From Paracoccus albicereus (GTDB lineage Bacteria > Pseudomonadota > Alphaproteobacteria > Rhodobacterales > Rhodobacteraceae), in assembly GCF_024359525.1 (NCBI RefSeq), contig NZ_JAKZEU010000001.1, positions 372,001 through 436,000 on the forward strand: DNA of 64,000 nt. Direction: 5' to 3'. The notes beneath the pieces were generated by a model. That model worked only from the letters and a program-made list of their open reading frames with translations, had not been told where the DNA came from and did no database searches. The position numbers and the translations under genes are program-made. Below, one piece after another: positions 1 to 64,000 of the stretch (position 1 is its first letter; the number at the start of each line of letters is the position of its first letter).

Positions 1-3000
1 TGATCGGACCCTCGATACTGCGCGTCCGGATCAGAGGATTCGCGACCGCTGCGTCGCTGACACCCGAGATGCGAAGATCGGTGTCCGAGAAGTCGCGCGC
101 CGCACGGCCAGCGACCTGTGCGCGTGTCCCACCGGGCCCGGTCGCCGTAAGGTCTAGCACGAAGTTCGGTCCATCTTCACGAACGGTACCAGTCAGTTGT
201 GCCGGCCCCGGAAAGCCCGGCTGCACCAGCGCGAGATCCGACAGGGTCGCGTTCAGATTGATACCTGTCTGCGGCGCCCCGTCGGCGTTGATCGTCACCT
301 GAGGGTTGCGGACGACCAGTCGACTGACCGAAAGCTGTTCCCCGGTCTGCGAGGCTGCGACGTCGAACGTCGTCTGACCGCGCAGCAAGGCGTCTGCCCG
401 CTCGTTGCCGATCGACAGGCCGCCGGCGCTTCCATTTGCGGTGATCTGGCGTGTGCCCCCTTCTTCGACGACACGTCCCTGCGCGTCGATGGACCCCGAA
501 ATGCCGCGCCCGAGAAAGCGCAGATCGCCCGCACGCAAGGTTGCCGACAGGTCCGTCGATCCACCCCCGACACGGCCGGTCGCGGTGGCGTTCAGGTTTG
601 CGTTCGCAATGCGCGTATCTTCGATGGTGAAGACACCACCCTGCTCGGTCCCCTGTAAGCTGAGTTGCGTGGGCCCGGAAAGGGCCGCATCCAGATCGGC
701 CTGCCCCAGCGCCAGATCCTGGCCGGTTCCCTCGATGCTGACCTGGCGAACGCCCGATCCGTCATCGGCATAGGTCGCATCGGCGACGAACGAGCCCCGC
801 CATCCAAGTCCCAACGCGCCAAGGTCCCGCAGGTCAACATTCGCCTGAAGATCGGTCTTGGTCCCGCCGTAGACACCGCTGGCTTCGATGACCGCCTGTT
901 CGTTGTCGATCCGCGCCTCATCGATGGTAAAGATTCCACCGGTTTCCTCGGCCCGCACGCTCAGCCGGGTAGTGCCGGACAGAACCCCGTCGGCCTGGCT
1001 CTGCCCCAGTGCCAAATCGTCCCCCGTTCCGGTCAACTCCAACTGGCGGGTGCCCTCGCCGTCATCACGCACGCGCCCTTGCGCGGCCAGGCTGCCCTGC
1101 CAGCCGCGACCGAACGACGCAAGCGACGCGATGTTCAGGTCGGCGGTCAAGTCCGTTACGCCCTCACCGTAGACGCCCTGCGCCTGCGCGGTGAGCTGCT
1201 GGTTGGTGATGTCCAGATCGCGAATGGTGAAAACGCCGTCGCGTTCTTCGGCCGTCAGCTTCAGGTCGGTGGTACCGGTCAGGGCGCCATCGACGTTTTC
1301 CTGACCAAGCCGCAATTCCTGACCCTGTCCGGTCACGTCCAGAAAGCGCGTGCCGTTCTCTTCCCTTGCCTGAGCCTTGGCCTCGAGTGAGCCTGACCAA
1401 CCGCGCCCAAAGGCTGCGAGGTCGGGTACCGACAGATCCAGATCCGCATCAAGGCGTCCGGGCGCGAAGACGCCCTGACCCTCGGCGCGGATCTGAGGAT
1501 TGCCGAACTGGAACTGTTCGACCTCGTAGCCGCCCTCGGTCTCGCCCGCGATCACCGCAAGGCTGGTCCGGCCCTGAAGGGCGGCGTCAAGCTCGGTGAT
1601 GCCGGTGCGCAGATCCATGGCCTCGCCGCTGACTGTCAGACGGCGTTGTCCGGCGGGTCCGTTCAGGAACGCCTCGGCCTCGACCGAGCCGCCCAGCTCG
1701 GCATCCATGTCTGACAAGGCCGGCATCGAGATCGTCGCGCGGACATCGCTACTGCCCGACGTGATCGTGCCTTCCGCATTCGCAGTCAGCCGCTGTGCGT
1801 TGACCGACAATTCCGTCAGCTCGATCCCCGCTTCGTCACGGCGCGCCACGACCACGATTTCCGAGGCTCCACCAAGCAAGCGGTCGATCTGATCCTGATT
1901 GACCGTGATGTCGCTGCCGGTGACGTTCGCATCGATATCGAAGGCCTTGCTGAGAACTGTGTAATAGCCTTCGACCGAGGCATCCGCGCGTCCGGTGACG
2001 GGACGCCCCGCGAGGGTGGACAGTCGCGACAGATCTTCATAGCGCGCATCGAGATCGGCAGAGACTGTGATCCCAGACCCCAGCCCCGCGACCAGAAGAA
2101 CCCCATCCAGACCGTAATCGCTGCCCTGGAAGGACAGATCGTCAAGCTGCAGCGCATTGCCCGGCGTGAAGTCGAAGCCCGTCGTGCCCTGAACGCTGTC
2201 GCCGATGGCCTGCGCAAGGCCCGCATCGGCGAAGCCCAATCCTTCGGCCCCGAATTCGATCCGGCCGGTGATGTCCTGCAGCGCATTTCCGTCCAGCGCG
2301 ACGGTCCCCTCGCCGTCGAGCCGCAGCGCGCCAATCGTGGTGCCGTCGCGCTCGATCTGTCCGACGCGGCCGCGCAAGGTCCAGCCGGAGCTTTCGGAAG
2401 CGTCGTATTGCAAGGTCAGGCTGCCGTCGTTCACCCGCGTCTCGACCGAGCCGAAGGGCAGGACGACCGGCAGTTCGGTCGCACCCGCATCAGCGCCAAG
2501 CGTCATCAGCAGCACGGCCGACTGCGGCGCGCCTTCGCTGGTCGTCGACAGCGAGCCCGAGAGGTTCAGTGCCTGCGTGTCGATCATCAGGACGGGCAGA
2601 TCCAGACGACCGTCGTCACCGCGCCACCCTTCGGCCAGAAGCTGGGTGCTGGTGCCGAAGAACGTGCGATCCTCGGGCGGCAACAGGCTTGCAACGTCAC
2701 CGCCAAGTTCCAGCCGGAAGGCCGTGCCTGGCGCGTTGTCGGTCTCGTTCGGGGCGGCGCGCGCGCTGGCCCGGCCGGTGACGCGCGGCTGTCCGTCGGT
2801 CGCCAGCGTGATGTCGGCCGCGAAGTCGCTCAGCGGCCCCTCGCCGCTGATCCGCGCATTGACGGCCGGCTTGTCGTAGAGATCGACCAGATTGACCAGC
2901 AATCCGTCCGCCGCTTCGTCCAGCGTCAGGTCCAGCGACAGGACCTTCGTTTCGTTGGAATAACCGGCGTCCAGAACGAACTCGCCGCGTGGACCGTCGA

Positions 3001-3544
3001 GGCGGTTGATGTTGAGATTGGCCGTGCCCTCGCCACCTGCGAGATTCATGTTTCCGGCCAACGACACTGCAGCGGGGATCCCGATCACAGGCTCGCCGAG
3101 CGTGACGCGATCGGCGCGGATCTCGCCAATCTCGATCGACACGGGCAGATCGGGAAGCGCGAACTCGGGCGCTTCGGCCGTCCGCTCTGCTTCACCGGCA
3201 CCGGGCAGGCGCGGCAGGTCGATACTGGCTGCCGACAGTTCCGCAATCTCGATCCGGCGGCGCAGCAGAGCGCTGCGATTCCACTGGATTGCGCCATCGG
3301 TCAAGGTGATCCAGACGCCCTCGTCGTCGGCGATGGTCAACCTCTCGAATGTCGCGCGCGACGAAAGGGCACCACGGAAACCATCCAGCGTGACCTGACG
3401 CCCGGCGCCGGACAGGTTCTCTTCCAGAAGCCGTGTGATGAAACCGCGGTCATCCTCGACCTCTTCGGATATCTCGGCCGCGTCCTGTCCCCACAGGATC
3501 GCCGGGATTAGCACCAGCAGCATCAGGATCAGTAGTTTCCGCAT
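1..3544 (-). CDS. tamB: Translocation and assembly module subunit TamB (partial, C-terminus off window)
   Basis: TamB is a large inner-membrane-anchored protein that spans the periplasm and works with TamA in placing outer-membrane proteins, and probably in lipid transport. The minus frame opens at ATG 3544 and appears open to the left edge, giving about 1,180 residues; the C-terminal DUF490/TamB domain would lie outside. The start reads MRKLLILMLLVLIPAILWG, a hydrophobic anchor, followed by an acidic linker and a long beta-rich repetitive region with many short Leu/Asp/Gly strands. The ATG overlaps the tamA stop by one base (TGATG), so the two are co-translated. Identity rests on this N-terminus, size and tamA linkage. 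Confidence 0.88.
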   Translation of the reverse strand, partial: MRKLLILMLLVLIPAILWGQDAAEISEEVEDDRGFITRLLEENLSGAGRQVTLDGFRGALSSRATFERLTIADDEGVWITLTDGAIQWNRSALLRRRIEIAELSAASIDLPRLPGAGEAERTAEAPEFALPDLPVSIEIGEIRADRVTLGEPVIGIPAAVSLAGNMNLAGGEGTANLNINRLDGPRGEFVLDAGYSNETKVLSLDLTLDEAADGLLVNLVDLYDKPAVNARISGEGPLSDFAADITLATDGQPRVTGRASARAAPNETDNAPGTAFRLELGGDVASLLPPEDRTFFGTSTQLLAEGWRGDDGRLDLPVLMIDTQALNLSGSLSTTSEGAPQSAVLLMTLGADAGATELPVVLPFGSVETRVNDGSLTLQYDASESSGWTLRGRVGQIERDGTTIGALRLDGEGTVALDGNALQDITGRIEFGAEGLGFADAGLAQAIGDSVQGTTGFDFTPGNALQLDDLSFQGSDYGLDGVLLVAGLGSGITVSADLDARYEDLSRLSTLAGRPVTGRADASVEGYYTVLSKAFDIDANVTGSDITVNQDQIDRLLGGASEIVVVARRDEAGIELTELSVNAQRLTANAEGTITSGSSDVRATISMPALSDMDAELGGSVEAEAFLNGPAGQRRLTVSGEAMDLRTGITELDAALQGRTSLAVIAGETEGGYEVEQFQFGNPQIRAEGQGVFAPGRLDADLDLSVPDLAAFGRGWSGSLEAKAQAREENGTRFLDVTGQGQELRLGQENVDGALTGTTDLKLTAEERDGVFTIRDLDITNQQLTAQAQGVYGEGVTDLTADLNIASLASFGRGWQGSLAAQGRVRDDGEGTRQLELTGTGDDLALGQSQADGVLSGTTRLSVRAEETGGIFTIDEARIDNEQAVIEASGVYGGTKTDLQANVDLRDLGALGLGWRGSFVADATYADDGSGVRQVSIEGTGQDLALGQADLDAALSGPTQLSLQGTEQGGVFTIEDTRIANANLNATATGRVGGGSTDLSATLRAGDLRFLGRGISGSIDAQGRVVEEGGTRQITANGSAGGLSIGNERADALLRGQTTFDVAASQTGEQLSVSRLVVRNPQVTINADGAPQTGINLNATLSDLALVQPGFPGPAQLTGTVREDGPNFVLDLTATGPGGTRAQVAGRAARDFSDTDLRISGVSDAAVANPLIRTRSIEGPI

Positions 3545-5412
3545 CAGAACGCCTGCCCCAGCCCCAGATACAATTGAACACCTTCGCCGGTGTCGCCGCC
3601 GACCGGACCCGCGACGTCGAACCGCAACGGTCCGATCGGCGTCGCATAGCGGATGCCGATGCCGGCGCCCGAATGCCAGTCGCTGTCACCGTCAAAGGCG
3701 CTGTCGGTCCAGACCCGCCCATAATCGGCAAAAGCCACCGCCCCGATCCGCTCACGGAACTGCCAGCGGATTTCTGCGGTGGCGTTAGCGACGCTCATCC
3801 CGCCGGTCAGGATCGGCCCGTCCGGACCGATGATCTCCCGCGCCCCGAGCGACTCGAACGGTTGCCCGCGGACCGAGCCGCCGCCGCCCGAGAAGAACAG
3901 GTAATCACGCGGCGTATTTTCGATATCGGCACCAAGCACGCTGCCGACACGCGCACGCCCCGCGAATGTCAGTCGGTCGTCGGCACCAAAGCTGCGATAG
4001 CCGCGCGCCTCGCCCAGGATTTGCGCACCGCTGTCGGTGTCGCCCAGACCGATGAACGGCACCAGATCGCCCGACAGCCAATAGCCGCGTTTCGCGTCCG
4101 TCGGTTCGTCGCGCGCGTCCCAGGTCACGTCCATCGGGAAGGCCACGACCTTGTAGTCGGTCTCGAGCCCGCCGCCGTCATCGACGCGTTGAAACTGATA
4201 CTGGATGGCCGCATCCGCGGTCAGTCGCTCGCTGTGGATGTAGTTCGCGCCGAACGCTGCGGCTACGGTGTCGGAATCGTAGTCGTCGTCTTCCTCGCCC
4301 CGGCGCCGTTCGGCGGTGAGTTCGATATAGGCGGTAATGTCCGGGTGGAACGTCGCGGGCCGTTCAAGACGGGTCGACAGCCGGTAATCCATGCCGCTGT
4401 CCTTGCTGCCGATATCCGACGTCTCTCCCTCGATCCGCAGCCGCTCGCCACCGCCCAGCAGGTTGCGGTGCATCCAGAAGGCCGAAACCTTTGCCCCTTC
4501 GGTGTTCGAGATCTCGAAACCGACGCCGACCCGGCGCGGCTTCTGTTCAACCACCGTCAGGTTCACGTCCATCGAGTTGTCGGGGTTCAGAAGCTCTGCC
4601 TCTTCCAGAGTGATCGCCGAGAAGATGCCTGTACGGCGCAAGCGCCGTCGCACCGTCTCGATCGCCTCGGGGCTGTAGCGGAGCCCGGACGGAAAGCCTG
4701 CAATCTTGCGCAGGCGACGCTCGTTCAGGCGCTGGTTCCCGGTCACGTTCAGCCGCCCGAAGCTGACGGTCGGCCCCGGCGCCAGCGCGACACGGCTGTC
4801 GACCGTGTTCACGTTGTGGTCGGCCACGATCTCCTGCCCGCCGACATCGGCCTTGGCGTGGCCCACGTCGCGCCACCCAGACACCCCTGCCGCCGCCGCA
4901 GACTTGATCACCCCTGTGCCGCCCGGCTCGCCCACCGCGTATTCTTCCGGAATATCCGAGCCCGGGGCGACCGGCGCGATCTCTGCGCGAGAGAAGGTGA
5001 ACTGCGGCCCGGGATCGACGCTGATCACGACCTGGCTCACCAGGTCTGGCGCGTCGAGCGGCGCGATCTGCGATGCCTCTTGCCCGTCAAGCGTGATGGT
5101 GATGACCGCCGAATAGCGTCCGTCGTCAAAAAGCGCGCCGAGGATGCGGGCATAATCCGCACGGGCAGCCGCCAAGACATCCTGACCGGTGGTCCGTCCT
5201 TCATCCAGAGCGGCCCGGATCAGCGAGGTATTGCGGATGCTGCGCTCCAGATCGCCATCATCCCCCGCCACCCGGACGTCCAGCGAGACCGGACCCTCAG
5301 CCTCGCTGCCCCGTCCGAAGAGACCCGAGAAGGGCGAGGATGACTGCGCGTCCACCGTGGCGGGCGACACCATTGCAAATGCCGCGATAAACGCTGCCCA
5401 ACTCGCTCGCAT
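3544..5412 (-). CDS. tamA: Outer-membrane assembly protein TamA (BamA/Omp85 family)
   Basis: TamA is the outer-membrane Omp85 barrel of the translocation and assembly module. I place the start at ATG 5412, because MRASWAAFIAAFAMVSPATVDA there is a clean signal peptide; an upstream in-frame start at 5463 adds 17 non-signal residues. After the signal come POTRA-type repeats (about residues 35-260, with motifs such as LNVTGNQRLNERRL and FSAITLEEAE), then a bacterial surface antigen (D15) barrel to the end. The protein ends in Phe (GLGQAF), as expected for recognition by the BAM complex. It is directly followed by tamB with a one-base overlap. Confidence 0.92.
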   Translation of the reverse strand: MRASWAAFIAAFAMVSPATVDAQSSSPFSGLFGRGSEAEGPVSLDVRVAGDDGDLERSIRNTSLIRAALDEGRTTGQDVLAAARADYARILGALFDDGRYSAVITITLDGQEASQIAPLDAPDLVSQVVISVDPGPQFTFSRAEIAPVAPGSDIPEEYAVGEPGGTGVIKSAAAAGVSGWRDVGHAKADVGGQEIVADHNVNTVDSRVALAPGPTVSFGRLNVTGNQRLNERRLRKIAGFPSGLRYSPEAIETVRRRLRRTGIFSAITLEEAELLNPDNSMDVNLTVVEQKPRRVGVGFEISNTEGAKVSAFWMHRNLLGGGERLRIEGETSDIGSKDSGMDYRLSTRLERPATFHPDITAYIELTAERRRGEEDDDYDSDTVAAAFGANYIHSERLTADAAIQYQFQRVDDGGGLETDYKVVAFPMDVTWDARDEPTDAKRGYWLSGDLVPFIGLGDTDSGAQILGEARGYRSFGADDRLTFAGRARVGSVLGADIENTPRDYLFFSGGGGSVRGQPFESLGAREIIGPDGPILTGGMSVANATAEIRWQFRERIGAVAFADYGRVWTDSAFDGDSDWHSGAGIGIRYATPIGPLRFDVAGPVGGDTGEGVQLYLGLGQAF

Positions 5413-5505
5413 CCTGCCACCCCGATTATCGTTTTGGGCGATCCTCGCAGGAAGCGCGTCCAAAATCCAGCAATTGCGCCCCGAGTGACGAATGTTTCAT
5501 CATGG

Positions 5506-6444
5506 CTATTGCGCGGCAGGCGCAAGCGCGGTCAGGCAACCCTGCAGCGCCGCCATGTCGTCGCGGATCAGGTGGATCGGCGTATTCTGCGGGATGTGGC
5601 GCATGTAATCCTCGGCGAGCATGGCTGCTTCGACCAGCGCGATCCGATCGGCCATGCCGCGCCCGACGCTTCCTGCAAGGAACAGCCCCTCCAGCGGCAT
5701 GAACCGCAACGCCAGTTCTCGCAGCAGCAGTCCGAGGAGTTCGGCGAAAAGATCATAAGTCGCGGCGGCCTCTTGATCCCCCTTCGCCAATGCCTCGGCG
5801 ATGACCTCGCTGCGAACGGGGTCCGTGCCCGTGCGCAGGGCGTGCAGACGCGACAATCCGCGCCCCGCGAAGGTCTCTTCGGTCGAAAAGAAGGCCGCCG
5901 TCGCGGCAGGTCCGATCTCTGTCAGCAGCCGCGCCATGATGTTGGCGGGCAGGTTCGTGTGACCTTCCTCTGCCTCCATCGCCGTGATCGTCCCGCCCGG
6001 CAGCGCGCGAACCGCGCAGACGTTGAAGCCCGTCCCGAGCCCGACGACCAGCGCCTGCCCGTTTCGCGCTCGGTCCGCAGGCGCATCACGAAGGGTAGCC
6101 AGCCCTTCGCCTGTCAGGGTCGGCGTCGCGTAGCCCAGCGCTGTCAGATCATTGATCAGCCGCACCTGATCGGCGTCGGTCATCCGCGCCAAGGCCTCGT
6201 CCGAAAAGCTCCAGTCCCGGTTTGTCAGTTCGGCCCGACCGCCACTGACGGGACCGGCCACGGCGATACAGACCGCTGATATTCGCGGCTGATCCTGTTC
6301 CGAGAGGAAACGGCCGATCACGTCGTCGAAACGGGAATAATCGTCGCCGCGATATCGGGTGATCGTTGCGCGGTCGATCTGCCCGTTTCTGGCCAATGCA
6401 AGCCGCGCATTGGTCCCGCCCACATCGCCCAGCAACATCGCCAT
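5506..6444 (-). CDS. glk: Glucokinase
   Basis: Phosphorylates glucose with ATP to glucose 6-phosphate in the cytoplasm. The 312-residue length and layout match the Glk family (PF02685) rather than ROK kinases: the phosphate-binding motif GDVGGTNARL is at residues 6-15, and LIND at 96-99 holds the expected catalytic Asp99. A Gly-rich segment (VVGLGTGFNVC) near residue 130 and a C-terminal FLAGSVGRGMAD motif complete the fold. It stands alone between tamA and the divergent small secreted protein gene, with no visible linked sugar transporter. Confidence 0.92.
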   Translation of the reverse strand: MAMLLGDVGGTNARLALARNGQIDRATITRYRGDDYSRFDDVIGRFLSEQDQPRISAVCIAVAGPVSGGRAELTNRDWSFSDEALARMTDADQVRLINDLTALGYATPTLTGEGLATLRDAPADRARNGQALVVGLGTGFNVCAVRALPGGTITAMEAEEGHTNLPANIMARLLTEIGPAATAAFFSTEETFAGRGLSRLHALRTGTDPVRSEVIAEALAKGDQEAAATYDLFAELLGLLLRELALRFMPLEGLFLAGSVGRGMADRIALVEAAMLAEDYMRHIPQNTPIHLIRDDMAALQGCLTALAPAAQ

Positions 6445-6592
6445 TGGCGTCCCCCTCAGCCCGCTTGTTCAGGTCCTGTTAATCTTTCTAACGGCACCAT
6501 GCAGGGGCCGTGGTCAAGTCCGATCGGGTCGGAAGGCGGAACCGCGCCGCACCCAAAACGTTTGATCTGCAGCTCAACAAAGGTTCAGTTCG

Positions 6593-7015
6593 ATGTTCAG
6601 CCCTGTCAAATTCAGCGTTCTCGCGGCAGCAATCATTGCCGCAGCCCCCGCCCACGCCGTTCCGCAACCCGACGCGCCGGTTCGCGCTTGGTCCGCCATG
6701 GCGGGACAGCCCGTCCCGGTGCTGCTGAGGCAGGCCCAAGATATGCCGACCTCGGATATGGCGGTCGGCGACCAGCCTTATTGCGCAGCTGACGCAGAGA
6801 TCGAGCAGACCCTGGATCATGATTTCGCCGAAACGCTGATTGACGCGGGTGGACACCAGGGAATGGGAACCGAACTTTGGGGATCAGAGCAGATGGGGAC
6901 GTGGACACTGGTTGCCGCGCGTGACGACGGAGTCAGTTGCATCATTGCGTCGGGAACCGGGTATTCGCCACAGAACGAGGCAGTCGAGTACTACACCGTC
7001 GCAGGCCTCAACTAG
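6593..7015 (+). CDS. Small secreted or periplasmic protein of unknown function
   Basis: A 140-residue protein with a clear signal peptide (MFSPVKFSVLAAAIIAAAPAHA). The mature part has two cysteines (in QPYCAAD and VSCIIASG), which could form a disulfide, and a motif GTWTLVAARDDGVSCIIASG that I recall from uncharacterised Rhodobacteraceae exported proteins; I cannot name a function. The start at 6593 gives the complete signal peptide. Its TAG stop shares three bases with the stop of the convergent glycosyltransferase gene (CTAG at 7012-7015), leaving no room for a terminator between them. Confidence 0.75.
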   Translation: MFSPVKFSVLAAAIIAAAPAHAVPQPDAPVRAWSAMAGQPVPVLLRQAQDMPTSDMAVGDQPYCAADAEIEQTLDHDFAETLIDAGGHQGMGTELWGSEQMGTWTLVAARDDGVSCIIASGTGYSPQNEAVEYYTVAGLN

Positions 7016-8682
7016 ATTTTCTGACGATACGCAGAGACTTTCTCCGCAAGCAGTTTTTCGGTTGCTGCAATCTCAGACTGATACTTGTCGTTGCCGAATT
7101 CTCGCAGCGTGGACGCACTGTCATCTCGATGACGAACCAGGAACGGAAGGGTTGTGACGACCCTAAGCTGACCTGCTTCAAGTCGTCGGTCGATAGTGTT
7201 GGTGAAGGGGTCGGTATCGTTGACGTCCCAGCCTGCCAGCAAGCTCATGGCGCCGCGTCGATAAATGTTGAAGACCATGCTGACGGCACTGTTGAGCGTG
7301 ACAACGGTCATGCCCTCGACATCGGCAACGTCGAGCACTTTAGCGCGTGGTGAAAGGTCGGCGATGAATCCGGAAGCCATGTCCCAATCGTTGCGCTCGG
7401 CAAGGTGGCGACGGAGTGCGTCGAAACGTCGGTCGAAATCGGCAGGAAATTCGACATCGTCTTCGCAAATGATCGCTTTATCGATAGCCTCGGCCTGCAA
7501 CCGATTGAACATCTGACGATAGCTTAGTGCGGCACCACGCCAGCCGGGCGATGCGCGCAACCCCTCCCAAATCCGAAACTGCGAAGCCTGATGCTGCTTC
7601 AGGAACTGTGCCCGGCGCTCGGGCGTTTCGCTGAGCGACAGACAGAGACACGGGGTCGCTTCGAGTTTGCAAGGCCAGTCCGGGTGGCAGTCGTCAAAAG
7701 TGTCTGGGTCGATGATTTCCAAGCCCAGCAAAGCACGGTCAAACCAACCTGAAAAATCGCTTCGGGCTATTGTGGGGGCTGGTCCTGCAGCAAGTGCCTG
7801 CCGTATCCCGGCCAGCAGCGCATCGACATCGCCAGCACGGGCGAAGATCACGCCTGGCACATCCCGGTGGCTATCTTGATCTGCCGCGGTCTCGCTGACA
7901 ACCCAGGCGCCATGCGACCTCGCCTGATGGATGCGCGCTGTTTCCAGCAACGCATCTTCGTAGAAATGCAGGTTCAGAATGACCTGTGCGCGATCAAGGG
8001 CGCGATCGAGATCTTGGCCGAACAGCGCGACCTCGACTCTTAGGTCGGGAAACGCCGTCTTCAATTCTGCGATCAGATGCTTTCGACGCGGAGCGCTCAT
8101 GTCGCCGACAAACAGGACGCCCTGTCGCTCACCTTGGGGCGGCGCGACGTCGGGATCTGGTGACAGCGGTACGTGGAACAGGCGCTGCAGTGGAAGCCCC
8201 GCCTCCCGAAGCCGAACGATGTTGGCTGTCGAATAATCCATGACCGCCCGCGCGCCTTTCAGCAACGCAAGATAGTCAGGTGTCATCCAGCGCCCGCTGA
8301 CATGTTGCTCCAGCTGGAAGGCAATGAAGTCCTGCGGCAGATGCTTGAACATCTGCGGTGTCAGCACAAAGACATGGCCGTAGGTTTCGGCACCGGCGGT
8401 GTCGCCCGAGACTTCGGCCCGCAAGCCATGTCCTTGCAGGATCCGGGCCATCATCCGCGCGATCCATTCGACATGGGGCGTGGTGACGATCAGGCAGGCC
8501 GAGGGGTCGCCGCGGCTGGCCCGTGGCAAGGGTGTCAAGGCCCGAAGTCGCTTTGTTAGGCCGACAGGACCTTCATGTCGCAGGATGCGCAGTGCCTTCG
8601 CGGCACTCGCGCCAAAGCCACGCGCGCGGGCCGCCTGACGGAAGGCGCGAAGGCCCGAGGTGATAGAATGACGAAAGGACAT
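7012..8682 (-). CDS. Two-domain glycosyltransferase (GT-B-like N-terminus, GT25-like C-terminus)
   Basis: About 556 residues from ATG 8682 (MSFRHSITSGL); the frame stays open upstream to 8838, but that extension is low-complexity and Arg/Pro-rich. The N-terminal half resembles GT-B, CgeB-like glycosyltransferases (VLFVGDMSAPRR, then VILNLHFYEDALLETARIHQ). The C-terminal part resembles LPS glycosyltransferase family 25: it opens with CLCLSLSETPERRAQF and carries the acidic motif AIICEDDVEF. No signal peptide or membrane span is seen, so it probably acts in the cytoplasm or at the inner face on cell-surface glycan. Donor and acceptor cannot be told from sequence. There are no linked polysaccharide genes. 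Confidence 0.72.
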   Translation of the reverse strand: MSFRHSITSGLRAFRQAARARGFGASAAKALRILRHEGPVGLTKRLRALTPLPRASRGDPSACLIVTTPHVEWIARMMARILQGHGLRAEVSGDTAGAETYGHVFVLTPQMFKHLPQDFIAFQLEQHVSGRWMTPDYLALLKGARAVMDYSTANIVRLREAGLPLQRLFHVPLSPDPDVAPPQGERQGVLFVGDMSAPRRKHLIAELKTAFPDLRVEVALFGQDLDRALDRAQVILNLHFYEDALLETARIHQARSHGAWVVSETAADQDSHRDVPGVIFARAGDVDALLAGIRQALAAGPAPTIARSDFSGWFDRALLGLEIIDPDTFDDCHPDWPCKLEATPCLCLSLSETPERRAQFLKQHQASQFRIWEGLRASPGWRGAALSYRQMFNRLQAEAIDKAIICEDDVEFPADFDRRFDALRRHLAERNDWDMASGFIADLSPRAKVLDVADVEGMTVVTLNSAVSMVFNIYRRGAMSLLAGWDVNDTDPFTNTIDRRLEAGQLRVVTTLPFLVRHRDDSASTLREFGNDKYQSEIAATEKLLAEKVSAYRQKI

Positions 8683-8728
8683 GGCCGCATCTAGGTGGCA
8701 AGAAGCCGGGATGGCAACCACGCGCCGC

Positions 8729-9424
8729 TCAGTCGGTCGCGGGCATGTCCCACGGACGCAGTTCCGCCTCCATCCAGGTGCCGTGGGCGGCGTTCGGGAA
8801 GACGATCCAGTCCTGTCCGAAACGCGCCTTGTGGGCATCCGCGCGCGCGTGCTGCTCTTCCAGCGTCGCGTCGGCGAAATCGGCGTGGAAATCGTGCAGC
8901 GTATCGCCCAACAGCAGGATGATCCGGTGGTCGCGCTCGATCATCGCGCGACGATGCGCTTTCGGATAGCCGAACAGGTGTACACGATCCTCACTGGCCT
9001 GCGGCAGTCCAAGCGCCGCGAGCGTCGCCAGCGTCGCGTGTTTGTTTTCACCAAACCGGTCCGAGACGTAGAAGACGCCCACGCCCAGAGAATCCGCGAG
9101 CCACAGGAAGTCGTAGGCGCCCGGGATCAGCCCCGGTTCGCCATGCAATTCCCACGCGCCCCATGTATCCAGGTTGCCCGGAAGATCGCCCACGGTGGCA
9201 GCAAGTGCCATCACGGCGGAATTGTCGAACACCGTCTCGTCAATGTCGGTGACGATCGCCAAGCCCTCGCCCGTTCCGCCATTCGCCGCGACCGCTTCGT
9301 GCAGGCGCAGCGTCGCCAGCGCATAGCACTGCATCTGCAGCGCGCGAACTTCGGCCGAAAGCTGCTGGTAGCGGACCGCGACGACGTGTTCGCTCAGCGG
9401 CGACTTACGGGCATCATCGGGCAT
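8729..9424 (-). CDS. HAD-superfamily phosphatase (class B acid phosphatase / lipoprotein e(P4)-like)
   Basis: A 231-residue HAD phosphatase. The nucleophile motif is VTDIDETVFDN (Asp-x-Asp-x-Thr), and later conserved acidic and basic HAD motifs appear (FYVSDRFGENK, LLLGDTLHDFHADF). The overall pattern matches the e(P4)/class B acid phosphatase family, which dephosphorylates nucleotides such as NMN or 5'-nucleotides. Unlike typical e(P4) proteins, no signal peptide or lipobox is seen at the chosen start (MPDDARKSPL), so it looks cytoplasmic. ATG 9424 is preceded by GAGGAG, which lies on the stop of the upstream MFS gene, so the two are likely one operon. Confidence 0.75.
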   Translation of the reverse strand: MPDDARKSPLSEHVVAVRYQQLSAEVRALQMQCYALATLRLHEAVAANGGTGEGLAIVTDIDETVFDNSAVMALAATVGDLPGNLDTWGAWELHGEPGLIPGAYDFLWLADSLGVGVFYVSDRFGENKHATLATLAALGLPQASEDRVHLFGYPKAHRRAMIERDHRIILLLGDTLHDFHADFADATLEEQHARADAHKARFGQDWIVFPNAAHGTWMEAELRPWDMPATD

Positions 9425-9434
9425 CGGGTTCTCC

Positions 9435-10694
9435 TCAGGCAGTGGCGACGGCGGGCAGGCGCGCGGGTGCTTCCCGCACCGGCAGGTGGATGATGGCGCT
9501 GAACGCGCCCACGCCCACGCCGACCCACCAGACCAGCGTATAATCCCCATAGACGTCATAAAGCCAGCCGCCCAGCCAAACGCCCAGAAATGAGCCAAGC
9601 TGGTGCGACAGGAAGACAAAGCCGTACAGCGTGCCCATGTATCGCAGCCCGTAGATATAGGCGACGAGCCCCGAGGTCAGCGGCACCGTCGCAAGCCACA
9701 ACCCGCCCATGACCAGCGAGAAGATGATGACGCTGGTCGGTGTGATCGGAAGCAGGATGAAGGCGGCCGCCGCAATCGTGCGCAATGTGTAGATGCCGGC
9801 CAGCAGATACTTCCGGGTATAGCGCTTGCCCAGCCAGCCTGCGAGGATCGAGCCGCCAATGTTGGCAAGCCCGATCAGGCTGATCGCCGCCGCGCCCAAC
9901 GCCGAAGTGGTGGTGATCCCGATGGAGGCGAGCGAGCCCATGGGCGAGATCGGACCGCACATCTCTGTCACCATCGCGGGGAAATGAGCCGTGATGAAAG
10001 CGAGCTGGTAGCCGCAGGAAAAGAAGCCCGCAAAGATCATCAGATAGGATGGATCGCGGAAAGCGCGGCGCACGACCGTCCCCATGCTCTCCTCAAGCTC
10101 GGTTCGGGTCGCGGGCTTCGTGTCGCCCAGCATCGGCAGGAACGCCATGCAGGACAGGACCAGCACGCCGAAGATGATGAATACCGCCTGCCAGGAATAG
10201 AAGTTCAGCAGGATCTCGGCCAAAGGCGCGCCGAAGACCTGTCCGGCCGATCCGGCAGCGGTCGCGATCCCCAGGGCGAGGCTGCGGTTCTCGTCGCTCG
10301 ACGCGCGACCGATGACGGCAAGGATCACGCCGAAGCCTGTCCCCGCGATGCCGAAGCCCACCATCACCTCGAGCATCTGCATCGATTCCGGCGTCGTCGC
10401 GTAGGCCGACAGGATCAGCCCGGCGGAATACAGCAGCGCGCCCAAGATGATCGACCAGCGATCGCCGAACCGTTCACCCAACGCGCCGAAAAGCGGCTGG
10501 CCGATGCCCCAGGCGAGGTTCTGGATCGCGATGGCGAGGCTGAATTCGGCCCGTGGCCAGCCGAATTCCTCGCCGATCGGGATCTGGAAGACGCCGAAGC
10601 TGGCGCGCATCGCGAAGTTGATCAAGAGGATCAGCGAGCCGCCGATCAGGATCGGGGTGAAGAGCGATTGAGATCGGGACTGCGACACGGCCAT
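9435..10694 (-). CDS. Major facilitator superfamily transporter
   Basis: A 419-residue inner-membrane protein with about 12 hydrophobic segments and the loop 2-3 signature region (GALGERFGDRW), typical of MFS carriers. The start at ATG 10694 (MAVSQSRSQ) puts a short hydrophilic tail before the first helix (ILIGGSLILLINFAMRASF). The pattern recalls oxalate/formate-antiporter-like and monocarboxylate-type MFS members, but the substrate cannot be assigned. It is immediately followed by the HAD phosphatase gene with its ribosome-binding site overlapping this stop codon, so a joint role in uptake and dephosphorylation or salvage is possible but unproven. Confidence 0.82.
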   Translation of the reverse strand: MAVSQSRSQSLFTPILIGGSLILLINFAMRASFGVFQIPIGEEFGWPRAEFSLAIAIQNLAWGIGQPLFGALGERFGDRWSIILGALLYSAGLILSAYATTPESMQMLEVMVGFGIAGTGFGVILAVIGRASSDENRSLALGIATAAGSAGQVFGAPLAEILLNFYSWQAVFIIFGVLVLSCMAFLPMLGDTKPATRTELEESMGTVVRRAFRDPSYLMIFAGFFSCGYQLAFITAHFPAMVTEMCGPISPMGSLASIGITTTSALGAAAISLIGLANIGGSILAGWLGKRYTRKYLLAGIYTLRTIAAAAFILLPITPTSVIIFSLVMGGLWLATVPLTSGLVAYIYGLRYMGTLYGFVFLSHQLGSFLGVWLGGWLYDVYGDYTLVWWVGVGVGAFSAIIHLPVREAPARLPAVATA

Positions 10695-10775
10695 GGGCGC
10701 AACTTTCGCGAAGCACTTGCGCCTATCCGTTCGCGCTTCGCGCGGCAAAGATCAAGCGATGCCTTGTGCCGATAC

Positions 10776-10804
10776 AAAAAGACCGGACCAATTACGGCCC
10801 GGCC
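10776..10804 (-). terminator. Rho-independent terminator downstream of lolA
   Basis: On the minus strand GGCCGGGCC and GGTCCGGTC form a 9-bp stem (two G-U pairs) around the loop GTAATT, followed by five T residues. It sits 22 bases past the lolA stop. Confidence 0.8.
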
Positions 10805-10826
10805 TTGCTGCGAAGAACATTGCGCC

Positions 10827-11423
10827 TCAGCGGCGGCGAGCGACTTCCTGCTCGATCGAGAATTTGCTGTCCGGGATCCCGGCGCCCTTCGCCATCTCGC
10901 CCAGGATGACCGTGGTCTTTTCACCGGCATCGTCGGTGACGACCCACTGACGCAGCTCGGTCGGGCTGGTGAAGACCATCTGGATGTTGCCATATTCCGG
11001 ATGCGCCGGGTCCTGCGCGGTCACCACGGTCGAATTCTTCTGCTCGCTGTGACCCGTCACCATGTTGGCTCGACCCAGGTTCACGTTGGCATCCAAAATG
11101 ATCGACAGCGGCGTCTGCGACAGGGGATATTGCTCACCCGGGCTGTTCGACTTGCTGTCGAACACCGCGACGTTGCCGCCCGACGCGACCACCAGCGTGT
11201 TGTCGTTGTTGTATTCGAACCGAACGCGGCCCGGTCGCTTGATGTAGAGTGTCCCGGTCGAGATGGTGCCGTCGTTGTTCACCTGCGTGAACTGCGCCGT
11301 CGCGGTCCCGAGGCTGTTGAGATAGGTCGAAATGTCGTTCAGCGGGATCTTCTCGGCCAGCGCGGCAGGCGCGGTCAGGCAGAGGGCGAGGGCGGGCGCC
11401 AAGGCGAAGCGGAGTGTTTTCAT
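10827..11423 (-). CDS. lolA: Outer-membrane lipoprotein carrier protein LolA
   Basis: Periplasmic chaperone that takes lipoproteins released by LolCDE across the periplasm to the outer membrane. The ATG at 11423 begins a signal peptide (MKTLRFALAPALALCLTAPAALA); a TTG two codons upstream is also in frame. The mature protein shows the LolA pattern: LNSLGTATAQFTQ, TGTLYIKRPGRVRFEY and NTLVVASGGNVAVFD, matching the conserved beta-sheet core with its Arg residue. About 198 residues, normal for the family. It is monocistronic, with a strong terminator following. Rhodobacterales often lack a LolB partner; none is seen here. Confidence 0.92.
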   Translation of the reverse strand: MKTLRFALAPALALCLTAPAALAEKIPLNDISTYLNSLGTATAQFTQVNNDGTISTGTLYIKRPGRVRFEYNNDNTLVVASGGNVAVFDSKSNSPGEQYPLSQTPLSIILDANVNLGRANMVTGHSEQKNSTVVTAQDPAHPEYGNIQMVFTSPTELRQWVVTDDAGEKTTVILGEMAKGAGIPDSKFSIEQEVARRR

Positions 11424-11540
11424 AACCAAGGATCATATCCTTTTATCAAAGACTTGCACATCACGATCGGCGGATGGCGATACCCCAGAACACTCTCGCT
11501 TCCGTGAGGGTTCCATGACGAAACCCGGCGTCCGGCGTGA

Positions 11541-12764
11541 CTAAAGCGGCAGGCCGGCAAGCAGGCGCGGCATCGGGTTCAGCGACAGCCCGGCCGCCTG
11601 ACGCATGAAGCCGCGCCGCAGGATCGGCATCGCGCTGATCAGTCCCATCCCGACCCCGCGCGCCGCGCCCAGCATCCCGCTTCGGTTCGAGAAGAGCGCA
11701 TTCACTCCGTCCATTCCCAAGGCCAGCCGGGTCGCGTCGGGACGCCGCCAAGCCTGATATCGCTCCAGAACGTCCGGCGCGCCCAAGTCCTCGCCCCGGC
11801 GAACCGCCTCGACCAGCACCTCGGCCAGGGCGGCGACATCACGAAGGCCGAGGTTCAGACCTTGCCCGGCGATTGGATGAACCCCGTGGGCCGCATCGCC
11901 GACCAGCGCCATGCGCGGCGCGACATAGGTTTCGGCCAGCGACAGCGACAACGGATAGGAAAAACGCGGACCAGCTATCGTGATGGCGCCCAGAAAGTCG
12001 CCGAAGCGTGGACGAAGCACGTCGAGAAAGGCGGCATCGTCCAGCGCGACGATGGCCTTCGCGTTTGCCTCCGTCTCTGACCACACGACCGAGGATCGGT
12101 TGCCAGGCAGCGGCAGGATCGCCAGCGGCCCGGTCGGCATGAAGTACTGATGCGCGACCCCGTCATGCGGCTTGTCATGCTCGATCGCCGCGACCAGCGC
12201 GATCTGGCCGTAATCGTGGCCTCGCCGCGTGATCCCTGCGCGCGAGGCCACGCCCGAGCCGCGCCCGTCCGCGCCGACCAGCAGCCGCGCCCCGATGCGA
12301 CGCCCGTCTGAGAGGGTCGCCGTGATGCCAGCGGGTCCGACCTCGTGATCGGTGATGGCGGTCCCGGCGACATGCGTCACGCGGTCCTGCATCGCGGCCA
12401 AGAGCGCGCGGTACAGGAACCGATCCTCCAGCATGTGACCGACCGGGCCTTCCTCGATCTCGGCGCTGTCGAAATGCAGAAAGAATCGGTCCGCACCGCT
12501 GCCGGGACGCCCCTGCGACGCCTTCACCTGCAGGATCGGCTGGCTTTTCGGCCCAAGATCGCCCCACAGCCCAAGCGCCGTCAGCAGCCGGCGTGACGCC
12601 AGCGCCAGCGCATAGGCGCGGCCGTCGAAATCGTCGGCACTGCGCGCCTCGGCCGGACGCGCGTCCACGACGCAGACCGACAGGCCGGCGCCCGCCAGGG
12701 CAAGCGCCAGGGTCGGGCCATTCAGCCCGCCGCCAGCGATCAGCACGTCATAGGTGTCGTCCAT
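11541..12764 (-). CDS. UbiH/UbiF/VisC-family FAD-dependent monooxygenase
   Basis: A flavoprotein hydroxylase of the ubiquinone-biosynthesis family, which adds a ring hydroxyl during coenzyme Q synthesis. The dinucleotide-binding motif GGGLNG is at residues 11-16, DGRAYALALASRRLL gives the UbiH-type signature, and LVGDAAHGVHPIAGQGLN is the second FAD-binding motif. Which ring position it modifies (UbiH, UbiF or an alphaproteobacterial UbiL type) cannot be decided. I chose ATG 12764; a GTG at 12779 adds five residues. The start region overlaps or abuts the stop of the upstream SDR gene (12772), implying co-transcription. Confidence 0.85.
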   Translation of the reverse strand: MDDTYDVLIAGGGLNGPTLALALAGAGLSVCVVDARPAEARSADDFDGRAYALALASRRLLTALGLWGDLGPKSQPILQVKASQGRPGSGADRFFLHFDSAEIEEGPVGHMLEDRFLYRALLAAMQDRVTHVAGTAITDHEVGPAGITATLSDGRRIGARLLVGADGRGSGVASRAGITRRGHDYGQIALVAAIEHDKPHDGVAHQYFMPTGPLAILPLPGNRSSVVWSETEANAKAIVALDDAAFLDVLRPRFGDFLGAITIAGPRFSYPLSLSLAETYVAPRMALVGDAAHGVHPIAGQGLNLGLRDVAALAEVLVEAVRRGEDLGAPDVLERYQAWRRPDATRLALGMDGVNALFSNRSGMLGAARGVGMGLISAMPILRRGFMRQAAGLSLNPMPRLLAGLPL

Positions 12765-12771
12765 GGCAGGA

Positions 12772-13659
12772 TCATGCACGCGGGGCAGCCGAAGTCCATC
12801 CGGCCCCGTCCTCTTCCTCGCGCAGGATCGCCGACAGCCCGCTGCGATAGTCGGGATGGATCAGGGTGATGCCCAGATGATCCTTCATGCGATCGTTCCG
12901 AACGCGCTTCGACTCGGCATAGAAGCTGAGCGCCATGGGCGTCATCTCGGCATCGTCGATAGCGATCTCGGGCGGAACCGGCATGTCGAGCAGGCGCGCC
13001 GCATGTTCGATCACATCCTGCGGCGGCGCCGGATCGTCGTCGCAAAGGTTGTAGATCCCCGGCCCGCCCTTGCCCGACAGCGACGCAGCGACGGCCTGTG
13101 CGATATCTGCGGCATGGATGCGCGAGAAGACCTGCCCGGGCTTCACGATCCGCCGCGCCGTCCCGTCACGCAGCTTGCGGAAAGGCCCGCGTCCGGGGCC
13201 GTAAATGCCGGCCAGGCGGAAGATATGCAGCGGCAGCGCGGCCTTGTCTGCCAGCGCCTGCCACTCCGCCTCGGCGGCCACCCGCGCCTTGCCACGGCGT
13301 GTCGCAGGCTCAAGCGGGCTGTCCTCATCAACCCAACCGCCCTCGCGATCGCCGTAGACGCCGGTGGTGGACAGGTAGCCCAGCCAGCTCGGCTTCGCGG
13401 CGGCGATTTGTGGCCCAAACGCGGCCAGAACCGGGTCGGCGTCCCCGTCGGGTGCGACCGAGGCCAGGATCGCATCGGCCTGGGCGATCGCGCGCGCCAC
13501 GCCGTCTTCATCCCCCGGCCACAGGAGCGGATTTGCACCAGCCGCACGGACCCGATCCGACGAACCGCGCGTCGTGCCGCTGACCGTCCAGCCTTCTTGC
13601 ACCAGCAAGGGCGTCAGAAAGCCTGCCGAATAGCCGTGCCCGAAGATCAGAAGATGCAT
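12772..13659 (-). CDS. SDR-family NAD(P)-dependent epimerase-like protein (YeeZ type)
   Basis: A 295-residue protein starting MHLLIFGHGYSAGFL, a Rossmann N-terminus with the GHGYSAG variant of the Gly-rich motif. The atypical extended SDR pattern continues with YLSTTGVYGDREGGWVDE (Ser/Tyr active-site region, YGD) and LAGIYGPGRGP. This matches YeeZ-like SDR proteins, whose substrate is unknown. ATG 13659 is preferred over the upstream frame opening because it begins right at the first beta strand. It precedes the UbiH-like gene with essentially no gap, but a functional link to quinone synthesis is only positional. Confidence 0.78.
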   Translation of the reverse strand: MHLLIFGHGYSAGFLTPLLVQEGWTVSGTTRGSSDRVRAAGANPLLWPGDEDGVARAIAQADAILASVAPDGDADPVLAAFGPQIAAAKPSWLGYLSTTGVYGDREGGWVDEDSPLEPATRRGKARVAAEAEWQALADKAALPLHIFRLAGIYGPGRGPFRKLRDGTARRIVKPGQVFSRIHAADIAQAVAASLSGKGGPGIYNLCDDDPAPPQDVIEHAARLLDMPVPPEIAIDDAEMTPMALSFYAESKRVRNDRMKDHLGITLIHPDYRSGLSAILREEEDGAGWTSAAPRA

Positions 13660-13748
13660 GCTGCTGGTCCGTTCGCTGAAACGCCCGCCCGGCGCTTGTT
13701 TCGGCTGCGGCGCGCTGGCACATTCCGCCATAAAGGAAAGAAAGACAA

Positions 13749-15233
13749 ATGGATCACGACAGCCGCTTCCTGCCGGTCGAATCGCCCGAACCGGCCCCGC
13801 GCGAGCAGTTCACCGACCCCGCAGCGGCGGTCGCCCGGCTGCGCGAGCTTTACGACATCTCCGCCGGCTTCCTGACCGACCGCTTCGTCGACGTGCTGAA
13901 CGGCGAAAAGCCGCGTGCCCGCTATCGCGCCTTCTACCCCGAAGTGCGGCTGACGACGGCAAGCCATTCGAAGACCGACTCGCGCCTGTCCTTTGGCCAT
14001 GTCGTCGTGCCGGGCAGCTATGCCGCCACCATCACCCGCCCCGATCTGTTCCAGCATTACCTGACCGAGCAGATCGGCCTGTTGACGCGAAACCACGCGA
14101 CACCCGTCACCGTCGGCTTCAGCGAGACGCCGATGCCCGTCCATTTCGCGGTGGCGAGCAAGACCGACCTGAACGTGCCGCACGAAGGCGTCCTGAGCTT
14201 CAGCCTGCGCGACATCTTCGACGTGCCGGATCTGGGCACGATGAACGATGACATCGTCAACGGCGTCGCGGGCGCCCATGCCGATGGCGCCGCGCATCTG
14301 GCGCCGTTCACCGCGCAGCGGGTGGATTACTCGCTGGCGAGGCTGGCGCACTACACCGCGACCGCGCCCGAGCATTTCCAGAACTTCGTCCTGTTCACCA
14401 ACTATCAGTTCTACGTCGACGAGTTCGAAGCCTTCGCGCGACGGGCGTTGGCCGATCCGTCGATGGGATACACAGGCTTCGTTGGTCCGGGCAACCACCT
14501 GATAGAAGCACCCGAAGATCCCGCCAACACCGGCGCCAAGATGCCGCAGATGCCGGCCTACCACCTGCTGCGTCCGGGCGGTCAGGGGATCAGCCTGGTC
14601 AATATTGGCGTCGGACCATCGAACGCGAAGACCGCAACCGACCATATCGCCGTCCTGCGACCCCATGCCTGGCTGATGGTGGGCCATTGCGCGGGACTGC
14701 GCAATTCGCAGAGTCTGGGCGATTTCGTGCTGGCCCACGCCTATCTGCGCGAAGATCACGTTCTGGACGACGACCTGCCCGTCTGGGTCCCGATCCCGGC
14801 CCTGGCCGAGGTTCAGGTCGCTCTGCAGGAGGCGGTTGCCGAGGTCACGAAGCTTGAAGGCTACGAGCTCAAGCGGATCATGCGTACTGGAACCGTGGCC
14901 ACGATCGACAACCGCAACTGGGAGTTGCGCGACCAGTCCGGCCCCGTCCAGCGCCTGTCGCAATCGCGCGCCATCGCGCTGGACATGGAAAGTGCGACGA
15001 TTGCCGCCAACGGGTTCCGCTTTAGGGTGCCTTACGGCACGCTTCTGTGCGTGTCCGACAAGCCGCTGCACGGCGAACTGAAACTGCCGGGTATGGCCAC
15101 GGATTTCTACCGCACGCAGGTTGCGAACCATCTGCTGATCGGAATCCGCGCGATGGAAAAGCTGCGCGAGATGCCCTTGGAACGCATCCATTCGCGCAAG
15201 CTGCGCTCGTTCAGCGAGACCGCATTTCTGTGA
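13749..15233 (+). CDS. amn: AMP nucleosidase
   Basis: Hydrolyses AMP to adenine and ribose 5-phosphate in purine salvage. It is 494 residues, close to the known length of about 480-490. The N-terminal AMP-nucleosidase domain (to about residue 170, with LTTASHSKTDSRLSFGHV) precedes a phosphorylase-like catalytic domain with VGPGNHLIEAPEDPANTG, MVGHCAGLRNSQSLGDFV and the terminal ALDMESATIAANGFRFRVPY, where the Glu of DMES is the expected catalytic-site residue. It is divergent from the SDR gene, with about 90 bases between starts. It appears monocistronic. Confidence 0.93.
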   Translation: MDHDSRFLPVESPEPAPREQFTDPAAAVARLRELYDISAGFLTDRFVDVLNGEKPRARYRAFYPEVRLTTASHSKTDSRLSFGHVVVPGSYAATITRPDLFQHYLTEQIGLLTRNHATPVTVGFSETPMPVHFAVASKTDLNVPHEGVLSFSLRDIFDVPDLGTMNDDIVNGVAGAHADGAAHLAPFTAQRVDYSLARLAHYTATAPEHFQNFVLFTNYQFYVDEFEAFARRALADPSMGYTGFVGPGNHLIEAPEDPANTGAKMPQMPAYHLLRPGGQGISLVNIGVGPSNAKTATDHIAVLRPHAWLMVGHCAGLRNSQSLGDFVLAHAYLREDHVLDDDLPVWVPIPALAEVQVALQEAVAEVTKLEGYELKRIMRTGTVATIDNRNWELRDQSGPVQRLSQSRAIALDMESATIAANGFRFRVPYGTLLCVSDKPLHGELKLPGMATDFYRTQVANHLLIGIRAMEKLREMPLERIHSRKLRSFSETAFL

Positions 15234-15381
15234 CCCGGGGCAAACCTGACATAAAGCGGCAGCAAATCGCCTTTTGGTCGAAAAATACTTGATCTGCCGA
15301 TCAAAAGCGTGTGTAGCAAGGCTCTACGCCGCGAATTCGGCTCAAAACAATAGCCCGACGGGGAAAGAGGAGACACCAAGA

Positions 15382-15681
15382 ATGGCTACGCCTTCCGCGA
15401 AACCGATGACCAAAACCCAGCTGGTCGCGGCCCTTGCCGACGAGATGGGCAGCGACAAGAAGTCGGCTGCTGCGGCGCTCGACGCCGTGACCGCCGTGGT
15501 CACGCGTGAAGTCTCCGGCGGTGGCGCGGTGACGCTGCCCGGTATCGGCAAGATCGCCTGCCGGGCCCGCCCCGAGCGTCAGGTTCGCAACCCGCAGACG
15601 CAGGAAATGATGACCAAGCCGGCGGACAAGCAGGTCAAGGTGACCGTTGCGAAAGCGCTGAAGGACAGCGTCAACGAATAA
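15382..15681 (+). CDS. HU-family DNA-binding protein
   Basis: A 99-residue HU/IHF-type nucleoid protein that bends and compacts DNA. The sequence KTQLVAALADEMGSDKKSAAAALDAV gives the two N-terminal helices, and GGGAVTLPGIGKIACRARPERQVRNPQT gives the beta arms with the conserved Arg-x-x-Arg-Asn-Pro tip. The start at ATG 15382 follows a purine-rich AAGAGGAG sequence. The 148-base region upstream, after amn, should hold its own promoter, since a strong terminator follows and HU genes are highly expressed. Whether this is HU alpha/beta or a paralogue cannot be told. Confidence 0.88.
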   Translation: MATPSAKPMTKTQLVAALADEMGSDKKSAAAALDAVTAVVTREVSGGGAVTLPGIGKIACRARPERQVRNPQTQEMMTKPADKQVKVTVAKALKDSVNE

Positions 15682-15711
15682 GACAGGGTCCGTTTCAGGA
15701 CCGATCCTTTC

Positions 15712-15742
15712 GGGGTCGCGCCTGCACGGCGCGGCCCCTTTT
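15712..15742 (+). terminator. Rho-independent terminator of the HU gene
   Basis: GGGGTCGCGCC and GGCGCGGCCCC form an 11-bp stem with one G-U pair around the loop TGCAC, followed by TTTT. It lies 30 bases after the HU stop. Confidence 0.9.
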
Positions 15743-15794
15743 CGTTGCCGAACCACTCTGCTAGCCCATGGCCAGCCAGCCAGAGCGAGGGATC

Positions 15795-16685
15795 ATGGAT
15801 TTCAAGGCCATCGCGATGGGTGTCGCTTTCGCCGTCATGTGGGCGTCAGCCTTCAGCACGACGCGTCTGATCGTCACCGAGACCCCTCCGCTCATCGCGC
15901 TGTCGCTGCGCTTCGCCTTGTCGGGCGCGATCGGGATCGGCCTTGCCTGGGCGATGGGTGAAAGCATCCGCAGCCTGACCCGTGCCCACTGGCGGGCCAT
16001 CGTGATCCTTGGCCTGTGTCAGAACGCGCTCTACTTGGGGATGAACTGGGTCGCGATGCAATGGGTGGAGGCGAGCCTTGCCTCGATCATCGCCGCGACC
16101 ATGCCGCTAATCGTCGCCGTCCTGGGCTGGGCGCTGCTGGGCGAGCGTCTGCGGCCACTCGGCATTGCCGGGCTGGCGCTTGGCCTGATCGGTGTCGCCA
16201 TCATCATGGGCGCGCGGCTGCGCGGCGGTAGCGACCTGTTTGGCATCCTTCTTTGCTTCGGCGCTGCCCTGGCCTTGGCGATCGCCACATTGACCGTTCG
16301 CGGCGCCAGTTCGGGCGGGAACGTGATGATGATCGTGGGTCTGCAGATGCTTGTCGGCTCGGCCGCACTGTCGCTGATCGCCCCGTTCCTTGAGGACTGG
16401 CATCTGGTGCCGAACCTGCGGCTGACCGTTGCCTTCGTCTACACCGTCATCGTGCCTGGCCTGCTGGCGACCTGGGTCTGGTTTCAGCTGGTCCGTCGCA
16501 TCGGCGCTGTCCGGGCAGCGACCTTCCATTTCCTGTCGCCCTTCTTCGGGGTCCTGATCGCCTCGATCCTTCTGGGCGAGCAATTGCGCATGACCGACAT
16601 GATCGGCGTTGCGATCATCATGGCGGGGATCCTCGCCGTGCAACTTTCCAAGAACGCACCGGCGGTTCGACCCAGAAGCGTCTAG
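15795..16685 (+). CDS. EamA/DMT-family transporter
   Basis: A 296-residue inner-membrane protein with about ten hydrophobic segments arranged as two EamA repeats (for example MGVAFAVMWASAFSTTRL at the start and HFLSPFFGVLIASILLGEQL in the second half). This family exports or imports small metabolites such as amino acids and nucleotide-derived compounds; no substrate can be assigned. ATG 15795 is preceded by GAGGGATC, a good ribosome-binding site, and is preferred over the in-frame ATG at 15768. It runs in the same direction as ccdA with a 75-base gap. Confidence 0.83.
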   Translation: MDFKAIAMGVAFAVMWASAFSTTRLIVTETPPLIALSLRFALSGAIGIGLAWAMGESIRSLTRAHWRAIVILGLCQNALYLGMNWVAMQWVEASLASIIAATMPLIVAVLGWALLGERLRPLGIAGLALGLIGVAIIMGARLRGGSDLFGILLCFGAALALAIATLTVRGASSGGNVMMIVGLQMLVGSAALSLIAPFLEDWHLVPNLRLTVAFVYTVIVPGLLATWVWFQLVRRIGAVRAATFHFLSPFFGVLIASILLGEQLRMTDMIGVAIIMAGILAVQLSKNAPAVRPRSV

Positions 16686-16760
16686 CTCACGCTTCGGTGA
16701 AGGGGACGCGCGTAACGGCAGCGCTTGGATCAGCGTAACGGCGGTAAACGAGGACCGCTG

Positions 16761-17474
16761 ATGACCCTGATCCTTGCCTATCTTGCCGGACTGCTGACGC
16801 TGATAAATCCTTGCGTGCTGCCGGTCCTGCCCATCGTGCTGGCCTCGGCCGCATCGAAACATCGGCTGGGCCCGGTGGCGCTGGCCGGGGGTATGAGCGC
16901 CTCGTTCGTGCTGTTCGGCATCGGTATCGCAGCGCTCGGGCGTGCCATCGGGCTGAGCGGTGAGGGGCTGACGCAGATCGCAGCCTTGGCGATGATCGCC
17001 TTTGGCGCGGCCCTGCTGCTGCCGCAGGCTGGCACGCTGTTTCAGACCGCGACGGCAGGACTTGCCGCGCGGGCCGATGCCGGGATCGACCGTACCGCAG
17101 ATGCAGGGCTGGGCGGGCAGGCCGTCGCCGGGGCACTGCTTGGTGCAGCGTGGAGCCCTTGCATCGGCCCGACGCTCGGGGGCGCGATCGCGCTGGCGAG
17201 CCAGGGCGAAAGCCTGCTGTGGGCCTCGGCTATCATGCTCGCCTTCGCCGCTGGCGTGTCCACCCTGATCCTTGCGCTGGCCTTCGGCGCGCGAGGCATC
17301 CTGATGCGCAACCGCGCCCGTGCGCAGGCCTTCGCCCAACGTGCCCGCCCCGCGATGGGCCTGGTTTTCATCGGTGTCGGCGTGGCGATGCTGTCCGGCC
17401 TGATGCGGATGATCGAGACATTCGCCGTTCAGAACCTGCCGATCTGGCTGCAGGACCTTTCCGTTTCCCTCTGA
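16761..17474 (+). CDS. ccdA: CcdA/DsbD-type thiol-disulfide transporter
   Basis: A 237-residue membrane protein with about six transmembrane segments. It carries the two redox cysteines expected of CcdA: Cys18 in NPCVLP and Cys134 in SPCIGP. It would move electrons from cytoplasmic thioredoxin across the inner membrane to periplasmic thiol proteins. The start at ATG 16761 puts the first helix at the N-terminus. Only 18 bases separate it from a periplasmic thioredoxin gene, its probable partner. No cytochrome c maturation genes are adjacent, so the end target (apocytochrome c, a copper protein or oxidative-damage repair) is open. Confidence 0.82.
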   Translation: MTLILAYLAGLLTLINPCVLPVLPIVLASAASKHRLGPVALAGGMSASFVLFGIGIAALGRAIGLSGEGLTQIAALAMIAFGAALLLPQAGTLFQTATAGLAARADAGIDRTADAGLGGQAVAGALLGAAWSPCIGPTLGGAIALASQGESLLWASAIMLAFAAGVSTLILALAFGARGILMRNRARAQAFAQRARPAMGLVFIGVGVAMLSGLMRMIETFAVQNLPIWLQDLSVSL

Positions 17475-17492
17475 CCCTGACAGGAGCCAAAG

Positions 17493-17903
17493 ATGAACCT
17501 TCTTGCCTTCACGGCCGCCATCGCCGTCTCGCTCGCAGCACCCCTCCCCGTCGTTGCCGAAGAGGTGCCGGGCGTCGCCTACACGCCCGAGGCACTGCAA
17601 TCCGCGCTGGCGGACGGTCAGACCGTGCTGCTCGACTTCAAGGCCAGCTGGTGCCCGACTTGCGCCGCGCAGGGTCGGGTCATCAACGCGCTGCGCGCCG
17701 AAAACCCGGCCTATGATGAGCAGATTACGTTCATGATCGCCGATTGGGACGAATGGGGGAAAAGCCAGATCGTCACCGACATGAACGTGCCGCGCCGGTC
17801 GACCCTGATTGTGCTGAAGGGTAATCAGGAACTGGGCCGCGTCGTCGCGGCCACGTCCGAAGACGACATCAAGGCGCTTCTGGACCGCGCGCTGGAAGGC
17901 TAG
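17493..17903 (+). CDS. Periplasmic thioredoxin-family protein
   Basis: A 136-residue protein with a signal peptide (MNLLAFTAAIAVSLAAPLPVVAEE) and a thioredoxin fold with active site WCPTC (Cys54, Cys57) followed by DMNVPRRSTLIVLKG, where the cis-Pro position is replaced by a RRST context. It is most like the C-terminal domain of DsbD/thioredoxin_7. It probably receives electrons from the CcdA protein encoded just upstream, so the pair forms a split DsbD-like reducing route. Its TAG stop shares bases with the stop of the convergent GST gene (CTAG at 17900-17903). Confidence 0.83.
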   Translation: MNLLAFTAAIAVSLAAPLPVVAEEVPGVAYTPEALQSALADGQTVLLDFKASWCPTCAAQGRVINALRAENPAYDEQITFMIADWDEWGKSQIVTDMNVPRRSTLIVLKGNQELGRVVAATSEDDIKALLDRALEG

Positions 17904-18502
17904 GTCCGGGCCACCGCATCCCGCTCGGCCGCCTTCTTCGCGGCCGGGCGATCCGCACAGCGCGCGACCCAATCGTCGATCGCCGGAGTGGACTTCATCT
18001 GATCGCCGAACCAGACGAAGGGGCCTGCACACAGCAGATCGGCGGCGCTGTAATCCTGTCCCAGCAGATAGGGCTGTTTCGACAGACCCTCATCCAGCCG
18101 TTGCAGTGCCGTGTCGTAATCACGAAGACCCGCATGGATCGCCGGATGATCGACCTCGGCCCAGGACAGGATCACGACCGGCTCGAACACGCCCTGATAC
18201 CATGACAGCCACGACAGGTAACGTCCGCGCTGCGGATCGCCCACCTCGCGGCCCAGCGAACTGTCGAAGCGGTCGGTCAGGTACAGGATGATGGCGCTGC
18301 GTTCGCGCACGAAATCGTCGCCGTCGGTGAGGTAGGGCACCTTGCCTTCGGGATGGGGATTGTTCGGGTCGCGCCCGCCTGTCCCATCCTGACGAGGGAT
18401 CTCGACCTGCTCGATCGCCAGTTGGTCCGCGATTCCCATTTCCTCGATCAGCTGCAGGATGCTGGTCGAGCGGCTCATCGGCGAGTGGTACAGTGTCAGC
18501 AT
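17900..18502 (-). CDS. Glutathione S-transferase family protein
   Basis: A 200-residue two-domain GST. The N-terminal thioredoxin-like domain has MLTLYHSPMSRST (catalytic Ser/Tyr region) and the glutathione-binding GKVPYLTDGDDFVRERSAIILYL (cis-Pro in VPYL, then Glu-Arg-Ser-Ala, near the usual ESxAI). The C-terminal helical domain has QPYLLGQDYSAADLLCAG with the N-capping Ser-x-x-Asp. ATG 18502 is preceded by AGGAGACAAGCG. It is divergently transcribed from a WYL-type regulator only 64 bases away, so it may be that regulator's target. Its substrate is unknown. Confidence 0.84.
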   Translation of the reverse strand: MLTLYHSPMSRSTSILQLIEEMGIADQLAIEQVEIPRQDGTGGRDPNNPHPEGKVPYLTDGDDFVRERSAIILYLTDRFDSSLGREVGDPQRGRYLSWLSWYQGVFEPVVILSWAEVDHPAIHAGLRDYDTALQRLDEGLSKQPYLLGQDYSAADLLCAGPFVWFGDQMKSTPAIDDWVARCADRPAAKKAAERDAVART

Positions 18503-18566
18503 CGCTTGTCTCCTTCGATGTGGCTGGCCATCATCTTGCACAGGAACGCTGACAGAAGGTGACAGC

Positions 18567-19280
18567 ATGGCCCGCACCGACCGGCTGATGCGGCTGATGG
18601 ACCGGATGCGTCGTCACCGCGGCCCCGTCACCGCCGCCACTCTGGCCGAAGATACCGGCGTTTCCCTGCGGCAGCTTTATCGCGATATCGCCACGCTGCG
18701 CGCCGGCGGCGCATTGATCGACGGTGAGGCGGGTCTGGGCTACACGCTGACCGAAGACCCGGCCCTGCCACCGCAAAGCTTTTCACGGCTGGAGATCGAG
18801 GCGCTGCATCTGGCGGTTCAATCGCTGGGGCGGATCGGCGATGCGGAACTGACCGACGCTGGCCAGGCGGCCTTGGCGCGGATTATCGCGACGCTGCCGG
18901 AACGCCAGTCGCAGCAGGCGCTGCACGCGATCATGCACAGTTTCACGCAGCCGCCCGACCGCGATTCGCCCCGGATCGACCTGTCGCGTCTGCGCGCCGC
19001 CTGCTGGAACGAGGAAGAGGTCGAGATCACCTATACCGATCTTTCGGACCGGCAGACGGTCCGCACGATCTGGCCGCTGGGATTGTCCGTGACCGAACGC
19101 ACGCTGATGCTGTTGGCGCATTGTCGGCTGCGGATGGATTTCCGGGTCTTCCACGTTCACCGGATCGCCGCCATGCGGCCGACCGGCGGGTCATTCCGTC
19201 CGCACCGTGCTGCGCTGGCGCGCGAATACCGCAGCCTGCAACGCCACGAACACGGAACATCACCGGACGCGACGGGTTGA
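18567..19280 (+). CDS. YafY-type transcriptional regulator (HTH plus WYL domain)
   Basis: A 237-residue regulator. The N-terminal helix-turn-helix (RLMRLMDRMRRHRGPVTAATL, then SLRQLYRDIATLRAGG) is the HTH_11/DeoR-like type of YafY proteins, and the C-terminal region (VEITYTDLSDRQTVRTIWPLG) is a WYL domain, proposed to sense ligands such as nucleotides. ATG 18567 lies after AGAAGGTGACAGC. It is divergent from the GST gene with 64 bases between starts, a layout typical of a regulator and its neighbour target. Its stop is 49 bases before the repair cassette, which it might also affect, though nothing in the sequence shows this. Confidence 0.82.
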   Translation: MARTDRLMRLMDRMRRHRGPVTAATLAEDTGVSLRQLYRDIATLRAGGALIDGEAGLGYTLTEDPALPPQSFSRLEIEALHLAVQSLGRIGDAELTDAGQAALARIIATLPERQSQQALHAIMHSFTQPPDRDSPRIDLSRLRAACWNEEEVEITYTDLSDRQTVRTIWPLGLSVTERTLMLLAHCRLRMDFRVFHVHRIAAMRPTGGSFRPHRAALAREYRSLQRHEHGTSPDATG

Positions 19281-19329
19281 TCTGCACGACCCGCGTTGAT
19301 TTTCACGAAATGTTCCGCATATTCCCCTG

Positions 19330-20322
19330 ATGCGCGCCGACCAGATTCTGCACCCCACTGATGCGGGCCTCTATTGCCCGCCGGGCGATTTCTTTATCGA
19401 TCCGGTGCGCCCGGTCGAACGTGCGCTGATCACCCATGCCCACGGCGATCATGCACGTTCTGGTCACGGATCAGTCATGGCGACTCGCGAAACGCTCGAG
19501 ATCATGGCGATCCGCTATGGCGAGGATTTCACCGCCACGCGGCAGGTGGCGGACGGAGAGATCACCGTCGGCGACACTCGGGTCAGCTTCCATCCGGCGG
19601 GTCACATCCTCGGCTCGGCGCAGATCGCGATCACACCGACGGCGGGACCGAAGATCGTCGTCTCGGGCGATTACTGCCGCCGAGCGAACCCGGTCTGCGC
19701 ACCCTACGAACCGGTGCCCTGCGACATCTTCGTGACCGAGGCAACTTTCGGCCTGCCGGTCTTCAAACATCCCGATCCGGCGAGCGAGATGGCGCGCCTG
19801 CTGAAAAGCATGGCCGAATTTCCCGACCGCCATCACCTGATCGGCGCTTATGCGCTTGGCAAGGCGCAGCGCCTCATTATGCTGGCGCGCGAGGCCGGTA
19901 TCGAGGGCCCGATCGCTATCCATGGCGCGCTGCAGCGGCTGTGCGATTACCACATCGAGCAGGGCATCGATCTGGGCGAGTTGATCCCCGCCACGGCGAA
20001 GGACGTACCCGCGCAGCTGGTGATCGCGCCACCCTCGGCTTTCGCCTCGGCCTGGGTGCAGCGGTTCCGCGATCCGGTGATCGGCTTCGCCTCGGGCTGG
20101 ATGCAGGTCCGCGCCCGCGCCCGTCAGCGCGGGGTCGAACTGCCACTGGTGGTCAGCGACCATGTCGATTGGCCGCAGGTCACGCAGACGATCCGCGAAC
20201 TGGCCCCGTCCGAGGTCTGGATCACCCACGGCACCGAGGACGGGCTGATGCGCTGGTGCGAGTTGCACCAGATCCCCGCCCGCCCGCTGCGGCTTGTCGG
20301 TTACGAGGACGAGCCGGAATGA
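19330..20322 (+). CDS. Ligase-associated DNA exonuclease, metallo-beta-lactamase fold
   Basis: A 330-residue MBL-fold nuclease of the ligase-associated DNA damage response family (TIGR04122 type, related to SNM1/Artemis and CPSF nucleases). The metal-binding motif HAHGDH is at residues 36-41, followed by HPAGHILGSAQI and VSGDYCRR, which supply the further His and Asp ligands. A C-terminal VSDHVDWPQ adds the last His motif. It is predicted to trim DNA ends before ligation. It is the first gene of a four-gene set; its TGA overlaps the ligase ATG (ATGA at 20319-20322), pointing to coupled translation. Confidence 0.88.
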   Translation: MRADQILHPTDAGLYCPPGDFFIDPVRPVERALITHAHGDHARSGHGSVMATRETLEIMAIRYGEDFTATRQVADGEITVGDTRVSFHPAGHILGSAQIAITPTAGPKIVVSGDYCRRANPVCAPYEPVPCDIFVTEATFGLPVFKHPDPASEMARLLKSMAEFPDRHHLIGAYALGKAQRLIMLAREAGIEGPIAIHGALQRLCDYHIEQGIDLGELIPATAKDVPAQLVIAPPSAFASAWVQRFRDPVIGFASGWMQVRARARQRGVELPLVVSDHVDWPQVTQTIRELAPSEVWITHGTEDGLMRWCELHQIPARPLRLVGYEDEPE

Positions 20323-21869
20323 AGGGATTTGCGAACCTTCTGGAACGGCTGGCCTTTACGCCGGCGCGCAACGCAAAGCTGCAGATCCTGCGTCATTATC
20401 TGGATGAGACGCCAGACCCCGATCGCGGCTATGCGCTGGCCGCGCTGACCGGCGATCTGAAGCTGCGGACCGTCACGCCCAGCCTGCTGCGCGGGCTGAT
20501 GGCGGAACGCGTGGACGACCAGCTTCTGGCGCTTTCCTACGATTTCGTCGGCGATCTGGCGGAAACCATCGCGCTGCTGTGGGAGGCCGAGACCGACGAG
20601 GACGTCCCGCTGCGCGATGCTGTCGCGCTGCTGTCGGACACCGGCAAGGCCGGTTTGCCCGCGGCGATCAGCGCAATGCTGGACCGTTTGGGCGCGTCCG
20701 AACGGCTGGCGTTCCTGAAGCTTGCCACTGGCAACATGCGCGTGGGACTTTCAGCGCGGATGGCGCGGATGGCGCTGGCGCAGATGGGCCAGCCCGAGGT
20801 CGCCGATATCGAGGAGATCTGGCACGGGCTGCGCGCGCCCTACCAGCCGCTTTTCGACTGGATCGCTGGCGGCGAGCGACCCGAACACGCGGCGAAGGCG
20901 CCGTTCCGCCCGGTCATGCTGTCGACCCCGGTCGATCTGGACCAGCTTCAGGCCTTTGACCCGGCCGAATACATGGCGGAATGGAAATGGGATGGCATCC
21001 GCGTCCAGGCGATCAACGATGACGGCGTGCGGCGGCTGTATTCCCGCACGGGCGAGGATATCAGCGGCAGCTTTCCCGACGTGATCGAGGCGCTGAATTT
21101 CGAGGGCGCGGCCGACGGCGAGTTGCTGGTCCGCCGCGACGACGAGGTCGCCGTCTTCGGCGATCTGCAGAAGCGCCTGAACCGCAAGACCATCAGCAAG
21201 ACCATGCTCGATAGCCACCCCGCCGGGCTGCGCGTCTATGACCTGATGATCTGGCAGGGGCAGGACCTGCGCGAATTGCCTTTTGCCGAACGCCGCGCGG
21301 TATTGGAAGGCGCCGATTTCGGCAGCGAGAGGATCGACGTCTCGCCGCTTCTCGACTTCACCACTTGGGACGATCTGGCGGCGTTGCGCGCCGATCCGCC
21401 CAGCACTGTGATCGAAGGCGTGATGATCAAGCGCCGCGACAGCGCCTATGTCGGCGGCCGCCCGCGTGGGCCGTGGTTCAAGTGGAAGCGCGATCCGATG
21501 GTGGTCGACGCCGTGCTGCTTTACGCGCAGCGCGGCCACGGCAAGCGCAGCGGCTTTTACAGCGATTTCACCTTCGGGCTGTGGGACGACAAGGATCTGG
21601 TGCCCGTGGGCAAGGCCTATTTCGGCTTCACCGATGAGGAATTGCGCGAACTCGACCGCTTCGTGCGCAACAACACGGTGGACCGCTTCGGCCCCGTCCG
21701 GGCGCTGAAGCCGAGCCTCGTCCTGGAAGTCGCCTTCGAGGGGTTGAACGAATCCGGCCGCCACAAGTCCGGCGTCGCCATGCGCTTTCCCCGCATCAGT
21801 CGTATCCGCTGGGACAAGCCCGCGGCCGAGGCCGACCACCTGGCGACGCTGAAGGACATGCTGCCGTGA
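20319..21869 (+). CDS. ATP-dependent DNA ligase (ligase-associated damage-response family)
   Basis: A 516-residue ATP-dependent ligase that seals nicks through an enzyme-adenylate intermediate. It has an N-terminal helical DNA-binding domain (about residues 1-190), a nucleotidyltransferase core with the active-site motif EWKWDGIR (Lys223 carries AMP), later motifs DGELLVRR and EGVMIKRRDSAYVGGR, and a C-terminal OB domain with WFKWKRDPM and the terminal FPRISRIRWDK. There are no LigD polymerase or nuclease domains. ATG 20319 lies inside the exonuclease stop (ATGA), and its own TGA overlaps the GTG of the helicase. This is a second ligase beside the NAD-dependent LigA expected elsewhere. Confidence 0.92.
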   Translation: MKGFANLLERLAFTPARNAKLQILRHYLDETPDPDRGYALAALTGDLKLRTVTPSLLRGLMAERVDDQLLALSYDFVGDLAETIALLWEAETDEDVPLRDAVALLSDTGKAGLPAAISAMLDRLGASERLAFLKLATGNMRVGLSARMARMALAQMGQPEVADIEEIWHGLRAPYQPLFDWIAGGERPEHAAKAPFRPVMLSTPVDLDQLQAFDPAEYMAEWKWDGIRVQAINDDGVRRLYSRTGEDISGSFPDVIEALNFEGAADGELLVRRDDEVAVFGDLQKRLNRKTISKTMLDSHPAGLRVYDLMIWQGQDLRELPFAERRAVLEGADFGSERIDVSPLLDFTTWDDLAALRADPPSTVIEGVMIKRRDSAYVGGRPRGPWFKWKRDPMVVDAVLLYAQRGHGKRSGFYSDFTFGLWDDKDLVPVGKAYFGFTDEELRELDRFVRNNTVDRFGPVRALKPSLVLEVAFEGLNESGRHKSGVAMRFPRISRIRWDKPAAEADHLATLKDMLP

Positions 21870-24409
21870 GCCTGCCCAAAGCCTTCCAGGACTGGTTCGC
21901 CACCCAGGGATGGGAGCCGCATCCCCACCAGCTCGCGCTGCTGGGCGCGCAAGGCGACAGCCTGCTGATCGCGCCGACCGGCGGCGGCAAGACGCTGGCG
22001 GGCTTCCTGCCCAGCCTCGTCGATCTGGCGCGCGGCGACCGGCCGAAGGGGCTGCACACGCTCTACGTCTCGCCCTTGAAGGCATTGACGGCGGACATCG
22101 CGCGCAACCTCGCCCTCCCGGTCGCGGAACTGGGCCTGGACATCCGCATCGAGGACCGGACGGGCGATACCAAGGGCAGCCAGCGCGCGCGCCAGAAGGT
22201 CGATCCGCCCGACATCCTGCTGACCACGCCCGAAAGCCTGGCGCTGATGCTGTCCTACGAACAGGCGCCCGCGATCTTCGGTGGTGTGCGCCGCGTGGTT
22301 CTGGATGAGTTGCACGCGCTGGCCGAGAACAAGCGCGGCGACCAACTGATGCTGGGCCTGTCGCGGCTGCGCGCGCTGTCGCCGGACTTGTCGGCCATCG
22401 GCCTGTCGGCGACGGTCGAGGATCCGCAGGCACTGGCGGATTTCATGGGCGGCGCCACGATCATCAACGCCGATCCCGGTCCCGATCCGGACATCGCGAT
22501 GCTGCCCACCGCCCGCCCCGCGCCCTGGGCCGGCGGCAATGGCCATTACGCCGTGCCCGAGGTCCTCGACCAGATACGGCAGGCCAACACGACCATCGTC
22601 TTCATCAACACCCGCGCGCAGGCGGAGCTGTATTTCCAGCAGCTCTGGGCCGCGAACGAGGAGAACCTGCCCATCGGCTTGCATCACGGCAGCCTCTCGC
22701 GCGAGGCCCGTCAGCGGGTCGAGGCCGCGATGGCGGCGGGCGAACTGCGCGCGGTCGTGGCGACGGGCAGCCTTGATCTGGGGATCGACTGGGGCGCCGT
22801 CGATCTGGTCATTCAGGTCGGCGCGCCGAAGAACGTGAAGCGCCTGGTCCAGCGCATCGGGCGCGCCAATCACCGCTACAACGCGCCAAGCCGCGCGCGG
22901 ATCGTCCCGGCGAACCGGTTCGAGGTCATCGAATGCGTCGCCGCGCTGGAAGCCGTGGCAGAACGTGATCTGGACGGCGATCCGCGCGGTCCGGGACCGT
23001 TGGACGTCCTGTGCCAGCACATCCTGCTGACCGCCTGCGCCGGGCCGTTTTCGGCCGATGCGCTCTATGCCGAGGTGACGGCGGTCGGCCCCTACCGTTC
23101 GCTATCCCGTGCCGCCTTCGACGATTGCCTGGAATTCGCGGCGACCGGCGGCTATGCGCTGCGCGCCTATGACCGCTGGCAGCGGTTGATGGAACGGGAC
23201 AGGTTGTGGTTCCTGCGCGACCCGCGCGCGGCCCGGCTGATCCGCATGAACATCGGCACGATCATCGACCCGGAAACGCTGAAGGTCCGCTTCAAGGGTC
23301 GCGGCGGCCCGCTGCTGGGCGAGGTCGAGGAGGGCTTCGCCGCGACGCTGGTCCCTGGCGACACATTCCTGATCGGTGGCCAGACCGTGCGCTATGAAGG
23401 CCTGCGTGAACTGACGCTCGAGGTGGTGCCGAACCCCCACAAGGAACCGCGCATCGCTACCTTCAACGGGCTGAAGCTCGCGACCTCGACCCAGTTGTCG
23501 CAACGGGTGCAGGCGCTGATCGGCGATCCGTCCGAATGGGACGTGCTGCCGCCGGACAGTCGCGACTGGCTGGCACTGCAGGCGGAACAATCCGCGTTGC
23601 CGGTACCGGGAACGCTGTTGTCTGAAAGCTTCCGCTACGACGGGCGCTGGCACTTCGCGCTGTATGGGTTCGCCGGCCGCAACGCGCTGCAAACACTGGG
23701 CCTGCTGCTGACCCGCACGATGGAGGTCGCGGGGCTGGGGCCGCTGGGATTCCTCGCCACCGATTACGCGCTGCTGATCTGGTCGGTCGATCCGGTCGAG
23801 GACCCCGCCCCGCTGCTGGACCGCGCGTCGCTGCGCGAGGGTCTGGGCGATTGGCTGCAGGGCAACGCGGTGATGAAGCGCAGCTTCCGGAACGTCGCGA
23901 TCATCGCCGGTCTGATCCAGCGCAACATGCCGGGCAGCCGGTCCACCGGGAAACAGGCGACCTTTTCCAGCGACATCCTTTACGACACGCTGCGCAAATA
24001 CGATCCCGATCACCTGCTGCTGCGCATCACGGCCGACGAGGCGCAGCGCGGGCTGGTCGATTTCGGCCGGATCGACGAGATGCTGGACCGCTCACCGCGC
24101 CTGCAGCACGTGATGCTGGACCGCGTCTCGCCGCTTGCGGCACCGCTGATGCTGGAAATGGGCCGGGTGCGCATCGACGGACAGGGAAGGATGCGGCTGG
24201 CCGAGGAAGAGGCTGCCGCCATGATGGCCGAAGCCGGCATCGATCTTGGTGCAGAGCCGGCAGAGGTCGCTCGGCTCGCCGGCATCGGTGACGGCGTGAA
24301 CCGGCCCGCGACCGGCCTTCGCGATCGCAAGCGCGACCGGCCGGCCCGATCAGGCGACGTTCCGCCGCGGCGCGCGCCGCGTCCGGCCACGGTGCCGCGC
24401 TCGCGATGA
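21866..24409 (+). CDS. lhr: Ligase-associated Lhr-type DEXH-box DNA helicase
   Basis: An 847-residue superfamily 2 helicase of the Lhr-Core type (TIGR04121-like). Motif I APTGGGKT is at residues 36-43, motif II DELH at 147-150, SATVED is motif III, and ATGSLDLGIDWG with QRIGRANHR gives motifs V and VI. The winged-helix and DUF1998-like Lhr core follows to about residue 800. The C-terminal tail is basic and Pro/Arg-rich and looks disordered. Translation starts at GTG 21866, which overlaps the ligase stop (GTGA). It would unwind nicked or damaged DNA or RNA:DNA hybrids for the neighbouring nucleases and ligase. Confidence 0.9.
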   Translation: MSLPKAFQDWFATQGWEPHPHQLALLGAQGDSLLIAPTGGGKTLAGFLPSLVDLARGDRPKGLHTLYVSPLKALTADIARNLALPVAELGLDIRIEDRTGDTKGSQRARQKVDPPDILLTTPESLALMLSYEQAPAIFGGVRRVVLDELHALAENKRGDQLMLGLSRLRALSPDLSAIGLSATVEDPQALADFMGGATIINADPGPDPDIAMLPTARPAPWAGGNGHYAVPEVLDQIRQANTTIVFINTRAQAELYFQQLWAANEENLPIGLHHGSLSREARQRVEAAMAAGELRAVVATGSLDLGIDWGAVDLVIQVGAPKNVKRLVQRIGRANHRYNAPSRARIVPANRFEVIECVAALEAVAERDLDGDPRGPGPLDVLCQHILLTACAGPFSADALYAEVTAVGPYRSLSRAAFDDCLEFAATGGYALRAYDRWQRLMERDRLWFLRDPRAARLIRMNIGTIIDPETLKVRFKGRGGPLLGEVEEGFAATLVPGDTFLIGGQTVRYEGLRELTLEVVPNPHKEPRIATFNGLKLATSTQLSQRVQALIGDPSEWDVLPPDSRDWLALQAEQSALPVPGTLLSESFRYDGRWHFALYGFAGRNALQTLGLLLTRTMEVAGLGPLGFLATDYALLIWSVDPVEDPAPLLDRASLREGLGDWLQGNAVMKRSFRNVAIIAGLIQRNMPGSRSTGKQATFSSDILYDTLRKYDPDHLLLRITADEAQRGLVDFGRIDEMLDRSPRLQHVMLDRVSPLAAPLMLEMGRVRIDGQGRMRLAEEEAAAMMAEAGIDLGAEPAEVARLAGIGDGVNRPATGLRDRKRDRPARSGDVPPRRAPRPATVPRSR

Positions 24410-25062
24410 CGGGCTTCGCCTTCCGATTTTCGGGCCATGTGCTGCAGGCCCGCCCCTCCGGCGCGCTGCATTGGCCCGAGCGTGACTGGCTGATCGTGGC
24501 CGACCTGCATCTGGGCAAGTCAGAGCGCATGGCACGCCGGGGCGGTGCCCTGCTGCCACCCTATGAGGTTCAGGCGACGCTGGAACGGCTGGAAGACGAA
24601 ATCTCCGCCACCCGCCCCGAGGTGATTGTCAGCCTTGGGGACGGGTTCGACGACGACGCAGCGGGACGAGCGCTACCCGATGCGATCTGCGACCGATTGC
24701 ACGCAATGGCGCATGGCCGGAAATGGCTCTGGATCAGCGGCAACCATGATCCCGGCCCGCCCTGCGCGCGTATGCCCGGCACCAATCATGCCGAGGTCGA
24801 GGACGATCTGATCCTGCGACATGAGGCGGCAAGCGGGCCCGACATATCTGGCCATTTCCATCCCTGCATCAGACTGGGGGGCGCCAGACGGCGCGCATTC
24901 CTGATCGGGCGCGACCACCTCATCCTACCCGCTTTCGGTGCGTATACCGGCGGGTTGCCGGTCGACTCGCCAGCCCTGACTTCCTTGGTTCCCGCAGGCC
25001 TGGCCGTCGCCTGCGCAGACCGCGCGATACCGGTTCCGATCATGCCCCGCCTTCGGGCTTAA
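24406..25062 (+). CDS. pdeM: Ligase-associated phosphoesterase/endonuclease PdeM
   Basis: A 218-residue calcineurin-like metallophosphoesterase. All metal-binding motifs are present: DLHLGK (Asp33, His35), SLGDGFDD (Asp79), ISGNHD (Asn114, His115 region 110-115) and GHFHP (149-153). The family (TIGR04123 type) is described as a manganese-dependent endonuclease or phosphodiesterase partner of the Lhr helicase and ligase. The ATG overlaps the helicase stop (ATGA at 24406-24409), making it the fourth gene of the coupled set. The operon ends here, about 100 bases before the outer-membrane protein terminator. Confidence 0.88.
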   Translation: MTGFAFRFSGHVLQARPSGALHWPERDWLIVADLHLGKSERMARRGGALLPPYEVQATLERLEDEISATRPEVIVSLGDGFDDDAAGRALPDAICDRLHAMAHGRKWLWISGNHDPGPPCARMPGTNHAEVEDDLILRHEAASGPDISGHFHPCIRLGGARRRAFLIGRDHLILPAFGAYTGGLPVDSPALTSLVPAGLAVACADRAIPVPIMPRLRA

Positions 25063-25116
25063 AAGGAAGGGTCGTCATGTCAGACCTGTGCGCTGCGCTA
25101 AGACATCCGGACGCAT

Positions 25117-25146
25117 AAAAAAGGCCGGCGCGCGCAGCGGCCGGCC
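25117..25146 (-). terminator. Rho-independent terminator, possibly bidirectional, after the outer-membrane protein gene
   Basis: On the minus strand GCC-GGCC-type arms (7 bp, GGCCGGC with GCCGGCC) enclose a 10-base GC-rich loop and are followed by TTTTTT. It lies just beyond the stop at 25169 and could also stop transcripts from the repair cassette. Confidence 0.82.
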
Positions 25147-25168
25147 TGTCTTGCGCTGTTCGCAGCGA

Positions 25169-25927
25169 TCAGAAGCTGAAGTTCAGCCCAAGGCTGACAT
25201 TGTGATGCTCGGGCGTGGCGATCGTCTCGATCGTCGTTTCACCATCGGTGAAGTCGACGTCGGTCCGGCCGAAATCACGATATTCGTAGGCTGCGGTCAG
25301 CGACATGCGGTTGCTCAGCTTGCGCTCGACACCCAAGCCCAGCGAATAGCCCGTCGCGTTGTAGCTTTCGGTGGCGCTGTCGCCGTCGCTGGCAAGCGTT
25401 ACATCAAAGTCGCCGCGAACGACACCGGCAGAGCCGAAGAGCATCGTCTGATCGTTCAGCAGATAGCCGGTCTTGAAGCGCAGCGAGAGGATGTTGTTCA
25501 CCTCGGTCGACGCCGTCACGCCGGTCGAAACCGCGCTGGCGGTCAGGTCAATTTCATCGTCGACATTGCCGAATTCTACCCCGAGTTCCGGGCCGAAAAC
25601 CAGACGATCGCGCTGCCAGCGATAGCCGGCATGAACCCCGGCGGTCGCGCCCGAAAGCTCCAGATTGCCCAGTTCGGTTCCGCGAGCCGTCGTCACGCCG
25701 TCTTCGACCACGTCCAGACCGACTTCATCGTCCCCGCTGAAACTGTAACCAAGCGAACCGCCGGCGTATCCGCCCGCCCAATTCGAAGCAGGTTCCATCT
25801 GGACTTCAGGCGCGACGATCGGCGCGGTTGCCACGACGGGCGCAGTATATCCGCCAGCATTTGCGGCCTGCGTTGCCATCAGGGCAAGTCCGGCCACGAC
25901 GGATGAGGTTTTCAGCGTGCTTGGCAT
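25169..25927 (-). CDS. Outer-membrane beta-barrel protein (Omp25/OmpA-like porin family)
   Basis: A 252-residue protein with a signal peptide (MPSTLKTSSVVAGLALMATQAANA), a Pro/Ala/Val linker (VVATAPIVAPEVQMEP), then an eight-stranded-barrel pattern starting WAGGYAGGSLGYSFSGDDE and ending HHNVSLGLNFSF with a terminal Phe. This is the layout of alphaproteobacterial Omp25/Omp31-like surface proteins. Its exact role (structural, adhesion, permeability) is unknown. ATG 25927 is preceded by GGAG six bases upstream. It is monocistronic: a gyrB terminator lies upstream and its own terminator downstream. Confidence 0.85.
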   Translation of the reverse strand: MPSTLKTSSVVAGLALMATQAANAGGYTAPVVATAPIVAPEVQMEPASNWAGGYAGGSLGYSFSGDDEVGLDVVEDGVTTARGTELGNLELSGATAGVHAGYRWQRDRLVFGPELGVEFGNVDDEIDLTASAVSTGVTASTEVNNILSLRFKTGYLLNDQTMLFGSAGVVRGDFDVTLASDGDSATESYNATGYSLGLGVERKLSNRMSLTAAYEYRDFGRTDVDFTDGETTIETIATPEHHNVSLGLNFSF

Positions 25928-26064
25928 AGGTCACTCCAGCATTGATAGGCCGACGCCGGCAGAGCGCCGATAATCAGTCTGAAACTAGATCATTCGCGCC
26001 GAACCAAGCAATGCCGCAGGTCTTTTGATTTGTTTGTTTTGTATCCTTTTTGCGCTGACGCGAC

Positions 26065-26088
26065 AAAAAGGGCACAAATATCGCGCCC
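26065..26088 (-). terminator. Terminator downstream of gyrB
   Basis: On the minus strand GGGCGC and GTGCCC pair (6 bp, one G-U) around GATATTT, followed by TTTTT. It lies 10 bases after the gyrB stop. Confidence 0.72.
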
Positions 26089-26098
26089 GACTTGCCCG

Positions 26099-28648
<2,550 letters not shown>

Positions 28649-29284
28649 TCAGTCGGCGACCAGGGCCGACACGCCGATGGCAAGCCCGACGGCGATCAGA
28701 AGCCCGCCCGAGGTCAGCGACATCAGCCGCATCCCGCGCGGCGTCGCCAGCCGCGCCCGTGCCGCCGAGACCATTGCCCCCATCGCCATGTTCAGCGCGA
28801 AGGGGATCGCCGCCGACATCACGACGATCACAGCTATGTCGCCGCCCGTCAGGTGGCGCAGATCGAAGAAGCCCGGCAAGACGCCCACGTAGAACAGGGC
28901 AGCCTTGGGGTTGCCCGCGATCGCCAGCAGACCCGCGCTGAAGCCCGCCCAGCCGCCGGCACGGGTCAGGCGGCGGTCGGTCTCGATCGGCTGGCGCGCG
29001 TGGCGGATCAGGGCTGCGCCCATGAGGATGAACACCGCCGCCGCGACCCAGCGCAGCGCATGGATCAGCGCCGCGCTGTCCTCGACCAGGAGGGACAGGC
29101 CAAAAATCGCGACCAGCGGCCAGATCGCATCGCCGATGGCGACGCCCAGCGCCAGGGGCCAGATACCGCTGAAGCCGTGGGACAGGGCGCGAGCCATGAT
29201 CGCGACCCAGACCGGGCCGGGGGTCAGCCAGATCGCGACCATGGCGCCCGCGTAAAGCCAGATCGCCTCGGCACTGACGGTCAT
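28649..29284 (-). CDS. LysE/RhtB-family amino-acid exporter
   Basis: A 211-residue inner-membrane protein with about six hydrophobic segments. The N-terminus (AIWLYAGAMVAIWLTPGPVWVAIMARAL) holds the LysE-type TPGP motif, and NPKAALFYVGVLPGFFD is the second family signature. Members export amino acids or related small molecules; the substrate is unknown. Its ATG overlaps the recF stop (ATGA at 29281-29284), so it is translated from the recF message, although a link to replication or repair is not expected. Confidence 0.84.
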   Translation of the reverse strand: MTVSAEAIWLYAGAMVAIWLTPGPVWVAIMARALSHGFSGIWPLALGVAIGDAIWPLVAIFGLSLLVEDSAALIHALRWVAAAVFILMGAALIRHARQPIETDRRLTRAGGWAGFSAGLLAIAGNPKAALFYVGVLPGFFDLRHLTGGDIAVIVVMSAAIPFALNMAMGAMVSAARARLATPRGMRLMSLTSGGLLIAVGLAIGVSALVAD

Positions 29285-30360
29285 GCGACCTCCTCCAGCC
29301 GCGAAACCCCGTCCTCGCGTGCGACCGACAGCATCCGCGCACGATCGGCCGCCGCCTTGAACAACTCGGCCCCGGTTCCGGTCATGAAGGCCTGCGCGCG
29401 CATCGCCACGATCTCGTCGTAAAGCAGCGCACGGCGGTCGGCATCCAGATGCGCCGCCACTTCGTCCAGCAGCAGAAGCGGTCGCTCTGCCGCAAGCGCG
29501 CGCGCATTGGCCAGGATCATCGACAGAAGCAGTGCCTTCTGCTCACCGGTCGATGCCAGCGCGGCGGGCATGTCACCCGGACCCCAGATCGCGCCCAGAT
29601 CGGCGCGATGCGGCCCGGACAGGCTGCGTCCGGCCGCCAGATCGCGGGCGCGCATGTCGGCCAGACGCGCGGCGATGGTGCTGGCATGGGGGTCGTCGGC
29701 ATGGCCTTCGCCCGGCAGCAATTCCAGATGGGCGGCGGGAAACACCGTGGCACGGGCGCGCTGTGCCTTGGTGATCGCGGCCAGCGCGGCCAGGCGGTTG
29801 CGGGTAATGATCGCACCGGATTCCGCCATCCGCGCCTCGACCGCACGGTACCAGCCCAGATCACCAACCTGATCGCGCAGCAGACGGTTACGTTCCCGCA
29901 TCGCCTTTTCGTAGGCCAGCGATGCCTCGGCATGGTCTGGATGCAGGCTCAGCGTCACGCGGTCCAGAAAGCGCCGCCGCGCCTCGGGACTGTCGGTCCA
30001 CAGCCGATCCATTGCGGGAACCAGCCAGATCACCCTCGTCAGCCTGCCCAGCGCTGTCTGCGGGGCCGTCTTGTCGTCGATGGTGACACTGCGCGTCTCG
30101 CCGGGCAGTGCAGCGGTCTCGACCGGGCGGTCCCCGATCTGCGCCCGGATGCGCCAGCCCGCGCCGGCATCCTGCCGCGCCTGTTCGGCGGCCTGCGCCC
30201 CCCGCAGACCGCGGCCAGGCGCCAGCATCGACACGGCTTCCAAGATGTTGGTCTTGCCCGATCCGTTCGGCCCGAAAATCGCAACGGGGCGTTCGTCCAG
30301 CGTCAGATCGAGCCGTCGCCAGGACCGGAATTGCGCAAGGGAAAGCTGGCTGAGCGTCAC
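29281..30360 (-). CDS. recF: DNA replication and repair protein RecF
   Basis: An SMC-like ATPase that loads RecA at gapped DNA with RecO and RecR. It is 359 residues, with Walker A GPNGSGKT at 30-37, a signature-like segment STGEQKALLLSMILA and Walker B RPLLLLDEVAAHLD. Translation starts at GTG 30360, which overlaps the dnaN stop codon (GTGA), so no ATG is available without losing the N-terminal strand. Its own stop overlaps the LysE-type gene. The order dnaN-recF is ancestral. Confidence 0.94.
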   Translation of the reverse strand: MTLSQLSLAQFRSWRRLDLTLDERPVAIFGPNGSGKTNILEAVSMLAPGRGLRGAQAAEQARQDAGAGWRIRAQIGDRPVETAALPGETRSVTIDDKTAPQTALGRLTRVIWLVPAMDRLWTDSPEARRRFLDRVTLSLHPDHAEASLAYEKAMRERNRLLRDQVGDLGWYRAVEARMAESGAIITRNRLAALAAITKAQRARATVFPAAHLELLPGEGHADDPHASTIAARLADMRARDLAAGRSLSGPHRADLGAIWGPGDMPAALASTGEQKALLLSMILANARALAAERPLLLLDEVAAHLDADRRALLYDEIVAMRAQAFMTGTGAELFKAAADRARMLSVAREDGVSRLEEVA

Positions 30361-31475
30361 ACCCGCATCGGCATGACGACATAGACGGCGCTGGTATCGC
30401 CGCCCTCGCGGATCAATGCCGCATCGCCGGACCCGTTGAACAGGAACACCGCATTCTCGCGGTCCACCTGGCTGGCGATTTCCTGCAGGTACTTGGCGTT
30501 GAAGCCGATCTCCAGCGGCTCGTCGGCATAGGCCACGGCCAGTTCCTCGTCGGCGGCACCGGCATCCGGCGCGTTGACGGACAGGACCAGCCGATCTTCG
30601 TCAAGCGCCAGCTTGACCGCACGCGAGCGTTCGGAGCTGACGGTCGCCACGCGGTCCACCGCACGCGCCAGATCGGTCGCGTCGACTTCAAGCTTTCGGG
30701 AATTTCCGTTCGGAATCACACGCGCATAATCGGGGAATGTGCCGTCGATCACCTTGCTGGTCAGCGTGATGTCGGCCGTCGCGAAGCGCACCTTGGTTTC
30801 ACTGACCGAGACTGCGATCGCCGCGTCGTCGTCTTCCAGAAGCTTGCGCAATTCGGCCACCGTCTTGCGCGGCACGATGACGCCCGGCATCTCTTCGGCA
30901 CCATCCGGAAGCGGCGCATCGATCCGCGCCAGCCGATGGCCGTCGGTCGCCACGCAACGCAGGACGGGCCCATCTTCCGACTTCGCGACATGCATGTAGA
31001 CGCCGTTCAGGTAATAGCGCGTCTCTTCGGTCGAGATCGCGAATTTCGACTTGTCGAACAGGCGCCGCAATTCGGCCGCCTTGGCGCTGAAATTTGCGGT
31101 ATATTCGGTCGTCGCCATGACCGGGAAATCTTCGCGCGGCAGCGTGGCGAGGCTGAAGTTCGATCGCCCTGCCTGGACGGTCAGCCGCGCGGTCGAGGGA
31201 TCGGCACTGATGCTGACCAGTGCGCCGTCCGGAAGCTTTCGTGCGATCTCGTTCAGCATCATCGCGCTGACCGTGGTGGCGCCGGGGCGTTCGACCTGCG
31301 CGGGGGCGCGGTCCACGACCTCGGTGTCCAGATCTGTCGCGCGAAAGCTGACGCCGTCGGGTGTCGCCTCGATCAGGACGTTGGCCAAGATCGGGATCGT
31401 GTTGCGCCGCTCGACCACCGATTGCGCCTGATTGACGGCCTTTACCAGCACCGCGCGTTCGATCGAAAGTTTCAT
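30357..31475 (-). CDS. dnaN: DNA polymerase III beta subunit (sliding clamp)
   Basis: The processivity clamp of the replicative polymerase. It is 372 residues, the normal length, with three repeated clamp domains. It opens MKLSIERAVLVKAVNQAQSVVERRNTIPILANVLIEA and closes with YVVMPMRV, the conserved C-terminal MPMR motif that forms part of the partner-binding pocket. It lies 123 bases downstream of dnaA and overlaps recF by 4 bases. Confidence 0.97.
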   Translation of the reverse strand: MKLSIERAVLVKAVNQAQSVVERRNTIPILANVLIEATPDGVSFRATDLDTEVVDRAPAQVERPGATTVSAMMLNEIARKLPDGALVSISADPSTARLTVQAGRSNFSLATLPREDFPVMATTEYTANFSAKAAELRRLFDKSKFAISTEETRYYLNGVYMHVAKSEDGPVLRCVATDGHRLARIDAPLPDGAEEMPGVIVPRKTVAELRKLLEDDDAAIAVSVSETKVRFATADITLTSKVIDGTFPDYARVIPNGNSRKLEVDATDLARAVDRVATVSSERSRAVKLALDEDRLVLSVNAPDAGAADEELAVAYADEPLEIGFNAKYLQEIASQVDRENAVFLFNGSGDAALIREGGDTSAVYVVMPMRV

Positions 31476-31598
31476 CAGCGTTCCCTCATCGCCCGCTACA
31501 GGTGTCGGCCCCGGAGCGCCTTGTTAACCGCCCGAAGGCTTGCTCACAAGAATTTCATGTCGAGACTGGGTCTTGGCCGGCTCCGCCTCGCGACGTGC

Positions 31599-32960
31599 CT
31601 ATGCCTCAAGCAGGCGGCGCAGCAGGTCCAGATCCTCGGCCAGCGTCTCGTCGCCCGCGGCCAGTTCCTCGACCTTGCGCACGCCGTGCATGATCGTGGT
31701 GTGGTCGCGACCACCGAAGCGGCGCCCGATCTCGGGCAGGCTGCGGCTGGTCAACTGCTTCGACAGATACATCGCGATCTGACGGGGGCGGGCGACGTTG
31801 CGTACGCGCTTGGGCCCGATCATGTCCGACAGGCGGATGTTGTAGTGATCGGCGACCTTGCGCTGGATTTCCTCGACCGAGACGCGGCGGTCAGACGCGC
31901 GCAGGATGTCCGCGAGGCAATCCTGCGTCAGATCCTGCGTGATCTCGCGGTGGGTGAGATTGGCCACCGCGAACAGGCGCTGCAACGCCCCTTCCAGCAC
32001 ACGCACGTTCGAGGTGATCCGATGGGCGAGGAATTCCAGCACACCCGGCGCGATGGACAGGCCCGGATATTGGGCACGGAAGGCGTCGGTCTTGGACTGC
32101 AGAATGCCCAGACGCAACTCGTAGGTGGTCGGATGAAGATCGACCAGCAGACCGCAGGACAGCCGCGACTTGATCCGCTCTTCCAGGCCCTTGATCTCGC
32201 CCGGCGCGCGGTCGGCCGAAATCACGATCTGCTTGCCCTTGTCGACCAGCGCGTTGAACGTATGGAAGAATTCTTCCTGCGTGCTTTCCTTGCCCGCGAT
32301 GAACTGGACGTCATCGACCATCAGCAGATGCACGTTCCGGAACATCTCCTTGAAGTCCATGATCGTGCTTTCGCGCAGCGCCTGGATGAAGCGGTACATG
32401 AATTGCTCGGCCGACAGGTAGAGGACCTTCGCATCCGGGTGGTTGCGCTGAAATTCATGCGCGATCGCGTGCATCAGGTGGGTCTTGCCCAACCCGACAC
32501 CGCCGTAAAGAAACAGCGGGTTGAAGCTGACACGCTCACCCTCGGCCACGCGGCGCGCGGCGGCATGGGCCAGCTCGTTGGGTTTGCCGACGACGAAATT
32601 GTCAAAGGTAAAGCGCTGGTCCAGCGGCGCGCCCAGATCGTTCGTCGCAACTGCAGCCGGCGCAGCCGCGCGGGACGCGCTGTCGGCCGGGGCACGCTCG
32701 GGATTGTTGGCAACACGCTCGGGTCGGATTTCGAAGCGCAGCCGCTCGACACGGGTGCCGCTTGCCTCGGCCAGCCCGTCGAGGATCTGGCGCGCGAAAT
32801 GCCGGTTCACCCAGTCCGAGACGAAACGCGTGGGCGCGTCGAAGGCCGCGACGCCCTGATCCAGCGCGGTCAGACGCAAGGGCTTGATCCATCGGTCATG
32901 GTTGTTCGCCCCGACCGCGCCTTCAAGCTTCGCCGACACCTGCATCCAGAGTTCGTCCAT
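31599..32960 (-). CDS. dnaA: Chromosomal replication initiator protein DnaA
   Basis: Binds oriC and opens the duplex. It is 453 residues: domain I (LWMQVSAKLEGAV), a short Ala-rich domain II (about 85-112), AAA+ domain III with Walker A GGVGLGKT (153-160) and Walker B MVDD (214-217), and domain IV with the DnaA-box recognition motif GGRDHTTIMH (416-425). ATG 32960 gives the standard N-terminus. Upstream lies a 554-base spacer to rpsT, a large gap for this compact window and the natural place for dnaA promoter control. Confidence 0.97.
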   Translation of the reverse strand: MDELWMQVSAKLEGAVGANNHDRWIKPLRLTALDQGVAAFDAPTRFVSDWVNRHFARQILDGLAEASGTRVERLRFEIRPERVANNPERAPADSASRAAAPAAVATNDLGAPLDQRFTFDNFVVGKPNELAHAAARRVAEGERVSFNPLFLYGGVGLGKTHLMHAIAHEFQRNHPDAKVLYLSAEQFMYRFIQALRESTIMDFKEMFRNVHLLMVDDVQFIAGKESTQEEFFHTFNALVDKGKQIVISADRAPGEIKGLEERIKSRLSCGLLVDLHPTTYELRLGILQSKTDAFRAQYPGLSIAPGVLEFLAHRITSNVRVLEGALQRLFAVANLTHREITQDLTQDCLADILRASDRRVSVEEIQRKVADHYNIRLSDMIGPKRVRNVARPRQIAMYLSKQLTSRSLPEIGRRFGGRDHTTIMHGVRKVEELAAGDETLAEDLDLLRRLLEA

Positions 32961-33413
32961 CTGTCTTTCCTGTCATTGTCCCCAACCCCCGCCGGACAGA
33001 CCGGCGGGACAGCGACGCCCTCGTCTTCGGGGTGTTGGACGACCAGGGATGCCGGTGTCCGGCCGCAAAAAACGCAGCCTTGAGCACCGATCGGCAATCC
33101 CGTGTCATGGCTCACGTCAGGCAATGGCAGCGCCTGTCATAAAACCGAGTCACGGGGCGCTTATCATCCGAAGCAGCCTGTCGCGAACGATGCTTGGGCC
33201 TGGCAGAGCCCGAGTTCGCGACATGTCCCCCATATGCGAGGTGAATCGCTTGGACAAACTAGCAAGGCGCACCCGGCGCGCAACCGATCTTCGCGCTTGA
33301 CAGAAACTTTGCCCGGACGAATCTCAAAGCGGCTTGAAGCGCCTGCATATTTTCGTTTCGGGCAGGTAAGTTGCTGAAAACTAAAGGTTAACGAATTCTT
33401 GATATGTCCACGC

Positions 33414-33444
33414 AAAAGGGTCCGCCCTTGTGGACGGACCCTTT
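33414..33444 (-). terminator. Hairpin terminator downstream of rpsT
   Basis: AAAGGGTCCG (33415-33424) and CGGACCCTTT (33435-33444) form a perfect 10-bp stem with a 10-base loop. Read on the minus strand it ends in TTTT, suiting termination of rpsT 70 bases downstream of its stop. Confidence 0.78.
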
Positions 33445-33466
33445 AAATGCTGGCTCGCACAGCCCC

Positions 33467-33494
33467 GATCCGGACCTTCCGAAGGCTCCGGATC
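33467..33494. repeat. Perfect inverted repeat between rpsT and its terminator
   Basis: GATCCGGA (33467-33474) and TCCGGATC (33487-33494) are perfect complements, with an inner CCTT/AAGG pairing that extends the hairpin. No T-run follows, so it may protect the rpsT mRNA end from exonucleases or be an auxiliary stem rather than a terminator. Confidence 0.6.
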
Positions 33495-33514
33495 GACGAT
33501 GGGCGCAACCCCGT

Positions 33515-33784
33515 TCAGGCCTTAGAAATCGCCTTCACCCGCGACGCGAGACGCGAGATTTTCCGCGATGCGGTGTTTTTGTGATAGATGCCTTTGGTCA
33601 CACCACGCATCAGTTCAGGCTGCGCGTTTTTCAGCGCGTCCGAAGCTGCCGTTGCGTCGCCCTTGGCCAGCGCCTCTTCGACGCGGCGCAGGAAGGTGCG
33701 GATGCGCGAACGACGCGCCTTGTTCACAGCGGTCTTGCGCTCGATCTGGCGGGCGCGTTTCTTGGATTGAAGGGTATTGGCCAT
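33515..33784 (-). CDS. rpsT: 30S ribosomal protein S20
   Basis: A small-subunit protein that binds 16S rRNA early in assembly. It is 89 residues, highly basic, with the S20 N-terminus [21 protein letters not shown] and the later signature [24 protein letters not shown]. It is monocistronic with a strong hairpin downstream, upstream of dnaA on the same strand, as in many Rhodobacterales. The 152-base space to the enoyl-CoA hydratase gene should hold its promoter. Confidence 0.96.
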
Positions 33785-33936
33785 TGCTCTTGTCCTGCGG
33801 TCTGATTGCTTCCCGATCGCGCAACAGACCCGACAGGACCGAATCCCAAAGCCGGGATCGGAGTCGATTCTTGCCTAAGCGGGCCCACGCGCATGTGGGC
33901 GCCGCCTATAAGGCAGCAAAGTCCGGAAGGAAAGCC

Positions 33937-34713
33937 CTATTTGTCGCGGAACTGCGGCTCACGCTTTTCCAGAAAGGCGGCCATGCCCTCTTTCTGGTCC
34001 TCGGTCGCGAACAGCGAATAGAAGGTCTGCCGCTCGAACAGCAGGCCCTCGCGCAGCGTCGTCTCGTAGGACCGGTTCACCGCCTCCTTGACGACCATCG
34101 TCGCGAGCAAAGACTTCTCGGCGATCTTCTTGGCCGCGCCCGTCGCCTCGGCCATCAGCTTGGCGGCCGGAACGACGCGACTGACGAGGCCGGACCGTTC
34201 GGCTTCCGCGGCGTCCATGAAGCGGCCGGTCAGGTTCATGTCCATCGCCTTGGCCTTGCCCACGAAGCGGGTCAGCCGCTGCGTGCCGCCGATTCCCGCG
34301 ACGATGCCCAGATTGATCTCAGGCTGGCCGAATTTGGCTGTATCCGCTGCAATAATGAAATCGCACAGCATCGCCAGCTCGCACCCGCCGCCCAGCGCGT
34401 AACCGCTGACGGCCGCGATGATCGGCTTGCGGACCGCCATGATCTTTTCGGTCGGACCGGTGAACAGGTTGTCCAGATAGACGTCGGTAAAGCTTTTCTC
34501 CGACATTTCCTTGATGTCGGCGCCCGCGGCAAAGGCCTTCTCGCTGCCGGTGACGATCATGCAGCGGACCTTGTCGCTGCGGTCTGCCTCGGCTAGCGCG
34601 CGCGACAGCTCGTCCATCAGCTTGGCGTTCAGCGCGTTCAGGGCTTCGGGACGGTTCAGGCGGATCGTCGCGACGTAATCCTCGATCTCGACGATGATCG
34701 TTTCGTAAGCCAT
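33937..34713 (-). CDS. Enoyl-CoA hydratase/isomerase family protein
   Basis: A 258-residue crotonase-fold enzyme that hydrates trans-2-enoyl-CoA in fatty-acid or amino-acid degradation. The two catalytic glutamates sit in their usual settings: [12 protein letters not shown] and [19 protein letters not shown]. The oxyanion-hole motif [11 protein letters not shown] is also complete. ATG 34713 follows GAGGCAATAG; an in-frame ATG at 34728 adds five residues. The close match to short-chain enoyl-CoA hydratase (EC 4.2.1.17) is clear, but the particular pathway is not shown by neighbours. Confidence 0.92.
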
Positions 34714-34814
34714 CCTATTGCCTCGCAAGGGTTGGCGCCGCTGGCGCGGCTCGGGTGGGGCGCGGGACTCGCGCCGAGCTTGCCGGCCTACCTATCAGGC
34801 GCTGCGACCGGACG

Positions 34815-35660
34815 CTACCTCTGGCATCGCGGGCAGTAAAAGCTCGACCGGCCCGATTGCACGATGCGCCGCACGATCCCGTCGCAGCCGGGTCGCGGGC
34901 AGGGCGCGCCCTCGCGGTCATAGACCTGGAATCGATGTTGGAAATAGCCCAGCTCGCCCGTCGCCTGCCGGTGATCGCGCAGGGACGACCCGCCTGCGGC
35001 GATGGCGTCCGTCAGCACATCGCGGATATGCCCGGTCAGCGCGGCAATCCTGGCCGGCCCGATCCGGCCCGCCGCGCGACGCGGATCGATGCCGGCGCGG
35101 AACAGCGCCTCGTTGACGTAGATGTTGCCCAGCCCCGCAACGATACGCTGGTCCAGCAGAACCTGTTTGACCGGCGCCCGACGACCGGCAAAGGCACGGG
35201 CCAGCACGGCTGCATCGAAGCCGTCTTCCAACGGCTCGGGCCCGATATGGGCCAGCAGCGGATGGATCTCTCCCTCGCGCACCAGATCGACCATGCCGAA
35301 CCGGCGCGCATCGTTGAATGTGATCCGGGTCCCCGCTCCGGTTTCCAGCACAACATGATCATGCTGCGGCAGGATCGCCGGATCTCGGTGGAACTCGGCC
35401 AGTGACAGATCTTCGACCAGCAGCCGGCCCGACATGCCCAGATGCATCAGCAGGCTGCCGCGGCCGTCCAGATCGGCCAGCAGGTATTTCGACCGCCGCC
35501 GCAGCGCCGTGACCCGCGCGCCGGTCAGCACCTGCACCAGATCGGGCGGCATGGGCCAGCGCAGATCCGGCCGCCTGACCTCGACACGTGCGATCTCTGC
35601 ACCCTCCAGATGCGGGATCAGGCCCTGGCGGACCGTCTCGACCTCGGGAAGTTCGGGCAA
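34815..35660 (-). CDS. mutM: Formamidopyrimidine-DNA glycosylase
   Basis: Base-excision repair enzyme that removes 8-oxoguanine and formamidopyrimidines, with AP-lyase activity. It is 281 residues, with the mandatory N-terminus [14 protein letters not shown] (catalytic Pro2, Glu3), [27 protein letters not shown] for the helix-two-turn-helix, and a C-terminal zinc finger (Cys-x4-Cys in CPRPGC and Cys-x2-Cys in CPRC). It is divergent from ubiE with 125 bases between starts, and it runs toward the enoyl-CoA hydratase gene. Confidence 0.96.
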
Positions 35661-35785
35661 ACGTTTTCCTTTCCGCCTGCAATGACCGCATGGCGCCGAT
35701 CGGATTGCGCCCAGACGCCATCCCGGCCATTGTGCCCGGCGCGCCCAAGCTTATCTGGCGGCGCAAGGCACGAACGGCAAGCGGC

Positions 35786-36532
35786 ATGAGCGATCACAAG
35801 ACAACCCATTTCGGTTTCAGGACCGTGGACGAGGGCGACAAGGCCGGACTGGTCCATGGCGTCTTCTCGAGCGTCGCCAGCCGCTACGACGTGATGAACG
35901 ACCTGATGAGCGGCGGCGTCCACCGGCTGTGGAAATCCGCGATGATGGACTGGCTTGCGCCGCGCGACGGTCAGCGCCTTCTGGATGTGGCGGGCGGCAC
36001 GGGCGACATCGCGTTCCGTTTCCTCGACCGCGCGCCGGGCGCGAAGGCGACCGTCTGCGACATGACCGAGGCGATGCTGATCGAGGGCCGCAAGCGGGCC
36101 GAGGCCGACCGCGTCGCCGACAGGCTTGACTGGGTGACGGGCGATGCGATGGCGCTGCCCTTCACTGACGCCAGCTTCGACCGCTACACGATCAGCTTCG
36201 GCATCCGCAACGTTACCCGCATCGCCGATGCTCTGGCCGAGGCGTTCCGCGTCCTGCGCCCCGGCGGCCGGCTGATGGTGCTGGAGTTTTCGCAGCTTCC
36301 CGTGCCCGCACTGCAATGGGCCTATGACCGCTATTCCTTCAACGTCATTCCGGCGATGGGGCAGGCGGTGACCGGCGATCGCGACAGCTATCAGTATCTG
36401 GTCGAATCGATCCGCCGCTTTCCCGACCAGGACAGCTTTGCCGCGATGATCCGCGAGGCGGGGTTCGCGCGCGTCGATTACCGCAATCTCAGCATGGGCA
36501 TCGCCGCGCTGCATTCGGGCTGGAAGATCTAG
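35786..36532 (+). CDS. ubiE: Demethylmenaquinone/ubiquinone C-methyltransferase UbiE
   Basis: S-adenosylmethionine-dependent C-methyltransferase of ubiquinone biosynthesis. It is 248 residues, opening with the family start [20 protein letters not shown] and [21 protein letters not shown]. The SAM motif [14 protein letters not shown] follows, then the UbiE signature [13 protein letters not shown]. The frame is open upstream to 35588, but the conserved region begins at ATG 35786 ([11 protein letters not shown]). Only one base separates its TAG from the ubiB ATG, so the two are an operon. Confidence 0.95.
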
Positions 36533-36533
36533 G

Positions 36534-38066
36534 ATGCGCGGGCCGCACAACCTGTGGCGCCTGATCCGCACCGGCGCGACCTTCCAGCGCACCGGCGCGA
36601 TGGGCGCGGCGCTGGATGCGGTCGATGCGCCGCCGCGCCTGCGACTGGCTGCGCGGATGCTGGGCTGGCCCTTCGCCTGGCTCGGCTACAAAGGCGATCC
36701 CGCGTTGCCGCCGATCACCCGTGCGATCACCGCACTGGGGCCCGCCTACATCAAGTTCGGCCAGATCATGTCGACGCGCGCCGATGTCGTGGGAGTGGAA
36801 CTGGCCGATCAGCTGCGCATGCTGCAGGATCGCCTGCCGCCCTTCTCGACCGACGTGGCGCGCACGATGATCGCCACCGAACTGCGCCAGCCGGTCGAGG
36901 CGCTGTTTTCGGAATTTTCCGACCCCGTCGCCGCCGCCTCGATTGCGCAGGTTCACCATGCGCGCCGCGCCGATACCGGGCAGGAGGTGGCGGTCAAGGT
37001 GCTGCGCCCCGGGATCGAGGCCGCCTTCCGCCGCGACATCGACGCGTTCCATTTCGCCGCCGGCCTGATCGAGCGGCTGCTGCCGCAAAGCCGCCGCCTG
37101 CGGCCCCGCGATGTCATCGCCCATTTCGAGTCGGTGGTGACGGGCGAGTTGGACCTGCGGCTCGAAGCGGCCTCGGCCTCGCAATATATCGAGAATACCG
37201 CGCAGGATCAGGGATTCGCGCTGCCGTCGCCGCACTGGGACCTTTCGGGCCGCCGGGTGCTGACCAGCGACTGGGCAGAGGGCCTGCCGATGGGCGATGT
37301 CCCGGCGCTGCGCGAAGCCGGCCATGACCTGCACGGGCTGGCCGAGCGCGTGCTGCAGCTGTTCCTGCGTCATGCGCTTCGCGACGGTTTCTTTCATGCC
37401 GACATGCATCAGGGCAACCTCAAGGTCGCGGCGTCCGGCGACATCATCGCCTATGATTTCGGCATCATGGGTCAGATCGACGCCTATACGCGCCGCATCT
37501 ATGCGGAAATCCTGATGGGCTTCATCCAGCGCGACTATCACCGTGTCGCGCGGGTCCATTTCGAGGCGGGCTACGTCCCCCGCGACCGGGACGAGGCCGC
37601 CTTCGCCCGCGCCTTGCGCGCCGTGGGCGAGCCGATCTTCGGCGCCGACGCCTCCCGCATCTCGATGGCGAGCCTGCTGGGCTATCTGTTCGAGGTCACG
37701 GAACGCTTCGGCATGCAGACCCGAACCGAACTGATCCTGCTGCAGCGCACGATGGTGGTGGTCGAAGGCGTGGCCCGTTCACTCGATCCCAACATCAACA
37801 TCTGGCAGGCCGCGCGGCCGGTGGTCGAGGATTACATCCGCGATGCCCTGGGTCCGCGGGCGATCGGACGCGACCTGCATCTGGTGGCCCAGACCATCAG
37901 CCGCTACGGCCCGCTGCTGCCCCGCATCGTGGATCAGGTGCTGTGGGACATGGCGCGGCGCGAAGCGCCGGAAACTCCGCCGCCCTCGCACGACCGATCG
38001 AGGCTGTGGCTGGGTGGCGCCGCGCTGGCCTTGGGCGGGATCGCACTGGGCGCGATGCTCGGTTAA
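36534..38066 (+). CDS. ubiB: UbiB, atypical kinase/ATPase for ubiquinone biosynthesis
   Basis: A 510-residue ABC1/ADCK-family protein needed for coenzyme Q synthesis. Seen are the KxGQ motif in YIKFGQIMSTRADVVG, an Ala-rich nucleotide loop region (AAASIAQVHHAR), the catalytic-loop-like DGFFHADMHQGNL, and DFGIMGQ in the DFG position. The C-terminus ends with a hydrophobic helix (LWLGGAALALGGIALGAMLG), a likely membrane anchor. It is translated directly after ubiE. The nearby UbiH-like gene is on a separate transcript. Confidence 0.95.
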   Translation: MRGPHNLWRLIRTGATFQRTGAMGAALDAVDAPPRLRLAARMLGWPFAWLGYKGDPALPPITRAITALGPAYIKFGQIMSTRADVVGVELADQLRMLQDRLPPFSTDVARTMIATELRQPVEALFSEFSDPVAAASIAQVHHARRADTGQEVAVKVLRPGIEAAFRRDIDAFHFAAGLIERLLPQSRRLRPRDVIAHFESVVTGELDLRLEAASASQYIENTAQDQGFALPSPHWDLSGRRVLTSDWAEGLPMGDVPALREAGHDLHGLAERVLQLFLRHALRDGFFHADMHQGNLKVAASGDIIAYDFGIMGQIDAYTRRIYAEILMGFIQRDYHRVARVHFEAGYVPRDRDEAAFARALRAVGEPIFGADASRISMASLLGYLFEVTERFGMQTRTELILLQRTMVVVEGVARSLDPNINIWQAARPVVEDYIRDALGPRAIGRDLHLVAQTISRYGPLLPRIVDQVLWDMARREAPETPPPSHDRSRLWLGGAALALGGIALGAMLG

Positions 38067-38161
38067 GGATCGATCGACAGCGGGCACCCAGCCTCTGGTT
38101 CCGTCGCTGTGGCAGTCTTCCATCGTCCAAGGCGTGTGATCGTCTATCCTGAACGTCCCGA

Positions 38162-38848
38162 TCAGGCCGCATCCGGCTCCCGGATGGCCGTCACGTCGTC
38201 AGCCAGGGCCGAGCCGCCGCCTTCGAAGGTCAGGGTGGCGCCCTCGGGGCCGGTTTCGGCCTCGATCACGCGGCCATAGGCACCGACCTTGCTTTCACCG
38301 ATCTTCTCGCCCTTGGCCCAGCTTTCGATCGAGAAGGCATAGACGCCGTCAGGCAGCTTCACACCCGAGGCATCGCGTCCCAGCCAGTCCACCTGACCCG
38401 CGCCGGGCCCGATCTCTTCGCGCATGATCTCGCGTCCGGCCGCATCCTTCGTGACCAAGATCACGCTGTCGGCCCGCGAATCGGGCGCAACATCCAGCGT
38501 CAGCGGATCGGCCCCGAACCAGACCGGCGCCGTGGTCCGCGCCTCCTTGCCGATCCATCCCGAAAGCTCCGTCAGGCTGGAGCCGCCGCTTTGCCCGACC
38601 ATCTGCGTCAGAAGCTTGTTGGTCTGCGCCTGCTGTTCGACCCCCGAGAAAGTGGCAAGCTGGACCGCGAAATCCGACCCTTCCATCGGATTGAGCGGGT
38701 CCTGATTCTTCAGCTGAGTCGTCAGCATGCGCAGAAAGGTTTCGAAGTCCCCGTTCGCGAAGGCGCCGCGCGCCGCCTCGCCGGATGCAGCCTTTGCCTG
38801 CGATGTGGTGCCGGCGACGGTGGGCGATGTGTTGACGGATGTGACCAT
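38162..38848 (-). CDS. flgD: Flagellar hook assembly protein FlgD
   Basis: Hook cap scaffold needed for polymerising hook protein FlgE. It is 228 residues; the N-terminal FlgD signature FLRMLTTQLKNQDPLNPMEGSDFAVQLATFSGVEQQ is very clear, followed by a FLgD tudor/Ig-like part (VILVTKDAAGREIMREEIGPGAG and WLGRDASGVKLPDGVYAF). It lies nine bases downstream of fliK on the same strand, so the pair is one transcript for hook construction and length control. Confidence 0.95.
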   Translation of the reverse strand: MVTSVNTSPTVAGTTSQAKAASGEAARGAFANGDFETFLRMLTTQLKNQDPLNPMEGSDFAVQLATFSGVEQQAQTNKLLTQMVGQSGGSSLTELSGWIGKEARTTAPVWFGADPLTLDVAPDSRADSVILVTKDAAGREIMREEIGPGAGQVDWLGRDASGVKLPDGVYAFSIESWAKGEKIGESKVGAYGRVIEAETGPEGATLTFEGGGSALADDVTAIREPDAA

Positions 38849-38857
38849 GATCGTTCC

Positions 38858-40294
38858 CTACAGACGAATATCAAGATGACGATCGCTCGCTACCACTTGT
38901 GCGGCAGGGCGGATCGGATTGGCGGCGCGCGCAGCGGCGGCCAGCGACTCGACGGGATCGGACGGCGTCCTGTCGGTCCGGGACCCCGGTTGTTCGGGTC
39001 GCTGGCGCTGTCCGCCTGATCCGTCGCGAAGATCCAGCCGCGCATCGGCAAAGCCGCTGTCGCGCAGATCCTGCAGCAGCTGTTCGGGATGGCGGCGCAT
39101 CAGATCCAGAACATCCGCCCGGTCGAAGAAAACCGTGACGATCGCACCCCGCTCTCCGCCGCTGACCACTAGGCGAACGCGGCCCAGCTCCTCGGGTGAC
39201 AGCGCGATCTCGATCTCGCCCTGCCGATGCCTCAGCGTCGCCTCGCCGATCTGTCGCGCGACATTCTGGGCGGTGACCTCGGGCGAACGGCCATGAGCGG
39301 TAAGCGCGGCGGAATCCGAGGCGCTTACGGTCGCGCCGTCGATTCTGGCCGCAACCGCGCCGATGGCCACATCATCGCCGGCAAAGCCTGGCTTGGCGGC
39401 CGGGTCGAGAAAATCGTGCTGACCCCCATCGAGCGTATCGCGCCTCGCCAACACTAGCGGCGCATGGTGCACACGCGGATCGGCGGGACGGGAATTGTCG
39501 ACAGAATCGGCATTTGCTCGCCGCACCACTCGATCACCTTCAAGCCGTTCGGCATCGTCACGCGAACCTTGGACAGCAGCGACAGGACCACTCTCAGAGG
39601 GCGTCCGATCATCCGCCGAAACACCAGCAGCCGCTGGTCCCGTAAACACCGCCGCGGCTTCGGCGCCTCCGGCCCGCCGCGTCCGCGAAGCGATCTGATC
39701 GATAGCTGGATCCGTCGTCTCACCCTGGGTCGTGCCCCCTCCGAGAACACTGGCTTCAGGCAGTTTCGGTTTGTCGTCCGTTCCAAAGCCCGCACCTAAA
39801 CCTTCGCGCTGAACGAACAGGGCGCCATCATCGACGGCTTTGGGTGCAGCCGCACCAGGCGGCGTGACCGCCATTTCTCCTTCAGCCTCCCGACGAACAC
39901 TGCCCCCATGCTCGACGGCCACCGCTGTCGGCGCCGGGTTCGATGCCAGGCCAAGCAAACGACCGCTTTCCGCGGTCAATATTTCTGCTTCACCCGCAAT
40001 GTCGCTGCCATCCAGGCTGGCAGCGACGCCGCCAGAGATACCGGTCCAGGCCCAGACCTCGCGTTCGATCGCCGAGCCGACAGTGATCCAGTGATCCTGG
40101 TCGTCGTCCTCTGCGGATGTTTCGGCTTCCGAACCTGCGAGATCATCGCGCGCGTCGATCCCATCAGCCTCTGGTGCGACAGCCTCCAGCCAAGCCGCGA
40201 CATCGCCGCTGACGGTTTCAACGCCGTCGCCGGCACCGGGCAACGCGGCGGGCTGGCGCAGGGGACCGAGGATCAGGTTGAGCAAGTTTTCCAT
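38858..40294 (-). CDS. fliK: Flagellar hook-length control protein FliK
   Basis: A 478-residue protein. The long N-terminal part is low-complexity, acidic and poorly conserved, as expected for the FliK ruler. The C-terminal substrate-switch domain (PF02120 type) is recognisable: EIEIALSPEELGRVRLVVSGGERGAIVTVFF, then LLQDLRDSGFADARLDL. It is secreted by the flagellar type III system and sets hook length by acting on FlhB. Base composition in the middle is slightly less GC-biased than in the neighbours. It is divergent from the rod-binding gene. Confidence 0.85.
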   Translation of the reverse strand: MENLLNLILGPLRQPAALPGAGDGVETVSGDVAAWLEAVAPEADGIDARDDLAGSEAETSAEDDDQDHWITVGSAIEREVWAWTGISGGVAASLDGSDIAGEAEILTAESGRLLGLASNPAPTAVAVEHGGSVRREAEGEMAVTPPGAAAPKAVDDGALFVQREGLGAGFGTDDKPKLPEASVLGGGTTQGETTDPAIDQIASRTRRAGGAEAAAVFTGPAAAGVSADDRTPSESGPVAAVQGSRDDAERLEGDRVVRRANADSVDNSRPADPRVHHAPLVLARRDTLDGGQHDFLDPAAKPGFAGDDVAIGAVAARIDGATVSASDSAALTAHGRSPEVTAQNVARQIGEATLRHRQGEIEIALSPEELGRVRLVVSGGERGAIVTVFFDRADVLDLMRRHPEQLLQDLRDSGFADARLDLRDGSGGQRQRPEQPGSRTDRTPSDPVESLAAAARAANPIRPAAQVVASDRHLDIRL

Positions 40295-40399
40295 CGCCGT
40301 CCAATCGATTCGCTTTCATCGGTGATAACCCCAAAGCATTGCCAATTTGTTTACCGTTGCCTGTTATCCAAACCCCATGACATTCACCCGGTTGGAAAA

Positions 40400-40654
40400 A
40401 TGCAGATCAATTCAAACCAGCTTTCTTTAATGCCCGCGTCCCGCTCCGGCGACACCGAAATCGTGGCTGAAAAACTTGAACGGGCGTTCCTCCAGGAGAT
40501 GCTGAAATATGCCGGACCCAAGCCGGGCGAAGGCAGCTTTTCGGGTGGCATCGGCGAGGAACAGTTCGCGTCCTTCCTGACCGAATCATATGCCGGTCTG
40601 CTGACCGGCTCGCTCGATCTTGGTCTCGCCCAAGCGATGAAGGGGAATCTGTAA
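40400..40654 (+). CDS. Rod-binding protein, FlgJ N-terminal domain type
   Basis: A short 84-residue protein carrying only the rod-binding domain (PF10135 type): AEKLERAFLQEMLKYAGPKPGEGSFSGGIGEEQFASFLTE. FlgJ of enterics has a C-terminal muramidase that is absent here, a split common in alphaproteobacteria, where the hydrolase is a separate gene. The start at ATG 40400 gives MQINSNQLSLMPASRSG. The TAA stop overlaps the next ATG by one base (TAATG), so it is coupled to the FlgN-like gene. Confidence 0.82.
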   Translation: MQINSNQLSLMPASRSGDTEIVAEKLERAFLQEMLKYAGPKPGEGSFSGGIGEEQFASFLTESYAGLLTGSLDLGLAQAMKGNL

Positions 40655-40971
40655 TGGCCACCGCTGCAACACGGTCGTTGTCCGAGATCCGCAAGGCACT
40701 GCGTCAGGGCGATTCCGCTACCGCGCAGAACCTGCTCGATTCTTTCACGGCGTCGCTGGAGAAATCGGGATTGCCCTCGGCCGAACGACCCGCGGTCGAG
40801 GCCGCGCTGACCGAACTGCGCGCCATGTCCGAGGCCGCCCTTGCGGGGACCCGCGCGGCGGTCGAGCACATTCAGGCGATCTTTGACTGCGCCCGATCGC
40901 TGCAAACCTACGATCAGGCCGGTCAGCGCCGCAGCACCTCGATCCAGGCCGCCACGGCGCGGCGGTATTGA
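40654..40971 (+). CDS. Small helical flagellar protein, probably FlgN-like chaperone
   Basis: A 105-residue, mostly alpha-helical protein (SLSEIRKALRQGDSATAQNLLDSFTASLEKSG and ALTELRAMSEAALAGTRAAVEHIQAIFDCARSLQTYD). Position between the rod-binding gene and flagellin, size and helical, Gln/Ala-rich nature suggest an FlgN-type export chaperone for hook-associated proteins. The assignment is inference, as no sharp motif defines FlgN. It begins one base before the end of the preceding gene (TAATG). Confidence 0.55.
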   Translation: MATAATRSLSEIRKALRQGDSATAQNLLDSFTASLEKSGLPSAERPAVEAALTELRAMSEAALAGTRAAVEHIQAIFDCARSLQTYDQAGQRRSTSIQAATARRY

Positions 40972-41112
40972 ATAAAATGTTCGGTTCGAAGCTTTTGCCG
41001 AAGAGGAACCCATTCATTATTCATTGACACTCCACCCGTAATAAGGGGGAACGCACTGGATGGTGCGGGGCAAGACGCCCACCCGGTCAGAAGGCCGTCC
41101 TTTCCGAAAATC

Positions 41113-41128
41113 AGGCGCAAAAGCGCCT
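41113..41128 (+). promoter_or_regulatory. 5' leader hairpin upstream of flagellin
   Basis: AGGCGC and GCGCCT pair as a perfect 6-bp stem with an AAAA loop. It sits directly upstream of the GGAGG ribosome-binding site (about 41137-41141). In Caulobacter the FlbT protein binds the flagellin leader to limit translation; a flbT gene is present 1.7 kb downstream here. The role of this stem is inferred. Confidence 0.45.
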
Positions 41129-41145
41129 TTCCAATGGAGGACTTC

Positions 41146-42363
41146 ATGTCCAGCATTCTGACCAATAACGGCGCCATCGTCGCGCTGCAGACCCTGAAGA
41201 ACATCAATTCCAGCCTGACCAAGACCCAGAACGAGATCTCTACCGGCAAAAGCGTCGCCACCGCCAAGGACAACGCCGCCGTCTGGTCGATCTCGAAGGT
41301 GATGGAAGCGGAAGTCAGCGGGTTCAAGACCATCTCCAGCAACCTGTCGATGGCCTCCTCGGCGGTCGCGACGGCGCAGAACGGCGCCGAACAGATCAGC
41401 GCGCTGATGACCCAGATGCGCGACGCGGTCATCGCGGCGCAGAACCTCGGCGCCGGCGACACCTCGTCGCGCGACAAGGTCCAGGCCGATATCGACCAAC
41501 TGGTGGGTCAGATCGGCACGATCGTCAGCAGCGCCCAGATCAACGGGATGAACCTGCTTGACGGCTCGACCGCCTCGTTCGGCTTCCTCGCCTCGCTGGA
41601 CCGCAGCGCGGGCGGCACCGTCACCGCCGGCACGATCGACGTGACCGGACACGACCTGTCGCAAGGCGCTTACGTGGCGCAAGCGGCCTTCACCGGCTCG
41701 ACCGGCGCGTCGACGGCGGCCGACACCGCGGCCTTCACCATGGATGCGGCGACGGGCACCGGCACGCTGGTGGTCGATGCGGGCGCCACCTACGCGGCCG
41801 GCGACAAGCTGCAGGTCACGATCGGCGGCAAGACCGCGTCCTACACGTTCAGCGCCGCCGATGTCGCCTCGACGACCCCCGCCGATCTTGCGGCAGTGGG
41901 CCTGAAAGGCGCGATCGAAGCCCTGGGCATCGCCGATCTGACGGTCGATTACGACAGCGGCACCGCCGGGACCCTGGTCCTGACCAACGGCGGGGCCAGC
42001 GATCTGGGTGTTTCGGCGCAGTACAAGAACGCCGGCGCCGGCGGACTTGGCCTTCTGAGCACGATCACCGTCGACACCCCGGCCAATGCCTCGACCGCGC
42101 TGGCGAATATCGAGACGATGATGCAGGACGTCATCGCCGCGGCGTCGGATTTCGGCTCGTCGGGCAAGCGGATCGATACCCAGATCGGCTTCCTGTCGAA
42201 GCTGACCGACACCCTGACGATGGGCATCGGCGCGCTGGTCGACGCGAACATGGAAGAGGCCTCTGCCCGCCTGCAGGCGCTGCAGACGCAGCAGCAGCTG
42301 GGCATCCAGTCGCTGTCGATCGCAAACCAGGCGCCGTCCTCGATCCTGGCCCTGTTCCGCTGA
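41146..42363 (+). CDS. fliC: Flagellin
   Basis: The filament subunit. From ATG 41146 (MSSILTNNGAIVALQTLKNINSSL) it is 405 residues, with a strong GGAGGACTTC ribosome-binding site; an in-frame ATG at 41134 has no such site. The conserved D0/D1 N-terminal helix region (TQNEISTGKSVATAKDNAAVWSISKVMEAEVSG) and the C-terminal helix (GFLSKLTDTLTMGIGALVDANMEEASARLQALQTQQQLGIQSLSIANQAPSSILALFR) flank a Thr/Gly/Ala-rich surface domain of about 190 residues. flaF and flbT follow, as is usual in alphaproteobacteria. Confidence 0.96.
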   Translation: MSSILTNNGAIVALQTLKNINSSLTKTQNEISTGKSVATAKDNAAVWSISKVMEAEVSGFKTISSNLSMASSAVATAQNGAEQISALMTQMRDAVIAAQNLGAGDTSSRDKVQADIDQLVGQIGTIVSSAQINGMNLLDGSTASFGFLASLDRSAGGTVTAGTIDVTGHDLSQGAYVAQAAFTGSTGASTAADTAAFTMDAATGTGTLVVDAGATYAAGDKLQVTIGGKTASYTFSAADVASTTPADLAAVGLKGAIEALGIADLTVDYDSGTAGTLVLTNGGASDLGVSAQYKNAGAGGLGLLSTITVDTPANASTALANIETMMQDVIAAASDFGSSGKRIDTQIGFLSKLTDTLTMGIGALVDANMEEASARLQALQTQQQLGIQSLSIANQAPSSILALFR

Positions 42364-42371
42364 TCCTCAAC

Positions 42372-42398
42372 GGGGGCGTCCGTCAGGGCGCCCCCTTT
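42372..42398 (+). terminator. Rho-independent terminator of fliC
   Basis: GGGGGCG (42372-42378) and CGCCCCC (42389-42395) form a 7-bp stem with a 10-base loop, followed by TTTCT. It is placed 8 bases after the flagellin stop, separating its abundant message from flaF. Confidence 0.8.
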
Positions 42399-42474
42399 CT
42401 GCCTGATCCGGACACGTTCCGGAACGACGACCCAGACTGAATTTCCCTGACCCCAGAAGATCGGAACCCGAGCC

Positions 42475-42831
42475 TTGAACGCGGTGACCCCCCTCCACCA
42501 GAACGGCTACGGCATGAACGCCGTGCGCAATCCCCGTGACAACGAATACGAAGCCTTCGCGCGGGTTACGCGCATGATGAGCAACGCCCAGACCGAGATC
42601 GAGCGGATCACCGCTGTCCACAAGAACAACGAGCTGTGGACGACGCTGGCGGCCGACCTGGCCAATCCGGACAATGCGCTGCCCCGGTCGCTCAGGGCCG
42701 AACTGGCCTCGCTCGCGATCTTCTCGATCCGCCACGGCATGGCGGTCATCCGCCGTCAGGCGCAGGTCGGTGCGCTGATCGACATCAACCGGGCGATCCT
42801 CGCAGGCCTGCGCCCCGAGGTCAGCCGATGA
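42475..42831 (+). CDS. flaF: Flagellar biosynthesis regulator FlaF
   Basis: A small regulator that activates flagellin synthesis and counteracts FlbT. It is 118 residues from a TTG start at 42475. The TTG is favoured because MNAVTPLHQNGYG lines up with the usual MNA start of FlaF, whereas the next in-frame ATG (42514) would drop the first 13 residues. The core motif NEYEAFARVTRMMSNAQTE and the C-terminal RSLRAELASLAIFSIRHGMAVIRRQ are typical. The stop overlaps the flbT ATG by 4 bases (ATGA). Confidence 0.9.
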   Translation: MNAVTPLHQNGYGMNAVRNPRDNEYEAFARVTRMMSNAQTEIERITAVHKNNELWTTLAADLANPDNALPRSLRAELASLAIFSIRHGMAVIRRQAQVGALIDINRAILAGLRPEVSR

Positions 42832-43232
42832 GCGGCCTGGTCATCAAGCTCGCCCCGAACGAACGCGTGCTGATCAACGGCGCTGTGGTCGAGAACGGGG
42901 ACCGCCGCTCGCGCATCTCGATCATGACGCCGAACGCCCATGTGCTGCGCCTCAAGGACGCGATACACCCCGAGGCGGTCAGGACGCCCACCGCGCGCGT
43001 CTGCTACGTCGCCCAGCTGATCCTGTCAGGCGATGCCGACCCCGAAGAAGGACAAAGGCAATTGCTGCGCGGGATCGAGCAGCTGACGCAGGTGTTCGAC
43101 GATCGCGACAGCCGGACCCTGCTGACCGCAGCCAGCGATCACGCGATCGCGGGCAATGTCTACCAGGCGCTGCGCAAGCTGCGTGATCTGCTGCCCCGCG
43201 AGGCGCGCCTGATGGCCAGCCGGGTCCAATGA
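42828..43232 (+). CDS. flbT: Flagellar biosynthesis repressor FlbT
   Basis: Post-transcriptional regulator that binds flagellin mRNA leaders and promotes their decay in Caulobacter-type systems. It is 134 residues; the FlbT signature LKLAPNERVLINGAVVENGDRRSRI-like start (SGLVIKLAPNERVLINGA) and the middle CYVAQLILSGDADPEEGQRQLLRGIEQL are clear. It overlaps flaF at the start and the DUF1217 gene at the end (both ATGA), so this trio is one translationally coupled unit. Confidence 0.93.
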   Translation: MSGLVIKLAPNERVLINGAVVENGDRRSRISIMTPNAHVLRLKDAIHPEAVRTPTARVCYVAQLILSGDADPEEGQRQLLRGIEQLTQVFDDRDSRTLLTAASDHAIAGNVYQALRKLRDLLPREARLMASRVQ

Positions 43233-44020
43233 GCCCGCCCATCGCCATCGGCGCAGGGGGTCTGACCGGTTGGGCCGTTCTCAAACGTTCGGGCGATGCC
43301 CAGCGACAGGCGATGGCGCGCGATCCTGTGGTCAATCGGGCGGTGGATCATTTCCGCGCGAATATCGCAAAGGCCACGCCGGAATCCCTGGTCGGTGATT
43401 ACCGGATGCTCTCCGTCGCTCTCGGCGCCTTCGGGCTCGAGGGCGACATTGCCAACAAGGCCTTCATCCGAAAGGTGCTGGAATCAGACCGCAACGACGA
43501 CACGTCGCTGGTCAACCGGCTGAGCGACAAGCGCTATCGGCGTCTCGCCGATGCGCTGCAGATGGATCGCGGCACCGAACAGACGAGCAAGCCCGGGTTC
43601 GGTGACCGTTTCGCCGCACTCTATATCACCCGCGAATTCGAACGTCGCGTCGGCGAGGCGGACGAGACGCTGCGGCTGGCCATGAACGCTCAGCGCGAGC
43701 TTTCGGGCATGGCGACGCGCAATTCGACCGACCGAACGCTGTGGTTCGAGGTCCTGGGAAATCCGCCCCTGCGCCAGTTCTTCGAAACCGCCTTCGGCTT
43801 CGGTCCCGCCTACGCCAAACTGCCGGTGGACCGCCAGGTCGAAGAATTCATGACCCGTGCCGTGAAGGTGACGGGGACGACCTCGTTCAAGGGATATGCC
43901 GAGGCAGCGGGATCGGAAAAACTGATCCGCACCTTTCTCGTCCGGGCGCAGCTGGCCGAAGGCGGCGGCGTGAACACGTCGCGCTATGCCAACGCGCTGG
44001 CACTGCTGACGCGGGGCTAG
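43229..44020 (+). CDS. DUF1217 domain protein of the flagellar locus
   Basis: A 263-residue protein with the DUF1217 pattern: LVGDYRMLSVALGAFGLEGDIANKAFIRKVLESD and later RRLADALQMDRG and FRAKLP-like helices. The family occurs next to flagellin, flaF and flbT in Rhodobacteraceae and is thought to affect flagellar function, but its molecular role is not established. No signal peptide or membrane span is seen. ATG 43229 overlaps the flbT stop (ATGA), supporting co-translation with the regulators. Confidence 0.82.
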   Translation: MSPPIAIGAGGLTGWAVLKRSGDAQRQAMARDPVVNRAVDHFRANIAKATPESLVGDYRMLSVALGAFGLEGDIANKAFIRKVLESDRNDDTSLVNRLSDKRYRRLADALQMDRGTEQTSKPGFGDRFAALYITREFERRVGEADETLRLAMNAQRELSGMATRNSTDRTLWFEVLGNPPLRQFFETAFGFGPAYAKLPVDRQVEEFMTRAVKVTGTTSFKGYAEAAGSEKLIRTFLVRAQLAEGGGVNTSRYANALALLTRG

Positions 44021-44235
44021 ACTGGTCCGCACCTGACGTGCCGCCGAGCCTGGCCAGCGGTTGCCGGCGACCGCGAACCACATGCCCCCGGATCTTTCGG
44101 CGATACTCTTCCGTCACTTGCGGCGGGCACGGTCGAGCTTCCGGCGGGCTTCGCCCTCACCTGCCCTTGCGCCCAAGACCTCCATGGCTATAACCCCGGA
44201 CGATTTGCGCCGATGACAGCCAGCCGGGGACACTC

Positions 44236-47200
44236 ATGCCGAAACGTACGGATATCTCGTCGATCCTGATCATCGGCGCCGGGCCGATCGTGATCGGGCA
44301 GGCCTGCGAGTTCGATTATTCAGGCGCACAGGCCTGCAAGGCGCTGCGCGAGGAAGGCTACCGGGTCATCCTGGTCAACTCCAACCCCGCGACGATCATG
44401 ACCGACCCGGAAATGGCCGACGCGACCTATATCGAGCCGATCACGCCGGCCGTCGTCGAAAAGATCATCGCCAAGGAACGTCCCGACGCGCTGCTGCCCA
44501 CGATGGGCGGTCAGACGGGTCTGAACACCGCGCTGGCTTTGGCCGATGCAGGTGTGCTGAACCGCTACGGTGTCGAGCTGATCGGCGCCCAGCGCACCGC
44601 GATCGAGATGGCTGAGGATCGCAAGCTGTTCCGCGAGGCGATGGACCGGATCGGACTGGAAAACCCGCGCGCGACCATCATCAGCGCGCCGAAGCTGCCA
44701 ACCGGCAAATACGACATCAAGGCCGGCGTCGCCCAGGCGGTAGAGGCGCTGGAAGAGATCGGCCTGCCCGCGATCATCCGACCCGCCTTCACGCTGGGCG
44801 GCACCGGCGGCGGCGTCGCCTACAACCGCGACGACTACGAACGGATCGTCCGCTCCGGCCTCGATGCCAGCCCCGTCGCCCAGGTCCTGATCGACGAAAG
44901 CCTGCTCGGCTGGAAGGAATTCGAGATGGAGGTCGTGCGCGACCGCAACGACAACGCCATCATCGTCTGTGCCATCGAAAACGTCGATCCGATGGGCGTC
45001 CACACCGGCGATTCGATCACCGTGGCCCCCGCGTTGACGCTCACCGACCGCGAATACCAGCGGATGCGCAACGGCTCGATCGCGGTCCTGCGCGAAATCG
45101 GTGTCGAAACCGGCGGCTCCAACGTCCAGTGGGCGATCAATCCCGATGACGGCCGCATGGTCGTGATCGAGATGAACCCGCGAGTCTCGCGTTCCTCGGC
45201 GCTGGCCTCGAAGGCGACCGGCTTCCCGATCGCCAAGATCGCCGCGAAACTGGCGGTCGGCTACACGCTGGACGAACTCGACAACGACATTACCAAGGTC
45301 ACGCCGGCAAGTTTCGAGCCGTCGATCGACTATGTCGTGACCAAGATCCCCCGTTTCGCCTTCGAAAAATTCCCGGGCTCCAAGCCCGAGCTCACCACCG
45401 CGATGAAATCGGTGGGTGAGGTCATGGCGATCGGCCGCAGCTTCCACGAATCGCTGCAAAAGGCGCTGACCTCGATGGAAAACGGCCTGACCGGCCTTGA
45501 CGAGATCGCCATCCCCGGTGCCGCCGACGAAGGCAAGCCCGCGGTCATCAAGGCGCTGTCCGAACAGACGCCCGACCGCATCCGCATCATCGCCGAAGCG
45601 ATGCGCTTCGGTCTTTCGGACGATGAGATCCAGCGCGTCACCCGCTTCGACCCGTGGTTCCTGTCGCGCCTGCGCGAGATCGTGGACGCCGAACATCAGG
45701 TCCGCCACCACGGCCTGCCCACCGACACGGACGGTCTGCGCCGGCTCAAGATGATGGGCTTCACCGATGCCCGTCTCGCTCATCTGACCGACCGCGACGA
45801 AGCCGACATCCGCCGCGCCCGCACCGGCGCCGGCATCCGCCCCGTCTTCAAGCGCATCGACACCTGCGCCGCCGAGTTCGAGGCGCAAACCCCTTACATG
45901 TATTCCACCTACGAAGCCCCCGCGATGGGCGACGTCGAATGCGAGTCGCGCCCCACCGACGCCCGCAAGGTCGTGATCCTCGGCGGCGGCCCCAACCGCA
46001 TCGGCCAGGGGATCGAATTCGACTATTGCTGCTGCCACGCCTGTTTCGCGCTGACCGATGCCGGGTTCGAGACCATCATGGTCAACTGCAACCCCGAAAC
46101 CGTCAGCACCGATTACGACACCTCGGACCGCCTCTATTTCGAGCCGTTGACCCTCGAACACGTCCTCGAAATCCTTCGGGTGGAGCAGGAGAACGGCACC
46201 CTTCACGGCGTCATCGTCCAGTTCGGCGGCCAGACGCCGCTGAAACTCGCCAACGCGCTGGAGGCAGAGGGCATCCCGATCCTCGGCACCACACCCGACG
46301 CGATCGACCTGGCCGAGGACCGCGAGCGCTTCCAAGACCTGCTCAACCGCCTCGGCCTCAAGCAGCCCGTCAACGGCATCGCCCACAGCGATGCCGAGGC
46401 GCTCGACATCGCCCGCCGCATCGGCTTCCCCCTCGTCATCCGCCCCTCCTACGTGCTCGGCGGCCGCGCGATGGAGATCGTGCGCGACATGGACCACCTC
46501 AAGCGCTACATCACCGAGGCCGTGACCGTCTCGGGGCGTAACCCCGTCCTGCTCGACAGCTACCTTTCCGGCGCGATCGAGGTCGATGTCGACGCGCTCT
46601 CGGACGGCACCGATGTCCACGTCGCCGGCATCATGGAACATATCGAGGAGGCGGGCGTCCATTCCGGCGACAGCGCCTGCTCGCTCCCCCCGCACACGCT
46701 GGACGCCGCGACCATCGACGAACTCAAGCGCCAGACCGTCGCGATGGCCCGCGCGCTGCACGTCGTCGGCCTGATGAACGTGCAATTCGCGCTGAAGGAC
46801 GGCGAGATCTACGTGCTCGAGGTCAATCCCCGCGCCAGCCGCACCGTCCCCTTCGTCGCCAAGGCCACCGACAGCGCCATCGCGTCGATCGCCGCGCGCC
46901 TGATGGCGGGCGAGCCGATGGCGAACTTCCCCGCGCGCGACCCCTACCCGGAAGGGGTCGGCCCCGAAGACGACCTGCCCTTCGCCGACCCCCTCACGCT
47001 CGCCGATCCGATCACGCCCTGGTTTTCCGTGAAGGAAGCCGTGCTGCCCTTCGCCCGCTTCCCCGGCGTCGATACGCTGCTGGGCCCGGAAATGCGCTCG
47101 ACCGGCGAAGTCATGGGCTGGGACCGCAACTTCCCCCGCGCCTTCCTGAAATCGCAGATGGGCGCGGGCACGATCCTGCCGTCCGAGGGGATGGTTTTCG

Positions 47201-47574
47201 TCTCGATCAAGGATGCCGACAAGTCCGATGCGCTGGCCGCGGCCAGCCGCGACCTGATCGCGATGGGATTCGACATCGTCGCGACCGGCGGCACCGCCGA
47301 CTGGCTCGCCGCCCACGGGGTTCAGGCGCAACGCGTGAACAAGGTCTACGAGGGCCGCCCGAACATCGTCGACCGCCTGAAGAACGGCGACATCGCGATG
47401 GTCCTGAACACGACAGAGGGCGCCCAGGCCATCGCCGACAGCCGAGAGATCCGTGCCGTCGCCCTCTATGACAAGATCCCGTATTACACGACGGCGGCGG
47501 GAAGCATCGCGGCCGTCGCGGCGATCAAGTCACGGGAAGAGGGTGAAGTTGGGGTGCGAAGTTTGCAGGCTTGA
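44236..47574 (+). CDS. carB: Carbamoyl-phosphate synthase large subunit
   Basis: Makes carbamoyl phosphate for arginine and pyrimidine synthesis with the CarA glutaminase. It is 1,112 residues, slightly longer than the usual 1,070-1,080. Two homologous ATP-grasp halves are visible: [19 protein letters not shown] and [13 protein letters not shown] in the first, [19 protein letters not shown] and [12 protein letters not shown] in the second, and a C-terminal MGS-like allosteric domain ([19 protein letters not shown]). The end ([14 protein letters not shown]) looks natural. A decayed low-GC gene overlaps its last 45 bases on the other strand. Confidence 0.97.
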
Positions 47575-49321
47575 ACTGGTGTCGAAGGCCACTCGGGCGA
47601 AAAAGTTAAATCCGACCCGGTCTAGCATCATCGTAAGTGAGGACTCCTTTGACCGAATGTCAAAGGGCTCTGCTAGTATATTTGCAATTTTACCGCTTGG
47701 ATCAGCACTATCTTGAGCGGCGACAACGATGTCAGTCAGCGAATCTAGAAGGTAGCTGCCTCTAACTACTGGTATTCCGTTTACAGAAAGCCCATGACCT
47801 GAGAATTTATTAACCACAATTAACCCAATAAATTGAAGTTTCTTGACGTCGCCATTTCATTTAATAGCCTGACTTAAGACCGCGCGATTATGCCTGACCC
47901 AGCTTAGCTTGCTTTCTAACTGGCCGCCTGCATCTCTCAGACTTTCAAGGATGCGGTGCCGTCTTCTTGGCTCATTAGCGTTAAGGTAGGTTTTAATCTC
48001 GCAGACTAATACGATAGGACCGACCCTGAGCACTAGATCGATATCGCCACTTTCACCCGCATCAAAAGCGTGCGCTAGCGGGAAAAAGTCTTCCTCGTTC
48101 ATATCTTTTCTCTTTTCTAAAAGATTTAGTCGCATATTTTTTTCAAAAAGAGATTTCGCCGGATTACTTTTTCCGGAAAACAATTTTGCGCGGGAACACC
48201 AGTCTGAAAATCTAGTCTGCATGTTCGTTATGTATAGGGCCTGATGACAGATCGCCGTTCGCTCATGTTTGAGAGGTATAATGGGCGAAGACCATAGCCC
48301 CGATCGATCTGGAAAGGGCCGGAAGCTGATAAAATCTAGGATAGCTCTCGCGTATCCCACTGAACATGACAGCCGCCAATGCATCTAAAAGTGTCTTAGT
48401 TTCAAATATGCGGTTCTGACTTCCTGTCGACTGACGCTTTTTGACGGTTAGCAAAACATATCGAGCAATGACATGCCATGCGCTGAGGACTTCCCTGAGA
48501 GTAATTTCCTCTTGTTGGTAACGAAATGGAATATCGAATAGTTCAGATCGGGAATCGCCTGACAAATAACCAAGATCTAGAACTTCGCCATTATTCATTG
48601 GCGCGTGTTCAATAATAAATCGCTCACCCTCATCAGAAACTCGTATAATCTTCTTGCTAAGATATGAAAATTCTAGGATTTTATTCGGCTGGTTTCCAAG
48701 GCTCTCATCCCTAACTTCCTCGAGAATTCTCGCGGCCTCCCAGTGCTTCGCAAGATGAACATCCTGCGGTTCGATCCAGAAGGATTGATCCTTTAAGTAA
48801 ACGTGCGAATTCTCCCAGATTGCCTGCTCCCAGAGGCTTTGAATCATTTGAACCCTCTGATTTGCTTGGTACAGATCGTCAAGATTAAGACTATTAGGGT
48901 TTAATGACCCATCTGACAAAAGTGCATATGACACAAGTTGACTTGCACTGTCGACGGCAGAGGTGATTGTAGCTTGATATAGCTTCTGCGCGACCCCCGG
49001 TGTATTTGATAACAGAGGATTAAATTTGTGCCTAGCCTCTTTCACCACGTTGTCGAGTTCAGAAAGGATTAGTTCGACCAAACCATCTGTAGCGTATTTA
49101 CTTAATTTGGTAAGCTTTGCTCGCTCAGTCTTATACTTACTGCTTAAACAGTCAGCAATATTAAAAAGATCCATATCGACAACGGTTGCTGCATCAGCTT
49201 CGTCAATTATGCGCTGCCACTGACCAATATCAAAATTAGAACTGGTCAAGGGCGTGGATTGACTTGAATGAATGCTCCTCCTTAGCAAGTCGAGTGTATC
49301 GATCGGAACAAGTGTTGGCAT
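47530..49321 (-). pseudogene. Decayed PD-(D/E)XK nuclease-like gene (frameshift plus in-frame stop)
   Basis: Three open stretches on the minus strand (49321-48263, 48384-47857, 47817-47530) read as one gene of about 596 residues if damage is undone. Removing one base from the C4 run at 48298-48301 joins the first frame (LPALSRSIG) to the second (LWSSPIIPLKHERTAIC). The second and third stretches are in the same frame, separated by a TGA at 47857-47859, and sense resumes at once (NGDVKKLQFIGLIVVNKFSG). The nuclease-like motif is GDIDLVL...VLVCEIKTYL (Asp, then Glu-x-Lys) near 48010-48060. The DNA is AT-richer than its neighbours and overlaps the carB end. The function is unknown; a defence or mobile-element role is a guess. 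Confidence 0.72.
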
Positions 49322-49476
49322 CCTGAGAGTAATCCCGCTCTACAAGCTTAATTAAGCCATGCCACGACCCATATGCGGCCGCCCGTCCGGCTTCCCCACG
49401 GCAAAGCTCGCTGTAGTCTGCGACAGTCTTAGGATGCTATTACTTTAAGCGCTTGTGCCGCGAGTCAATCATAGTC

Positions 49477-50010
49477 TCACTTCACCCCCCACTCCGCCTT
49501 CATCCGTGCGTAGCGCTGCGCCACGGACTCGCGCCCCTTCTTCACGCCCTCCGGCGTCTCCATCGGCACGCCCGGATTGTCGCGGCCGAAATCGCCCCAG
49601 GCGATGTCCTCGCCGAACTCCTCCAGATCGCGGGACTGGTCCGCCCAGTCCGGGCGCTTGCCGTCGAAGTCGATGTCGTCGTCGCTGGTGCGGCGCAGGT
49701 AGTCCATCGTCTCGGCCCCGTCGATCAGCCCGGCCAGTCGCGCGTGCATCCAGACCGACAGCACCCGGTTCATCCGCGGCTGCCAGTCCGAGCCCATCGA
49801 GCGGAAGAATTTCAGCACGTCGTCGTCCAGCCGCAGCGTGACGCGGGTCTTGCCCTCCGCGCCCTTCTCCTTCGCGATCGCGTGCCAGTCCGCCGGGATG
49901 CGCAAGTCGCGGAACACCGCCTGGTGCAGGTCCCATTCCAGCTTCCGCATCGCGTCGGCCATGTAGTGGTAATTGCGCCGCCGCGCCTCGGCCGCCTTGG
50001 TGATCGCCAT
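49477..50010 (-). CDS. BrnA-antitoxin-family protein, orphan
   Basis: A 177-residue protein with the BrnA ribbon-helix-helix-like signature near its middle: KTRVTLRLDDDVLKFFRSMG and then RMNRVLSVWMHARLAG. In classic BrnTA modules this domain binds DNA and neutralises the BrnT RNase toxin. No BrnT gene is next to it on either side, and similar stand-alone genes occur in Rhodobacteraceae, so it may be a DNA-binding regulator. I chose ATG 50010 (MAITKAAEARRRNYHYMADAMRKLEWDLHQ); earlier in-frame starts at 50037 and 50052 exist. Four phased 11-bp repeats lie upstream in its promoter region. It is followed by the decayed low-GC gene. Confidence 0.72.
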   Translation of the reverse strand: MAITKAAEARRRNYHYMADAMRKLEWDLHQAVFRDLRIPADWHAIAKEKGAEGKTRVTLRLDDDVLKFFRSMGSDWQPRMNRVLSVWMHARLAGLIDGAETMDYLRRTSDDDIDFDGKRPDWADQSRDLEEFGEDIAWGDFGRDNPGVPMETPEGVKKGRESVAQRYARMKAEWGVK

Positions 50011-50086
50011 CGCAGGAACCCTTTTGTCGATGGCGCCCATTCTGCACATCAAGGGTTAACGATCCCCGAACCGCGCGTGCGCAGCC

Positions 50087-50130
50087 TGTGTACAGGTTGT
50101 GTACGGCCTGTGTACGCCCGGTGTACGGAT
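50087..50130. repeat. Four tandem 11-bp GTGTAC repeats, candidate operator
   Basis: TGTGTACAGGT (50087), TGTGTACGGCC (50098), TGTGTACGCCC (50109) and GGTGTACGGAT (50120) are contiguous 11-base units, so the GTAC core recurs once per helical turn on one DNA face. They lie about 75 bases upstream of the BrnA-like ATG. A further GTAC occurs at 50200-50203, 77 bases (seven units) after the last core. Confidence 0.72.
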
Positions 50131-50226
50131 GTCACAGCCTTCGGCCCAGCACATGCTGGGCTTTCGACGCCGCCTGGTGTTGCGCTGTTGCGCCCTTCCG
50201 TACGCTGGTGTTGCCGTTAAGACGGG

Positions 50227-50919
50227 TTAACCCAGATAGGCCCGCAGCCCCGGCGGCGGATCGTCCAGAAGCGGCCCCGTCGCGGTCGGCGCATGCGCGA
50301 CCCCGCCTTCGACCACCACCGTCTCGGGTGCGAAAAACCGTGCGTCTTCAGGATCATGCGTGACCATCAGCACCGTCGCCCCGCTCTCGCGCGCGATCTC
50401 GGACAGCAGGTTCAGCATCTCGATCTTCAGCGCCGGACCCAGCGCTCCGAACGGCTCGTCCAGCAGCAGCACCGGCCGCGCGCGCAACAGCACCCGCGCC
50501 AACGCCACGCGGCTCTGCTGCCCGCCCGACAGCGCCGAGGGCCGCCGATCCTCCATCCCCGAAAGCCCAACCCTTTCAATTGCTTGCGAGACACGATCCG
50601 TCTGCTCGGCACTCAGCCTCAGATCTGGCCGCACCCCCAATCCGACATTCTGCGCCACACTCAGATGCGGAAACAGGTTCTGATCCTGAAACAGGATCGA
50701 CACCGGCCGCTTCCCCGGCGCCACCCCGCCCAGATCGCGCCCGTCCCAGGCGACAACCCCCTGATCCGGCATCAGAAATCCCGCAACCAGAGACAGCAGC
50801 GTGGACTTCCCCGACCCCGACGGCCCGATCACCGCGACCCGCGCGCCCGGCCGGACCGCGAAATCCGCGCTCAGCCGGAATTCCCCCAGCGAAACAGAGA
50901 CATCGCGAAACTCAAGCAC
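50227..50919 (-). CDS. thiQ: Thiamine ABC transporter ATP-binding protein
   Basis: Powers uptake of thiamine and thiamine pyrophosphate with ThiP and ThiB. It is 230 residues, with Walker A GPSGSGKST (32-40), Q-loop LFQDQNLFPHLSV, signature LSGGQ (130-134) and Walker B LLLDEPFGAL followed by VLMVTHDPEDA (H-loop). ATG 50919 overlaps the thiP stop by 8 bases. It is the last gene of the thiBPQ operon under the TPP riboswitch. Confidence 0.93.
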   Translation of the reverse strand: MLEFRDVSVSLGEFRLSADFAVRPGARVAVIGPSGSGKSTLLSLVAGFLMPDQGVVAWDGRDLGGVAPGKRPVSILFQDQNLFPHLSVAQNVGLGVRPDLRLSAEQTDRVSQAIERVGLSGMEDRRPSALSGGQQSRVALARVLLRARPVLLLDEPFGALGPALKIEMLNLLSEIARESGATVLMVTHDPEDARFFAPETVVVEGGVAHAPTATGPLLDDPPPGLRAYLG

Positions 50920-52462
50920 GTCGGCCCATCCTGTCGAACCCCCAGAACAAGGCGAAACTGATCGCCATCAGCAACACGGCGCACGCCGCCGCATCCTCCA
51001 TCCGGTAGGCGTTCATCAGCTGATACAGCTTCAGCGGCAGTGTCGGATTGTCGTTCGCGAACAGGGTGATCACCCCCAGATCGCCCATCGCCAGCGCCGC
51101 CGCCAGCCCGCCAGCGAAGCCCAGCGGGCCGCTCAGCCGCGGCAGAACCAGCACGCGCAGCCTCGCCCAGCCACGCAGATCCAGCGACGCGGCGAGACGG
51201 CCGTAATCCATCTCCATCACCCGTGCCGCCGGGATCAGGATCCGCAACGCAAAGGGCAGCGCCATCACCGCATTGATCGCCATCGTCACCGGCAACGCCA
51301 GATCGTCAGGCCCCGCCCAACGTCGCAGGATCAGGTAAAGACCCGTTCCGAGAACCAGCGGCGAGGCGACGATCGGCAGCATCCCCGCAGCCTCGATCCA
51401 GCCACGCGCGCGACCGGCCCGCGTCATCGCGAGCGCCAGAACCAGTGCGACGACCAGCGTCAAGCCCGCCGATCCAAGCGCCATCGCAACCGACCGTCCC
51501 GCCGCGGCCCAGACGTCACTTGAAAGCGCCGCCATTCGCGGCAGCCCGCGCAGTGTCACGGCCGCCATCGGCCATAACAGAAAGCCTGCCGCCAGGCCGA
51601 TCGCCATCGCATCGCCAGCCCGGCGCCAACCCCTGGGTGCGGCGGGAGAGTGCCCAGCATCCAGCCCGGCGCCGAAGGCCGAGGGAAGCGTGACGCGTGA
51701 TGCAAGCGCGAGTGCGGCAAGGCAAAGCCCGACCTGAACCAGCCCCAGGGTGGCCGCGCGGCCAAGATCGAAATCGAAACGGAACGCCTGATAGATCGCC
51801 AGTTCCACCGTCGTCGCGCGCGGCCCGCCGCCAAGCGCCAAGGCGACGGTGAACGAGGTCAGGCAGACGAGAAAGATCGCCAGCCAGACGCCGGGCAGGA
51901 CCGCGCGCAGCATCGGACGCTCCAGATGCCGCGCGAGGTCGGCGGGCGCGAAGTCGAGGCTTTCAGCAAGACGAAAGCGCTCGGCCGGGATCGCCTGCCA
52001 GCCTTGCAGGATCATTCGCACCGCAAGCGGCAGGTTGAAGAACACATGCGCCAGGATCACACCTTGCCAGCCGTAGATGCTGATTTCCGGCAGACCCACA
52101 GACCGGACCAGGCCGTTCAGCGCGCCCGTGCGCCCGAAGACCGAGATCAGCCCCATGATCGCCACGATCACCGGCAGGATGAAAGGCGCGCCGAGCAGGA
52201 TGACCAGCACCGCGCGTCCCGGAAAGCGCCGCCGCGCCAACGCCCGCGCCACGGGAATGGCCAGCAGGGCCGACAGCGACGCCGACGCGACCGCCTGCCA
52301 CAGCGTGAACCAGACCGCGCGCCAATCCCACGGTCCCAAGCCCCCCAGACCGCCAGCGAAGGTCGCGACCGCCGCCAACGTCCCGAGGATCAGCGCGGCC
52401 AGCGCCGCAGCCGTCGCCAGCACCGCCCAGGGTCGCCTTAGCGCGAGAATGCGGCGAGCCAT
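50912..52462 (-). CDS. thiP: Thiamine ABC transporter permease
   Basis: The membrane channel of the thiamine importer. It is 516 residues, about twelve transmembrane segments in two fused permease halves, each with an ABC-permease EAA-like loop (AIPAERFRLAESLDFAPADL in the first half, ARVMEMDYGRLAASLDLRGW in the second). It starts at ATG 52462, inside the thiB 3' end (25-base overlap), and ends 8 bases into thiQ, so all three are coupled in translation. Confidence 0.92.
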   Translation of the reverse strand: MARRILALRRPWAVLATAAALAALILGTLAAVATFAGGLGGLGPWDWRAVWFTLWQAVASASLSALLAIPVARALARRRFPGRAVLVILLGAPFILPVIVAIMGLISVFGRTGALNGLVRSVGLPEISIYGWQGVILAHVFFNLPLAVRMILQGWQAIPAERFRLAESLDFAPADLARHLERPMLRAVLPGVWLAIFLVCLTSFTVALALGGGPRATTVELAIYQAFRFDFDLGRAATLGLVQVGLCLAALALASRVTLPSAFGAGLDAGHSPAAPRGWRRAGDAMAIGLAAGFLLWPMAAVTLRGLPRMAALSSDVWAAAGRSVAMALGSAGLTLVVALVLALAMTRAGRARGWIEAAGMLPIVASPLVLGTGLYLILRRWAGPDDLALPVTMAINAVMALPFALRILIPAARVMEMDYGRLAASLDLRGWARLRVLVLPRLSGPLGFAGGLAAALAMGDLGVITLFANDNPTLPLKLYQLMNAYRMEDAAACAVLLMAISFALFWGFDRMGRRA

Positions 52463-53421
52463 TCGTCCAGCGCAGGCTTTCGCAGCGCCTCGGCCTCATC
52501 CTCGGTGTAGAAGATCGTCTTGTCGGGGCGCGGCAGGTTCCGCATGACCTCGGGCCACTGATCCTCTGGCAACTTGGAGGGAAGCGACCAGTTCGCGATC
52601 GGGACGGTCGTCTGGAAGTCCGGCGTCAGGATCCAGTCCATGAAAGCCTGAGCCAGTTCCGGCTGATCGGTGCCCGCGACCTGCGCGGCCAGTTCGGCCA
52701 TGAAGTAATGCCCCTCGGCGAAGATCGCGGCGTGCTTGGTCTCATCCCCTTCGGCCTCGATATGGTAGGCAGGCGAGGTGGTGTAGGACAGGACCATATC
52801 CGCCTCGCCCTCGGTGAACATGCCGTAGCTTTCGGACCAGCCCTTGGTCACGGTCAGCACCTTGGGGGCCAGCTTTGCCCACGCCTCTGGCGCCTGATCG
52901 CCATAGACCGCCTTGACCCACAAAAGCATCGCCAGCCCCGAGATCGACGAGCGGGGGTCCTGGATCACGATCTTCAGATCGTCGGGCGCGTCGAGCAATT
53001 CTTGGAAGCTGGCGGGCGGATTTTCCAGCCGGGTCTCGTCATAGATGAACGCCGTCTCACCCCAGTTGTAGGGAAGGAAGACATCGTCGGTCCATTCGAT
53101 CGGCAGCGACATGTCGGTCGTGTCCTGCCCGTGCGGCGCAAACAGCCCCGAGGCGCGGGCGCGCGCCGTCACGTCGGTGTTCAGGCCGAAGACGATGTCG
53201 GCTTCGGTCCCTTCGCCTTCCATCAGCACGCGCGGCAGGACATCGCCGGTGACGAATTGCAGGTCGCAGTTGCAGAAGGCTTCGAACCCTTCCTCGATCT
53301 TCGGGCCGGGGCCCCATTCGCTGGTGATGTAGTCGCCGGCATAGACGGTCAGCACAGGCTTGTCCTGCGCGGCGGCCGGGGTCGCGGCCAACAAGGCCAG
53401 CATCAATGGTCGAAATCGCAT
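52438..53421 (-). CDS. thiB: Thiamine-binding periplasmic protein
   Basis: The substrate-binding component of the thiamine importer (also called TbpA). It is 327 residues, with a signal peptide (MRFRPLMLALLAATPAAAQ) and a family-1 binding fold: LTVYAGDYITSEWGPGPKIEEGFEAFCNC, DIVFGLNTDV, TFGLGLLLWVKAVYGD-like SGLAMLLWVKAVYGD and TKGWSESYGMFTEGEADMVLSY. ATG 53421 follows AGGAGG (53427-53432). Its leader carries a TPP riboswitch, which would turn the operon down when thiamine is plentiful. Confidence 0.94.
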   Translation of the reverse strand: MRFRPLMLALLAATPAAAQDKPVLTVYAGDYITSEWGPGPKIEEGFEAFCNCDLQFVTGDVLPRVLMEGEGTEADIVFGLNTDVTARARASGLFAPHGQDTTDMSLPIEWTDDVFLPYNWGETAFIYDETRLENPPASFQELLDAPDDLKIVIQDPRSSISGLAMLLWVKAVYGDQAPEAWAKLAPKVLTVTKGWSESYGMFTEGEADMVLSYTTSPAYHIEAEGDETKHAAIFAEGHYFMAELAAQVAGTDQPELAQAFMDWILTPDFQTTVPIANWSLPSKLPEDQWPEVMRNLPRPDKTIFYTEDEAEALRKPALDEWLAAFSR

Positions 53422-53464
53422 CGCATCCTCCTAGGTTTCGATTGCCGAAAAGAAGGATCGCGAC

Positions 53465-53547
53465 ACCTTCCCTCCGCCGGTGATGAGCCGGATCAGGTTC
53501 AACGGGTCCGCTTTCGCGTCTCAGCCCAGCTTGGGCACCCCGAGGTA
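53465..53547 (-). ncRNA. TPP riboswitch (THI element)
   Basis: On the minus strand the conserved core is present in order: CGGGGTGCCC, then GGGCTGAGA, then ACCCGTTGAACCTGATCCGG, then CGGCGGAGGGAAGG. This is the thi-box TPP aptamer. It ends about 45 bases before the thiB ATG. ATCCT just after the aptamer (53454-53458) can pair with AGGAT at the ribosome-binding site, and TTTCG/CGAAA forms a stem between them, so control could be at translation initiation; this last step is inferred. It is the regulator of thiBPQ. Confidence 0.95.
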
Positions 53548-53625
53548 AGGCGAAATGTAAGGGTTTCGCGGGCCAGCGCAAGGCGGCGGTTTGCAAGCCT
53601 CGCGCACACGGCTAGAACGGCCGGC

Positions 53626-56256
53626 ATGAGCGATGAGCCGACACCGATGATGGCGCAGTATCTGGCGATCCGGGACGCCAATCCCGGTGCGCTGCTGTTC
53701 TATCGGATGGGCGACTTCTACGAGATGTTTTTCGACGACGCGGTCGCTGCCGCTGCGGCGCTGGACATCGCGCTGACGAAGCGCGGCACCCATGCGGGCC
53801 AGCCGATTCCGATGTGCGGGGTCCCCGTTCATGCCGCCGAAAGCTATCTTCTGACGCTGATCCGCAAGGGCTTTCGCGTCGCCATTGCCGAACAGATGGA
53901 GGATCCGGCCGAGGCGAAGAAGCGAGGTGCCAAGTCTGTGGTCGCGCGCGACGTGGTGCGTCTGGTCACGCCCGGCACATTGACAGAGGACGCCCTGCTG
54001 GACGCGCGGCGCCACAATTTTCTCGCCGCCTTCGCAACGGTGCGCGACGACAGCGCGCTGGCCTGGGTCGACATCTCGACCGGCGCCTTCCAGGTGATGC
54101 CTTGTGCGCTGCCACGGCTGGCGCCCGAGCTCGCCCGGCTTTCACCGCGAGAGTTGTTGGCTGTGGACGGCTCGGGTCTGGACGATCTGGCGGCCGAGGC
54201 TGGGGCGGCTCTGACCGATTGTCATGCTGGAAGCTTCGACAGCGCGTCGGCCACGCGGCGGCTTTGCTCGCTTTACGGGGTCGAGACGCTGGACGGTTTC
54301 GGCAATTTCGAGCGTGCCGAGCTGTCGGCGATGGGCGCGATCGTCGATTATCTGGAGCTGACCCAGAAGGGAAAGCTGCCGCTGCTGCGGCCGCCGTCGA
54401 AGGAACGATCGGGCGGCACGATGCAGATCGATGCCTCGACCCGGCGCAATCTGGAACTGACACAAGCGCTGTCGGGCGGGCGCGAGGGGTCGCTGCTGAC
54501 AGCGATCGACCGCACCGTTACCGCCGGCGGCGCCCGGTTGCTGGAACGACGGATTTCTGCGCCATCACGGGACCTTACCCTGATCCACGCGCGCCATGAT
54601 GCGGTGGCACAACTGGCCGATGACACGCGACTTGCGGCCGATTTGCGGGATGCGCTGTCGCGCGTGCCCGACATCGACCGGGCGCTGTCGCGGCTCGCAC
54701 TGGACCGTGGGGGCCCTCGCGATCTTGCCGCGATCCGAGCAGGTCTGACGCAGGGCGCCGCGATTGCGTCTCGCCTGCCTGCCAACACGGTCACGGTCCT
54801 CTCTGACGCAGCAGCGGCCCTGACCGGTCACGACGCCCTGATCGACCTCCTGAACGATGCGCTGGTGGCCGAGCCGCCCCTTCTGGCGCGCGATGGTGGA
54901 TTTGTGGCCGAAGGCCATGACCCCGATCTGGACGAGACGCGTCGCCTTCGTGACGAGGGGCGCGGCGTAATCGCCGGGATGCAGGCGGATTACGCGGCTC
55001 AGGCCGGTGTCCCTGGCCTGAAGATCAAGCACAACAACGTGCTGGGCTACTTCATCGAAACCACGGCGACGCATGAAGAGCGGATGCGCGCCTTGCCCGA
55101 CACGTTCATCCATCGCCAGACCACCGCCAACCAGATCCGGTTTACGACCGTCGCGTTGTCGGAACTGGAAACACGTATCCTCAACGCTCGTGACCGCGCC
55201 TTGGAGATCGAACGCGGTGTCTTCGAGCGACTGCGTGCCGCGATCCTTGACGCCGCGCCGCAGGTTGGTCAGGCCGCCCGCGCGCTGGCAGAGATCGACC
55301 TGACGGCCGCCTTCGCCGATCTGGCGACGGGCGAGAACTGGTCCCGTCCCAAGGTTGACGAAAGCCGGGCCTTCCAGATCGAAGGCGGCCGTCACCCGGT
55401 CGTGGAACGCGCGCTGAAGCGCAAGTCGGGCAGTTTCGTTGCCAACGATTGCGCGCTTACCACGGGCGACACGCCCGCGATCTGGCTGCTGACCGGGCCG
55501 AACATGGCGGGTAAATCGACGTTTCTCCGTCAGAACGCGCTGATCGCGGTATTGGCGCAGGCGGGCAGTTTCGTGCCTGCACGGGTCGCGCATATCGGAT
55601 TGGTCAGCCAGCTCTTCAGCCGCGTCGGCGCGGCCGACGATCTGGCGCGCGGACGGTCCACCTTCATGGTCGAGATGGTCGAGACCGCCGCGATCCTCAA
55701 CCAGGCCGACGACCATGCATTGGTGATCCTGGACGAGATCGGACGCGGCACCGCGACCTGGGACGGGTTGTCGATCGCTTGGGCGGTGATGGAGCATCTG
55801 CACGCGGTGAACCGCTGCCGGGCGCTCTTCGCGACGCATTACCACGAGATGACAGCGCTCAGCGCGCGTCTTGACGGGGTCGAGAACGCGACCGTCGCGG
55901 TGCGCGAATGGGAGGGTGACGTGATCTTCCTGCACGAGGTCCGCAAGGGTGCCGCAGATCGCAGCTACGGCGTCCAGGTCGCGCGGCTTGCCGGCCTGCC
56001 GGCCAGCGTCGTGGATCGTGCGCGCGAGGTTCTGGATGCGCTGGAATCAGGCGAACGCGAGGGCGCTGCCCGCCCCACGGCGCTGATCGACGACCTGCCC
56101 CTGTTTCGCGCGGCCCCGCCGGCACCGGCGCCCGCAAAGGCGAAGGACAGCGCCCTTGATGGCCGGATGAAGGACATTCATCCTGACTCGCTCTCGCCTC
56201 GCGAGGCGCTGGACCTGATCTACGAGTTGAAATCCCTGACCCGCGAGGACGCATGA
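53626..56256 (+). CDS. mutS: DNA mismatch repair protein MutS
   Basis: Recognises base mismatches and recruits MutL. It is 876 residues from ATG 53626. The N-terminal mismatch-contacting motif is GDFYEMF (Phe31, Glu33), a lever/clamp region follows ([17 protein letters not shown]-like [14 protein letters not shown]), then the ATPase with Walker [10 protein letters not shown] (624-632), [11 protein letters not shown] and Walker [13 protein letters not shown], and ATHYHEMT. The frame stays open far upstream to 52708, antisense to thiB, but conservation begins at [13 protein letters not shown]. It overlaps aroC by 4 bases (ATGA). Confidence 0.97.
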
Positions 56257-57353
56257 GCTACAACACCTTCGGGCGCGAATTCCGCTTCACCACCTGGGGC
56301 GAAAGCCATGGCCCGGCGCTTGGCGCGACGGTCGATGGCACGCCACCCGGCGTCCCGTTGGACGAGGCGTTCATCCAACAGTTCATGGATCGCCGCCGTC
56401 CTGGCACCAGCAAGCATACGACACAGCGGCGCGAGGCCGACCAGGTGCGGATCCTGTCCGGCGTGTTTGAAGGCCACACGACCGGCACCCCGATCCAGCT
56501 GATGATCGAGAACACAGACCAGCGCAGCAAGGATTATGGCACGATCGCGCAAAGCTTCCGACCTGGCCATGCGGACATCACCTATCATCTGAAATACGGG
56601 CTGCGGGATCATCGCGGCGGCGGACGATCCAGCGCACGCGAGACCGCGGCACGGGTGGCTGCGGGCGGCGTCGCGCAGGCGGTTCTGCATCAGATGCTGC
56701 CGGACCTTCAGATCATCGGCTACATGGTGCAGATGGGCGACATGCATCTGGACCGGAGCCGCTTCGATATCGGCGCGATTCCGGACAATCCGTTTTTTCT
56801 ACCCGACGCGGAAAGCGTCGACGCTTGGTCCGACTATCTCGACGGGATCCGCAAAGACCAGAACAGCGTCGGGGCCGCGATCGAGGTTCTGGTTCGCGGC
56901 TGCCCACCAGGTCTCGGCGCGCCGGTCTATGCCAAGCTCGACACGGATCTTGCGGCGGCGATGATGTCGATCAACGCGGTCAAGGGCGTCGAGATCGGCG
57001 AAGGGATGGGTGCCGCGTCGCTCACCGGCACCGCGAATGCCGACGAAATGAGGATGGGCAATGACGGGCCTCGGTTCCTGTCGAACCATGCTGGGGGCAT
57101 TCTGGGCGGCATCTCGACCGGACAGGACATCGTCGTCCGGTTCGCGGTCAAGGCCACCTCATCGATCACGACTCCACGCCAGACGATCAACGAAGCGGGC
57201 GAGGAGATCGACCTGATCACCAAGGGCCGGCACGATCCCTGCGTCGGCATCCGCGCGGTCCCGGTGGCAGAGGCGATGGCCGCCTGCGTGATCCTGGATC
57301 ATCTGCTCATGGACCGCGCCCAGACCGGCGGTCGACGCGGTCAGATCGGCTAA
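56253..57353 (+). CDS. aroC: Chorismate synthase
   Basis: Last step of the shikimate pathway: removes phosphate from EPSP to give chorismate, using reduced FMN. It is 366 residues, with the signatures [14 protein letters not shown] near the start, [36 protein letters not shown] (residues about 120-140) and [20 protein letters not shown]. Its ATG overlaps the mutS stop, so it is translated from the mutS message; the two have no functional link. A strong terminator follows. Confidence 0.96.
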
Positions 57354-57373
57354 CGCGCTGAGGTCTGGAAACG

Positions 57374-57401
57374 AAAAAACGCGCCCCTCGGGGCGCGTTT
57401 T
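57374..57401. terminator. Bidirectional terminator between aroC and petC
   Basis: ACGCGCCCC (57379-57387) and GGGGCGCGT (57390-57398) form a perfect 9-bp stem with a TC loop, flanked by AAAAA on the left and TTTT on the right. It serves both convergent genes, mutS-aroC and the bc1 operon. Confidence 0.93.
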
Positions 57402-57418
57402 GTCTTTTGAGCGTCCGA

Positions 57419-58705
57419 TCAGTGCTTGGGCTTGTGCGGCGACCAAAGCGCCTTGTTGGTGTAGTACAGCAGTCCGGCCAACACGATCAGGAACAGGACC
57501 GACACCAGCCCGACGGACTTGCGTGCCATCATCTTCGGCTCTGCCGTCCACATCAGGAAAGCGGCGACGTCGCGTGACATCTGGTCGACCGTCGCAGGTG
57601 TGCCGTCTTCGTAGGTGACGATATCGTCCGACAACGGCGGCGGCATCGACAGCGCACCGGTCGAGAAAGCGGTGTTTTCGTAAAGCACCGACCCCGCCTG
57701 TTCGATCTCTTCACCCGTGTAGCTGGTCAGCAGCGCATGGATGTATTCTGGACCGCCAATGCCGCGGAACAGTTGCGAAATCCCGGTGCCCACCGGGCCG
57801 TGGAAGCCGGCACGCGCCTTGGCCATCAGCGACAGATCCGGGCCCATTCCGTCACCGCTGACCGTCGGGAAGGCATCGGTCGGGGCGCGCGGACGCTCTT
57901 CCTCGGTATCGGCATCGATGATGCTGAAGTTCGCCGCATAAGCGCGGACCTGATCCTCGGGCAGGCCGGGGCCGCCTTCGTCACCCAGCGTGCGCAGGGG
58001 GACATAGCGCAGTCCGTGACAGGCCGAGCAGACTTCGGTGTAGACTTGAAGACCGCGCTGCAGCTGGAACTGGTCGTAATTGCCCAGAGGACCTTCGAAG
58101 CTGAAGGTGATGTCCTCGATATGAGCGGCGCCATGGCCACCCGCAGCGTGATCTTCCTCGGCCGCGTGCTCGCCCTCGGCAGCCGCTTCGTCCTCTGGCA
58201 TTGCCTCGCCATCGGCGGGCGCCGGCTCTGTTTCCGCAGCAGGTTCTTCAGCCGAGGCATCCTCGGTCGCGGCAGGTTCCTCGGTCGCGGCGTCCGCCGC
58301 AGCGGGTTCTTCGGCCGGAGCCTCATCTGCAGGGGCAGCTGCATCAGCAGCAGGCTCAGCCGATTCAGCCGCTGGTTCCTCGGAAGAGGGCTCTGCACCC
58401 TCAGCCGCCGGTTCCTCAGTGGCCGAAGCATTCTCGGCAGGCTCGGCCGCCGCCGCGGGCTCCTCTGCAGTTTCGGCGGCGGGTTCCGCCGCCGCCGGTT
58501 CTTCGGCTGGCGCTGCTTCGGGCTCCGGCGCTGCTGCCGGTTCCGTTTCCGCAGGGGTTTCGGTCGCGGTGTCACCCGTCGCCGGCGCCTGCTGTTCAGC
58601 CTCGGGCGCCGGTTCGGTCGTGGCCGCATCCTGCGCCCAGAGCGCACCCGCGCTGCCGATCAGAAGGGCCGAGACGGCCGAGAGAGTCGTGGTTCTCAGA
58701 TTCAT
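57419..58705 (-). CDS. petC: Cytochrome c1 of the bc1 complex, with long acidic insertion
   Basis: The heme-c subunit of ubiquinol:cytochrome c reductase. It is 428 residues: a signal peptide ([24 protein letters not shown]), an Ala/Glu/Pro-rich stretch of about 170 residues (25-195), then the cytochrome c1 core with the heme motif CSACH (226-230), the axial Met in ALSMPPPL (Met354), and a C-terminal membrane helix (398-415). The acidic insertion is known from Paracoccus and makes the protein much longer than the usual 250-280 residues. It is last in the petABC order, 12 bases after petB. Confidence 0.95.
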
Positions 58706-58717
58706 TGACGGCTCTCC

Positions 58718-60049
58718 TTACTCGGCCATCCGCGTGGCTTCGCCGCGGTGCCTCAGATAATCTTCCTCGATCGTTGCGGGCATCGGCTCGGGTTTCTCGA
58801 TCACGCCAAGAAGCGGCAGGATGACGAGGAAGTATCCGAACCAGTAGGCCGTCGCGGCCAGCGAAATCGCCGGGACGTAGCCCCCGAGCGCGTCCGGCGA
58901 CAGCCCGCCAGTCCACATCAGGATCATGAAGTCCGCGACGAGCAGCCAGAACCACCACTTGAACTGGGGCCGGTAGCGGCCCGAACGGACGCGGCTGGTA
59001 TCCAGCCAAGGCACCAGCGCCATGACCAGGATCGCGCCGAACATCGCGATCACCCCGAAGAACTTGGCATCGATGATGCGGAACGACAGGAAATTGACCA
59101 GCTGAACCAGCCAGACATCAGCGGTGAAAGCGCGCAGGATCGCGTAGAACGGCAGGAAGTACCATTCGGGGACGATGTGGGCGGGCGTCGCCAGCGGATT
59201 CGCCTCGATATAGTTGTCGGGGTGGCCCAGATAGTTCGGCATGAAGCCGACGATCGCGAAGAAGACGACCAGAACGACCGCGAGCGCGAAGAAGTCCTTG
59301 ATGACGAAGTACGGCCAGAACGGCAGCGTGTCCTTCTTTGCCTCTTCCTTGCTGGTGCGACGCACCTCGATCCCGGTCGGGTTGTTGTTGCCGGTGGTAT
59401 GGAACGCCCAGATATGGACGACGACCAGACCCGCGATGATGAATGGCAGCAGGTAGTGAAGGCTGAAGAAGCGGTTCAGCGTCGCGTTGTCGACGGCTGG
59501 TCCGCCCAGCAGCCATTGCTGGATCGACGGCCCGATGCCCGGAATGGCGCCGAAGAGGCCGGTGATCACGGTCGCGCCCCAGAAGGACATCTGACCCCAG
59601 GGCAGCACGTAGCCCATGAAGGCGGTGCCCATCATGCACAGATAAATCAGCATACCGACGATCCACGTCACCTCGCGCGGGGCCTTGTACGACCCGTAGT
59701 AAAGACCGCGGAAAATGTGGATGTAGACGGCCAGGAAGAACAGCGAGGCGCCGTTCGCATGCAGATAGCGCAGCATGTAGCCGCCATTCACGTTACGCAT
59801 GATGTGCTCGACGCTGGCGAAGGCCATGTCGACATGCGGCGTGTAGTGCATTGCCAGAACGATACCGGTGATGATCTGCAGCGCCAGGCAGAAAGCCAAG
59901 ACGATGCCCCAGATCCACATCCAGTTCAGGTTTTTCGGCGTCGGGATCATCAGCGTGTCGTAGATGATGCCCCCGATCGGAAGACGGCGATTAAGCCAGC
60001 GCTCGGGCGCGGTCTTCGGCTCGTAATGGTCGTGCGGGATTCCGGCCAT
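58718..60049 (-). CDS. petB: Cytochrome b of the bc1 complex
   Basis: The membrane core of the bc1 complex, holding two b hemes and the quinone sites. It is 443 residues with eight transmembrane helices. The heme ligands fall at His97 and His111 (YLHANG, YIHIFRG) and His198 and His212 (SLHYLL, VVHIWAF). The quinol-site motif [13 protein letters not shown] is present. It starts at ATG 60049, 12 bases after the Rieske stop, and is followed by petC. Confidence 0.97.
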
Positions 60050-60061
60050 CGGCGTCTCTCC

Positions 60062-60622
60062 TCAACCCAGCTGAATGGTGGTTTCGTCGAGGAATTCCGC
60101 GACGGGGATATGCAGGTTCTGCGGCGCCGGGCCGCGGCGGATGCGCCCCGCCGTGTCATAGTGCGAACCGTGGCAGGGGCAGAACCAGCCGCCGAAATCA
60201 CCCGCGCCGTCACCGATCGGCACGCAGCCCAGATGGGTGCAGACGCCGATCTGAACCAGCCACTCGCCGGCCTCGTCCAAGGTCCGGTTTTCGTCGGTCG
60301 CAGGCTCGCCCGGCAGGTTTGCGTTCTCGGCGCTTGGATCGATCAGTTCGGACAGATCGACGGCACGACCGGCCTCGATCTCTTCGGGGGTGCGGCGACG
60401 GACGAAGACGGGCTTGCCCAGCCATTTCACGGTCAGCTGCTGGCCGACCTCGACGCCGCTTACATCGACCTGGATCGAGGCCAGGGCCTGAACGTCGGCC
60501 GAGGGATTCATCTGGTTGACCAGGGTCCAGCCCGCAGCCCCGGCGGCGACGGCGCCTGCGCCTGCGGTGACGTAATAGAGGAAGTCCCTCCGGGTGCCTA
60601 CGTGGTCTTCTGCGTGGGACAC
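60062..60622 (-). CDS. petA: Rieske iron-sulfur protein of the bc1 complex
   Basis: Takes electrons from quinol to cytochrome c1 through a 2Fe-2S cluster. It is 186 residues from GTG 60622, which has GGAG upstream; the frame remains open above but the conserved start is [14 protein letters not shown] twin-arginine motif (TRRDFLYY, Arg11-Arg12) precedes a membrane anchor, consistent with Tat export. Cluster ligands are in CTHLGC (128-133) and CPCHGSH (148-154). It is the first gene of petA-petB-petC. Confidence 0.96.
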
Positions 60623-60846
60623 GGGTTTTTCTCCAGTTCTCAAGCCGCGCAACCGGGCGATGCATATGGTGAGGCCGCGGAAAACCGCAGCCTGTGCGGG
60701 GGCGGTTGTAGCGGCCAATTCCGCGCCAGTCCAGCGGGTTCGGGCACGTTATCAGCGTGCTCGTCGCGATGGAGGGTGCAACCAGCCTACCTGTTGCGAT
60801 ACCGCGTCAGACCGACGGCGGTGGCACCGCTAAGCGAAGGTCCGCA

Positions 60847-61629
60847 CTAAAGCAGCCCCTGCGCGCGGAAACTCAGCTCTCGCGACTTGCCGATGATGAG
60901 ATGGTCGTGGACCGTGATGTCCATGCTGCCGGCCGCCGCTTCGATGCGGGCAGTCATCGCGATGTCCGATTGCGACGGTGTCGGGTCCCCCGATGGGTGG
61001 TTGTGGACCAGGATCAGGGCCGAGGCATTCAGTTCCAACGCGCGGCGCACGATTTCACGCGGATACACCGGCACATGATCGACGGTGCCCTGCGCCTGCG
61101 CTTCGTCGGCGATCAGCACATTCTTGCGGTCTAGATAAAGAACCCGAAATTGTTCGGTTTCCCGATGCGCCATCGCGGTATGGCAGTAGTCCAGCAGGCT
61201 GTCCCAGCTGGACAGGATCGGGCGGTTCATCACCCGCGCACGCGCCAAGCGCTGCGCGGCAGCCTCGACAATCTTGAATTCTGTCACGACAGCCTGCCCG
61301 ACCCCAGGCACGTCTGCCAGCCTCGCGGGCGTCGCCGACAGCACCCGGTTGAAGTCGCCGAAGTGATCGATGAGGCGGCGCGCCAGCGGCTTGACGTCCT
61401 GTCGCGGTATCGCCCGGAACAGAACCAGTTCCAGCAATTCGTAATCCGGCAGGGCGTCCGCGCCACCCTGCATGAAGCGGTCGCGAAGACGGGCGCGGTG
61501 GTCTGCGAGGTAGGAAGGCTGCTTGCCACGAACCGACGCTGCGGGAAGCGCGGTCGGCACGACCTCATCCTCTGCCGGTGAGAACAGCGGCATCGGTGCT
61601 TCGGCAAAACTGCGATTCGGATCACCCAT
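60847..61629 (-). CDS. radC: RadC-family protein (JAB/MPN domain)
   Basis: A 260-residue RadC-like protein. It has an N-terminal helix-hairpin-helix part (LADVPGVGQAVVTEFKIVEAA) and a C-terminal JAMM metal-binding motif HNHPSGDPTPSQSD, with QFRVLYLDRKNVL before it. The family was named for DNA repair, but the role in E. coli is disputed; it is probably a metalloprotease-like or nucleic-acid-linked enzyme. It is in a core setting between the bc1 operon and dnaJ, not in a mobile island. Confidence 0.9.
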   Translation of the reverse strand: MGDPNRSFAEAPMPLFSPAEDEVVPTALPAASVRGKQPSYLADHRARLRDRFMQGGADALPDYELLELVLFRAIPRQDVKPLARRLIDHFGDFNRVLSATPARLADVPGVGQAVVTEFKIVEAAAQRLARARVMNRPILSSWDSLLDYCHTAMAHRETEQFRVLYLDRKNVLIADEAQAQGTVDHVPVYPREIVRRALELNASALILVHNHPSGDPTPSQSDIAMTARIEAAAGSMDITVHDHLIIGKSRELSFRAQGLL

Positions 61630-61674
61630 ACGCGCGACGTTCGCACATGCAGGGTGAACAAACGGTTAACCCGC

Positions 61675-62850
61675 TCAGGCGCGGGTCATGCCGTCCCAGA
61701 AGTTCTTAACCTTGCGGAAGAAGTTGTCGGATTGGGGGCTGTTGTCCGCCTTGACCGCGTCGAATTCCCGCAAGAGTTCGCGCTGCCGCGGGGTCAGATT
61801 GACCGGCGTCTCGACGATCAGCTCGATCAGCATGTCGCCTGCCTCGCCATGCGCACCCGGCCCGTGCCGCAGGGGCGGCATCCCCTTGCCGCGCAGGCGC
61901 ATCTGGCGGCCAGACTGGCTGCCCGCCGGAACCTTCACGCGCGAGCGACCGCCATCGATGGTCGGAACCTCGACTTCACCACCCAGTGCGGCCGAGGCCA
62001 TGCTCACCGGCACCTGGCACGCCAGAATCTTGCCGTCGCGCAGGAAGATCGCGTGCTCCTGCACCTCGATGAAGATGTAGAGATCGCCCGCTGGTCCGCC
62101 ACGCAGGCCGGCCTCGCCCTCGCCAGCAAGGCGGATTCGGGTGCCGGTCTCGACACCCGCGGGAATGGTGACGGACAGTGTGCGATCCTTCTGCACCCGG
62201 CCAGCGCCGGCGCAGGAGGTGCACGGGTTCTTGACGATCTGGCCCTGGCCGCCGCAAGTCGGGCAGCTGCGCTCGACGGTAAAGAAACCCTGCTGGGCGC
62301 GCACCTTGCCCATGCCCGCACAGGTCGGACAGGTGGCAGGCTGGGTCGCGCCCTCGGCCCCGGTGCCCTCGCATTCGCTGCAGGCGATCGAGCCCGGAAC
62401 GGTGATGGATTTCTGCAGCCCGCCGAAAGCCTCTTCCAGCGTAACGCGCAGGTTGTATCGCAGATCCTGACCGCGCTGGGCGCGCGAGCGCCCGCCGCCA
62501 CCGGGGCCACGACGGCCCCCCATCATGTCGCCGAACAGATCCTCGAAAACGTCGGCAAAAGCGCTACCGAAATCGGCGTTTCCGCCGCGCGCGCCGCCAA
62601 AGCCCTGCCCGAAACCTTGCCCGCCCTCGAAGGCAGCATGGCCGAAACGATCATAGGCGGCCTTGCGCTGGTCGTCCTTGAGACAGTCATAAGCCTCGTT
62701 CACCTCCTTGAACTGGGCTTCGGACTGTTCGTTTCCGCGGTTTCGGTCGGGATGCAGCTCCTTCGCCTTCTGGCGATAGGCGCGCTTGATCTCGTCGACG
62801 GATGCACCGCGCGTGATCCCCAGAACCTCGTAATAACAGCGTTTGGCCAT
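61675..62850 (-). CDS. dnaJ: Chaperone protein DnaJ
   Basis: Hsp40 co-chaperone that delivers clients to DnaK and stimulates its ATPase. It is 391 residues: J domain with the HPD motif at 33-35 (ELHPDRNRG), a Gly/Phe-rich linker ([15 protein letters not shown]), four zinc-finger repeats of the CxxCxGxG kind ([32 protein letters not shown]), and a C-terminal client-binding domain. It lies 76 bases downstream of dnaK with an intercistronic hairpin. Confidence 0.97.
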
Positions 62851-62876
62851 GGCGTCGTCACGTCCTGAATGAAGAA

Positions 62877-62908
62877 GGGCCGGCCCTCGGTTTCAACCGG
62901 GCCGGCCC
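62877..62908 (-). terminator. Strong hairpin between dnaK and dnaJ
   Basis: GGGCCGGCCC occurs on both sides (62877-62886 and 62899-62908) and is self-complementary, giving a 10-bp stem with an inner GGTT/AACC pairing. On the minus strand it is followed by TTCTTCATT, a weak T-rich tail, so it may only partly stop transcription and lower dnaJ relative to dnaK. Confidence 0.65.
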
Positions 62909-62926
62909 AAGCGTTGCGGCCTGGGA

Positions 62927-64000
62927 TCAGCCGCGTTTCTTGTTGTCGTCGTCGAGGTCCTCGAAATCGGCGTCGACGATGTCGTCGTCCACATCGCGCG
63001 GGCTGTCTTCGTCGGACTCACCGGCCTCACCCTCGGATTGCTGCGACTTGTAGATCGCTTCGCCGAGCTTCATCGAGGCTTCCATCACGTTCTGAATGCC
63101 CGACTTGATCTTGCCGGAATCCTCGGATTTCAGCGCCTCTTCCAGCGCCCCGATCGAGAGTTCGATCGCCTCGACGGTCGAGCCGTCGACCTTGTCACCG
63201 TGCTCTTCCAGCGACTTGCGGGTCGAATGAATCAGGCTTTCCGCCTGGTTCTTGGCCTCGACCAGCTCGCGGCGACCCTTGTCAGCCTCGGCATTGTCCT
63301 CGGCGTCCTTGACCATCTGTTCAATGTCCTCATCGGACAGACCGCCCGACGCCTGGATGGTGATCTTCTGTTCCTTGCCGGTTCCCTTGTCGCGGGCACT
63401 GACCGAAACGATGCCGTTGGCGTCGATGTCGAACGTCACCTCGATCTGGGGCATGCCGCGCGGTGCGGGTGGGATGTCCTCCAGATTGAACTGGCCCAGC
63501 ATCTTGTTGTCCGCAGCCATCTCGCGCTCGCCCTGGAAGACACGGATCGTCACCGCGTTCTGGTTGTCTTCGGCGGTCGAGAAGATCTGGCTCTTCTTGG
63601 TCGGGATCGTGGTGTTGCGATCGATCAGGCGAGTGAACACGCCACCCAGCGTCTCGATGCCCAGGGACAGCGGGGTCACGTCCAGCAGCACGACGTCCTT
63701 GACGTCACCCTGCAGAACACCGCCCTGAACCGCAGCGCCAAGTGCCACGACCTCGTCGGGGTTGACGCCCTTATGCGGCTCCTTGCCGAAGAACTTGGTC
63801 ACTTCCTCGACCACCATCGGCATCCGTGTCTGACCGCCGACGAGGATCACCTCGTCGATGTCGTCCTTCTTGACGCCGGCGTCCTTCATCGCGTCCTGAC
63901 AGGGCTTCAGCGTGCGCTTGACCAGCTCACCCACCAGCGATTCCAGCTTCGCGCGGGTCAGCTTCATGACCATGTGCAGCGGCGTGCCGGTGTCCTTGTC
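62927..64000 (-). CDS. dnaK: Chaperone protein DnaK (partial, N-terminal part off window)
   Basis: Hsp70 chaperone. About 357 residues of the C-terminal half are in the window, running off the right edge (frame continues through [22 protein letters not shown]). Visible are the end of the ATPase domain ([29 protein letters not shown]), the substrate-binding domain ([41 protein letters not shown]) and the helical lid with an acidic tail ending [10 protein letters not shown]. It precedes dnaJ on the same strand. Confidence 0.97.

Follow-up and report, generated by a model that had tools for sequence, protein, structure and literature searches.

Ribbon-helix-helix (RHH) proteins of the Arc/MetJ type bind as side-by-side dimers on phased half-sites, with alternate residues of a beta-strand contacting the bases, and MatP, the protein of the Escherichia coli Ter macrodomain, shares the RHH fold. 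Intergenic repeats of the ERIC/REP type are present as tens of copies of about 100-200 bp. The BrnAT complex is reported to bind its own promoter (PMC5086665), and matS, the target of MatP, is given as a 13-bp sequence that occurs 23 times in 800 kb (PMC3330122). CdbA of Myxococcus xanthus is described as an RHH protein, likely a tetramer on a direct-repeat motif and no classical transcriptional regulator, with more than 500 moderately sequence-specific sites, many within genes; it shows that an RHH protein is able to organize the nucleoid (PMC7156744).

The array described here lies in a 64,000-nucleotide stretch of the Paracoccus albicereus genome (the window), beside a gene for a BrnA-like protein. 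This protein resembles BrnA of the Brucella abortus BrnTA type II system in matching PF14384 above the cut-off, but whereas the Brucella proteins are reported to act as a 2:2 complex on their own promoter, here a toxin-less protein, with no BrnT found beside it, is accompanied by about 30 chromosomal arrays. A DNA-binding protein whose chromosomal sites are dispersed and limited in number recalls MatP and matS as reported; matS, however, is one 13-bp target found within Ter only, whereas the present sites comprise four phased units and lie round the whole chromosome of the related genome G015. Unlike CdbA as it is described, this system has some 30 strict and largely intergenic arrays. Arc/MetJ-type operators are known to serve few genes, in contrast to the genome-wide set found here, which co-evolves over a family, and ERIC/REP-type repeats differ from a strictly conserved core array that is tied to a protein, common to several genera and partly at orthologous places. 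We predict with good confidence that the four GTGTAC units are the binding array of the adjacent toxin-less BrnA-family RHH protein and that 30 others are further sites, with protein and array co-evolving. Among titles and abstract openings of the open-licence literature, we recognized no account of GTGTAC or 11-bp arrays dispersed over Rhodobacteraceae genomes, or of genome-wide binding by an orphan BrnA.

Four phased units upstream of an orphan brnA-like gene

The arrays, their copy number and position, their co-occurrence and covariation with the protein, and the genome-wide motif predictions are computed directly. GTGTAC begins at positions 50088, 50099, 50110 and 50121 of the window, a spacing of exactly 11 bp, and the four GTGTAC-N5 units on the plus strand (50088-50098, 50099-50109, 50110-50120 and 50121-50131, the last ending at 50131) are putative binding sites for the BrnA-like RHH protein. 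Sequence and phasing are thus as the first-pass annotation had them, and its view that the promoter region of a BrnA-like (RHH) gene carries a phased array resembling an operator is upheld. The distance from the array to the start codon is 78 bp. The gene (49477..50010, minus strand) encodes an orphan protein of 177 aa with the strand RVTLRLD and a match to Pfam BrnA_antitoxin (E 9.3e-15); its score against PF14384 is 55.2 bits at a curated cut-off of 26.1, which all seven further homologues scanned also exceed. The predicted structure of this protein is poor (AlphaFold, pLDDT 65), with helices at residues 63-70 and 76-96 in a block of pLDDT 83-92 following a non-helical segment (48-62) and no strand assigned, and a Foldseek search with this poor model returned nothing significant. 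Assignment of the RHH fold therefore rests on Pfam and the sequence pattern.

The upstream neighbor is a thiQ-like ABC ATPase gene (50227..50919, minus strand), named in the first-pass annotation and matching only ABC/AAA families, ABC_tran among them; it is not considered part of the array/BrnA-like system. The ends of the two genes had been read as facing divergently, which is wrong: both lie on the minus strand, so the 3' end of thiQ faces the 5' end of the brnA-like gene.

The array belongs to a repeated element of about 185 bp (50048..50234, plus strand), whose window copy fits our sequence model R1 with an E-value of 6e-29. A TTAAC-N6-CGAAC box, recognized from the sequence and the alignment of copies and likewise phased at 11 bp, adjoins the array (50056..50071, plus strand). 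The other modules are a perfect palindrome, GCCCAGCACATGCTGGGC (50144..50161, no strand), with a core, CAGCAAATGCTGG, that is the consensus over copies; two TGTTGCGC units, a conserved module of the element (50178..50193, plus strand); and the right end, GTTGCCGTTAAGACGGGTTAAC (50210..50231, plus strand), with the thiQ stop codon inside its GTTAAC. A fifth GTAC, noticed earlier at a distance of seven units, is present here at 50200, but only 6 of the 31 copies in the genome have GTAC at that spot, and there is therefore no fifth conserved unit.

Thirty-one copies of the element in the genome

Searching the 3.66-Mb genome for GTGTAC-N5-GTGTAC gave 85 matches at 31 places, against zero for the pattern read backwards; the window array is one of these 31 copies, each within an element of about 185 bp. 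We extracted 8 kb around each place and aligned the sequences on the first unit. The common element spans -40 to +146 relative to that unit, beyond which conservation is near background, bar a weaker module on the left side. Its modules run in the order TTAAC box, four units, a GGGTTGTGAC or GGATGTCAC stretch (the latter in 6 of 31 copies), palindrome, double TGTTGCGC and a right arm ending in TTAAC, and the four GTGTAC units are the best-conserved part (mean of 1.7-1.9 bits per column over the 31 copies). A model built from the copies, using sequence only, recovers the same 31, 28 of them at 101-120 bits and three variants at 82-86 bits; its other 14 matches at E <= 0.01, none above 25 bits, are echoes of these places on the opposite strand. 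The variants (L023, L029 and L033) have different flanks, with GTTGCG/CGCAAC motifs as in the Paracoccus genome G019. At six loci (L014, L018, L021, L022, L024 and L031), GGATGTCACAGC replaces GGGTTGTGACnC after the array, as though GTGAC had been flipped. Many copies in the series L009-L039 are preceded, about 40-90 bp to the left of the array, by a second common module, AAATATCCCCGCCGGAGGC...CCGGCGCAGCCGG, which resembles an intrinsic terminator.

All 31 copies sit between predicted genes or at gene edges, with the predicted gene start extending into the element at L012 and L023. They are confined to five contigs totaling 3.11 Mb; the 15 smaller contigs (about 0.55 Mb) hold none, which has a probability of 0.006 under a uniform model. 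We considered insertion linked to tRNA genes, but a tRNA gene lies within 350 bp of the array at just three of the 31 loci (L009, L018 and L033), and this is not a rule. At L013 (4247-5410) a copy adjoins the 3' end of a gene for a CcrM-like DNA methylase (Pfam N6_N4_Mtase and RAMA).

Judged by eye, nine of the 31 copies occupy places that are orthologous in one or the other of two relatives: five in G019 (L016/L106, L026/L113, L023/L122, L019/L129 and L017/L119) and four in G015 (L013/L072, which is inverted, L027/L073, L038/L094 and L029/L095). For L026, L027, L019 and L017 the immediate sharing is limited to a single flank. Thus one part of the set has been inherited and retained, and another has moved or turned over.

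Distribution and co-occurrence with the BrnA-like protein

Arrays of four GTGYAC units were found in 24 of 61 Paracoccus genomes (allowing up to two mismatches) and in 22 of 394 genomes of the family sampled at about one per genus (up to one mismatch). The named genomes with arrays, among the matches listed, are mostly Rhodobacteraceae, including Paracoccus, Pontivivens, Planktomarina, Yoonia, Tateyamaria, Palleronia, Nioella, Leisingera and others; the few unrelated taxa listed with them probably reflect chance or minisatellites. The BrnA-like protein (E < 1e-40) is encoded in 23 of the 61 Paracoccus genomes, namely in 16 of 24 with any array versus 7 of 37 without (Fisher p 3e-4, ignoring relatedness). 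With a cut-off of at least eight matches, which was picked after seeing the counts, the split is 16/18 versus 7/43 (p 1.3e-7, again ignoring relatedness). Across the family, a profile match (E <= 1e-10) was obtained in 17 of 22 genomes with GTGYAC arrays versus 106 of 372 others (p 6e-6, a value that likewise takes no account of relatedness). At these respective thresholds no BrnA-like protein was detected in the array-bearing Paracoccus genomes G006, G029 (84 % complete) and six low-count genomes, or in 5 of the 22 array-bearing family genomes; several of the compared genomes are drafts. Protein and arrays are both absent in many species, where the system is therefore dispensable.

Phased arrays at brnA-like promoters of other genomes

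The first-pass annotation made its operator proposal depend on conservation of the repeats near orthologues, a check that the proposal survived here. Upstream of the brnA-like gene, 47 of 62 genomes, mostly those of the strongest homologues, have a repeat phased at 11 bp (score of at least 20), and its motif covaries with the presumed contact residues (see below); the other 15 promoters stay under 20, and G466, counted among the 47, shows a C-rich stretch with no clear array. This count leaves out L149 and L197. By set, the score was reached by 20 of 24 rows in the first (22 Paracoccus genomes plus two other loci) and by 28 of the 40 rows from the family. For Paracoccus we read 22 of the 23 genomes with a BrnA-like protein, G455 being left out; the scored family set was the 40 genomes of the motif-blind test that follows, with G165 and G127 in place of G081 and G411. 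The repeats start 40-110 bp from the gene, with G454 (+185) as the sole exception.

The motif-blind test took the promoters of the 40 strongest among 123 profile matches outside the Paracoccus genomes G000 and G083. Lag 11 was the best lag in 30 of these 40 promoters of other genera and scored at least 20 in 26, versus at most 2 of 40 for any other lag from 6 to 20. Comparison across genomes thus lends good support to the autoregulation by the BrnA-like protein proposed earlier, although the operator in the window is just one site among many. In G015, 35 GTGYAC-type sites are listed, yet its own brnA-like gene has no more than a degenerate NATACG array.

Motifs read at the promoter predict the genome-wide set

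Seven Paracoccus genomes have a BrnA-like protein without GTGYAC arrays, and the readable ones show other motifs at the gene: TGCATGAAC in G083, G013 and G454 (in G457 there is one unit only before the contig end) and GTGCAT in G020 and G033. Pattern matches overlap, at two or three per array, so the counts that follow exceed the number of sites. Genome-wide, TGCATGAAC gave 43 matches in G083, 24 in G454, 5 in G457 and 3 in G013, versus none in 11 of 12 other genomes and one match in G033. GTGCAT gave 16 matches in G020 and 12 in G033; of 14 other genomes, 12 had none, and G015 and G019 had one each. The seventh Paracoccus genome, G466, has neither TGCATGAAC nor GTGCAT arrays anywhere. In seven other genera the motif at the gene is CCAKACG (weak in G363 and G099), and CCAKACG arrays were found in all seven predicted genomes (G235, 66; G205, 48; G109, 18; G345, 18; G251, 7; G363, 7; G099, 6) and in none of 15 others. 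Altogether, further copies of the promoter's own motif were present in 13 of 14 genomes searched, G013 having a single site besides its own promoter.

Covariation of presumed contact residues and motif

The strand of the BrnA-like proteins follows the pattern X1-V-X2-L-X3-L, in which X1, X2 and X3 are presumably the base-contacting positions, as in Arc/MetJ. We compared 41 promoters with a clear and classifiable array. X3 was arginine with GTGYAC in 22/22 cases and a residue other than arginine with TGCAT in 9/9, an agreement of 31/31 (p 5e-8, ignoring relatedness). X1 was lysine with CCAKAC or AAGAC in 9/9 and arginine with a motif of the TG class in 31/32; X1 thus agrees with the CC or TG class in 40/41 (p 3e-8, ignoring relatedness), the exception being G137 (RNR). 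X2 was asparagine with AAGA in 3/3. L149 and G445, both among the 41, are the same genome, so GTGYAC is represented by 21 independent genomes.

These 41 rows come from 64. Sixteen were dropped for an S11 below 20, and seven with an S11 of at least 20 (G015, G438, G466, G107, G013, G005 and G360) because regular expressions left them unclassed. Among the low-scoring rows to which a class could be given, G268, G151, G363 and G099 agree with the code; G131, with RTR contacts, a GTCATA-like unclassed repeat and an S11 of 18 (below the cut for the 41), disagrees. Parsimony on a tree computed with the strand columns removed, many nodes of which have low support, gave four changes each for X3 class and its motif, and the same number each for X1 and the TG/CC class. 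The effective sample is lowered by relatedness, which does not by itself explain the pattern of residues and motifs. Since the repeat sequence shifts along with the presumed contact residues across dozens of species, the neighboring BrnA-like protein is the likely binder of the arrays.

GTGYAC is palindromic or nearly so, which fits one RHH dimer on each 11-bp unit; four dimers would line up on one face of the helix, presumably touching their neighbors. We infer physical binding, one dimer per unit, repression and a part in chromosome architecture. Bound at its own gene, the BrnA-like protein would most likely repress it, and the other 30 arrays would be further chromosomal sites of the same protein. 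A change in a presumed base-contacting residue of the beta-strand goes together with changes in the promoter motif and in the dispersed arrays.

Placement and possible role of the dispersed sites

Because the window array is one of 31 dispersed copies, autoregulation of one gene cannot be the full story. We tentatively favor a role for the dispersed sites in chromosome architecture or segregation, by analogy with other sequence-specific RHH nucleoid proteins; the reasons are that the arrays are depleted between divergent genes, have no evident shared pathway among their neighbors and are absent from small contigs. The main alternative, which we regard as less likely, is a regulon in which the BrnA-like protein acts as a transcription factor on roughly 30 arrays serving as operators of adjacent genes. 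Such a regulon would account for arrays that are largely intergenic, for one ideally placed at the brnA-like promoter, and for the recurrence of arrays upstream of the same gene, which from its sequence we take to be lpdA, in different genera (L138, L150 and L155).

The placement data argue against operators. Merging identical array stretches reduced 213 loci from our own, related and named genomes to 192, of which 180 had both neighbors; 17 loci had been left out, chosen by eye as unrelated taxa or plain minisatellites, with the look of the sequence as the sole guide from L210 on. Of the 180 arrays, 54 lie between convergent, 28 between divergent and 98 between co-directional genes (convergent versus divergent, p 0.005; 20 versus 14 in the named-family subset alone). 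Between co-directional genes they are no closer to the next start than to the preceding stop (53 versus 45, p 0.48); over all, there was no significant preference for a nearest 3' as opposed to 5' gene end (99 versus 80, p 0.18). For 43 arrays the overlap with a crudely predicted gene exceeds 15 bp, probably because of over-extended predicted starts. A Pfam scan of 40 of the 54 confident gene calls beside the sites of our own genome revealed mixed functions (catalase, AcrB, 2-oxoacid dehydrogenase E2, a DNA methylase with RAMA, Mur ligase, MurB, trigger factor, NDK and CobT among them) and no common pathway. Furthermore, one recurrent place, found in Paracoccus and Planktomarina (L048, L062, L097 and L148), is at the 3' end of a gene.

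With respect to chromosome architecture, the sites resemble matS in being dispersed and untied to promoters, and differ from it in that G015, G020 and G026 show no confinement to one macrodomain. In G015 all 35 listed of 36 matches are on its 3.27-Mb contig; taking this contig as the whole circle and parS as the origin, 22 of the 35 fall in the origin half (KS p 0.19). Pooling G015 with G020 (8/9) and G026 (7/10) puts 37 of 54 in that half (p 0.009, looked for afterwards), a weak bias and not confinement, which conserved gene order could also give. Replication polarity of the KOPS or Chi type was rejected: only 15 of the 35 G015 sites have their plus orientation on the leading strand. The lack of both confinement and polarity in G015 counts against an architectural role.

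It is improbable that the arrays are carried by chance in a MITE- or ERIC-like non-autonomous mobile element and kept by copying, not function. A unit of about 185 bp with conserved modules, inverted TTAAC-containing ends and near-constant length in all 31 copies is what such an element would look like. However, of 1490 candidates from a first look the sequence model scored 150 and found none of them decayed, a sample from which very weak remnants could be missed; copies are at orthologous places in other species, with other places differing between species; G015 arrays, by eye, mostly do without the flanking modules; the motif tracks the local BrnA-like protein; and plasmid and phage records gave no match.

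The Pfam BrnA_antitoxin match and the position of the array in the brnA-like promoter could also point to the simple autoregulatory operator of a true BrnTA toxin-antitoxin module. We consider this very improbable: Pfam found no BrnT in the ORFs that were scanned near the gene in the window, the two ORFs scanned out of those listed downstream at 15 loci in other genomes matched PIN_3 and Phd and not BrnT, and the genome holds 30 further arrays. Least probable of all is an RNA-level element (a 3'-UTR structure, riboswitch or sRNA), as many copies adjoin 3' ends and terminator-like hairpins but the predicted consensus pairs are without covariation support (RNAalifold term +0.11; a double change in 1 of 21 pairs), no Rfam family matches at the array, and at the orthologous place L013/L072 the element has the opposite orientation with respect to the genes.

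Returning to the architectural reading, its fullest form is more tentative still: a domesticated, toxin-less antitoxin may serve as a chromosome organizer across Rhodobacteraceae, with four RHH dimers per array and tens of arrays in the richest genomes, protein and sites having been re-coded jointly several times while the genome-wide set was kept. If the sites do organize the chromosome, an antitoxin fold would have been recruited for an organizing role in a group that is not known to have MatP. Contact residues and motif have switched jointly more than once, which suggests that RHH proteins have a natural recognition code. In this large and ecologically important bacterial family, a whole set of sites, with tens of copies in the richest genomes, is assignable to its protein from sequence alone. 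That some 30 sites were rewired along with a single protein would also be a striking example of regulatory co-evolution.

Surroundings of the brnA-like gene

Directly downstream of the brnA-like gene the window has a low-GC island (47500-49500; 44-48 % versus 65-70 % around it). Its ORFs of 352, 175 and 95 aa have no Pfam match, and the scan of the window neighbors found none for the 352-aa ORF and seven smaller ORFs. In the array-bearing Paracoccus genome G460, an in-frame TAG lies inside the brnA-like frame (C16:305379-305888). At L317 (G071) and L326 (G345) the brnA-like gene is followed by another gene of toxin-antitoxin type, for a PIN_3 protein and a Phd/YefM antitoxin. By eye (L240-L259), most brnA-like promoters have a TTAAC-N6-TTAAC-like pair just on the gene side of the array, likewise phased at 11 bp, which we take to be CtrA-box-like.
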